DNA of 37,914 nucleotides from Nostoc linckia FACHB-104 (GTDB lineage Bacteria > Cyanobacteriota > Cyanobacteriia > Cyanobacteriales > Nostocaceae). Below the pieces are notes generated by a model. That model had not been told where the DNA came from and ran no database searches. It saw only the letters and a program-made list of their open reading frames with translations. The stretch covers positions 1 to 37,914 of the forward strand of contig NZ_JACJQJ010000079.1 of NCBI RefSeq assembly GCF_014696615.1, in the 5' to 3' direction. The stretch's first letter is position 1, and each line of letters starts with the position of its first letter. Positions 1-37,914 of the stretch are shown here, in pieces. The position numbers and the translations under genes were made by a program.

Positions 1-24
1 GGGGTTTGGGGGAGAATCCCCCAA
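1..24. repeat. G-rich hairpin at the left edge
   Basis: The window opens with a G-tract element whose bases 6-13 pair with 17-24 (TTGGGGGA / TCCCCCAA) around a GAA loop. Its first 13 bases are identical to the last 13 of the window. It lies 120 bases beyond the stop of the minus-strand glycosyltransferase, so it could end that transcript, but it has no clear T-run. More likely it is one copy of a dispersed intergenic repeat. Confidence 0.5.
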
Positions 25-143
25 TTGAGCTAGCTTTTTACACAACTGACAAATCATCACTAATGAACTTATCTGAACTGTATTGGCCCTTAACCAACTT
101 TCCAAGAAAGATTGATTGACTAAACTTTTAATTTTGAATGGTG

Positions 144-1982
144 TTATTTAGGAACAGAATAGGAAATATCAAGTTTTAGTTTTTTAATTTTCTTGACAGG
201 AACTCTCACCAAATAATAAGCACCTTTACTAGCTACATGCTTGTATTCTTCAGGCTGCAAGTCCATTGCTAAAAATCTGTCTTTTTCAGCTAGCAGTAGC
301 AAAGAATTGAGCTTGACTGGTTGAGTATTTTGTTTGTGAATATAGTCTACAACTTCTGGTGCAGATGAGATGTAATTGACTGTTTTATGGCTGTAAAATA
401 CCACACTAGGTTTTTTGAAACCCAGCATGATTAATTCTTCTTTGGGTTGTTCTACCTGGGCCGCGATCACGGATAATTCTCGTAAAGGTTGCTGACGCTG
501 CTGATCCATGATAAACAAAGCAGGCATCAAAACAACGATAAAAAATATCACAAACCCTAACAAGTTAGCACTGATAATCCATTGCCAACGGCGAGTTATG
601 GTAAACGCTGCAATGATTATCGCCACCAATAGCCAAATCATACCGCCCATCGCTGGTAAACCCATCTGTTGAATCGATTGATACAACTCAGGTGCAGCGG
701 GATCATTACCTACTAACTGGGCGACGTGAAATAATGCTGCGGCGATCGCAGATAAAAAGATGACATTTACCCAGCTACTCCAAACAAAAGATTTGGAGGC
801 GATGACAGATTTGTTATTGTCGGCTTCGGGTTCTGGGATCAAGTCACTCCATAACAGCGCCACCATAATAGCGGCTGCTGGCATTAACGGTAATACATAG
901 CTAGGAAGTTTGGTAACGGCTATCGTGAAAAAGCCAAAAATCGCCAGAAACCAAATGCAAGCAAATAAACTTAATTGCTGAGAACGTTCTTGAGAACGCC
1001 AGTGCGATCGCTGCCAAAACTTCAGTCGAATCATCGCCGCTGGTAAGTAGACTGAGTATGGAGCAAAGCCTAATAGCACTACTAAAAAGTAAAAATACCA
1101 GGGTGCTGAATGTCCATTAACTACTTCTGTGAAGCGTTCTAGGTTGTGATAACCAAAGAAGGAATTAATATAATTCCAGCCATTACGCCAAATTACCAGC
1201 GCATACCAGGGAACTGATAATCCTAAAATAATTAGCAACCCCACCAGGGGACGCATTTGCCGCCATACTTCTACTAAGTTGCCTTGGTAGAGAACAAATG
1301 CACCGATAATTAATGCTGGTAATACAATTCCTACCGGGCCTTTAGTTAAAATTGCCCCAGCAACTAGCACATAACAAGCCAAATACCATTTACTTGGGAA
1401 TTTGGAATTTTGTGCGTAACCCAAAAAGAAGCATAACAAGGCTGATGCGATACACCCAGTCAGCAGCATATCGGAGACACCGATACGTCCCCAAGCGATC
1501 ATTTCTGGAGTTAGCGCCATGACAGTTGCAGCCAAACCAGCCGTTAAGTAACGGCGAACAGGACGGGAAACTTGTTCTAACTCGTCTTTTCTAGCTAGTG
1601 ACCAATGTACTGTGTAAAAAGCTAAAGCAACTGTCCCCATAGCCGCCAGTGCTGATGGGATTCGCGCCGCCCATTCATTCACACCCAAAATGCCATAGGC
1701 GATCGCTTGACACCAATAAATTAACGCTGGTTTATCAAAGCGTGTCTGGGCATTAAAGTATGGGGTAATCCAATCTCCTGTAACGAACATTTGACGGGAA
1801 GCTTCAGCAAACAGTGGTTCGGTTTCATCAACTAAGCCAATGTTGCCTAAATTCCAACCATAAGCTATCCAACCAATCACAATTAACCACAGAACCGATA
1901 CAGTCACAGCCAGCGCTGGACGCGTGAGTATATTTTTGCACCACTGGCCAACAGTGTGGGGAAGGCTCAATTTCATGTTCAT
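144..1982 (-). CDS. ArnT/PMT-family membrane glycosyltransferase
   Basis: A 612-residue polytopic membrane protein of the dolichyl-phosphate-mannose mannosyltransferase / ArnT superfamily (PMT_2 type), which moves a sugar from a polyprenyl-phosphate donor to lipid or protein on the outer face of the inner membrane. Visible: a first membrane segment near residues 23-43, then the family signature in the first periplasmic loop (DETEPLFAEASRQM, TGDW, then FDKPALIYW at about 82-90), where the DE pair is the expected catalytic acid site, followed by about ten more hydrophobic segments. A soluble C-terminal part follows, ending in a basic tail. Two ATGs lie six bases apart (1982, 1976) with no clear Shine-Dalgarno, so either start is possible. 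The acceptor and the sugar cannot be told from sequence. The lipoprotein gene upstream is on the same strand but 161 bases away. Confidence 0.85.
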   Translation of the reverse strand: MNMKLSLPHTVGQWCKNILTRPALAVTVSVLWLIVIGWIAYGWNLGNIGLVDETEPLFAEASRQMFVTGDWITPYFNAQTRFDKPALIYWCQAIAYGILGVNEWAARIPSALAAMGTVALAFYTVHWSLARKDELEQVSRPVRRYLTAGLAATVMALTPEMIAWGRIGVSDMLLTGCIASALLCFFLGYAQNSKFPSKWYLACYVLVAGAILTKGPVGIVLPALIIGAFVLYQGNLVEVWRQMRPLVGLLIILGLSVPWYALVIWRNGWNYINSFFGYHNLERFTEVVNGHSAPWYFYFLVVLLGFAPYSVYLPAAMIRLKFWQRSHWRSQERSQQLSLFACIWFLAIFGFFTIAVTKLPSYVLPLMPAAAIMVALLWSDLIPEPEADNNKSVIASKSFVWSSWVNVIFLSAIAAALFHVAQLVGNDPAAPELYQSIQQMGLPAMGGMIWLLVAIIIAAFTITRRWQWIISANLLGFVIFFIVVLMPALFIMDQQRQQPLRELSVIAAQVEQPKEELIMLGFKKPSVVFYSHKTVNYISSAPEVVDYIHKQNTQPVKLNSLLLLAEKDRFLAMDLQPEEYKHVASKGAYYLVRVPVKKIKKLKLDISYSVPK

Positions 1983-2100
1983 TTGTTATCAGTCAATGCT
2001 CAAGAGTCTACAGTCAAACAGCACTTTGTTAATAGTCGTTGACTTGGTAGATTTTGTTCTTGGGAATGGGGCATTGGGGAATTAGGTAATATCTTCTCCC

Positions 2101-2121
2101 CTGCTCCCTGCTACCTGCTCC
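2101..2121. repeat. Heptamer STRR (CTGCTCC type)
   Basis: Three consecutive 7-mers (CTGCTCC, CTGCTAC, CTGCTCC), followed by related C-rich sequence to about 2140, lie between the lipoprotein gene and the glycosyltransferase gene. This is the usual short tandemly repeated repetitive sequence of heterocystous cyanobacteria. Confidence 0.6.
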
Positions 2122-2143
2122 CCTGCCTCCTTACCCCCAATCC

Positions 2144-2773
2144 CTACTTACTAAGTACTAGCCGCCATTCTTTGCTTTGAGAATCCCATGTGGGTGAAGA
2201 TGTTTCCCCGACTACATAAGGCCCCCAGTAGCGCCGTGAACCATCTTGGGCAAAGGCTACGAGAATATCTCCCTTCTCTAGTTTTAAATTACCGTTAGGC
2301 AGAGAGAGGAGCAGGCCTTTTTCACTGCCTTCTTGGGGTTCAAAATCCCAATGGGCGGGAATGTCTGGCTGAGTTTTGGACGCACTTTTAGCTGCTGACT
2401 TTCTTGCTAGTAAAGCGAGGCGCACAGGCTGATTGGTTTGATTACTCATCCGCAACTTGCCTTCTCCTCCTTGAATACTCTTAGAAGAGTGTTGACTATC
2501 TGCCAACAAAGCAGTATGTTTAGCAGTACTATTTTCTACGGTGTCAGTAGGTAGAGTTACTGAAGTAGAAACATTGGTTGAACTAACTGTTTCATGAGCA
2601 AAAGATGGCGAAGAATCAATTGGTAGCTGAGGCGTTTCATTTGGTTGTGACGAAGCTGAGTTTGGATCTGTAGTTTCAAAAGAAACACTCATGCCAAAGC
2701 ACCCCACCAGTAACCCTAACAGTCCTAAAGAACAAGCTAGAACAGCAGCGTTACGATACACTGACGTTTTCAT
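2144..2773 (-). CDS. Putative lipoprotein of unknown function
   Basis: A 209-residue protein. The N-terminus is a signal peptide with a lipobox (LLVGC, Cys25), so the mature protein is probably lipid-anchored and outside the cytoplasmic membrane. Residues about 30-135 are a Ser/Thr/Asn-rich, low-complexity stretch that looks like a flexible linker. The C-terminal 70 residues are more ordered (HWDFEP, GLLLSLPNGNLKLEKGDILVA, then YWGPYVVGE) and may form a small beta-rich domain. I do not recognise the family. It could share a transcript with the glycosyltransferase downstream, but the 161-base gap holds an STRR and no evident promoter. The start at ATG 2773 is the only one that gives the signal peptide. 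Confidence 0.7.
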   Translation of the reverse strand: MKTSVYRNAAVLACSLGLLGLLVGCFGMSVSFETTDPNSASSQPNETPQLPIDSSPSFAHETVSSTNVSTSVTLPTDTVENSTAKHTALLADSQHSSKSIQGGEGKLRMSNQTNQPVRLALLARKSAAKSASKTQPDIPAHWDFEPQEGSEKGLLLSLPNGNLKLEKGDILVAFAQDGSRRYWGPYVVGETSSPTWDSQSKEWRLVLSK

Positions 2774-2937
2774 ATTGATAGTTATTAGAAATAAGTATTT
2801 GTTTAGGCTTGTCCAAATCCTAGCCTATTCTCCGCAAGGGCAATTACTGTAGTTGCCTACTATAGAGTCTCCTGAAAGCAAGTTATGCAATGTATCATAA
2901 GTAGCATTTTCAAGAAACATACTGACAAAAATAATCA

Positions 2938-2984
2938 CCTTGATTCTCTAACGAAAAATCAGGTGTAAGCCTGATTAATCAAGG
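2938..2984. other. Nested inverted repeat
   Basis: An outer pair CCTTGATT (2938-2945) / AATCAAGG (2977-2984) encloses an inner hairpin AATCAGG (2957-2963) / CCTGATT (2970-2976) with a 6-base loop. It lies about 165 bases upstream of the minus-strand lipoprotein gene. There is no T-run; it could be an operator-like dyad or part of a leader RNA. Confidence 0.4.
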
Positions 2985-3020
2985 CTATCTTTTGTTGAGA
3001 ATGTGGAATAGCACAAAAAA

Positions 3021-3026
3021 TATAAT
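3021..3026 (+). promoter_or_regulatory. Consensus -10 element
   Basis: TATAAT, a perfect sigma-70 type -10 hexamer. No good -35 hexamer sits 16-18 bases upstream (TTGAGA is 20 bases away), so it would be a -10-only or activator-dependent promoter. It would start a transcript near 3033 that runs into the terminator at 3185-3224. Confidence 0.35.
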
Positions 3027-3032
3027 ACATTA

Positions 3033-3224
3033 CTAGCAGATTTCTTCGGAGAAGCGCAAACAGTAATTTTTGTTTTACAAGTAGTGACAGCAACAAAGAT
3101 TATGGTGACAAACCCACAGATAAATCTGTGGAATGTACTTCATGTTTCTTAATATTTCACACTACATATTTTAAGATAACTCTGATTGTTAAGGGGTGGA
3201 AGCCCCCATTCAACAATTTTTTTT
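3033..3224 (+). ncRNA. Candidate small RNA
   Basis: This is a gene-free stretch with a consensus -10 box just upstream, two compact hairpins (TTCT-TCGG-AGAA near 3041; CCACAGAT-AA-ATCTGTGG at 3114-3131) and a strong T8 terminator at its end. The size would be about 190 nt. It holds a 16-codon reading frame at 3102-3152 without a ribosome binding site, so a coding role is unlikely. The 5' end is a guess, and it could instead be a 3' remnant of an older transcript. Confidence 0.3.
3185..3224 (+). terminator. Rho-independent-like terminator
   Basis: An outer stem ATTGTT / AACAAT and an inner GGGG / CCCC stem are followed directly by eight Ts. It reads on the plus strand, but no plus-strand gene lies within the 400 bases upstream, which is the main argument for a small RNA here. 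Confidence 0.6.
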
Positions 3225-3387
3225 AAAGCTTTGCTTACTTGCAGATGACACCCTGTATAAAATTTGCTCACCACTGAAAATCCACTAGATATTTAAATCA
3301 CTGCTCAAACAAGCTTATGCTAAAACCGATATCCTCTAAAAGAGGAATATTTCATGATTTCTTGACTTTTTGAGTGTAGTCCCGATC

Positions 3388-3720
3388 ATGCAAAATACTC
3401 GTATAAATAATTTAGTTGATGCTACTGCCAGACAATTAGGACTATGGTTTGTGAACCCTTGGCGTAGGTTGTCGCTACTGATAATTTGTTTTTTGTTTGG
3501 TTTCTTTCTGGGATCGGCAATTTCTACCAGTGCTGGACAAAGAGCAGAATTGGATATTTGGGTAGCAGCGATTTTAGTCTTACTTACAGAAGTGAGTAGC
3601 AGAATCTTCTACAGTCGTAACTTTTTCTCGCAGCGATCGCTATGGGTGGAAGCACTAAATTTTCTCAAGGTTGGTTTTACCTACAGCCTGTTTCTGGAGG
3701 CGTTCAAGCTGGGGTCGTGA
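3388..3720 (+). CDS. DUF565 / Ycf20-like membrane protein
   Basis: A 110-residue protein with the DUF565 (Ycf20) pattern: an amphipathic N-terminus (TARQLGLWFVNPWRRLS), a first membrane segment rich in Phe and Gly (LLIICFLFGFFLGSAIS), a second around VAAILVLLTEVSSRIFY, and a short C-terminal helix. Ycf20 proteins occur in cyanobacteria and plastids; in plants and algae they have been linked to non-photochemical quenching, but the bacterial role is unknown. An upstream TTG (3370) is in frame, but the ATG at 3388 gives the usual family N-terminus. No good ribosome binding site is visible before either. Confidence 0.8.
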   Translation: MQNTRINNLVDATARQLGLWFVNPWRRLSLLIICFLFGFFLGSAISTSAGQRAELDIWVAAILVLLTEVSSRIFYSRNFFSQRSLWVEALNFLKVGFTYSLFLEAFKLGS

Positions 3721-3850
3721 TGGGATTGGGGATTGGGGACTGGGGACTGGGGATGAGGGGGACAAGGGGACAAGGGGACAAGGGGACAAGGGGAGAAATT
3801 GCCATTACCAATTACCCATTACCAAATGACAAATGACGAATGACAAATGA
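3721..3850. repeat. Compound STRR block
   Basis: Three repeats stand side by side: a 7-mer series (GGGGATT/GGGGACT) at about 3721-3755, an 8-base series ACAAGGGG (four units) at about 3760-3795, and a 7-mer series AAATGAC that runs into the start codon of the glycerate kinase. The last series creates several ATG triplets close to the real start, so the translation start region of that gene is itself repeat-derived. Confidence 0.65.
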
Positions 3851-4842
3851 CAAATGATAATCTCACGGAAGCGGCTTTAGCAGATGGTTCTAGGGCGCAG
3901 GCTTTTGGAATTACAGCAGAAAATGTGGATGAAGTGATTCAAAGGCGATCGCATTTACTCAAATCTATCGAACCAGCTTTTAACCAGTTTTGCCAAACGA
4001 CTTTGCAAGTGGAACCCCAGGCGATGTTGCATACCCTGTGGGAGTTATGGTTACCTTTGGCGATTAAAATTGCATCCCAGCGTCAAAAGTTGGGACATCC
4101 CTTAATTCAAGGAATTTTGGGCGTACAAGGAACTGGTAAAACTACTATGTCCCAAGCGTTGACTTTGATTCTTCAAGAGTTGGGATATCACACTGTCACT
4201 GTATCTTTGGATGACTTATACAAAACCTATAGCGATCGCTTAGTTTTATCACAACAAGACCCCCGTTTAATTTGGCGAGGCCCACCTGGAACTCACGATA
4301 TTGATATTGGCTTAAATTTACTCGACCAGATTCACCAGTCACAAAGTCCAGTTGTGATTCCCCGGTTTGATAAATCTGCTTACGGTGGTGCAGGCGATCG
4401 CACTACTCCAGAAATCGCTGCAAATGTCGATATTCTGCTATTTGAAGGGTGGTTTGTGGGTGTAAGACCAATTGATCCCCAAGGCTTTGATGATGCGCCA
4501 GCGCCTATTTTTACAGATGCAGATCGGACGTTTGCCAGGCATATGAACCGTCAGTTAGAAAATTATCTCCCACTTTGGCAGCGATTGGATAGTTTAATCG
4601 TTTTATACCCTACTGATTATCGCTCATCCCTAGTATGGCGCAAACAAGCAGAACAAAAGATGATTGCATCTGGTAAATCAGGAATGAGCGAACAACAGAT
4701 AGAAGAATTTGTACATTATTTTTGGCGATCGCTGCACCCGGAATTATTCATCACACCTTTGGTTAACTCTCCGCAATGGGTTGATTTGGTGATTGAAATT
4801 AATAGCGATCGCAGTTTTGGCAATATCTACAGCCATAGCTGA
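3847..4842 (+). CDS. D-glycerate 3-kinase (plant/cyanobacterial type)
   Basis: A 331-residue P-loop kinase that phosphorylates D-glycerate to 3-phosphoglycerate, the last step of photorespiratory glycolate recycling into the Calvin cycle; cytoplasmic. Evidence: a Walker A motif GVQGTGKTT at 92-100, followed by VSLDDLYKTYSDR, which corresponds to the nucleoside/pantothenate-kinase-like fold, then WRGPPGTHD and IPRFDKSAYGGAGDR, typical of the GLYK family, and an acidic strand LLFEGWFVG that fits Walker B. Length matches cyanobacterial members. The ATG used sits inside an AAATGAC heptamer run and has no Shine-Dalgarno. Several HIP1 octamers fall in the gene. Confidence 0.88.
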   Translation: MTNDNLTEAALADGSRAQAFGITAENVDEVIQRRSHLLKSIEPAFNQFCQTTLQVEPQAMLHTLWELWLPLAIKIASQRQKLGHPLIQGILGVQGTGKTTMSQALTLILQELGYHTVTVSLDDLYKTYSDRLVLSQQDPRLIWRGPPGTHDIDIGLNLLDQIHQSQSPVVIPRFDKSAYGGAGDRTTPEIAANVDILLFEGWFVGVRPIDPQGFDDAPAPIFTDADRTFARHMNRQLENYLPLWQRLDSLIVLYPTDYRSSLVWRKQAEQKMIASGKSGMSEQQIEEFVHYFWRSLHPELFITPLVNSPQWVDLVIEINSDRSFGNIYSHS

Positions 4843-5200
4843 GTAAGTTAAATTGGCTTACAGACGGCAAAACTGCCGCTATGGATGAAATATGGTTAAT
4901 TCAATCCTTTCCCCCTTTTTCCCTGTACCTTTTCCCCGTTCTTCAACGAAGTAGCACAGAAAAAATTTTCCAGCTTTGCGAAAAGTACATTAGTGGATGT
5001 GGAGATAAACAAAGACAACTACAAAGATGTTAATTAAAGTAATTCGTAATTGAATTAGTTAGCTTTGAAAGTTTAACTAAACTCAAGACTACAATCATCA
5101 ATATTATGTAGTCTTTCCGTAGGTAGAAAATTACGAAATCAGAATTAACGATTAATTTTCAATTATCCACATAAACACTACTGCCATTGTAATTATAAAT
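4843..5200. other. Gene-free stretch with a weak hairpin
   Basis: A small stem CGGCA / TGCCG (4865-4878) follows the glycerate kinase stop and could be a weak terminator, but there is no T-run. A 50-codon plus-strand reading frame (4881-5030) has no ribosome binding site and odd composition, so I did not call it. The rest is AT-rich; the promoter of the next gene should lie here. Confidence 0.4.
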
Positions 5201-6097
5201 ATGCAACTAGCTGAAATTTTATCTTTAGGCAAAACAATTCCCCTTGAGAATATTGCACAAGATTCGGAACTAAGTAAAGAAATCCAAATCCATTTAATTC
5301 GCTTAGGATTACTTGACCCACCTGCTGACGGCAAATTTGGCAGATTTTCCACTAAAGCGCTTACAGATTTCCAATCTCTGTTAAAAATTTCCGAAACAGG
5401 AATAGGAACACAAACAGCTAAGGAATTGATTGAGACAAAAGAAGCTATTCCTTTAAAATTAGGCAATGATTTTGCTAGCCGTATCATTAAGTATATGCAA
5501 AAGCAAAAATACTTTATTGCCGTAGGGAAGCAACAATATAATATTGTTTATATCGAAGGATTAAACGCTAACGGTCAGCGCAACAGTGATAGCTTTAATC
5601 AATGGAATGACAGACGTATTGTCATTGAAATAGCTTCAGGAACACCACAAATTGTAGGGAACTGGCTAGCAACAACCGAACCAGGTGATTACTATACAAA
5701 AAATCCTCCCAACCCTAAAGGTGTTGCGCGCATTGCCTTTGGACAATATAATGCTTGGCGAGTTGGCTATCATTATGGCACTACAGGAGTAGAGACACAC
5801 GAAGCCCTAGAGCAATGTGGGACAATTAAAGTACACCGCGATCGCAACAAAGATGGATTCCGTACTGGCGATCCCATAGATGTAGGTGCTAACTTCTTTA
5901 TCAATCAACATTGGGGTTACGATAAGAGCTTAGTAGGTACAGCTAGCGCTGGTTGCTTAGTAGGCAAGTCTCGCGAAGAGCATAAAGATTTCATGCAATT
6001 AATTAAGCAAGACCGTCGCTATAAATTAGACCCTAAATATGTCTATTGGACAACTGTAATTCCTGGTGATGATTTAGTGAAAAATTTCCCAGCCTAA
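5201..6097 (+). CDS. Peptidoglycan-binding protein with SAGC-type C-terminal domain
   Basis: A 298-residue protein without signal peptide. Residues about 20-80 form a PG_binding_1 domain (IQIHLIRLGLLDPPADGKFGRFSTKALTDFQ). The C-terminal part, about 95-290, holds an EF-hand-like loop (DRNKDG, 214-219) and then H237, G239 and SAGC (249-252), spaced like the His/Cys active site of L,D-transpeptidase (YkuD) domains. Similar V-RD-N-DG ... NIH ... SAGC arrangements are known to me from phage-type and secreted cell-wall proteins, so a role in cutting or cross-linking peptidoglycan is plausible but not shown. Lack of a leader suggests a non-classical export route or an intracellular role. It stands alone: the neighbour downstream is convergent. 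Confidence 0.65.
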   Translation: MQLAEILSLGKTIPLENIAQDSELSKEIQIHLIRLGLLDPPADGKFGRFSTKALTDFQSLLKISETGIGTQTAKELIETKEAIPLKLGNDFASRIIKYMQKQKYFIAVGKQQYNIVYIEGLNANGQRNSDSFNQWNDRRIVIEIASGTPQIVGNWLATTEPGDYYTKNPPNPKGVARIAFGQYNAWRVGYHYGTTGVETHEALEQCGTIKVHRDRNKDGFRTGDPIDVGANFFINQHWGYDKSLVGTASAGCLVGKSREEHKDFMQLIKQDRRYKLDPKYVYWTTVIPGDDLVKNFPA

Positions 6098-6111
6098 GAA
6101 TAAAGAAGTAG

Positions 6112-6138
6112 GGTGCGTTAGCCTTAGCGTAACGCACC
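6112..6138. terminator. Bidirectional hairpin between convergent genes
   Basis: A perfect 9-base stem GGTGCGTTA / TAACGCACC around a 9-base loop sits 15 bases past the plus-strand gene and 28 bases before the end of the minus-strand SelO gene. It belongs to a well-known dispersed GGTGCGTTA-type palindrome of cyanobacteria; a relative lies at 28590-28615. It probably ends both transcripts. Confidence 0.5.
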
Positions 6139-6165
6139 ATTTCAATGATTTAATGCGTTACAAAT

Positions 6166-7623
6166 TCAACTTCTGGATTGCAGCTTTTGAACTAATTCAT
6201 AAAATGGTTGCCAATTATCTTCCTGTGCAATTGGTTCCCAAATAGATTCAATTACTGGTCTTAACAAGGCAGTTTTCGGATTAGCAACAGCGAGAGTTGC
6301 TGCAATTTCATCTATTTGTTCAGGAGCAAAATTATTTAAAATTTTATGGTACAAAAGACACCAGTTATCAAAAATTGGCGATGCTCCGGTAGCTGGGGCT
6401 ATATCGGAATCATGTAAAACAAAAGCAGGATCGTTACGCCATTTTATCGAAAAAGTCCGAGCAATTTCATAGAAAAATTGATGATATCCGACTTGGCTAG
6501 CTTGCAAAAATTCAATTGTCAGTTCTAACAAATCATCAACTTCTGGAACTTGCAAATGCTCAAAACCTAACTTTTTCAACATTAAAGAGCGATATTTAGC
6601 ATAATAATATTCTTCAAATTTTGCTAACCCTGAATCTAAATCACCTTTATCGATTATTGCTTTTAATGGTTCCTGGAGCATTTCTAGATTTAATCTACAA
6701 ATACTCGGCTGATGTCCATAACAATAGCGTCGATAGTAATCAAAATAAGCAGCAGTAAAATAGGGATCGTAAGTAGGAATAAAGGCATAGGGGCCATAGT
6801 CGAAGCTTTCCCCGGTAATTGACATATTGTCAGTATTTAAGACTGCATGGCAAAAACCCGCCGCCATCCATTGCGCTACAAGTTCCGCAACTCTTTTAAC
6901 TAATTCTGCATAAAACAAAGCATATTTATCTGGTTCTGCAGCTAAGTGGCGATAATATTGCTCAATTACATGGTCTAATAATTTTTGAGTTAAATCTGGA
7001 CGACGCAGATAGTGCGATCGCTCAAAAGTGCCAAACCGAATATGAGAACGGTTAATTCTCACCATCACAGATGAACGAGTCGGTGAAGGTTCATCACCCC
7101 GCCACAAAGATAAACCAGTTTCAATCATGGTTAAACAGCGTGAGGTGCGTACACCCAAAGAATGCAAAGCCTCCGCAGCCAAAACTTCCCGCACTCCGCC
7201 TTTGAGTGTCAACATCCCATCACCGCCACGCGAGTAGGGAGTTCTCCCAGAACCTTTAGTGCCAAAATCGTACAGTTCGCCATCTACACCCCGCACTTGT
7301 CCGTAGAGAAAGCCTCTACCATCACCCAAAGCAGGATTATATTCACCAAATTGATAGCCGTGATAACGCAACGCCAACAATGGTTGACGTTCTTGAAACT
7401 TACCAAAGGCGTTGATAAAATCTTCATCGGTGACAGCTTGGGGATTTAACCCCAAATTAGGTAAAACTGCGTCATTACGCCAGCGCAGGATATGTTGCGG
7501 AAATTCTGCTGCTGCTACTTCGTCGTAGTAGTCATTCCCTAGAGATTCAAAGGCGGGTTCGTATTTAAGGTGAAGAAAAGGATTACTAGAATTTGTTTGG
7601 TTGGGAGTTTCAGCCAGAGTCAT
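6166..7623 (-). CDS. selO: SelO family protein adenylyltransferase (YdiU)
   Basis: A 485-residue pseudokinase-fold enzyme of the SelO/YdiU family, which transfers AMP from ATP to Ser/Thr/Tyr residues of other proteins, in bacteria linked to redox stress. Visible family blocks: [19 protein letters not shown] (86-103), [16 protein letters not shown] (121-136) with the ATP-contacting Lys, and [18 protein letters not shown] (261-278) with the metal-binding Asn and Asp. The reading frame runs on upstream to 7794, but the ATG at 7623 ([10 protein letters not shown]) gives the expected N-terminus, directly before the conserved [21 protein letters not shown]. The C-terminal Cys/Sec tail of some members is not evident. 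Convergent with the peptidoglycan-binding gene; its upstream side faces the 21-bp repeat array. Confidence 0.88.
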
Positions 7624-7794
7624 TAGAAGTAAAGCTTCGTTAATTCTTCTCTTAATACTAACTCTGGCAATAGCCTCAGCGTCAGTTCTGCAAGCAGTCC
7701 CAATGAAACAAGTTTCACCACCAAGAATGAAAGTCGAGGGGGGATTTTTACTCAGCAACGCCACTTGCTTTAAGCCGGGAAACCCGTCCAACAC
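7624..7794 (-). other. In-frame open stretch upstream of selO, probably repeat-derived
   Basis: 57 open codons in frame with selO ([16 protein letters not shown], later [17 protein letters not shown]). They do not resemble the N-terminus of SelO proteins. The peptide sounds like conceptual translations I associate with a dispersed intergenic repeat in Nostocales, but I cannot confirm this. It could be 5' leader or a genuine extension. Confidence 0.35.
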
Positions 7795-7802
7795 AGTGGC
7801 TC

Positions 7803-7823
7803 CTCAGCACTCAGCACTCAGCA
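7803..7823. repeat. Heptamer STRR CTCAGCA x3
   Basis: Three exact CTCAGCA units. The same heptamer family (CTCAGCA / TGAGTGC) forms the insert in rnpB at 14168-14237. Confidence 0.75.
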
Positions 7824-7866
7824 CTTTCAAGTCAGAGGCGTTAGGAAGGGGAAAAAACAGTTTCCT

Positions 7867-8181
7867 AATCAGAACTTATGACAGCTTTTTGAGTAAGCAG
7901 TATGCTATTTTACTTGCGGAAAACACCAAAATGAGTGCGTGATTTACCCAAATGAGAACTCATTACAGCTTTTTGAGTAAGCATTATGTCATTTCACCTG
8001 CGGAAAACACTAAAATGAGTGCGTGATTTACTAAAATGAGAACTCATTACAGCTTTTTGAGTAAGCATTATGCCATTTTACTTGCGGAAAACACCAAAAT
8101 GAGAAGGCAGTAAGGCATTTTGAGTAAGCCTTTAGAGAAAATGAGTAGGCAATAAGGCTTTTTAAGTAGGTAAAAAGGCAT
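7867..8181. repeat. 21-bp-phase repeat array (15 units, 84-bp superrepeat)
   Basis: Fifteen contiguous 21-bp units in unbroken phase, no indels. Most begin AATGAG or TTTGAG, with a loose consensus wwTGAGTAaGCAnTAnGC. Four unit types (A AATGAGAACTCATTACAG..., B TTTGAGTAAGCATTATGC..., C TTTACTTGCGGAAAACAC..., D AATGAGTGCGTGATTTAC...) recur in the order ABCD ABCD ABC, which gives a nearly perfect 84-bp direct repeat starting at 7867/7871, 7951/7955 and 8035/8039. The last four units (8098-8181) are A/B-like and more diverged. Type A has a perfect dyad, AATGAG-AA-CTCATT. Every plus-strand frame has stops in most units, so it is not coding there. It sits about 240 bases upstream of the selO start. 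Confidence 0.85.
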
Positions 8182-8235
8182 TTTGCCAAATAATTTTAAA
8201 GCTCTATTAAAGATATAGCAGTAAAAAAAATATCA

Positions 8236-8290
8236 GTAGAGTCAGCATCAAGCGCTAAAACCTATATATGGTAGGTATTGCCGACTCTAC
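8236..8290. other. Three-part stem-loop
   Basis: GTAGAGTC (8236-8243) pairs with GACTCTAC (8283-8290), extended by GC/GC after one mismatch. Inside, ACCTA (8260-8264) pairs with TAGGT (8272-8276). A compact element of 55 bases just beyond the 21-bp array; it may be a structured RNA end or a small dispersed repeat. Confidence 0.45.
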
Positions 8291-8456
8291 AACGAAGATT
8301 AAAGATTATGTAATTTTTGCAATAATCAAACCGGATTCTTAGATTTTATGATTAAGGAACTTCCAGTAAATCTTAAGTAGGGGAGCCACTGCGTTGCCTT
8401 GCCCTCTAGAATATTTTCATGTGTCGCTTGATAAATATCCTCTAAAGATGCCTATA

Positions 8457-8487
8457 AGTTATTCAGAAATAACTCTTATTTAAGAGT
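8457..8487. other. Two overlapping hairpins
   Basis: AGTTATT / AATAACT (8457-8474) and ACTCTTA-TT-TAAGAGT (8472-8487) share three bases, so only one can form at a time. They lie in the gene-free stretch 8291-8739, where I see nothing else of note; it is downstream of the minus-strand acetyltransferase. Confidence 0.35.
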
Positions 8488-8739
8488 ATTTACTTTAACC
8501 AAACACTACTGAAGAAAAAAGTGGGGAATTAGATACAGGTTATCTTCTTCCCCCTTCACCTGGTGTTGCTGAAGCAACTTGGTATGAACACTAATAACTA
8601 TTACAGTCTGTTATGGAGCTACTGTGTATCTGATATGGATTTACTATGAAATTTTTTGGCTCAATTTGCCTAACAGCAATCACACTGAAGGATTTACGCA
8701 CCCAATTGATAATTCATAACTCATAATTCTGCCAAGTTA

Positions 8740-9315
8740 CTAAGATTTGGGCATTTCCCAGTGAGGATTTGTCAGACTTGTCATAATATGATCTTGCCAT
8801 TGCCCATTAATTAATAAATAGTCCCTAGCATACCCTTCAACAACAAAACCCAGCTTTTTAAGAACATTGCCACTACGTTGGTTATGTGGCATATAATTTG
8901 CCATGATCCGGTGCATATTTAATTCTTGAAAGACATAGTTAGTAGCTGCCTTTAATCCTTCTGCCATATAGCCTCTACCCTGTTCATCTTCTGCCAGGCT
9001 ATAACCGACATAGCAAAAATGGGCAGCACCTCTAACAAAATTCGTAAAATTAATCGTGCCAATAATTTCTGTTAAGCTTTTTTTGGGATAAATAAATAAT
9101 TTTAACGAGTGACCATTAATAAATTCTAGTAAATTACCTTCAACCTGATATTGCCAGTATTTGACAGTAAAAAAATCGTTAGCCCATTTGGGGTAATATG
9201 GGGTAAGATAATCTTTGTTCGTAGTAAAATATTTGAGGATTTGCGGTATATCCTCTTGAATACCGATTCTTAATAACAGGCGATCGCTCGTTATCAATGG
9301 TAGTTCTGATTTCAT
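8740..9315 (-). CDS. RimJ/RimL-type GNAT N-acetyltransferase
   Basis: A 191-residue GNAT enzyme that would move an acetyl group from acetyl-CoA to an amine, possibly the N-terminus of a ribosomal protein. Seen: TSDRLLLRIGIQEDIPQILKYF at the N-terminus, the acetyl-CoA binding motif DEQGRGYMAEGLKA (about 112-125; Q/R-x-x-G-x-A type), and the closing LNMHRIMANYMPHNQRSGNVLKKLGFVVEGYARDYLLINGQWQDH, which is a textbook RimJ/RimL ending. Start at ATG 9315 gives the standard N-terminus. It stands alone between gene-free stretches. The natural substrate is not predictable. Confidence 0.8.
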   Translation of the reverse strand: MKSELPLITSDRLLLRIGIQEDIPQILKYFTTNKDYLTPYYPKWANDFFTVKYWQYQVEGNLLEFINGHSLKLFIYPKKSLTEIIGTINFTNFVRGAAHFCYVGYSLAEDEQGRGYMAEGLKAATNYVFQELNMHRIMANYMPHNQRSGNVLKKLGFVVEGYARDYLLINGQWQDHIMTSLTNPHWEMPKS

Positions 9316-9740
9316 AAACTAGATAACTAACGTGAGTCTTGTCAGTAAATTTTGCAGATACAGAAGTTTTCATATCCCTTGTGGCTAGGGAAAAGTACAA
9401 GGGAAACTAGGGAAAGGTTTAAATTTACCATTTTTCCTTTCTCCATTAACTGAAACATATTGATGTTGTCAGCTGCTTGATACCTACTTGATTAAAATTG
9501 CACAGATAAATGTAATCTAGGTTACAGAAATCTGTGAAAGATTGCACACAATTCAATTTACCAGCAGTCAGCCTTGCTGTCTTACCCTTTTGTGCTGAAA
9601 CAGTGTAAATCGATGGATTTATTAAGTTACCAGAGGTGCTGTACTATTGCCGCTAACCCACCCTACGCACTTTATCCTTTTTTGACTGTGAATCTACTGG
9701 ACAAGCAGAATAATTGATAAGCTGATTTTTAATATCTACA
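9316..9740. other. Gene-free stretch upstream of bioB
   Basis: About 425 bases between the minus-strand acetyltransferase start and the bioB leader hairpin. It should hold both divergent promoters, but I cannot single out convincing -35/-10 pairs. No repeat block or small gene was seen. Confidence 0.4.
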
Positions 9741-9819
9741 ACAGCATGGTGAAAAAGCGATCGCAACTTCAGCACAATACGCAACGTAAATTTGTGCGAT
9801 CGCTTCGCCTAAATGCTGT
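9741..9819 (+). promoter_or_regulatory. Long HIP1-containing hairpin in the bioB upstream region
   Basis: Three collinear pairings form one long stem: ACAGCAT (9741-9747) with ATGCTGT (9813-9819), GGTG with CGCC, and AGCGATCGCA (9756-9765) with TGCGATCGCT (9795-9804). Each main arm holds one HIP1 octamer. It ends 64 bases before the bioB start. It could be part of the 5' leader or a mobile palindrome; the position makes a regulatory role worth testing. Confidence 0.4.
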
Positions 9820-9872
9820 ATCTTAGGATATTCAACAAAAAGACAGCTCTTGGTAAATCCAGTCTATTAACT

Positions 9873-9877
9873 AAGGA
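9873..9877 (+). promoter_or_regulatory. Ribosome binding site of bioB
   Basis: AAGGA, six bases before ATG 9884 and only three before GTG 9881. The spacing favours the ATG as start. Confidence 0.6.
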
Positions 9878-9883
9878 TAAGTG

Positions 9884-10897
9884 ATGTCGGTGGGAAGAAT
9901 ACGCTACGATTGGCAGGAAGCAGAAATTCAGGCGATATATAATACGCCATTGCTAGAGCTTATTTATCAAGCTGCTAGTGTACATCGCCAATATCATAAT
10001 CCCAAACAAATTCAAGTCTGTAAGCTAATCTCTATTAAAACTGGGGGTTGTCCAGAAGATTGCAACTATTGCGCCCAATCTTCCCGCTACAAAACTGAGG
10101 TAAAAGCAGAAGCACTTTTAGAAAAAGAAACTGTAGTCAGTATTGCTCAAAAAGCTAAAGACACTGGTGTCAGCCGGGTTTGCATGGGTGCAGCTTGGCG
10201 TGAGGTGAAGGATAATTCCCAATTTGAAACAGTGCTAGAAATGGTGCAAGAAGTCACCGCTATGGGTTTAGAAGTCTGTTGTACCTTGGGGATGCTAACA
10301 ACGGATCAAGCCAAGCGATTAGAAGCAGCTGGACTTTATGCTTATAACCATAATTTAGATACTTCCCGGGAACATTACAGCACCATCATCACCACCAGGA
10401 CTTACGACGATCGCCTAAATACGATTGAAAATGTCCGCCAGACTAATGTTACCGTATGTTCCGGTGGCATACTTGGCTTGGGTGAAACTGCAAGCGATCG
10501 CATCGCCATGTTACATACCTTGGCAAACCTCAGCCCTCATCCCGAATCTGTACCAATTAATATTCTCTCCCAAGTACCAGGCACACCCTTAGAAAATCAG
10601 CCTGATGTTCCTATCTGGGAGATAGTGCGGATGATTGCGACAGCACGTATTGTTATGCCAGCCTCAGACGTGCGTCTCAGCGCTGGGAGGGCAAGACTTT
10701 CCGAAGTAGAACAAGCTTTCTGCTTTATGGCTGGAGCTAATTCTATCTTTTCTAGCGATGACAACAAAATGCTGACAGTTACCACACCCTGTCCAGATTA
10801 CGATAGCGATCGCGAAATGCTCAACCTGCTGGGCTTAGAAATGCGTCCTCCCGCCACCAGAGAAGTTAAGGTGTCAACTCCTGCGACTGTCGGATAA
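9884..10897 (+). CDS. bioB: Biotin synthase
   Basis: A 337-residue radical-SAM enzyme that inserts sulfur into dethiobiotin, the last step of biotin synthesis; cytoplasmic. The radical-SAM cluster motif is C56-x3-C60-x2-C63 ([16 protein letters not shown]). Further BioB blocks: [36 protein letters not shown], and the conserved Arg in [10 protein letters not shown] that binds the 2Fe-2S cluster donating sulfur. Length is normal. The ATG at 9884 is chosen over the overlapping GTG at 9881 from the AAGGA spacing. No other bio gene is in the window. A GC-rich hairpin and a terminator follow it. Confidence 0.95.
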
Positions 10898-10907
10898 TTG
10901 ATTGAAA

Positions 10908-10960
10908 GCGGCGGTAAACTTCATCCCCTTGTGGATGCAGAGGAATAGCCGTGCCGCCGC
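10908..10960. other. GC-rich hairpin after bioB
   Basis: GCGGCGG (10908-10914) pairs with CCGCCGC (10954-10960); an inner CATCC / GGATG hairpin lies around 10922-10937. It starts 11 bases past the bioB stop and may protect the 3' end of the message or be a dispersed palindrome. Confidence 0.45.
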
Positions 10961-11005
10961 TTGGGGCATTGGGTATTGGGCATTGGAAACTTCTTCTCCA
11001 TGCCT

Positions 11006-11038
11006 AAAAACTCCATCACCAAGGTGGGTAGAGTTTTT
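11006..11038 (+). terminator. Intrinsic terminator downstream of bioB
   Basis: AAAAACTC pairs with GAGTTTTT, with an inner CACC-AA-GGTG stem. The A-rich 5' arm and T-rich 3' arm make it functional in both directions, and it sits between bioB and the convergent petL. Confidence 0.55.
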
Positions 11039-11106
11039 CATTTTCTCGATGAAAAGTCCTCAGATTATTAGTCTGGGGCTATACAACAGATGAGGCACAA
11101 ATAATC

Positions 11107-11134
11107 GTAGGGGTACAAAATTTTGTACCCCTAC
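11107..11134. repeat. 28-bp perfect palindrome
   Basis: A 14-base arm GTAGGGGTACAAAA is followed at once by its exact reverse complement, with no spacer. Located between the convergent bioB and petL genes. Probably a dispersed cyanobacterial palindrome; it may add to termination. Confidence 0.7.
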
Positions 11135-11230
11135 CGTTTTACTCTATCTGCATACAAAGCCTGACAAAGCAAGCTTTCAAGAGAATTCTCCCTTATATAG
11201 CAATCCGTGAAGGATTTGTGAAATCTTACC

Positions 11231-11259
11231 GTTGACTGTCAACAGTCAACAATCAACAG
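11231..11259. repeat. STRR of GTTGACT/CAACAGT type
   Basis: GTTGACTG-TCAA-CAGTCAAC forms an 8-base stem, followed by AATCAACAG. Relatives are at 21633-21677 and 23770-23813. Placed just after the petL stop on the petL strand, it could act as its 3' hairpin. Confidence 0.55.
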
Positions 11260-11295
11260 CCAAAACCGATATTTTTCACAACTGAAAGAGGATTA

Positions 11296-11391
11296 CTATA
11301 TTATCTTGGCTGAACGCAGGCCGAACAACAGCCCAACAGCAATCCCAGTGAACACAGCCAAGAAACCAATATAAGATACGACTCCAAGCAT
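11296..11391 (-). CDS. petL: Cytochrome b6f complex subunit PetL
   Basis: A 31-codon gene. The product, starting [16 protein letters not shown] and ending [12 protein letters not shown], is one membrane helix and matches the Nostoc-type PetL pattern (M-L-x-x-V-x-Y-I-G-F-L-A-x-F-T-G-I-A ... [11 protein letters not shown]). PetL is a small peripheral subunit of the thylakoid cytochrome b6f complex that stabilises the dimer. A Shine-Dalgarno GGAGAAA lies seven bases upstream of the ATG (at 11391). A perfect 12-bp palindrome lies 45 bases upstream of the start. The gene is convergent with bioB and has no b6f neighbour, as usual for petL in cyanobacteria. Confidence 0.85.
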
Positions 11392-11435
11392 TAATCTTTC
11401 TCCACAAGACTTTAATAAATCTATCTTAATGGAGT

Positions 11436-11447
11436 GGGAGTACTCCC
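11436..11447 (-). promoter_or_regulatory. Palindrome in the presumed petL promoter
   Basis: GGGAGTACTCCC, a perfect 12-bp dyad 45-56 bases upstream of the petL start. On the petL strand it is followed by TAAGAT, a fair -10 hexamer, so the dyad would cover the -35 region and could be an operator. Inference only. Confidence 0.3.
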
Positions 11448-11522
11448 GTTACAGTCGTTTGCCCATTCCGTATTTTTGTAGGGTGGGCTTCAATACTGCT
11501 CGGTTAAGAATTTTAAACTCTT

Positions 11523-11616
11523 AATTTGGTTTGGGGAAAAGGTGAAAGGGGAAGGGTTAAAGGTTTTTTCTTGCCCTTTTACCCTTCCCCTTTTCCCCTT
11601 AACCGACAAGTATTGG
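11523..11616 (+). repeat. Intergenic hairpin repeat, copy A
   Basis: An imperfect hairpin of purine-rich and pyrimidine-rich arms around a T/A-rich loop (AAAGGTTTTTTCTTG). It ends in AACCGACAAGTATTG. The reverse complement matches 28657-28739 over nearly its full length with small gaps. The rest of the gap 11392-11900 holds no gene I can support. Confidence 0.6.
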
Positions 11617-11900
11617 GGTGGGCTTTACCAGAGGCTATTTTCCAGCCTGATGATTATCTTTCCAGTAGTGGCAACACTAAGGTTCTGGAAAACAAGAGTA
11701 ACAGAGTTTTCACAGTTCTTTCAGTATTCAAGAGCTAGACGTGAAGTAGTGATATCATATCGGCTTGAATGACCATGTGATTTTTCACATACCTAGAACA
11801 TAGTGGATACAAAAAAAAGATTGTGATAGTTTTAGGAATTACGTTAAAAACTTTTCTAGCTTTCCAGCTTATTGGGTAAGTATGGGAAAATCAATATTTA

Positions 11901-11953
11901 CTATAGGAAAAGGATAGTTATTTCTTCGCCATCCTTTTTTTCTTAGCCTATAG
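11901..11953 (+). promoter_or_regulatory. Structured leader upstream of corA
   Basis: An outer stem CTATAGG (11901-11907) / CCTATAG (11947-11953) and an inner stem AAAAGGAT (11908-11915) / ATCCTTTT (11931-11938), the latter followed by further Ts. The inner hairpin with its T-run looks like a terminator placed 113 bases ahead of corA, so transcriptional attenuation is possible. It does not match the known Mg-sensing M-box as far as I can tell. Confidence 0.4.
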
Positions 11954-12065
11954 GTATTAGGGTAATGATTTACTTTCTATATTACAGAATTTTTTGATTT
12001 TATCTAAATTAAAAATTATTGTTTTACCGCTTGTAAATTAACAATACTCATTGAGGAAAAAGTTC

Positions 12066-13208
12066 ATGCTCAACAAAATCCGTCGGAGTCATCACGTTAA
12101 CAAAGAGTCATTTATGCGTGATTTTTTTCACGAACCAGGCAATATACCTGGAACCCTAGTTATTGATGATAATGCTTATTATCCTGAAATCATTTTAATT
12201 GATTACAATTCCGATAATTATACAAAACAAGAAATAGCATCACCTGAAGAATGTATACCATTTTTGGATGCACAATCTGTATCTTGGGTTGATGTTAGAG
12301 GTTTAGGTAATATCGATATTTTACAAAGAGTTGGTCAAGTCTTTGATTTACATCCTCTAGTTTTAGAAGATGTAGTGAATATGGCAGAGCGTCCCAAAAC
12401 AGAAGACTATGAAGACCAATTATTAATAATTGCCCGCATGGTAGTACCGAAGGTAAATGCATTTGGATTTTACAGCGAACAAGTGAGTTTAGTATTAGGA
12501 AAAACCTATTTACTCACAGTCCAAGAAGAACCAGAACATGATTGCTTTGACGCAGTGCGATCGCGCATTGAAAAATCGAAGGGAATTATCCGCAAATCAG
12601 GAGCAGATTATTTAACTTATGCCCTATTAGATGCCATTATTGATGGCTTTTTCCCTGTATTAGAGCGTTATGGCGAGCAAATAGAAGATTTAGAAAACGA
12701 AGTAATTACTAAACCAACTCAGAAAACACTACAGAAGATTTACAAAATTAAACGAGAATTACTACAACTACGTCGCGCCATCTGGCCCCAAAGAGATGTA
12801 ATTAGTTCTCTGATGCGTGATAGCGGAGAAAATATCAGTGATGAGGTGCGAATTTATCTCAGAGATTGTTATGACCACGCAGTGCAAGTAATTGACATGG
12901 TAGAAACCTACCGGGAACTGACTTCAGGATTAATGGATGTTTACCTGTCAGCAGTTAGTAACAAAATGAATGAAATCATGAAAATATTGACAGTGGTTTC
13001 CTCGATTTTTATTCCCTTAACTTTTGTAGCAGGAATTTACGGGATGAACTTCAATACCGAAAAATCACCATATAATATGCCTGAACTGAATTGGTATTTC
13101 GGTTATCCACTGTGCTTGGCTGTGATGGCTGCGATCGCAGGCGGATTACTTTTCTTTTTCTGGCGGCGAGGCTGGCTAGAAAAGTCTCTAACGATTAAGC
13201 AAGATTAA
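12066..13208 (+). CDS. corA: CorA family magnesium/cobalt transporter
   Basis: A 380-residue CorA-type channel for uptake of Mg2+ (also Co2+, Ni2+) across the inner membrane, acting as a pentamer. A large cytoplasmic N-terminal alpha/beta domain (VSWVDVRGLGNIDILQRVGQVFDLHPLVLEDV) and long helices (FPVLERYGEQIEDLENEV ... IKRELLQLRRAIWPQRDV) precede two C-terminal membrane segments. The diagnostic YGMNFN is at 325-330, at the end of the first membrane helix. The ATG at 12066 is preferred over the in-frame TTG at 12051 because GAGG (12053-12056) sits nine bases before it. The short C-terminus after the second helix is basic, as in the family. A structured leader with a terminator-like hairpin lies upstream, and an unknown gene follows 62 bases later. 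Confidence 0.93.
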   Translation: MLNKIRRSHHVNKESFMRDFFHEPGNIPGTLVIDDNAYYPEIILIDYNSDNYTKQEIASPEECIPFLDAQSVSWVDVRGLGNIDILQRVGQVFDLHPLVLEDVVNMAERPKTEDYEDQLLIIARMVVPKVNAFGFYSEQVSLVLGKTYLLTVQEEPEHDCFDAVRSRIEKSKGIIRKSGADYLTYALLDAIIDGFFPVLERYGEQIEDLENEVITKPTQKTLQKIYKIKRELLQLRRAIWPQRDVISSLMRDSGENISDEVRIYLRDCYDHAVQVIDMVETYRELTSGLMDVYLSAVSNKMNEIMKILTVVSSIFIPLTFVAGIYGMNFNTEKSPYNMPELNWYFGYPLCLAVMAAIAGGLLFFFWRRGWLEKSLTIKQD

Positions 13209-13270
13209 ATATGGTACATCAGTATGGATCGGATATACGAAATTAATACAGGGAGTCTATATTCTAAATT

Positions 13271-13978
13271 ATGAGAAGCGGTGACCAAAATTTACTTGTA
13301 TTGACGCTTTATATCATCGGTGTCTCTTACATCTTTAACCTGATGATTGAATCGATTGACGACAAAATTAAATTTGAATATCAAAAAAAAGTCGTTGACG
13401 ATCAACTAAAAGAAAACAATTTAGACGATAAGGTGGGAATTTCTTTTAAACTTAGCCCTTCACACTCTTTTGACGAATTGAAAGAATTATCGGTTAGCAT
13501 TGAAAATAAATCTGCCGATCATGCTATTTACATTGACTGGGATAACAGTTCTTTGGTAGTCGAGCATAGTAAGCAATCGCGTCGAGTAATTCGTAAATCA
13601 CCAGACTTAACCCGTGACTTAGCTGTACCACAAAGCCCCAGTCTTGTTGCTCCTAAAAAAACTATGACTGAATTAGTGACAGCAGAAGATGTTTTTGAGC
13701 GTGATAAAGATACTGGAACTTACTCAGCCAAAAAACCCATAGTCAATATCAGTGGTTTGCAAAAAAGTCCTGTGAAGGCGCAAAGGAAGCTATACAACGA
13801 CTTTGTTAACAGAACAAAACAATTAGAATTTTCCATACAACTAGTGCTGCGGATATCTGAACTGCGCTTAGGGATTGCTCCCGGTCAAAACGTCCCGCCA
13901 ATGTGCATTATTAATTGTCCTTTCACAATTAGAAAACTGCCCTGGACATACGCTCTACCTTGGAATAAAAGGAAGTAA
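13271..13978 (+). CDS. Membrane-anchored protein of unknown function
   Basis: A 235-residue protein I do not recognise. The N-terminus is one hydrophobic segment (LLVLTLYIIGVSYIFNLMI, about 8-26) with no signal-peptidase site, so a signal anchor is likely. The next part is highly charged, then a beta-rich region (VGISFKLSPSHSFDELKELSVSIENKSADHAIYIDWDNSSLVV) that resembles an immunoglobulin-like or arrestin-like strand pattern. The C-terminus holds two Cys in PPMCIINCPFTI. It follows corA by 62 bases on the same strand and may share its transcript. rnpB begins 45 bases after the stop, so an rnpB promoter must overlap the end of this gene or the short gap. Confidence 0.65.
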   Translation: MRSGDQNLLVLTLYIIGVSYIFNLMIESIDDKIKFEYQKKVVDDQLKENNLDDKVGISFKLSPSHSFDELKELSVSIENKSADHAIYIDWDNSSLVVEHSKQSRRVIRKSPDLTRDLAVPQSPSLVAPKKTMTELVTAEDVFERDKDTGTYSAKKPIVNISGLQKSPVKAQRKLYNDFVNRTKQLEFSIQLVLRISELRLGIAPGQNVPPMCIINCPFTIRKLPWTYALPWNKRK

Positions 13979-14022
13979 CTTAAATTCAGACACACAGCTC
14001 CATCCAAGATTACACTGGATCT

Positions 14023-14487
14023 AAGGAGAGAGTAGGCGTAGGCGGTTGCAGATCAGTCACAAAAACTGGTTTGAGGAAAGTCCGGGCTCCCGAAAGACCA
14101 AACTTGCTGGATAACGTCCAGTGCGAGCGATCGTGAGGATAGTGCCACAGAAAGATACCGCCAAAGTCAGTACTGAGTAATGAGTGCTGAGTGCTGAGAA
14201 AAAAAAACTCAGAACTCAGAACTCAGCACTCAGAACTGTTTTGGTAAGGGTGCAAAGGTGCGGTAAGAGCGCACCAGCAACGTCGAGAGGCGTTGGCTCG
14301 GTAAACCCCGGTTGGGAGCAAGGCGAAAGGAACTATGGTTGGTCTTTTACCAGTTCCGCCAAAACAGAGCCGCTAGAGGCGTTTGGTAACAAACGTCCCA
14401 GATAGATAACCGCCCTCATGTAGAGAAGTTACTTGTAACATTTCTACATTCGAGAACAGAACCCGGCTTACTACCAACTCTTTCCTC
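14023..14487 (+). ncRNA. rnpB: RNase P RNA (catalytic RNA subunit)
   Basis: The ribozyme that trims the 5' leader from pre-tRNAs. Conserved parts in order: the P1 5' strand AGGAGAGAGT (14024-14033), GAGGAAAGTCCGGGCTCCC (CR I, about 14073-14091), CCACAGAAAGATACCGCC (about 14146-14163), GGTAAGGGTGCAAAGGTG, GGTAAACCCCG, and the 3' AGATAGATAACCGCC region followed by AGAACCCGGCTTA. The P1 3' strand ACTCTTTCCT (14477-14486) closes the molecule. The P12 region is enlarged by a heptamer repeat, which explains a length near 465 nt. The exact ends are set from the P1 pairing. The promoter is in the short gap after 13978; TACACT (14012-14017) could be its -10. Confidence 0.93.
14168..14237 (+). repeat. 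STRR insert in rnpB (P12 helix)
   Basis: TGAGTGC-type heptamers, a run of nine As, then CTCAGAA/CTCAGCA heptamers: the two arms are complementary and extend a hairpin. STRR inserts at this place in rnpB are an established feature of heterocyst-forming cyanobacteria. Confidence 0.85.
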
Positions 14488-14658
14488 TTTTTGGCATTTG
14501 GTGTTTGTCTTTAGGCGTTTGGCGCTAAAATTTTTAGCTCAACTAGATTTCTTAATTTTGAATTTTGAATTTTGCGGAAAGTTGCGTGCGGGGGTTCCCC
14601 CCGCCCTTGCAAACTTTCCAAGACGAATTTTGAATTGTTTCTCCCCCTTTCTGATTTA
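14488..14658. other. Spacer between rnpB and rnc with a TTTTGAA repeat
   Basis: Contains TTTTGAA heptamers at about 14551-14573 and a hairpin-prone G/C tract (GGGGGTTCCCCCC, about 14590-14602). The reading frame of rnc is open through part of it but does not encode RNase III-like residues. Confidence 0.45.
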
Positions 14659-15378
14659 ATGTCCCTCGCTTATCCACGCCGTCAGCGTCAGCTGGAAAAT
14701 TTAGTTAAAAAATTAGGTCTGCCAAAAGAAGCACCTATACAATGGCACCTTTTAGACTTGGCGCTAACTCATCCCACTGTCTCAGAGTCAGCAAATTATG
14801 AACAGTTGGAATTTGTTGGTGATGCTGTGGTGCGGCTAGTCGCAGCTATTGTCTTGTGGGAACATTATCCAGATTGTCCGGTGGGAGATTTTGCCGCAAT
14901 TCGTTCGGTACTGGTGAGCGATCGCATTTTGGCTCAGTTAGCCAGAGAATATGGATTGGAACTTTATTTATTGGTTGCTGGTAGTGCGACTGCTGATAAA
15001 GTTGGTCAAGAATCTCGATTAGCAGATGCTTTTGAAGCTGTTCTCGGTGCATTGTACCTAAGTACCAACAATCTCAGTCTAATTCGTCTTTGGCTTGACC
15101 CTCACTTCAAACAACTAGCCGCAGAAATTCGTCTCGATCCAGCTAGGCTAAATTACAAAGCTGCTCTGCAAGAATGGACTCAGGCACAATTTAAGGTTTT
15201 GCCAGAATATCGGGTTGTAGAAGTGACTCAACCCCACCGCAACCAAGAACGTTTCCTTGCTGAAGTGTGGTTGCATGGTAAACAGTTAGGTCAAGGTAAG
15301 GGACGCTCAATTAAAGCTGCGGAACAAGCAGCAGCGAAGGTAGCATTTTTATCCATTAGTAATCCGGAACAACCCTGA
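14659..15378 (+). CDS. rnc: Ribonuclease III
   Basis: A 239-residue double-strand-specific RNase that processes rRNA precursors and structured mRNAs. The N-terminal nuclease domain (1-150) carries the signature NYEQLEFVGDAVV with E51 and D55, and the second acidic pair D123/E126 in LADAFEAVLGALYL; these are the four metal-binding positions. The C-terminal dsRNA-binding domain (about 164-235) has NYKAALQEWTQAQ and the closing GKGRSIKAAEQAAAKVAFLSI. The frame is open from 14572, but MSLAYPRRQRQL at 14659 is the natural start. It lies 171 bases after rnpB; the pair may be partly cotranscribed, as both act in RNA processing. Confidence 0.93.
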   Translation: MSLAYPRRQRQLENLVKKLGLPKEAPIQWHLLDLALTHPTVSESANYEQLEFVGDAVVRLVAAIVLWEHYPDCPVGDFAAIRSVLVSDRILAQLAREYGLELYLLVAGSATADKVGQESRLADAFEAVLGALYLSTNNLSLIRLWLDPHFKQLAAEIRLDPARLNYKAALQEWTQAQFKVLPEYRVVEVTQPHRNQERFLAEVWLHGKQLGQGKGRSIKAAEQAAAKVAFLSISNPEQP

Positions 15379-15468
15379 ACTCAATAGAGAATATCAGAGT
15401 TGATAATTCAGTTATGACTCAAGAGTCTAAACTCCAGTGTCAAAATTTTGACTCTTGGCAAATAACTA

Positions 15469-16641
15469 ATGATTAACCAAATTACAATTGCTATCCTCGG
15501 TGTTGGGCGTTGGGGAGTGCATTTGCTACGGAATTTTTTAGAACATCCCCAAGTACGGATTGGTGCGGTTGTAGACCCCAACCCGGAAAGATTAGCAGCC
15601 GTACAACGGCAATATAAATTAGATGAAAATGTATTATTAACAACCGATTGGCAGGATATCAAGCAAGTACCAGATTTAAAGGCAGTGGCGATCGCAACTC
15701 CAGCTACTACTCATTATCACTTGATTAAAGATGCCTTGAATCAGGGATACCATGTTTTAGCAGAAAAGCCTTTAACTCTAGATCCTGCAGAATGTCAGGA
15801 ACTTTGCGAGTTAGCACAGCAACGGCATTTAATATTGATGGTAGATCACACATATTTATTTCACCCAGCCGTCGAACAAGGACAAGCTGTAGTTCAGGCT
15901 GGTAAATTAGGTGATTTACGCTACGGCTACGCCACCCGCACTCATTTAGGGCCAGTCCGCCAAGATGTTGATGCACTATGGGATTTAGCAATTCACGATA
16001 TTGCTATTTTTAACAATTGGCTAGGTCAATTACCAGTAAAAGTGCAAGCAACTGGTACAGTTTGGCTACAAAATGACAAACCCAACCACAGCCATTCTCC
16101 CTCATCCCCCTCATCTCCCTCATCCCTCCACCCAGGACTTGCTGACTTAGTCTGGGTGATGCTGACATACGCAGATGGCTTTCAAGCCTATATTCATCTC
16201 TGCTGGCTAAATACCGATAAACAAAGACGGTTAGCGGTTGTGGGTAATCGTGGTAGCTTGATTTTCGATGAAATGTCTAGCCAATCGCCTTTAACGTTAT
16301 TAAATGGGGAATTAGAATATCAAAACAATCAATTTCTGCCTCTTAATCAAAGTCACGAGACATTGCAAGTAGAAAAAGGCGAACCCTTACAGCGAGTTTG
16401 CGATCGCTTTATTACTTGTATCTTCCACAATACTCCCCCCATTGTGTCATCTGGCTGGGTTGGCGCAGAGTTAGTAGAAATTCTCGCCGCGCTGACAGCC
16501 TCTCTTCAACAAGGTGGACAACCTATGTTTCTCAAACCTAAGAACAAGGGATTAGAAGTTGAAGACTCGATACTCAAGAGTGGGAACTGGGTATTAGAGA
16601 CTGAGGATTGCAGGTTAGAGGACAAGGAAAAAATTACCTAA
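15469..16641 (+). CDS. Gfo/Idh/MocA family NAD(P)-dependent oxidoreductase
   Basis: A 390-residue sugar-type dehydrogenase. Residues 5-80 form a Rossmann fold with the dinucleotide-binding GVGRWGVHLL; the catalytic/nucleotide EKP motif is at 99-101 (LAEKPLTLDP) and a likely catalytic His is in WDLAIHDIAIF (H176). The C-terminal alpha/beta domain follows. Residues about 207-222 (HSHS, then PSSPSSPSSLHP) are encoded by a nine-base STRR, so this loop is a repeat-born insertion. The last 25 residues are acidic and also look loosely repetitive. Substrate unknown; relatives act on UDP-sugars or inositol. It ends nine bases from the end of the convergent histidine kinase gene. Confidence 0.85.
   Translation: MINQITIAILGVGRWGVHLLRNFLEHPQVRIGAVVDPNPERLAAVQRQYKLDENVLLTTDWQDIKQVPDLKAVAIATPATTHYHLIKDALNQGYHVLAEKPLTLDPAECQELCELAQQRHLILMVDHTYLFHPAVEQGQAVVQAGKLGDLRYGYATRTHLGPVRQDVDALWDLAIHDIAIFNNWLGQLPVKVQATGTVWLQNDKPNHSHSPSSPSSPSSLHPGLADLVWVMLTYADGFQAYIHLCWLNTDKQRRLAVVGNRGSLIFDEMSSQSPLTLLNGELEYQNNQFLPLNQSHETLQVEKGEPLQRVCDRFITCIFHNTPPIVSSGWVGAELVEILAALTASLQQGGQPMFLKPKNKGLEVEDSILKSGNWVLETEDCRLEDKEKIT
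16087..16131 (+). repeat. Nine-base STRR inside the Gfo/Idh coding region
   Basis: Tandem CTCATCTCC / CTCATCCCC units in frame, coding Ser-Pro-Ser triplets. The same nonamer occurs between genes at 19858-19893 and 24728-24768, so a non-coding repeat seems to have inserted or grown within this gene without breaking the frame. Confidence 0.65.
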
Positions 16642-16650
16642 TCACCTTTC

Positions 16651-18777
16651 TTACCGTTCCACAACAGTGCCATTAGCACAAGTTTCTCCCGCAGTTCGGC
16701 CAGAAAAAATACTTTGTGGCGTTAACAAAGTCAATTGGCAAGTATTTTCTAAAAGCGGCAGTTTGTCTTTAGTTTCGTCTATCTCTGTTGTGGGAGATTC
16801 TTCAATTTCTGTAGCTTCTAGTAGCGGTTCTGCTTGGAGATTAACATAGCCATTAACTTCGCTTTTTACCTCATCTGCAGTGGGGATTTCAATATCCTCT
16901 AAATTTTCTTTTTCTTCTGGAGGAGATAATAGAGCAATATCAATTAAAGGCAACGCGATCGTGACTGTTGTACCTTGATTAATTCCCGCACTTGTGAGAG
17001 TAATCGTACCTTTCATGAGTTCGATTAAGTTGCGTGAAATCGCCAACCCTAATCCTGTACCTTCTATTTTGCGTGTACTGGCACCATCTACCATCACAAA
17101 GGGGCGAAATAGCTTGTGCTGTTGGGCGGGATCAATCCCCATGCCTGTATCTGTGACATGAATTAACACCTGAGATTGATCATTATTTGATTGCATTTCA
17201 CAAGCGATCGTAATGCTTCCTTGTTCGGTGAATTTAGTTGCATTACCAATAACATTAATTAATACTTGCTTCAGTTTGGCTGCGTCTGCTTTCACAGGAA
17301 TCAGTTCGCTACCCAAATCAGTTTTTAATTGCAAGCCTCTTTGTTGCACATTTACTGATTGAATATTGATCACTTCTAGCAATAATTTTCGTAGGTCAAG
17401 CGGTTCTGTAACTACAGAAAGTTTACCTGCTTCAATTTTAGAAATGTCGAGCAAATCATTAATAATTCCTAATAAATGAATCGCTGTTTCATCGGCACGC
17501 TTGAGAAATTCCATTTCCTCTTCCCGGTTGTCACACAAACCATCATGAACCAGGCGTACACAATTAATAATAATATTTAGTGGATTTCGCAATTCATGGG
17601 AAGTTGTCGCTAAAAATTGGCTTTTAACTTGATTAGCAGTTTTTGCTTCTTTCCATGCAATTTCTAATTCTTCTGCCCAAGCTTTCAGCCTCTCAACCAT
17701 TTGGTCTAGGGCTTGTGCTAGTTGATTAAACTCCCGAATTTTAAAGTTATGGGGAACTGGTTGGGCAGTATGGTGGCTATAAATATTGAGTGCATAATCG
17801 CGTAATTCTTCTACAGGGTTGGCGAGATAAGGCGCTAAATACAAAGATGCTAATAAGCTGGCACCTATTAAGCCAACTGTTAAAACAATGAGGATCAGTT
17901 TGATTTCTTCTAAACCAAACAGAGCGCTATCTGTAGTAGTAACAGCTAAAACAAGCCATTTTTGCGGCGATTGTTCTTGAAGAGGATTGCTAATTATTTT
18001 ATAACCAGCTAATAGTTCTTTTCCTTCTTTAAAAGACAAATTTGTAGAGCCAGTTTCCCCGAGCGCAGTATTTTTAATTGTGTTTTGGAGTTGGGTAGCA
18101 TGACCATCTTCTTGAATATTACTGCCCACTCTTTCGGGTGATGGGTGCGCTAAAATTGTGCCATCTTCAGCAATGACTACCATCGAGCCTGTCAGCGATC
18201 CCGGCTGATGAGCAGTTTGTTGGTACAATGCCGACTGAAGACTTAAGCTATAAAGTAATTTACCCCCTTGATCGTACACTGGGGCGGTCAGTAATAATTG
18301 CAATTGATTTTTAGCATCTCTTGTACCAGTTGTTCCTAGCTTAGGCGGTAAAACTACCTTAATATCAACTCCTTGGCTAGGGACAAATGAATTTTCTTCT
18401 CCTATAGGTTTGCCATCACAACTACTAGCAACAATTTTGTTGGTTTGTAAATTTTTTAATTGAATACAATCAATTTTAGCTGGTAGTTGTTGTGATATTT
18501 TAGTTAAAAATTCTTCTGTTTCAGCTGGTAAAGCAGACTGTATAACTTGTGTTTTGCTAATAATCAGCAAACTAGTCTTCAGGGTAGCGATCGCATCTGC
18601 AATCTTCTCCCCTTTCATCACAGCGCTTTCTGTTAAATTCTGTTTAGCAGTTTTTAATAGGCTATTACGCGCCTTATTTAAGGCGACGATTTCACCTATC
18701 AATAACACTGGCACAAACACCAGCAAAATTCTTGTTAATAATATACGCCGAAAGGATGATTGACGGAACTTAGCCAT
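16651..18777 (-). CDS. Membrane histidine kinase with Cache-type sensor and HAMP
   Basis: A 708-residue two-component sensor kinase. A membrane segment at about 11-34, a periplasmic dCache-like ligand domain (35-290; IAEDGTILAHPSPERVGSN and GETGSTNL are typical), a second membrane segment (about 293-317), HAMP (318-370), a HisKA dimerisation domain with SHELRNPL (phosphoacceptor H394), and an HATPase domain with the N box NVIGNATKF, G1 DTGMGID and G2 GTGLGLAIS. A tail of about 90 residues after the ATPase is acidic, low in complexity, and ends with two Cys; it has no receiver domain. No response regulator lies nearby, so it is an orphan kinase. Start ATG 18777 fits directly before the first membrane segment. 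Confidence 0.88.
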   Translation of the reverse strand: MAKFRQSSFRRILLTRILLVFVPVLLIGEIVALNKARNSLLKTAKQNLTESAVMKGEKIADAIATLKTSLLIISKTQVIQSALPAETEEFLTKISQQLPAKIDCIQLKNLQTNKIVASSCDGKPIGEENSFVPSQGVDIKVVLPPKLGTTGTRDAKNQLQLLLTAPVYDQGGKLLYSLSLQSALYQQTAHQPGSLTGSMVVIAEDGTILAHPSPERVGSNIQEDGHATQLQNTIKNTALGETGSTNLSFKEGKELLAGYKIISNPLQEQSPQKWLVLAVTTTDSALFGLEEIKLILIVLTVGLIGASLLASLYLAPYLANPVEELRDYALNIYSHHTAQPVPHNFKIREFNQLAQALDQMVERLKAWAEELEIAWKEAKTANQVKSQFLATTSHELRNPLNIIINCVRLVHDGLCDNREEEMEFLKRADETAIHLLGIINDLLDISKIEAGKLSVVTEPLDLRKLLLEVINIQSVNVQQRGLQLKTDLGSELIPVKADAAKLKQVLINVIGNATKFTEQGSITIACEMQSNNDQSQVLIHVTDTGMGIDPAQQHKLFRPFVMVDGASTRKIEGTGLGLAISRNLIELMKGTITLTSAGINQGTTVTIALPLIDIALLSPPEEKENLEDIEIPTADEVKSEVNGYVNLQAEPLLEATEIEESPTTEIDETKDKLPLLENTCQLTLLTPQSIFSGRTAGETCANGTVVER

Positions 18778-19069
18778 CTAACGTCTCACTTCGCATCTGC
18801 AAACCACAACAGCCCAAGATATGCAATTAAACCAGCTAGATGAGACATTGTATTAAGTTATAACTACTTTATTGACAAATTCTAAAAATAACAAAGTCCG
18901 CATCTGCAAAATGAAACCTGGTATACCAAAACCCCCGGAGGTTAGATGTAAACAAGACTTGTGTTGCATATCTCTACAATAGGGAAATCACTAAACAGCA
19001 GCTTGCATATATGAATTTTTGGTAAATAACATACAGGCAAGAAAAAATTTTAAATCTCAAAGCAACTAA

Positions 19070-19762
19070 ATGGTGCAACATCGTCCTCATACCACAGTGG
19101 TTTTGGCAATGAGTGCAGATGGCAAGATAGCAGATTTCAGGCGATCGCCTGCTCGCTTCGGCTCAAAGGCTGATAAAGCACACCTGGAAAAACAAATCGC
19201 TGCCTCTGATGCCACTCTCTTCGGTGCCGGGACTCTCCGTGCATACGGTACTACATTAACCGTATCACATCCAACATTGCTGCAAAATCGAACACAAGCG
19301 GGCAAATCTACCCAGCCAGTTCATATAGTCATTACACAATCAAGTAACCTGAATCCGGAAATTCACTTTTTTCAACAACCTGTTCCACGTTGGTTGCTCA
19401 CGACTACAGCCGGGGCAAGTTTTTGGCGAGGACGCTCAGAGTTTGAGCAGATTTTAGTTTTTGAAACACCACAAGGCAAGATAGACCTTCTGGCCGCGTT
19501 GCAACACCTGGCACTTCTACATATAACACGCTTAGTGATACTGGGGGGCGGCGAATTAGTAGCTTCAATGTTGGAATTAGATTTAATAGATGAATTATGG
19601 TTAACCGTATGTCCACTGATTTTGGCTGGTGCTACCGCACCCACACCTGCGGAAAGTAACGGATTTCCTGCTAATTTAGCACCCCGCCTCGAACTTTTAG
19701 AGGTTAACCAGGTCGATCAGGAAGTGTTTTTACACTATCGCCTGCAACGACCAGCATCTTAG
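19070..19762 (+). CDS. RibD C-terminal domain (DHFR-like) reductase
   Basis: A 230-residue protein of the RibD-C/dihydrofolate-reductase-like fold. Family features: VVLAMSADGKIAD (strand 1 and substrate loop), then ASDATLFGAGTLRAYGTTLTV, and the NADPH-binding GGGELVASMLELDLIDELWLTVCPLILAGATAPT. In riboflavin synthesis this domain reduces the 5-amino-6-ribosylaminouracil phosphate intermediate. The deaminase half of bifunctional RibD is absent, so it is either a separate reductase or a paralogue with another substrate. Not linked to other rib genes here. The next gene follows after a repeat-filled gap. Confidence 0.8.
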   Translation: MVQHRPHTTVVLAMSADGKIADFRRSPARFGSKADKAHLEKQIAASDATLFGAGTLRAYGTTLTVSHPTLLQNRTQAGKSTQPVHIVITQSSNLNPEIHFFQQPVPRWLLTTTAGASFWRGRSEFEQILVFETPQGKIDLLAALQHLALLHITRLVILGGGELVASMLELDLIDELWLTVCPLILAGATAPTPAESNGFPANLAPRLELLEVNQVDQEVFLHYRLQRPAS

Positions 19763-19794
19763 ATTACCCTAAAAAAGATTGGGTATTGGAAATT

Positions 19795-19895
19795 GGGCAT
19801 GGGGCATAGGGCATGGGCCATAGGGCATTGGTAATTGCTAATAGTAATTTTCCCATCTCCCTCATCTCCCTCATCTTCCTCATCTTCTTCATCCC
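19795..19895. repeat. STRR block: GGGCATR heptamers then CTCATCTCC nonamers
   Basis: About five GGGCATA/GGGCATG units, then four nine-base CTCATCTTC-like units to 19895. The block keeps a reading frame open upstream of the next gene but does not code for a plausible N-terminus. Confidence 0.7.
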
Positions 19896-19944
19896 CAGTA
19901 TCCGATCCCCAATCCCCACCCCCCAGTCCCCATTCCCTAAGACG

Positions 19945-21126
19945 ATGGTAGAAAAACTGAAACCTCGCTATTCTATTGCTTGGATCAGCAAAATTGCTGA
20001 GATACCTCAAGAAGCTTGGGATGCTTTAGCATTACCACTTAAAACTCCGTTTTTAGAGTGGGAGTGGCTCAATAATCTAGAAACATCTCACAGTGCTACC
20101 AGGAAAACTGGTTGGTTACCAAATCACTTAACCTTATGGCGCGACAGAACACTGATTGCGGCGGCTCCACTTTATTTAAAAGGACATAGTGCGGGAGAAT
20201 TTGTCTTCGATCACCAATGGGCAAGTTTAGCTGAACGCATTGGGGTAGACTATTACCCGAAATTGTTGGGTATGACACCATTTACTCCAGCTGAAGGCTA
20301 TCGCTTTTTAATTGCACCTGGCGAAGATGAAGATGAAATTACAGCCATGATGGTGCATGAGATTGATTCTTTCTGTTCCCAAAATCACATCTCTGGGTGT
20401 CATTTTCTTTATGTCGATCCCGAATGGCGTGCTGTGCTAGAACGGCAAGGTTTTAGCAGTTGGTTGCATCACAGTTACATTTGGGAAAATGGTGGATTTA
20501 AGAATTTTGATGATTACCTAGCTGTATTCAACGCCAATCAACGCCGCAATATTAAGCGGGAACGCAAAGCAGTTGAAAAAGCTGGTTTAACACTGCAACC
20601 ACTGACGGGTGATGAAATTCCCCATTCTTTGTTTCCCCTGATGTACCAGTTCTATGCCGATACCTGTGATAAGTTCGGTTGGTGGGGTAGTAAATACCTG
20701 ACAAAACGCTTTTTTGAGCAATTACATAGCAATTATCGTCATCGAGTCGTGTTTTTCCCTGCTTATAGCCAGCAAGATCATCGTCACCCCATAGGAATGT
20801 CTTTTTGTTTATATAAAGGTGATAGATTATATGGTCGCTATTGGGGCAGTTTTCAAGAAATAGATTGCCTACATTTTGATGCTTGCTATTACTCGCCGAT
20901 TGAGTGGGCGATCGCTCATGATATCCAAATGTTTGATCCTGGCGCTGGTGGAAGACACAAAAAACGGCGCGGCTTTCCCGCCAAGCCAAATCACAGTTTG
21001 CACCGCTTTTACAACGCCCGTTTAGAGCAAATTTTACTGCCTTATATTCGGGAAGTTAATCAACTCGAACAGCAAGAAATTGAAGCGATGAATGCTGAGT
21101 TACCTTTTAGTAACCAAAATGATTAG
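19945..21126 (+). CDS. FemAB-like GNAT protein (COG3146 type)
   Basis: A 393-residue protein of the family annotated as peptidoglycan biosynthesis / GNAT (COG3146). Signs: PFLEWEWLNNLETSHSATRKTGWLPNHLTLWRDRTLIAAAPLYLK near the N-terminus, then GCHFLYVDPEWRAVLERQGFS, FNANQRRNIKRERKAVEKAGL, and RLYGRYWGSFQEIDCLHFDACYYSPIEWAIAHDIQMFDPGAGGRHKKRRGFPA, all typical of the family. The role is not established; relatives may add amino acids to cell-wall or lipid acceptors. The frame opens at 19813, but the first 44 codons fall in the STRR block, so the ATG at 19945 (MVEKLKPRYS) is the start. It is followed after 104 bases by DUF4346. Confidence 0.8.
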   Translation: MVEKLKPRYSIAWISKIAEIPQEAWDALALPLKTPFLEWEWLNNLETSHSATRKTGWLPNHLTLWRDRTLIAAAPLYLKGHSAGEFVFDHQWASLAERIGVDYYPKLLGMTPFTPAEGYRFLIAPGEDEDEITAMMVHEIDSFCSQNHISGCHFLYVDPEWRAVLERQGFSSWLHHSYIWENGGFKNFDDYLAVFNANQRRNIKRERKAVEKAGLTLQPLTGDEIPHSLFPLMYQFYADTCDKFGWWGSKYLTKRFFEQLHSNYRHRVVFFPAYSQQDHRHPIGMSFCLYKGDRLYGRYWGSFQEIDCLHFDACYYSPIEWAIAHDIQMFDPGAGGRHKKRRGFPAKPNHSLHRFYNARLEQILLPYIREVNQLEQQEIEAMNAELPFSNQND

Positions 21127-21230
21127 CCATCAGAAATGGCAAAATTACGCAGAATCTACAGGAAGTGATGAACGGAAGAATTACACTGGAAATGAAGTAG
21201 AAAAAAATTTGCAGAAATCTGATTTAAAAA

Positions 21231-21620
21231 ATGACTATGGATTTGATGGTAGAAGACTTGGCTGTAATTGACGATCAGCTTTCTCAGCGTCATATTGACC
21301 TTGACCCTAGCGGATATTTCATTATCTACTTGGATCGAGAAGCAAAGTTAATTTATGCCAAGCATTTTACAAATGTAATTGATGAGCGTGGTTTAGCTGT
21401 AGATCCCGAAACCGGGAAGGTAATTCCGGCTAAAGGCAAAGTCCAAAGAACTCATACAACTGTATTTAGTGGGAGAACAGCCAAAGAACTTTCCGTCAAA
21501 ATATTTGAAGAAACTCAGCCCTGTCCGGTCAGTTTTTTAGACCATGCAGCCTATTTAGGTAGAGAATTTGTACGGGCTGAGGTCGCTTTAGTGACAGGGC
21601 AAGAGTACATTCAAGATTAA
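21231..21620 (+). CDS. DUF4346 domain protein
   Basis: A 129-residue protein, essentially one DUF4346 domain: DLDPSGYFIIYLDREAKLIYAKHFTNVIDERGLAVDPETGKVIPAKG, then SGRTAKELSVKIFE and a closing LDHAAYLGREFVRAE. The domain is common in cyanobacteria, alone or at the end of pterin-binding (dihydropteroate synthase-related) proteins; its function is not known. Cytoplasmic, no membrane segment. Same strand as the FemAB-like gene and likely cotranscribed. Confidence 0.75.
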   Translation: MTMDLMVEDLAVIDDQLSQRHIDLDPSGYFIIYLDREAKLIYAKHFTNVIDERGLAVDPETGKVIPAKGKVQRTHTTVFSGRTAKELSVKIFEETQPCPVSFLDHAAYLGREFVRAEVALVTGQEYIQD

Positions 21621-21632
21621 ACTAAAATGCTA

Positions 21633-21677
21633 ATTGTTGACCGTTAACAATTGACGGTTAACAGTCAACAGTCAACT
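21633..21677. repeat. STRR of GTTGACC/CAGTCAA type
   Basis: Runs of GTTGACCGTTAAC and CAACAGTCAAC-like heptamers, self-complementary in parts, between the convergent DUF4346 and psb32 genes. It may serve as a terminator for both. Confidence 0.6.
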
Positions 21678-21678
21678 A

Positions 21679-22422
21679 TTAACCATTATTCGATGGTTGA
21701 TTAACTTGGTAAAGATAGTAAGTTGCCATTGGGATCACAGTAGCGGCAATTAATAGCCCTACCACCCAAGCAGTAGCATTACCTTTATCCTTGTTAGTTT
21801 CTTCTGCTGTCTTGAATGTGCCTTCTACCTGCACATTCTCAACTATTTTTGGCGGGCCGGGATCGGTTTCTCCAGAGAGAACGGCGACTAGGCGATCGCT
21901 CGCATCTAAAAATGCTTGGTTGTATTTGTTACCATCGCGTAATGGTGCCATTAGGGTTTCAGAAGCTACACTCTCAGCAATAGAGTCTGTCAGTAAAGAC
22001 TTGACTTTATCGCCTGTAATAATAGCTGTACCATTTGTCACCGTGTCAATTACTAATAAAGTTTGATTGGCTTGTGCTTCTTTGCTGGGAAACCACTTTT
22101 CAAACAACGCTTTGGCGAAACTTTCTGGTGTTTCCCCATAGTCAAGTCGGCGGATGGTGACTATTCTGGTTTCGTATCCAGTTTGTTTTGCTAAATCCGA
22201 TAAAGTGCTGCTAATCTTACCTTCATTGATCCGGCTAATCGCATCTGCTTCATCTACTACCCAGGTGCTATTATCAGCAGCTAGGTCAGGTATTTGATAT
22301 GCACCAGTAGCTAACGCCGATGGTACAACTAAAAAAGAAACAAGAGCGATCGCTATTAAGGGCAGAATTAGCCTAATGAGGTATTTTTGGATGATAAAGA
22401 CTTGGTTGAGGAGCTGTTTCAT
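21679..22422 (-). CDS. psb32: TPM-domain photosystem II repair protein Psb32
   Basis: A 247-residue thylakoid/membrane protein. An N-terminal signal sequence (LIRLILPLIAIALVSFLVVPSALA) is followed by a TPM domain (about 40-185; YQIPDLAADNSTWVVDEADAIS, TGYETRIVTIRRLDYGETPESFAKALFEKWF, then NQTLLVIDTVTNGTAIITG), and a C-terminal membrane helix (AWVVGLLIAATVIPMATYYLY). This layout is that of Psb32, which protects photosystem II from photodamage and speeds its repair. The frame starts upstream, but ATG 22422 (MKQLLN) with AAGG eight bases before it is the better start. STRR after the stop separates it from DUF4346. Confidence 0.85.
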   Translation of the reverse strand: MKQLLNQVFIIQKYLIRLILPLIAIALVSFLVVPSALATGAYQIPDLAADNSTWVVDEADAISRINEGKISSTLSDLAKQTGYETRIVTIRRLDYGETPESFAKALFEKWFPSKEAQANQTLLVIDTVTNGTAIITGDKVKSLLTDSIAESVASETLMAPLRDGNKYNQAFLDASDRLVAVLSGETDPGPPKIVENVQVEGTFKTAEETNKDKGNATAWVVGLLIAATVIPMATYYLYQVNQPSNNG

Positions 22423-22588
22423 TGGATAAACCTTAAGACAGACTTGCACCAAAAATACTACACAACCAATGTCAAAATCACCTGGTTGATAGGTTTTTAC
22501 ATAGGGAAGTTTCTCCTACACCCCAAAGATAGATTTTATTAAGGAAATTTTTGTGGCTTAGTTACGGGCTAACTACCAACAAGAAACA

Positions 22589-22623
22589 CCGCCCAATTTA
22601 GGGATTTATCTAAAATTGGGCGG
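22589..22623. other. Hairpin upstream of psb32
   Basis: An 11-base perfect stem CCGCCCAATTT / AAATTGGGCGG with a 13-base loop, about 167 bases upstream of the psb32 start. No T-run follows. Confidence 0.5.
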
Positions 22624-22748
22624 AATTTGCAAACCATGACGGCATAATATCACGTAATTGGCATTTATTGTCAAATAGCTAAGTTTATTTAATATTTGCG
22701 GCTTTTAGCCTGCTTAATCCTCACCAAGGTAATATCTGCATTTTGCTG

Positions 22749-23013
22749 AGAGTGAGGATTTGTGCTTTTTTGCTATGTTTTTGAGAAAACATAAATCATA
22801 AAAATTGTGCTACAGCATTGAAACAAAACTTGAGGAGCAACATAGAAGCGATCGCTCTTTTACTTCTTTTAACGCCGTTCAAATTCTGGGCGAGACAGGC
22901 GATCGCCACTTTGAAGCGGTGGTAGATTTCGTTGTGGCGAATTGGATTGTATTTCGGGTGAGTACTCTCTAACCATTTGCCAATCCTCAAAGTTGCCGAA
23001 TCATCCTCACTCT
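22749..23013. mobile_element. Possible MITE-like element or transposon remnant
   Basis: An 11-base terminal inverted repeat AGAGTGAGGAT (22749-22759) / ATCCTCACTCT (23003-23013) bounds about 265 bases. A further inverted copy AATCCTCAC lies just outside at 22716-22724. Inside, a minus-strand open frame of 64 codons (22796-22990) resembles no family I know and may be a fragment. The remaining gap 22760-23111 has no other feature apart from HIP1 octamers. Confidence 0.35.
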
Positions 23014-23111
23014 AGCAAAGCTGTGAATGAAGAAAAAGAGATTAATTTACACTGCTAAACTTGTAGCTAAAGGCAACTAAGCGTTAGCAAAAAAGCAAGA
23101 GGAAAAGTTTA

Positions 23112-23675
23112 ATGAATACTGTTGTCCTCAATCTCGAACCGATTGCTCATTTAACTGATGAGCAATTTTATCAATTATGTATTGCTAATCAAGATTTAAG
23201 CTTAGAAATGAATGCAGCAGGAGAATTAATCATTGTGCCACCAGTAGGAGGAGAAAGCGGAAATCAAGAAGCCGAACTAATCACCGATTTAGAAATCTGG
23301 AACCGTCAAGCTAAATTAGGTAAGGTTTTTAGTTCTTCAACTATTTTTATTCTGCCAAATGGTGCTAAACGTTCCCCTGATGCAGCTTGGGTAAAGTTGG
23401 AACGCTGGGAAGCTTTAACACCAGAACAGCGAAAAAAATTTCCGCCACTTGTACCTGATTTTGCCATTGAACTGCGTTCTGAAACAGATAGGCTAAAAAC
23501 TCTGCAAGACAAAATGCAGGAATACATAGAAAATGGTTTGCATTTAGGTTGGCTGATTAATCCTCAAGACGCAAGAGTAGAAATTTATCGCCTCAATCAA
23601 GCTGTAGAAATTTTACAAATGCCAGCAATTCTTTCTGGAGAAGATATATTACCTGGGTTTGAGTTGCAAGTTTAG
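23112..23675 (+). CDS. Uma2 family endonuclease (DUF820)
   Basis: A 187-residue PD-(D/E)XK-fold protein of the Uma2 family, very expanded in cyanobacteria. Seen: LTDEQFYQLCIANQDLSLEMNAAGELIIVPPVGGESG, then LPNGAKRSPDAAWV, and the catalytic-core PDFAIELRSETDRLKTLQDKMQEYIENGLHLGWLINPQDARVEIYR, where Asp and Glu of the PDFAIEL strand are the usual metal ligands. The biological role of the family is unsettled. A ribosome binding site GAGGAAAA is about seven bases before ATG 23112. Confidence 0.9.
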   Translation: MNTVVLNLEPIAHLTDEQFYQLCIANQDLSLEMNAAGELIIVPPVGGESGNQEAELITDLEIWNRQAKLGKVFSSSTIFILPNGAKRSPDAAWVKLERWEALTPEQRKKFPPLVPDFAIELRSETDRLKTLQDKMQEYIENGLHLGWLINPQDARVEIYRLNQAVEILQMPAILSGEDILPGFELQV

Positions 23676-23775
23676 CTAATAAAAAAGGCTAAAGTATCAA
23701 GTCTAAAGTCTGAAATGAAGAAACTGATAAGCTAATGCGCGCCTAAATTGCATAAATACTAATCAAGGTTGTTAA

Positions 23776-23813
23776 CTGTTGACGGTTGACTGTTAACGCT
23801 CAACCGTCAACAG
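23776..23813. repeat. STRR-born perfect hairpin
   Basis: CTGTTGACGGTTGA (23776-23789) pairs perfectly with TCAACCGTCAACAG (23800-23813) around a 10-base loop. It stands between uma2-like and surE genes, both plus strand, and could end the first. Confidence 0.7.
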
Positions 23814-23956
23814 CCCTCACGATGGATTGTGCAACTTAAAAGCAGAATAGCTTACAAGTAAGGCAATGGAATCGGTTGCAGGAGATGATTAGACTCTAGC
23901 GGCGGTTGGCGATAAAATTCCATAGCAATTGATGCTTGGCTCATCAGATAAATTTT

Positions 23957-24637
23957 ATGACTATCATCCTCACTAACGACGACGGTATCGATGCTCCTGG
24001 AATTAAAGCGCTGCACAAAGCTGTCAAAGACAAAAATGTAATTATTGCTGCGCCAAGAGATCATCAATCTGGCTGTGGACATCAAGTTACCACAACTCGC
24101 CCCATCACCCTCCAGCGACGTTCGGAAACTGAATATGCGATCGCAGGTACTCCCGCTGATTGTGTGAGAATTGCCATATCACAAATTAGTGAAGATATTA
24201 AATTTGTGTTGTCGGGAATTAATGCTGGGGGAAACTTAGGCGTAGATGCCTATATTTCTGGTACTGTGGCGGCTGTGCGAGAAGCCGCGATGAATGGTAT
24301 CCCTGGAATTGCAATTTCTCACTATCGCAAAGCCAAGCAAAATTTTGACTGGGAATTTGCAGCCAAGTTAACATCTGAAGTTTTGGCTGATTTACTCCAG
24401 CGTCCCCTGGAACCTGGAACTTTTTGGAACGTCAATCTTCCACATCTACAACCAGGAGAACCAGAACCAGAAGTAGTTTTTTGCCAACCCTGCACCAAAG
24501 CTTTACCAATTAACTATCGAGCTGAAGGCGACGATTTTTATTATGTCGGCGAATATGGCAAACGCGATCGCACCCCTGGTAGCGATGTCGATGTCTGTTT
24601 TCGTGGGAACATTGCTGTTACCAAGCTAAGGGTGTAA
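23957..24637 (+). CDS. surE: 5'/3'-nucleotidase SurE
   Basis: A 226-residue metal-dependent phosphatase that dephosphorylates nucleoside 5'- and 3'-monophosphates. The N-terminal metal site TNDDG (D8, D9), the Ser in RDHQSGCGHQVT (S38), and the Asn site in SGINAGGNLGVDAYISGTVAAVREA are all present. The C-terminus GEYGKRDRTPGSDVDVCFRGNIAVTKL fits the usual PxTDxxA-like end of the family. ATG 23957 matches the standard N-terminus MTIILTNDDG; the frame runs seven codons further upstream. No operon partner is apparent. Confidence 0.93.
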   Translation: MTIILTNDDGIDAPGIKALHKAVKDKNVIIAAPRDHQSGCGHQVTTTRPITLQRRSETEYAIAGTPADCVRIAISQISEDIKFVLSGINAGGNLGVDAYISGTVAAVREAAMNGIPGIAISHYRKAKQNFDWEFAAKLTSEVLADLLQRPLEPGTFWNVNLPHLQPGEPEPEVVFCQPCTKALPINYRAEGDDFYYVGEYGKRDRTPGSDVDVCFRGNIAVTKLRV

Positions 24638-24724
24638 GTTTGGTGTTTGGTAATGGGTAATTGGGAATTGGTAATTGGTGTTTGAGAGAGAACAGGTTAT
24701 TCTTTTGAATTTTGAATTGTTTTA

Positions 24725-24770
24725 TCCCCCTCATCTCCCTCATTTCCCTCATCTCCCTTATCTCCCAGTC
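24725..24770. repeat. Nonamer STRR (CTCATCTCC)
   Basis: About four nine-base units after surE, matching those at 16087-16131 and 19858-19893. They run up to the end of the convergent coiled-coil gene. Confidence 0.7.
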
Positions 24771-24775
24771 CCCAA

Positions 24776-25078
24776 TCACTCATCATCTGAACCTTGTAAC
24801 AGAATCATGAGTTTATCCAGAGTTTGTGTCAGTTGGCTGAGTTTTTGTAAGGAATCATCCTGAGATTCCGCCAAGGTTTGTACAGCATCACACAATGCAA
24901 AAATTTGATAGCCTTGTTGCTGTAGCTGCTTTCCTTGTTCTTCTACTTGTACACTGAGAGTCTCTAGTCTTTGCGCGAGACTCTCAATTGTCTCGGTTGT
25001 AGAAAGTACTGCTTCACCGATTTGTTCAACAATCGATTCTAAGCGAGTTATTTTAACTTCCACACTTGTTGAAACCAT
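24776..25078 (-). CDS. Small coiled-coil protein, unknown function
   Basis: A 100-residue protein that is almost all heptad-patterned helix (ITRLESIVEQIGEAVLSTTETIESLAQRLETLSVQVEEQGKQLQQQ, continuing to QLTQTLDKLMILL). No membrane segment and no catalytic motif. Likely a dimer or trimer former. The frame starts at a TTG (25105), but ATG 25078 is more likely. I do not recognise a family; low sequence complexity makes any homology claim unsafe. Confidence 0.6.
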   Translation of the reverse strand: MVSTSVEVKITRLESIVEQIGEAVLSTTETIESLAQRLETLSVQVEEQGKQLQQQGYQIFALCDAVQTLAESQDDSLQKLSQLTQTLDKLMILLQGSDDE

Positions 25079-25447
25079 TTTCTTTACCACCCCAATTTTG
25101 ATCAACCAATACCGTCATATCTTTACGGATATTGAATAATTTAATATACGCATTAACACCAGCTATCAGCCACGTTCTCAAAGATAATTGATAATCTTTA
25201 CGTATTTACTCGGTTGTTAATTCATGGAGAATTAACTTGATTCCGGATTGTAATAATTATTTATTCAAATTTCACTAGAGAGATTTAATCAACTTTATCC
25301 CAAAAATATAAAAAATCAGAATATCAGCGAGCTGATTAAAGATTAAGTAAATTTACGGGAAAATACAAATTTTCAACATACTTAAGTATATATTCAAATA
25401 AAGGTTAAGTAATTCTACTTTTATTTACCTAGGTATTAGGCGGGATC
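25079..25447. other. AT-rich divergent promoter region
   Basis: About 370 bases between two divergent genes. A hairpin AAAGAT / ATCTTT lies near 25180-25200. No convincing operator or small gene was found. Confidence 0.4.
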
Positions 25448-26125
25448 ATGCACCCCACACCCTCACATAGCATTGTTCACAGTGCCAATTTAAAAGCTTG
25501 GGAATTACAATTTATTCCTCACCCATCTTTAAAATCTAAATTTAAACGTTGTCTAGACATTTTAGGTAGCTTAGTTGGGCTATTGATTTTAGCAATTGTA
25601 TTTATACCAATAGCAATTGCTATCAAACTCGATAGTCCTGGGCCAATTTTCTTCGCACAAAAACGCTATGGGCTGCGAGGTAAACCATTTATAATCCGCA
25701 AATTTCGCTCAATGGTTACTAATGCAGAACATTTAAAGTCCCTAGTGAAAAATGAAGCAAAAGGACTCATATTTAAAAATCAAAATGATTTTCGAGTCAC
25801 TCAGGTAGGACGCTTTTTGAGACGTACTAGCTTAGATGAATTGCCTCAATTTTGGAATGTTCTCATCGGTGAAATGAGTTTAGTTGGTACACGTCCACCA
25901 ACTTATGATGAAGTAGTTAACTACACACCACGCCATTGGCAACGCTTAAATGTCAAACCAGGTTTGACTGGTGAATGGCAAGTGAACGGTCGTTCTCAAG
26001 TCACAGATTTTGAACAAATTGTTGATTTAGATCTGCGTTACCAAGAAAATTGGCATCTATTCTACGACTTATTCTTGATTGGAAAAACATTTTATGTCAT
26101 TTTCCATAGAGTCGGAGCCTGCTAA
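25448..26125 (+). CDS. Bacterial sugar (phospho)transferase, short type
   Basis: A 225-residue enzyme of the bacterial sugar transferase family (WcaJ/RfbP/PglC core), which joins a sugar-1-phosphate to undecaprenyl phosphate and so starts a repeat unit of exopolysaccharide or glycan. Seen: one hydrophobic re-entrant/membrane segment (DILGSLVGLLILAIVFIPIAIAIKLDSPGPIFFAQKRYGLRGKPFIIRKFRSMV), then FLRRTSLDELPQFWNVLIGEMSLVGTRPP with the catalytic DE pair, and WQRLNVKPGLTGEWQVNGRS. The N-terminal four-helix region of WcaJ-type proteins is missing, so it is a PglC-sized minimal form. No glycan gene cluster surrounds it. Confidence 0.88.
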   Translation: MHPTPSHSIVHSANLKAWELQFIPHPSLKSKFKRCLDILGSLVGLLILAIVFIPIAIAIKLDSPGPIFFAQKRYGLRGKPFIIRKFRSMVTNAEHLKSLVKNEAKGLIFKNQNDFRVTQVGRFLRRTSLDELPQFWNVLIGEMSLVGTRPPTYDEVVNYTPRHWQRLNVKPGLTGEWQVNGRSQVTDFEQIVDLDLRYQENWHLFYDLFLIGKTFYVIFHRVGAC

Positions 26126-26203
26126 TTTTCAGCTAGTATGTAAAAGTTCTCAGTCCTTCAGTAGCACCTAAAACATGAACATATTTTTTAGGTGCTACTC
26201 GCT

Positions 26204-26854
26204 TTAGCCTAGGAATGAAAAAATTACAGAGTGAAATGTATTGCTCAAAAATGCCATACTGATGGCACAAACAGCTAATCCTACGAAACCAATTTTATTT
26301 AGTAACATAGGGTAAATTTCTCTGGCACTCATTATTACTGCACATTGAGTTACAGTAATGCCCAGTACGTAAATAATTAAGGGCAGTATTTCTGTATTAA
26401 TGATAGATTCAGCACCAGCATAACCGTGAAATAAGCCTGCGATCGCACCCAGCACTGAAAGTAACAGCCAATTCGGTTGAATTGACATGATTAACATAGC
26501 GCCAATAGCGATAGTGGAAGCTGCAATTCCGATTTCTGCACCTACTAAATTTACATAGAACAGATGAATCACTGTCCCCAACACTGAAGCTGACAAAAAA
26601 GATGCAGCAATCAACGCACCACGATTCATCCCAGCACAGAATAAGCCAATGGCTAAAAGGCTAGCCAGACTATTTAAACTAACTACCGGATCTGCGATTC
26701 CCCAAAGCAAGCCTTCCCAGCAATTAGAAATTGACTGATGAATCGGCAATCCACTCAAGGAACACAGTAAGCTGAGTAATATTAAAGCTGCGATCGCTCC
26801 AGCATGACGACGCTTTAAGGCTGTAGCAGATGTTGATAACTCAATTGTTAACAT
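26204..26854 (-). CDS. HupE/UreJ-family membrane protein with altered metal motif
   Basis: A 216-residue polytopic protein of the HupE/UreJ family (Ni/Co uptake). It keeps SVLGTVIHLFYVNLVGAEI and GLFHGYAGAES, both family hallmarks. The first metal motif, normally HPxxGxDH in G-x-x-HP-V-I-G-L-DH, reads ADPVVSLNS: His is Asp, Asp is Asn, and the second His is Ser. The His-rich start of the mature protein is also absent. So metal transport may be lost or changed. TTG 26857 and ATG 26854 overlap; the ATG is taken. A short hairpin (TACCAAA / TTTGGTA, 26862-26882) lies just upstream. No hydrogenase or urease genes are nearby. Confidence 0.75.
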   Translation of the reverse strand: MLTIELSTSATALKRRHAGAIAALILLSLLCSLSGLPIHQSISNCWEGLLWGIADPVVSLNSLASLLAIGLFCAGMNRGALIAASFLSASVLGTVIHLFYVNLVGAEIGIAASTIAIGAMLIMSIQPNWLLLSVLGAIAGLFHGYAGAESIINTEILPLIIYVLGITVTQCAVIMSAREIYPMLLNKIGFVGLAVCAISMAFLSNTFHSVIFSFLG

Positions 26855-26978
26855 CAATTTATACCAAATAAATTTTTTGGTACTTTATATTGCCCAAATT
26901 TCTCTAAAAGTTAACATGGCATTTATAAAATTCTCTCCACTTTCCGTAATATTACGGTCTTGGCGTACCAGAAAATAG

Positions 26979-27056
26979 AGCTTGGTCATAAAGGGACAAG
27001 GGAGCAGAGAGATCAGCGAACAAATTCTCATTACCAATTACCCATTACCAAATACC
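26979..27056. repeat. STRR remnant (GGGACAAG, ATTACCA)
   Basis: Degenerate ACAAGGGA and TTACCAA/TTACCCA units, of the same kinds as in the 3721-3850 block. It touches the stop of the histidine kinase gene. Confidence 0.5.
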
Positions 27057-28499
27057 TTACAACTGTTCAATCGGAGACCTCATCAAAATCGGAATCTGAA
27101 TTTGGAATTCTGTACCTTCATCTGGTACTGAAACGCAGCGAAAATGACCATTATGCATCTGAATAATTTGGTAACTTACTGACATTCCCAGACCCGTTCC
27201 CGAACCTACAGGTTTAGTAGTAAAAAATGGATCAAATACTTTTTGTCTGACCTCTTCAGTCATCCCACAACCATTATCAATAATCCTAATTATTATCTCA
27301 TCGCTATTTAAAGCTTCTGTAACAACAGTAATTTTTCCCTGATATGCATCTAAACCATTAATTGTTGTTTTCATTACTGCATTTATGGCATAAATAGCAT
27401 TATTTAAAATATACATAAATACCTGATTCAGTTGCCCAGGATAGCATTCGATTTTTGGCAAATCACCATATTGCTTGATCACTTGGATATCTGGTTTGCC
27501 AGCTTTACCTTTGAAGTGACTTTTTAAAAGTAGTAGTGTACTATCAATTCCATCATGAACATTAACTTGTTTGATTTCTGCTTCATCTAATCGCGAAAAA
27601 GTTCTTAAAGATTGAACTATTTCACTAATACGGTTTGCACCATTAGTCATAGAATACAAGACTCTGGGTAGGTCTTTTTGAATAAAATCTAAGTCAATCT
27701 CATCAGTATAATCTTGAATTTCTGTTGTAGGTTGAGAATACTTTTCTTGGTAAAGTGAAATCAAATTTATCAAGCTTTCAGCATATTCATTAGCAATAAT
27801 AGTATTGCCATAAATAAAATTCACTGGATTATTGATTTCGTGGGCAACACCTGCAACTAATTGTCCCAGAGAAGACATTTTTTCAGTTTGCACTAATTGT
27901 GCTTGAGTATTAGCTAGTTTCTGAAGTGCAATTTGCAACTTTGCAGCTTGCTCTTGAGCTACAGCAGCATTTTCTTGAGATTGTGTCATAGCTGCTTTTA
28001 ATTCAGATGTCCGTTCTTCTACTCTAATTTCTAACTCTTGTTTGGCTTTTAAAAGGGCTTCTTCTACCGCTTTTCTTTCAATAATTTCCATTTTAAGTTG
28101 AGAGTTAGCTGCTTCTAATTGGGCTGGGCTTGGTAAAGCTAATGCTTGGGGAACAATTGGTACCAAAATAATAGCAGTGTAAACCGAAACTGCAGCTGTA
28201 AAAAATTTGATAGCGCCAGATAACCAATAAGTTGGATGCCATAGCGTCCACACTTCCATCACATGAGTTGTACCGCAAGAAACAATAAATGTTCCAAATA
28301 ATAAAAGTATCCATTTGAATGGGAAATCCTCTCGTTTCTGTGCAAAGTAAACAAGAGTAATAGGGATAGAATAATAAGCTATGGCAATTAAAGAATCAGA
28401 TATAATGTGCAACCACACTAATTTCGGTTGCCAAAGATAGCAATGACCATGTGGGATAAATAAGCCATCACCAAAAAAGCTTTGCAATAATTCCAGCAT
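27057..28499 (-). CDS. Histidine kinase with ethylene-receptor-type membrane domain
   Basis: A 480-residue sensor kinase. The N-terminal 120 residues form three membrane helices like the ethylene-binding domain of plant ETR1: LHIISDSLIAIAYYSIPI, then FPFKWILLLFGTFIVSCGTTH and a third segment. D35, Y42, C75 and H79 line up with D25, Y32, C65 and H69 of ETR1, the copper/ethylene-site residues, at a constant offset of ten. A long coiled coil follows (about 125-205), then the phosphoacceptor H220 in GVAHEINNPVNF, and an HATPase domain with N box YILNNAIYAI, DNGCGM and GTGLGMSVS. No PAS, GAF or receiver domain is present, unlike SynEtr1 of Synechocystis. No partner regulator lies nearby. Whether it binds ethylene is an inference. 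Confidence 0.85.
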   Translation of the reverse strand: MLELLQSFFGDGLFIPHGHCYLWQPKLVWLHIISDSLIAIAYYSIPITLVYFAQKREDFPFKWILLLFGTFIVSCGTTHVMEVWTLWHPTYWLSGAIKFFTAAVSVYTAIILVPIVPQALALPSPAQLEAANSQLKMEIIERKAVEEALLKAKQELEIRVEERTSELKAAMTQSQENAAVAQEQAAKLQIALQKLANTQAQLVQTEKMSSLGQLVAGVAHEINNPVNFIYGNTIIANEYAESLINLISLYQEKYSQPTTEIQDYTDEIDLDFIQKDLPRVLYSMTNGANRISEIVQSLRTFSRLDEAEIKQVNVHDGIDSTLLLLKSHFKGKAGKPDIQVIKQYGDLPKIECYPGQLNQVFMYILNNAIYAINAVMKTTINGLDAYQGKITVVTEALNSDEIIIRIIDNGCGMTEEVRQKVFDPFFTTKPVGSGTGLGMSVSYQIIQMHNGHFRCVSVPDEGTEFQIQIPILMRSPIEQL

Positions 28500-28589
28500 T
28501 GATGTGCTACTGAGTATAATTTATTGTCTACATTTCACACAAATTATATGCCCACTAAAGAAAATTGTCTTTTAGTTATCTGAAATAGC

Positions 28590-28615
28590 GTGTGTTGTCG
28601 CGTAGCGCAACACAC
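28590..28615. repeat. GTGTGTTG palindrome
   Basis: An 8-base stem GTGTGTTG / CAACACAC with a 10-base loop (TCGCGTAGCG), a variant of the dispersed GGTGCGTTA-type palindrome at 6112. It sits about 90 bases upstream of the kinase start. Confidence 0.55.
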
Positions 28616-28656
28616 CAAAAGCTGACTAACACAGCAATTTTGTGCCTTAGTACCAA

Positions 28657-28739
28657 TTCAATACTTGTCGGTTAAGGGAAAAAAGGGTAATGGGAAAAGG
28701 AAAAGAAAAAACCTTTAACCTTTTCCCCAAACCCAATTT
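28657..28739 (-). repeat. Intergenic hairpin repeat, copy B
   Basis: Inverted relative of the element at 11523-11616: shared CAATACTTGTCGGTTAAGGG, then AAGAAAAAACCTTTAACC, then TTTTCCCCAAACC, with small gaps between. It lies about 100 bases past the end of the WD40-kinase gene on that gene's strand and may work as its terminator. Confidence 0.6.
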
Positions 28740-28841
28740 TGGGTTCAAAATGCTTAACCTAGTAGTATTGAGTAGCAATTTATTTCATTCCACAGCGGTT
28801 GCTTTAATAGCAGAAAACCCTGAAAGCTTCGTTGATAAGCT

Positions 28842-30872
28842 TTAATTGGCTGTTTCTTTATTTTGAGATAAATGCCAAATCTTAATAATATTATCAGCGC
28901 TACCACCGCTAGCAATAGTTTTACCATCAGGGCTGATTGCCACAGAATAAATATAACCAGAATCTCGCTTCAAAGTCCGAATTTCTTTCCCTGTTGTTGT
29001 ATTCCATAATTTGATAGTGTTATCGCTACTACCACTGACAACAGTAAAATTATTTGCTGTTTTGCTATCTTCTACTTTAGGTATATAAACTACAGAATTT
29101 ACCTTATCTTTATGACCTTTTAAAGTGCGAATTGCCTCTCCTGTTACCAAATTCCATAATTTAATTGACTTATCTTTACTACCACTAGCTAAAGTCATAC
29201 CATCGGGGCTAAAGGCTACAGAAATAATTAATTCTGAATGTCCTACAAAAGTCCGAATTTCTTTTCCAGTCGCCACGTTCCAGAGTTTAATTTTTTTGTC
29301 CCAACTACCACTAGCCAGGGTACTGCCATCGGGACTAAAAGCTACAGATGAAACTGCTTGTGTATGTCCTTTCAAAGTGCGAATTAGTTGACCATTGGAG
29401 AGATTCCACAGGTTAATTGTCTTGTCTATACTGCTACTGGCTAGAGTTTTGCCATCCGGACTAAAAGCCACAGATGAAATTCCTTCAGTATGCCCTTTAA
29501 AGGTGTTAATTTCCTCTCCATTAGCAAGATTCCAAAGTTTAATAGTCTTATCTGCACTACCACTAGCTAAGGTTTTACCATCTGGACTAAAAGCAACAGC
29601 CCAAATCCATTTTTTGTGTCCTTTGAGAGTACTAATTTTCTGATTTGTTTTCAGATTCCAAACTTTAATTGTATTGTCATCACTACCACTAGCTAAAGTC
29701 ATACCATCACTAGCAAAGGCTACAGCATTAACATCGCTAGCATGACCTTTGAGAGTTGTAGGTTGGTCAGAATTTTCTGTAATGTTTGCCGGTTGACTAG
29801 GGTTAGCGAATCTAGTTACTTCTTGGGAACGAGATTGTAAATACCAAATTCCTCCTAATCCCAGCAGCAAAATAGCAGTATTAATTAATAACCGATGTTT
29901 AAGATAGAAGCTTTGGGTAGGGGAAGAAGGTTCAATGATAGTTGGTGGTGGTACTAGGGAAGGCTTATGTGTTAAGTCTTGGATCACTTCATCAGCAGAA
30001 TGATAACGCTGGTGAATTTCTGTTTTTAGCAGTTTATCTAGAACAAGATCCACATTTACATTTGAAGCTACTCCATCCCTATCCTGATTTGCTAAATACT
30101 CGTGCCAAGAATTAACCCAACTGTACCCCTTTTGCATCCACAGTTGAGAGGGACGAATCCCACTGAGTAAATGAAAGCAAGTTACACCCAAACTGAATAA
30201 ATCACTGGACGGATAAGCTTTACCATCCTGCATTTGTTCAATAGGAGTATAACCATGTGAGCCAATGGTTGTGCCAATTTGAGTATGTACTGTTGCTGTT
30301 AATTGCTTTGAGGAACCAAAATCAATCAAAACTAATCGCCCATCACTTTGACGACGAATAATATTTTGTGGTTTGATGTCTCGATGAATTACGCCGCGCT
30401 CATGAATAAACTTGAGAATGGGAAGTAAATCTAGTAAAAGTTCAACAATTTTACTTTTGTTATAAGTTACCCCTGTTCGTAATTCCTGTAGTAAATTCTG
30501 TCCATTGATATACTGCTGTACTAAAAATAGATAATTATCTTGTTCAAAGTATGCTAAAAGTGTAGGAATTTGCGGATGTTCCCCTAATTTCTGCAGTTGT
30601 TTGGCTTCATCTTTAAATAGCTCAACTGCTTTCTTTAATGTAGAAGTATCCTGTATTTTAGGTGCAAATTGTTTAACTACGCACCATTCGTTTAGCTTAT
30701 CCGCATCTTCCGCTAGATAGGTTCTACCAAATCCTCCTTCATCAGATAGTACTTTAATTACACGATAACGGCCCCTTAAAAGTGATATCAATGGATGATT
30801 ACAACTCAGGCAAACTTCTTGCCGATCTGGATTTTGAGGATTGGGGCAATCGGGATTCAGACAGCAGATCAT
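28842..30872 (-). CDS. Membrane Ser/Thr protein kinase with C-terminal WD40 propeller
   Basis: A 676-residue fusion. The N-terminus (1-33) has a Cys-rich zinc-ribbon-like motif (C3, C4, C9, C21, C24). A Hanks-type kinase domain follows (about 37-300): glycine loop SDEGGFGRTYLAE, ATP-binding Lys in VVKQF, catalytic HRDIKPQN, DFG as IDFGSSK, and GYTPIEQMQ. One membrane helix (NTAILLLGLGGIWYL, about 330-345) then leads to seven WD40 blades of about 42 residues (SPDGKTLASGSADKTIKLWN type), which would form one beta-propeller. The membrane helix puts the kinase in the cytoplasm and the propeller outside, so it probably acts as a sensor. Cys-motif kinases of this sort (SpkB-like) are known in cyanobacteria. 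A close paralogue lies at 33668. Confidence 0.9.
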   Translation of the reverse strand: MICCLNPDCPNPQNPDRQEVCLSCNHPLISLLRGRYRVIKVLSDEGGFGRTYLAEDADKLNEWCVVKQFAPKIQDTSTLKKAVELFKDEAKQLQKLGEHPQIPTLLAYFEQDNYLFLVQQYINGQNLLQELRTGVTYNKSKIVELLLDLLPILKFIHERGVIHRDIKPQNIIRRQSDGRLVLIDFGSSKQLTATVHTQIGTTIGSHGYTPIEQMQDGKAYPSSDLFSLGVTCFHLLSGIRPSQLWMQKGYSWVNSWHEYLANQDRDGVASNVNVDLVLDKLLKTEIHQRYHSADEVIQDLTHKPSLVPPPTIIEPSSPTQSFYLKHRLLINTAILLLGLGGIWYLQSRSQEVTRFANPSQPANITENSDQPTTLKGHASDVNAVAFASDGMTLASGSDDNTIKVWNLKTNQKISTLKGHKKWIWAVAFSPDGKTLASGSADKTIKLWNLANGEEINTFKGHTEGISSVAFSPDGKTLASSSIDKTINLWNLSNGQLIRTLKGHTQAVSSVAFSPDGSTLASGSWDKKIKLWNVATGKEIRTFVGHSELIISVAFSPDGMTLASGSKDKSIKLWNLVTGEAIRTLKGHKDKVNSVVYIPKVEDSKTANNFTVVSGSSDNTIKLWNTTTGKEIRTLKRDSGYIYSVAISPDGKTIASGGSADNIIKIWHLSQNKETAN

Positions 30873-31214
30873 ACTGGAAACCCATCTGCAGTTTGTGTAT
30901 ATATTAATTCATGACATCTAATTTTGCTATTAAGTTGCCAAAATTATTTTTTTGCAATCAGAAAGTAATCTATAAGTAACTTAGCAATTTAGAATTAAAA
31001 AATAAATTCTTTTTAGAGTACTACCAGCAGCATCCTCAATGCTGAATTATAGCTGGTTGTGGATGAGCATATATACTCTCAATATTTCAGGGTGAACCAA
31101 TTTTGCATTTTGAATGGATTATACCGTTCAGATTTTTTCGGTTGGGCAATGATTTTTAGATCATGTGTAGTGCCTACCCTAAGCTTATTGAGACAATAAA
31201 TGAGGAGTGAAAAG
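30873..31214. other. Divergent promoter region with a hairpin
   Basis: About 340 bases between divergent genes. ACCAGC (31023-31028) pairs with GCTGGT (31052-31057), with an inner AGCAT / ATGCT hairpin (31029-31043). GAGGAG at 31202-31207 is the ribosome binding site of the next gene. Nothing else stands out. Confidence 0.4.
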
Positions 31215-32471
31215 ATGCTAGAAAAAAATCATAAAAAATATCTTTTGCGATCGCACTTAGGTGTAATTTTTTCCCTGAGTAGTAGCTTGTTACTAACCAG
31301 TTATTCTCTTCCCTTGGGTGCTTTAACAATTCCCGAATCTACAGTAAGATTTACCATTGCTAAAACACCAGACGAAAGGCAACCAGAAGCTGTAGAACAA
31401 GGAATTGAACAGATTCCTACTACTCCACCACCTGCATCTTCTTCACAACCTAAGCAACCTATTGATTCACCCATACCTCCACGTGTACCGCCTTCCACCA
31501 CAAATTCTGTACCAGCGCCTACTTCTAAGCCTAGCCCATCTCAACCAGTAGATACCGCACCAGCACCTACTTCTAAGCCTAGTCCATCTCAACCAGTAGA
31601 TACTACACCAGCACCTACTCCCAATCCTTCTAGACCTACGAATTCAGGGACAACCCCTCAACCCTCTAATAATGGTTCTACCCGTCCTAGCCCAAGCGGT
31701 TATCAACCCAGGACTCAACCATCGACAGGTAACAGGCCAAATCGTCAGCCAGCACCAGTTTCTCTACCCAAAAACCTGAATTACAAGCCAATTAACTTTG
31801 TAGATTTCGCCTTTGGTATTTTAGGTAAAGGTGATTTTCAGTCTCAAGGTAGATACTTTCACTTCTACCAATTTGAAGGGAGAGAAAACCAACTGATCCA
31901 AATTCGCCTAGGTGGTAGTACTGATACACGCCGTTCCAATAACTTGAGTCTTACTCCTTATATGTTTCTGCTTGACCCTGATAATAATGTTATTGTCAAA
32001 CGCAGTAGCGCTCAGGTAACAGGTGGGATTAAAGATGCATTTGTATTTGTTAGGCTACCTGTTCAAGGTACATATACAATAGCTGTTACTAGTAGCAACC
32101 CAGGAGATACAGGCCGCTATAGCTTAGCACTTAGAAATGACAGAGCTAGCTATAATTTAGACGAATCTGGCGAACTAACAGCTCAAAGCCTTACCCTTAA
32201 GCAAAATAAAAGCCCCTACAATATTTCTAAGTTTGAGGGGAAAAAAGATCAGCTAGTTAGTATTCGTGTAGATAGCGTCTTTGAAGAATTTTCTCCTTAT
32301 CTAGTCTTATTAAATTCTCAAGGAAAAATTGTTGCTGCGGATAATGCCAAAGATGGTAAGTATAGCGCCCTGATTGACCGAGCAAGGCTACCTGGAGATG
32401 ATACTTACTATGTTGTAGTAGTTTCTGCTAATCCCCAACAACGTGGTAGATATCGCTTGACGATGTATTAA
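31215..32471 (+). CDS. Exported Pro-rich protein with PPC domains
   Basis: A 418-residue protein. A signal peptide (LGVIFSLSSSLLLTSYSLPLGALT) is followed by a Pro/Ser/Thr-rich linker (about 45-190) containing a 16-residue tandem repeat PAPTSKPSPSQPVDT, and then two bacterial pre-peptidase C-terminal (PPC) domains: residues about 205-315 (GKGDFQSQGRYFHFYQFEGRENQLIQIRL ... GTYTIAVTSSNPGDTGRYSLAL) and about 325-418 (same pattern, ending in GRYRLTMY). No protease domain is present, so it probably binds or scaffolds at the cell surface. GAGGAG (31202-31207) is seven bases before ATG 31215, which is preferred to the in-frame ATG 31200. It is the only plus-strand gene in the kinase cluster. Confidence 0.8.
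   Translation: MLEKNHKKYLLRSHLGVIFSLSSSLLLTSYSLPLGALTIPESTVRFTIAKTPDERQPEAVEQGIEQIPTTPPPASSSQPKQPIDSPIPPRVPPSTTNSVPAPTSKPSPSQPVDTAPAPTSKPSPSQPVDTTPAPTPNPSRPTNSGTTPQPSNNGSTRPSPSGYQPRTQPSTGNRPNRQPAPVSLPKNLNYKPINFVDFAFGILGKGDFQSQGRYFHFYQFEGRENQLIQIRLGGSTDTRRSNNLSLTPYMFLLDPDNNVIVKRSSAQVTGGIKDAFVFVRLPVQGTYTIAVTSSNPGDTGRYSLALRNDRASYNLDESGELTAQSLTLKQNKSPYNISKFEGKKDQLVSIRVDSVFEEFSPYLVLLNSQGKIVAADNAKDGKYSALIDRARLPGDDTYYVVVVSANPQQRGRYRLTMY
31512..31625 (+). repeat. 48-bp in-frame tandem repeat
   Basis: Units start at 31512, 31560 and 31608 (third partial). The first two differ at a few bases only. They code the PAPTSKPSPSQPVDT linker repeat, a sign of recent length change by slippage or recombination. 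Confidence 0.8.
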
Positions 32472-32540
32472 GGGACTGGGGATTGGGGATTGGGCAAAAA
32501 TATCAAACACCCAACACCCAAACCCAACCAAAATAACTTT

Positions 32541-33563
32541 CTACTGTATTACTGGCCAAACTTTAATAGTGGTGTCTTTACTAGCACTAACAACAGTCTT
32601 TCCATCTGGGTTAAAGGCTACAGCCCAAATTTTGCTCTTATGCCCTGTTAAAGTCTGTATTTCTTGCTTTTCTGGCACATTCCATACTCTAACAGTACCA
32701 TCCCAACCACCACTCACTAGGTGTTTACTATCGGCACTGAAGGCTACAGACCAAACTCTTTTGTTGTCACCCCTGAGGGTAGTAATTTCTCTGCCTGTTG
32801 AGGCATTCCACAGTTTGATTGTGCCATCCCAGCTACCACTAGCCACGGTTTTACCATCTGGACTCATAGCTACTGAATTAACTACATCAGTATGCCCGCT
32901 GAGGGTATGTATAACTTCTCCATTTGAGAGATTCCACAGTTTGATATTCTTATCAAAATGATTACTACTAGCAATCGTGTTCCCATCTGGGCTAAAAGCT
33001 ACAGAATTAAATATGTCGCACTGTCCTTTGAGTGTACGTATAACTTCTCCAGTTGCTACATCCCAAACCTTGAGGGTTTGATCCCAACTACCACTTGCCA
33101 ACTTAGTGCCATCTTGGCTGAAGGATACAGATTCAATAGATAAGATATGTCCTTTGAGAGTGCGAATTTCTCTGCCACTAGCTACATCCCATAACTTAAT
33201 CGTCTTATCCAAACTACCACTAGCAAGAGTTTTACCATCTGGGCTAAATACTACGGAATTTACCCAGTTACTATGACCTTCTAGGGTACGGATTTCTTTG
33301 CCAGTAGCTAAATTCCACAGTTTGATATCATTATCTGTGCTTACACTAGCCAAGATTTTTCCATCGGGGCTGACAGCAACGCCCTTTACCGATCCAGAAT
33401 TTCCTTTGAGAGTTAAGACATCTGATGCTGGTAACTTGGGAGAAGATGTCTCGCCGGTTGCGGATGAGGGGACTTCCGAATATAACACTCCCCCAACTCC
33501 CGAAAGCAGGAAGACTGTGGCTGTTAAGACTCGCAGTGCGGAGTTAGTTTTATTTACAGACAT
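32541..33563 (-). CDS. Exported or membrane-anchored seven-bladed WD40 protein
   Basis: A 340-residue protein. A hydrophobic N-terminal segment (ALRVLTATVFLLSGVGGVLYSEV, about 9-31) serves as signal or anchor; a short linker leads to seven WD40 repeats of about 42 residues that make one propeller. Repeats keep the pattern SPDGKTLASGS-D-TIKLWD; blade 4 has an inserted residue (SSNHFDKNIKLWN). The hydrophobic segment and blades resemble the region after the kinase domain in the two neighbouring WD40 kinases, so it looks like a kinase-less derivative. GGGAG stands about eight bases before ATG 33563, which supports this start over the further upstream one at 33599. An STRR (32472-32520) follows the gene. 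Confidence 0.85.
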   Translation of the reverse strand: MSVNKTNSALRVLTATVFLLSGVGGVLYSEVPSSATGETSSPKLPASDVLTLKGNSGSVKGVAVSPDGKILASVSTDNDIKLWNLATGKEIRTLEGHSNWVNSVVFSPDGKTLASGSLDKTIKLWDVASGREIRTLKGHILSIESVSFSQDGTKLASGSWDQTLKVWDVATGEVIRTLKGQCDIFNSVAFSPDGNTIASSNHFDKNIKLWNLSNGEVIHTLSGHTDVVNSVAMSPDGKTVASGSWDGTIKLWNASTGREITTLRGDNKRVWSVAFSADSKHLVSGGWDGTVRVWNVPEKQEIQTLTGHKSKIWAVAFNPDGKTVVSASKDTTIKVWPVIQ

Positions 33564-33667
33564 CGCAGATCTCCCAGTGGCATTATCCTTATGCTGCACA
33601 ATATAGCAAGCATTTCGATAGAATTACTGACTGTATAAAATAGTATTATATTGTAAGCTCGGATTTT

Positions 33668-35701
33668 TTACTTACGTATATACCAAATCTTAATAGTATT
33701 ATCCTCACTACCACTAATTATATTTTGACCATTGGGGCTAAAAGTAATAGAGTTTACGGTATTGTGATGCCCACTTAGTGTTAAAATATTCTCTCCATTA
33801 AATAAATTCCACAGTTTAATTGTGCGATCGCGACTCCCACTAGCCAAGGTTTTACCATCTGGACTCATAGCTAGGGATGTAACTGTATTGACATGACCAA
33901 CTAAGGTGCGAATTACTTCTCCCCTAGATAAATTCCAGAGTTTAATTGTGCGATCGCGGTTGGCACTAGCTAAAATTTTTCCATCAGGACTAATGGCAAG
34001 TGATGTAATCGTTTTTCCGTCTCCTAAAAGGGTACGAATTGCGTATCCTTTAGCGACATTCCACACTTTGATAGTTTTATCAAAACTACCGCTAACCAAA
34101 ATTTGACCATCTGGGCTCATAGCAATTGACCGTACCCAAAATTCATGTCCTACTAATGTACGGATGTGTCTGCCTGTTTCCAGATTCCACAGTTTGATGG
34201 TGTTATCATCACTACCACTGGCAAGGGTTTTACCATCTGAACTAATCGTTAAAGCATGAACTGAATCTGTATGTCCTTCCAAGGTACGAATTAATTTACC
34301 TGTGGACAAATTCCAAACTTTAATAGTGCTGTCTTCACTACCACTCACCAGAATTTTGCCATTAGGACTAATAGCCACCACATTTACCCTTTGGGAGTGG
34401 CCTTTCAGGTGGGAAACTTCTTTTCCAGTGACTATATTCCATACTTGAATCGTGCGATCTCTATTACTTGCTAGCAATCGACCATTGGGGCTAATCGCAA
34501 CAGATGAAATTCCATTGTCACTGGCTTCCAAGGTATTAGCTAAAGTAATGTTACCCAAAGTCATCTTTGGCTGCTCTAAAACTACATCGCTCTGATCGCG
34601 ATGATTCTGAGATTGAGTCAGGCGCGAAGATAAATTGGTTTGCAGTTTGTACAATTGTTTATACCAAGATTCGCCAAATCCAAACAGTAGAGTGGCAGCA
34701 GATGCTAAGACAAGAATTCGCAGGAAGTTATATTTTTTAGGAAGGTATTGTGTTTGAGTTTTGGGGGTCTTACCAGTTAATTTAACTGAAGGTAGCAATC
34801 GCAGTGGTTGTTTAAAAGACAAATCTTTGATGACTTCATCAACTGATTGATAGCGAGAGCGAATGTCTTTTTGTAACAGCTTATCTAGCAAGCGATCCAA
34901 TTCTGGACTCAGGGGATTACGCAAATATTGTCGCCAATTTGTCACCCAAGAATATCCATGTTCTGTCCACAATTGAAAGGGAGAAATTCCTGTTAGTAGA
35001 TGAAAGCAAGTAGTTCCCAAGCCAAATAAATCACTGGCTGGGTAAGCTTGACCATCTCTAATTTGTTCAATTGGTGAGTAACCATGAGAACCAATAGAGG
35101 TACCAGTTTTGTTTTGTACTCTTGCTGTTAACTGCTTTGAGGAGCCAAAATCTATTAAACACAAGCGTCCATCATGATGACGACGAATAATATTTTCTGG
35201 CTTGAGATCGCGATGAATGACTCCGCGATCGTGAATGAATTTAAGAATCGGGAGTAAATCAGTTAAAATTGCGACAATTTCTTTATCTTTATAGGTTTTG
35301 CGTTTGTGCAACTCCGTTAACAAATTATGCCCATTGATAAACTGCTGCACTAAATATAGGCAGTGATCTTGCTCAAAATAAGCTAAAAGTGTAGGAATTT
35401 GCGGATGTTCTCCGAGTTGTTGCAATCGCTTAGCTTCTTCTGCAAATAACTCCATCGCTTTTTTTTGTGACCAAGTTCCTTGGAACTTCGGAGCTAATTG
35501 CTTGATCACACAACGTTCATGTAGTTTATCTACATCTTGTGATAGGTAAGTTCTACCAAATCCCCCCTCATCGGAAAGCACTCGAATAACACGGAAGCGA
35601 TTTCTTAAAAGGCTTATGAGTGGAGTATTACAAGCTTGGCAAAACTTATTTTCATCAGGATTTAAAGGATTTGAACAATCGGGATTTAAGCAGCAGATCA
35701 T
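33668..35701 (-). CDS. Membrane Ser/Thr protein kinase with C-terminal WD40 propeller (paralogue)
   Basis: A 677-residue protein with the same plan as the gene at 28842: Cys-rich start (MICCLNPDCSNPLNPDENKFCQAC), kinase domain with SDEGGFGRTYLSQ, Lys in VIKQL, HRDLKPEN, IDFGSSK and GYSPIEQI, one membrane helix (ILVLASAATLLFGFGESWY, about 325-345), a spacer, and seven WD40 blades. ATG 35701 is chosen over the longer frame to 35728 because it matches the paralogue's N-terminus exactly. Kinase halves are nearly collinear with each other; blade sequences differ more. Together with the lone propeller gene just downstream (on the same strand, 104 bases) it may form a transcription unit. Confidence 0.9.
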   Translation of the reverse strand: MICCLNPDCSNPLNPDENKFCQACNTPLISLLRNRFRVIRVLSDEGGFGRTYLSQDVDKLHERCVIKQLAPKFQGTWSQKKAMELFAEEAKRLQQLGEHPQIPTLLAYFEQDHCLYLVQQFINGHNLLTELHKRKTYKDKEIVAILTDLLPILKFIHDRGVIHRDLKPENIIRRHHDGRLCLIDFGSSKQLTARVQNKTGTSIGSHGYSPIEQIRDGQAYPASDLFGLGTTCFHLLTGISPFQLWTEHGYSWVTNWRQYLRNPLSPELDRLLDKLLQKDIRSRYQSVDEVIKDLSFKQPLRLLPSVKLTGKTPKTQTQYLPKKYNFLRILVLASAATLLFGFGESWYKQLYKLQTNLSSRLTQSQNHRDQSDVVLEQPKMTLGNITLANTLEASDNGISSVAISPNGRLLASNRDRTIQVWNIVTGKEVSHLKGHSQRVNVVAISPNGKILVSGSEDSTIKVWNLSTGKLIRTLEGHTDSVHALTISSDGKTLASGSDDNTIKLWNLETGRHIRTLVGHEFWVRSIAMSPDGQILVSGSFDKTIKVWNVAKGYAIRTLLGDGKTITSLAISPDGKILASANRDRTIKLWNLSRGEVIRTLVGHVNTVTSLAMSPDGKTLASGSRDRTIKLWNLFNGENILTLSGHHNTVNSITFSPNGQNIISGSEDNTIKIWYIRK

Positions 35702-35768
35702 GATGTGACAGGCGCTACTGCATGACAATTTATGCTAAGTTTGACCCGCTATTTCCCTAGTTGGTAGA

Positions 35769-35889
35769 TTGGCTCTTTTGAAATTGTGGTAGAAAATCCC
35801 TGTGTTGGGAATGGGGAATTACTTAATATAGTCAGCGTTTGTAGATTATAGTAAATTTTCCTCAATTTGGGGAAAACTACAAGAGCCAA
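35769..35889. mobile_element. Short element with TTGGCTCTT terminal inverted repeats
   Basis: TTGGCTCTT (35769-35777) and AAGAGCCAA (35881-35889) are a perfect 9-base inverted pair 121 bases apart end to end; beyond the repeat the arms share weaker similarity (TTGAAATTGTGG against TAGTTTTCCCC). GGCTCTT ends recall ISL3-family transposon tips, so a miniature remnant is possible. No target duplication is evident. The remaining stretch 35890-36272 is AT-rich with no feature I can support. Confidence 0.35.
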
Positions 35890-36272
35890 CAGAATTATTT
35901 ATCGATTATATAATAATCTAATTTTGCAATATTGTAAAAAAGCAAGTCAGAGAATGTTTACTTGTCGATATTTGATTACTTAAGAATTTTATTTTTTTTT
36001 GGAAAAACAAGTTACAACGGTTTTTACTTGAGTAAATAATAATTTTATGTCTAAAATGTATTAGAGGATAGCTGAAAAATATTTGCTGTATTATTGAAGA
36101 CTTGTTGCTCCTCCAAATCTGTTCTATATACTACAAAGAACAGACAGAAGAAATATTTAATACCTGTCAGATATCCTTTAATTTTGGATGAAAAAATCTT
36201 ATACATCTTTTCCATCCTCCCCTGTTTACTGATTACACAAGTAAATTAAGTAACCATATCGAATTACTCAAC

Positions 36273-37358
36273 TTAATGTAAGTATTGTTGCAAATTATTG
36301 TATGCTTCTTTTGCCTGGCGCTTTTCTTTCCATTCACGAATAGCGATCGCAGTTCTTTGGATATATGGCACATATCTCTGGGAAGTAGGTTCTTTTACTT
36401 TAGTTTTGTTGTTAATTTTAGGCGATTGGATAGTTAAACATTGAGTTAAAGATGGCACATACTCTTCCAAATCTAAAGCTCTTTTGACTTCGTCAATTGT
36501 TTGGAAACGGTCTTTTAACGAAATCTTGAGCATTTTACCCAAAATTTTGGCAAAACTGTTGCTAACTTTCACTTCTTTTTGCCAGCAAACTTCATCAGTA
36601 TTGTGATCATAGGCAAATTCTAAAGGCCCTTTACCAGTTAATAAATAAAGACAGGTCATACCTAGTGCATAAATGTCACTAGCATAAACGGAACGTAGAG
36701 AAAACTGTTCTGGCGGTGCAAATCCTATCGTCCCCACAAAAGTACAAGTGGCATCACTATCAAGAGAATTTTTGCACACATCAGCCAATTCTTCTTTGAC
36801 TGCACCGAAATCAATTAGCACAAACCGCTGGTCATATTTGCAACGTAATAAGTTTTGAGGCTTGATATCACGATGCATGATCTGATTTTCATGTAAATAC
36901 TCTAATACTGGCAATATTTCCTTAAGAAACTGTTTCACCTCAGCTTCATTTTTTAGACCATTACGTTTCACATCGTAGGCCAGATTATAGCCATGTATAT
37001 ACTCTTGCACTAAATAAAATGTGCCATTAACTTCAAAGTAGTCTAACAGCATAGGTATCTGTGGATGACTACCCAGTTTAGCCAAAGTTTGAGCTTCTTT
37101 TTCAAATCGCTGATAAGCTTTTTCCCAAATACTAGTGTTAGTGACTTTAGGGGAAAGTTGCTTAATTACGCACCAAGGTTGACCTGGTAATATAGCATTT
37201 TTTGCTAAATAGGTGATCCCAAAACCACCTCTACCTAAAATTCTGACAATTTCATAGCGATCGCAAAATAGTTCTTGAGTTCCGCACATCTGACTCAGGC
37301 GAGTTTGCTGCAATATAGACTCGTGGAAATACTTGATTTGTGGGGAAATTTTATTCAT
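36273..37358 (-). CDS. Ser/Thr protein kinase without propeller
   Basis: A 361-residue Hanks-type kinase. The kinase domain (about 34-300) has GRGGFGITYLAK, the Lys in CVIKQLSPK, HRDIKPQN, IDFGAVKEE, and GTIGFAPPEQ. No zinc-ribbon start and no WD40 repeats; the N-terminal 33 residues hold two Cys (CGTQELFC). The C-terminal 60 residues are basic and mostly helical with no clear membrane segment, so it is likely cytoplasmic. It is the most upstream gene of the minus-strand kinase group, 571 bases from the next one, so it probably has its own transcript. Substrates are unknown. Confidence 0.88.
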   Translation of the reverse strand: MNKISPQIKYFHESILQQTRLSQMCGTQELFCDRYEIVRILGRGGFGITYLAKNAILPGQPWCVIKQLSPKVTNTSIWEKAYQRFEKEAQTLAKLGSHPQIPMLLDYFEVNGTFYLVQEYIHGYNLAYDVKRNGLKNEAEVKQFLKEILPVLEYLHENQIMHRDIKPQNLLRCKYDQRFVLIDFGAVKEELADVCKNSLDSDATCTFVGTIGFAPPEQFSLRSVYASDIYALGMTCLYLLTGKGPLEFAYDHNTDEVCWQKEVKVSNSFAKILGKMLKISLKDRFQTIDEVKRALDLEEYVPSLTQCLTIQSPKINNKTKVKEPTSQRYVPYIQRTAIAIREWKEKRQAKEAYNNLQQYLH

Positions 37359-37722
37359 TTCTCAAGAACTAATACTCTCTGCTAGCCTTTAATTTACAGA
37401 TAAAGCCAACTGAGCGCTAGTAGAATTACTATATCTTTGCTAAATCATGATATTTGACACTGTATAAATACAAAATACCCCGTAAAAATTTCAAAAAGAG
37501 CCGATGAAAAAAGAGAAAAATTCCAGAGATTTTGGTACAACACTTTAGTGATTAAAAATTGCAGAACTGAAGTCCTGACAGGAATTAATTAACCTACCAG
37601 AAATAACTTAATAAATTGCTATCTTATTATGAGTTTTTAATAAAAACGCTATGATTCACTGATTATTTCAGTAATTACCGAATAAAATATAGCAGTTATT
37701 AGTTCAATAGCATACACAGTAA
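37359..37722. other. AT-rich gene-free stretch
   Basis: No gene or repeat block seen. One short dyad TCCTGACAGGA near 37573. It should hold the promoter of the minus-strand kinase. Confidence 0.4.
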
Positions 37723-37779
37723 GGGCACAGTCTAGATTTATCGGTTCAGTTTCACCGAAAGTCTTTCTGGACTGTGCCC
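37723..37779. terminator. Large nested hairpin
   Basis: GGGCACAGTCTAGA (37723-37736) pairs with TCTGGACTGTGCCC (37766-37779), one position as G-U; inside, TCGGT / ACCGA (37741-37745, 37754-37758) forms a second loop. A T-rich stretch (ATATTTTTTTATT) follows after about 12 bases. It may be a terminator for a gene beyond the window or a stable small RNA end. Confidence 0.5.
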
Positions 37780-37897
37780 CTAAAATTTAGATATTTTTTT
37801 ATTGGTAGTGTCTAAGGCAATAAAGTTCAGTTAAGAAAATTAATTGACAACAAAACCAAAAAACTAGTTACTCAACAAAAAACAGAACAATAATTTT

Positions 37898-37914
37898 GGA
37901 GGGGGTTTGGGGGA
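37898..37914. repeat. G-rich motif at the right edge
   Basis: The last 13 bases, GGGGTTTGGGGGA, equal the first 13 bases of the window and would continue into the hairpin seen there. Confidence 0.5.

What the first reader, a model, noticed from the sequence alone, without database searches (positions are those of the whole stretch)
7867..8181. Unbroken 21-bp-phase array with an 84-bp higher-order repeat
Fifteen units keep exact 21-bp phase with no indel although single units differ at many positions. Four unit types recur in fixed order ABCD, and alternate units begin AATGAG and TTTGAG. Twenty-one bases is two turns of B-DNA, so the conserved TGAGTAAGC-like core would always lie on the same face of the helix, as expected for cooperative protein binding or a curved DNA element. 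It is unlike the heptamer STRRs and the 37-bp LTRRs known to me from these bacteria. Selection on the phase is inferred; recent 84-bp duplication explains only part of it, because the last four units are outside the superrepeat and still in phase.
Basis: seen in the sequence. Interest (0 to 1): 0.7.

Follow-up and report, generated by a model that had tools for sequence, protein, structure and literature searches.

The report
Private 21-base arrays with partner genes
The repeat block beside selO is one scattered copy of a repeat type that elsewhere sits just upstream of a small uncharacterised cyanobacterial gene, and most of the examined members of that gene family carry their own, differently spelled repeat block with the same 21-base (two DNA turns) rhythm, which suggests an undescribed family of proteins that read matching DNA arrays.

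Summary
The array is real: 15 units in strict 21-bp register, an 84-bp superrepeat plus four in-phase units. It is not unique: this genome holds four copies, sister genomes 2 to 39 matched stretches. The copy on contig C158, like 15 loci from other cyanobacteria, lies about 117-186 bp upstream of, and divergent from, a small gene without a convincing match in Pfam, NCBIfam, PHROGs, PADLOC or PDB. The gene is a multigene family (16 near-full-length members here; 81 of 388 class genomes). Of 87 upstream regions tested, 62 hold an array, 55 of them at 21 or 42 bp, against 0 of 72 downstream regions and 12 of 333 upstream regions of other ORFs. Array sequences are unrelated except between close proteins. 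Two further array types also have orphan copies. So the selO array is an orphan copy of a gene-array module. Coding and a shared hairpin were tested and not supported. Predicted curvature is strong for this type but not general. Best explanation: each protein binds its own array, units two helical turns apart, and orphans are extra sites. Binding is inferred. Nine paper searches listed nothing on it.

The parts
7867..8181 (+). Array of fifteen 21-bp units, an orphan copy of the C158-type array; drawn so that the partner gene of the C158 copy lies to the left on the minus strand
7867..8103 (+). 84-bp superrepeat ABCD, 2.8 copies
   Evidence: TRF
8098..8181 (+). Four further units in the same phase, outside the superrepeat (the first overlaps the end of the TRF interval)
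7916..7935 (+). Core GCGGAAAACACYAAAATGAG, copy 1
8000..8019 (+). Core, copy 2
8084..8103 (+). Core, copy 3
6166..7794 (-). selO (protein adenylyltransferase), longest ORF; the array lies upstream of it. A likely ATG is at 7623 (inferred from the translation), 244 bp from the array
8740..9315 (-). ORF that looks like an acetyltransferase (judged from its sequence, no family search run); its 3' end faces the array; present beside the array in three sister genomes as well

Best explanation
The array is an orphan (trans) copy of a two-part module: a small protein with basic ends and a predicted long helix, and, upstream of its gene, a private tandem array whose units are two helical turns apart. 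Shown: the module recurs in many paralogs and genomes; the period is shared although the array sequences are not; orphan arrays of the three types tested lie elsewhere in the genome. Inferred: each protein binds its own array, one unit (or a pair, since 42 bp is often the stronger period) per protein dimer, on one face of the helix, with neighbour contacts that tolerate 20 or 21 bp but rarely 22; it thereby controls its own gene and gathers or marks the orphan sites. For the window's type, predicted in-phase curvature would help to wrap or bridge the DNA.
For: 62 of 87 upstream regions of family genes hold arrays (self-match 0.5 or more): 55 at 21 or 42 bp, 6 at 20, 40 or 41, one at 18; 0 of 72 downstream and 0 of 87 shuffled regions do; upstream of other ORFs 12 of 333, of which 5 at 21 or 42. 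14 of 16 near-full-length paralogs of this genome have one. Array sequences are recognisably alike only between close proteins. Coding: on the gene strand 34 of 62 arrays have an open frame against 33.4 in column-permuted controls, and codon-position variation is flat. Common hairpin: dyad score 0.648 against 0.611 in controls, GU 143 against AC 127. Orphans: three for the window type, two and three for two other types. All 16 genomes with window-type arrays (of 388) are among the 81 with the gene family (P 3.6e-12 if genomes were independent). Protein ends are basic: mean net charge +4.7 (residues 1-18) and +5.4 (14 residues after AGG) in 86 proteins; helix 36-89 predicted.
Against: No binding was or could be measured, and no recognised DNA-binding domain was found; the structure model is weak overall (mean pLDDT 65, pTM 0.29). 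In 25 of 87 upstream regions no array reached the threshold, though 17 of these still have 20, 21, 41 or 42 as top lag. Many of the 87 loci are related to each other, so they are not 87 independent cases. G007 has window-type array matches but no close ortholog of the partner. Phase drifts by -1 bp in many Nostoc arrays. Half-unit (10.5 bp) A-tract spacing was not seen: peaks at 8 and 12, then 20-22. RNA folding is more stable than shuffles (see first rival).
Confidence: 0.58

Rival explanations
1. The array acts as RNA: it is transcribed as a small repeat RNA that pairs with or inhibits the small protein, as in type III toxin-antitoxin systems.
For: The place upstream of a small gene resembles type III TA (recalled). 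Folding of window-type arrays is more stable than dinucleotide shuffles (mean z -2.1 plus, -1.7 minus; 50 of 127 arrays folded before the script's time limit); the consensus fold of 12 G001 copies beats column shuffles on the plus strand (z -3.2; minus -0.9); unit junctions show a small excess of dyads over permuted halves.
Against: The covariation term of the consensus fold is unfavourable (+1.13 and +0.49); no shared hairpin in the unrelated arrays and no clear strand bias of GU pairs (143 against 127); pairing excess along stems is no larger than along the parallel null; no Rfam match above a gathering score in 7000-9000; RNA gives no reason for one fixed 21-bp period; no toxin-family match.
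Confidence: 0.15
2. The arrays are selfish or neutral satellites that spread by recombination or transposition, and the gene is a hitch-hiker or helps them spread.
For: 39 matched stretches in G001 (its first look was capped), where copies share about 430 bp with ends that look sharp by eye; one such copy has no array match at the collinear place in seven relatives (in G006 the flanks are 125 bp apart against 559); copies on three Tolypothrix/Microchaete plasmid records; window-type arrays persist in G007 without a close ortholog of the gene.
Against: Length and phase are kept while sequence drifts: of 16 G001 copies with both anchors (of 20 fetched), 15 differ in length by 0, -63 or -84 bp, and the 12 of equal length differ by 13% on average. 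The array beside the gene keeps its place from Leptolyngbya and Stenomitos contigs to Nostoc. Spread explains dispersal, not one period in unrelated arrays.
Confidence: 0.17
3. A diverged heptad-repeat protein gene explains the phase.
For: 21 bp is seven codons; 30 arrays overlap an ORF of 90 aa or more and 21 loci share a related one; the minus strand of window-type arrays has fewer stops per unit (0.22-0.38) than a shuffle (0.58); 42 of 62 paralog arrays have an open antisense frame against 32.3 in controls.
Against: 56 of 63 window-type arrays at least have no stop-free frame (7 stop-free frames counted in all); codon-position variation is flat on both strands and the gene strand shows no excess of open frames; 126 one-base-short steps of 800 would break any frame.
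Confidence: 0.03

Closest known systems
Iteron-controlled plasmid replicons (Rep protein with upstream iterons; recalled)
   Same: Direct repeats near two helical turns apart, upstream of the gene whose product would bind them, plus copies of the repeats elsewhere
   Different: Nearly all members found lie in chromosome-scale or unassigned contigs (one plasmid record); up to 16 paralogs in this genome; no Rep-family match; median 127 aa; no replication link shown
ParABS or ParMRC partition loci (recalled)
   Same: Small DNA-binding adaptor and an array of sites upstream of its gene; extra sites elsewhere
   Different: No conserved neighbouring gene within up to 1.2 kb downstream; many private array types in one genome
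REP elements with RAYT transposases (recalled; a REPIN paper, PMC3116915, seen in a search listing only)
   Same: Dispersed intergenic repeats related to the repeats flanking one gene
   Different: Long tandem arrays, not short palindromes; no transposase match
Type III toxin-antitoxin systems (recalled)
   Same: Tandem repeats directly upstream of a small gene
   Different: Roughly 8-17 units of 21 bp, no toxin-family match, no conserved RNA fold shown, orphan arrays
STRR heptamers and 37-bp LTRR of heterocystous cyanobacteria (recalled)
   Same: Tandem intergenic repeats in the same bacteria
   Different: Period and partner gene; heptamer arrays also occur in this window and were not tested for a partner

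Membership tests
Iteron-Rep replicon | Rep initiator protein encoded next to the iterons | tested here: not met
   No Rep match shared by members: Pfam and NCBIfam on 52 members gave only scattered weak hits (no Pfam family in more than 4 of 52, best E 7e-5; NCBIfam PRK06762.1-1 in 13 of 52, best E 0.0007, far under its cut-off in the member shown; one member hit rep_pAB02_ORF2 at 0.04), PHROGs on 14 members none below 0.026, PDB best E 0.044
Iteron-Rep replicon | Direct repeats about two helical turns apart upstream of the gene | tested here: met
Type III toxin-antitoxin | Endoribonuclease toxin of a known type III family | tested here: not met
   No toxin family among the Pfam hits shown (52 members) and no PADLOC match (14 members)
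Type III toxin-antitoxin | Structured repeat RNA antitoxin | tested here: inconclusive
   No common hairpin; folding more stable than shuffles, but without covariation support
ParABS / ParMRC partition | Motor ATPase or actin/tubulin-like gene in the locus | tested here: not met
   No ORF family shared by more than 3 loci within up to 1.2 kb downstream; the far side of the arrays was not tested for the paralogs
REP/RAYT | Y1 transposase gene flanked by the repeats | tested here: not met
Coding heptad repeat | Open frame and codon-position bias | tested here: not met
Known structured RNA | Rfam family match | tested here: not met
   Window 7000-9000: only two matches, both under their gathering scores
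Gene-array module described here | 21-bp-period array upstream of a family gene, or an orphan copy of such an array | tested here: met
   Window array is 77% identical to the C158 array, which lies upstream of a family gene
Gene-array module described here | The protein binds its array | not testable with these tools
   Needs a binding assay

The most novel reading that the evidence does not exclude
Cyanobacteria carry a set of parallel, private DNA-address systems: each paralog of a small long-helix protein reads only its own satellite-like array (units two helical turns apart) and its few orphan copies, bridging or marking those chromosomal places, so that one genome runs up to 16 mutually distinct protein-array pairs that evolve together much as eukaryotic satellites and their binders do.
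Probability: 0.3. Interest if true: 0.95.

Novelty: categorically new. Interest (0 to 1): 0.85.

Why it matters
A gene family found in about a fifth of the sampled class genomes (81 of 388), without a convincing match in the libraries searched, is tied to arrays that share a spatial period and not a sequence. If binding is confirmed, it gives up to 16 natural, mutually distinct protein-DNA pairs in one cell, a clean system for how recognition and repeats evolve together, and a candidate layer of chromosome organisation or regulation in large-genome cyanobacteria.

Tried and rejected
Coding repeat: rejected. Shared hairpin: junction dyads show a small excess over permuted halves, but pairing excess in window-type units does not exceed the parallel null and unrelated arrays show no general excess. 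RNAalifold on 12 copies: plus-strand energy beats column shuffles (z -3.2), covariation term unfavourable. Curvature as the shared feature: strong for the window type, not general. Phage or viral origin: no match in phages or IMG/VR; few plasmid records (three for the array, one for the protein). Promoter role of orphans: 82 arrays, cognate loci included, show mixed flanking orientations (30, 18, 17, 17). Neighbouring partner gene: none conserved downstream. A fold search was not run because the model is weak; the second structure job was not used. Papers: the nine searches listed nothing on this as far as titles and abstract starts show; no paper was opened; the L019 rows are meaningless because that locus was not re-oriented, and were dropped; 3 of 90 loci were dropped for lack of 500 bp upstream. 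(a second test for an empty site) was not used: its flanks did not give a clear collinear site. One search holds an unfinished block that computed nothing used here.

Full report
What is there. It lies upstream of selO (minus strand; longest ORF starts at 7794, likely ATG 7623) and downstream of an ORF that looks like an acetyltransferase.

It is a dispersed family. A whole-genome search finds four copies in this genome: the window (C159), C94 (82% identity), C158 (77%) and C100 (78%). All 8 genomes of the genus have matches, from 2 to 39 matched stretches (only 40 of 53 candidates were scored in G001, which has the 39). G001 is Calothrix brevissima NIES-22, judged from contig length. The selO-site copy is shared by G000, G002, G003, G004 and Calothrix membranacea FACHB-236. 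Between G000 and two sisters (G004, G003) the aligned array differs by about 6-8% with no internal indel; the intergenic stretches on either side differ more in most 100-bp bins and have gaps.

Phase. A 21-bp unit profile was scanned over the fetched loci. After removing redundant loci and arrays under 8 units, the genus set (plasmid copies included) has 39 arrays with 542 of 551 steps a multiple of 21; the other set has 75 arrays with 665 of 800, 126 one base short and 4 one base long. So 20 and 21 bp are tolerated and 22 hardly. In G001, 16 of 20 fetched copies have both end anchors; anchor distances are 343 (12 copies), 280 (2), 259 (1) and 345 (1), so 15 of 16 differ by 0, -63 or -84; the 12 equal-length copies differ by 13% on average.

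The partner gene. Among ORFs flanking the arrays of the named loci, one small protein recurs in 15 loci, including the Leptolyngbya, Pantanalinema, Stenomitos and Chlorogloeopsis contigs. Fourteen members were printed: 13 lie on one side and strand, 117-186 bp from the array, reading away from it; the fourteenth is a locus already counted, seen from a second, reverse-strand call of the same array. The C158 copy of this genome has the same layout. The protein has no convincing family match: weak, scattered coiled-coil-type hits only, the broadest being an NCBIfam model in 13 of 52 members at best E 0.0007. It is a multigene family: 47 of 242 class genomes with one sequence, 81 of 388 with a profile, three of them only weakly (E above 1e-4), and in this genome 16 near-full-length and two partial or marginal matches, none on the window contig.

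The key result. I fetched 90 loci of family genes, not all members found; 87 have at least 500 bp upstream. 62 of 87 have a tandem array by self-match of 0.5 or more; periods are 42 (34), 21 (21), 41 (4), and 40, 20 and 18 (one each). None of 72 downstream and none of 87 shuffled regions reach the threshold. Upstream regions of other ORFs do in 12 of 333: period 14 in 5, 21 in 4, and 42, 45 and 18 in one each. The loci include close orthologs, so they are not independent. In this genome 14 of 16 near-full-length paralogs have an array. A named example is Kovacikia minuta plasmid pA. By strict limits the paralog arrays have a median of 178 bp and lie a median of 207 bp from the ATG. Their sequences are unrelated except between close proteins: above 0.8 protein similarity 55% of 31 pairs align well, at 0.65-0.8 9% of 66, below 0.65 none of 1794. 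Two other array types of this genome were tested for orphans: the C93 type has two (C13, C52) and the C160 type three (C3, C168, C131; one search lists C131 twice, overlapping); none of these contigs is among the family-gene matches.

What this excludes. Coding: of 63 strictly phased window-type arrays only 7 stop-free frames were seen, all on the minus strand; in the 62 paralog arrays open frames on the gene strand and codon-position variation look like permuted controls, with a mild antisense excess of open frames (42 against 32.3). Shared hairpin: dyad strength 0.648 against 0.611, above control in 31 of 51 arrays, GU 143 against AC 127. Results that lean to RNA: window-type arrays fold more stably than dinucleotide shuffles on both strands (mean z -2.1 and -1.7, 50 of 127 arrays), and the consensus fold of 12 copies beats column shuffles on the plus strand (z -3.2) but with an unfavourable covariation term.

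Curvature. With recalled wedge parameters the window array has a predicted end-to-end shortening of 0.29 against 0.05-0.08 for five window flanks, above all 60 column-permuted controls. 46 genus-set and 71 other window-type arrays, not fully freed of duplicates, average 0.20 and 0.23 against 0.05 in 75 flanks. The unrelated arrays do not share this: 25 of 49 above control. Curvature is a property of this type and not of the module.

Mobility. G001 copies share about 430 bp with ends that look sharp by eye. One copy (L286) has both flanks collinear in seven relatives with no array match between them; in G006 the flanks lie 125 bp apart against 559 in G001. So some copies are probably recent gains.

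Co-occurrence. Window-type arrays at E 1e-6 or better occur in 16 of 388 class genomes, all among the 81 with the gene family (hypergeometric P 3.6e-12, which ignores relatedness). Against a strict pairing: G007 has two array matches but no ortholog at E 1e-40.

Mechanism. The shared feature of the module is a spacing of two helical turns, not a sequence, a reading frame or a fold. That is what cooperative binding on one face of DNA would keep. The protein fits such a role: basic first 18 residues (mean +4.7), basic stretch after the AGG motif (+5.4), acidic middle (-2.5), in 86 proteins, and a predicted helix over residues 36-89 (pLDDT about 76-93 over residues 31-80 within a weak model), about as long as one 21-bp unit (inference). 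The core GCGGAAAACAC is nearly invariant in 34 sequences while the rest of the units varies, partly by construction because the sequences were chosen for having the core. Binding, self-regulation and the role of orphans are inferred.

Verdict. The finding is confirmed and larger than reported: the array belongs to what looks like an undescribed gene-array system. Interest 0.85.

Noticed in passing
window 3722-3754, 3823-3857, 7803-7825, 14206-14237, 14554-14574, 24647-24679: Short heptamer tandem repeats (STRR-like, name recalled) are scattered through the window, one of them just upstream of the array.
   Followed up: no
window 29107-29708 and 33802-34125: 126-bp repeats inside long minus-strand ORFs, WD40-like by length (recalled, not searched).
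   Followed up: no
L286 about 1425-1634: A separate dispersed repeat of about 190 bp with dozens of listed matches at roughly 85-95% identity in genomes of the genus.
   Followed up: no
L283 about 3293-3566: Another dispersed repeat with many matches in G001 and G005, partly inverted on itself, next to one of the G001 arrays.
   Followed up: no
L048-L150, minus strand of arrays: Antisense ORFs (HFGVFRKQ-like) run over arrays, 21 loci sharing related ones, and may be mis-annotated as genes.
   Followed up: partly
Nostoc loci such as L049, L056, L061, L065: Arrays with a 62-bp superrepeat (21+21+20) instead of 63, so helical phase drifts along the array.
   Followed up: partly
L106: Single exact core match in a Gammaproteobacteria MAG; no array was called there, probably chance.
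   Followed up: no
L017, L047 and NZ_CP063787.1: Window-type arrays on mobilizable plasmids of Tolypothrix / Microchaete; in L017 and L047 between S8 peptidase and TPR (CHAT) genes.
   Followed up: partly
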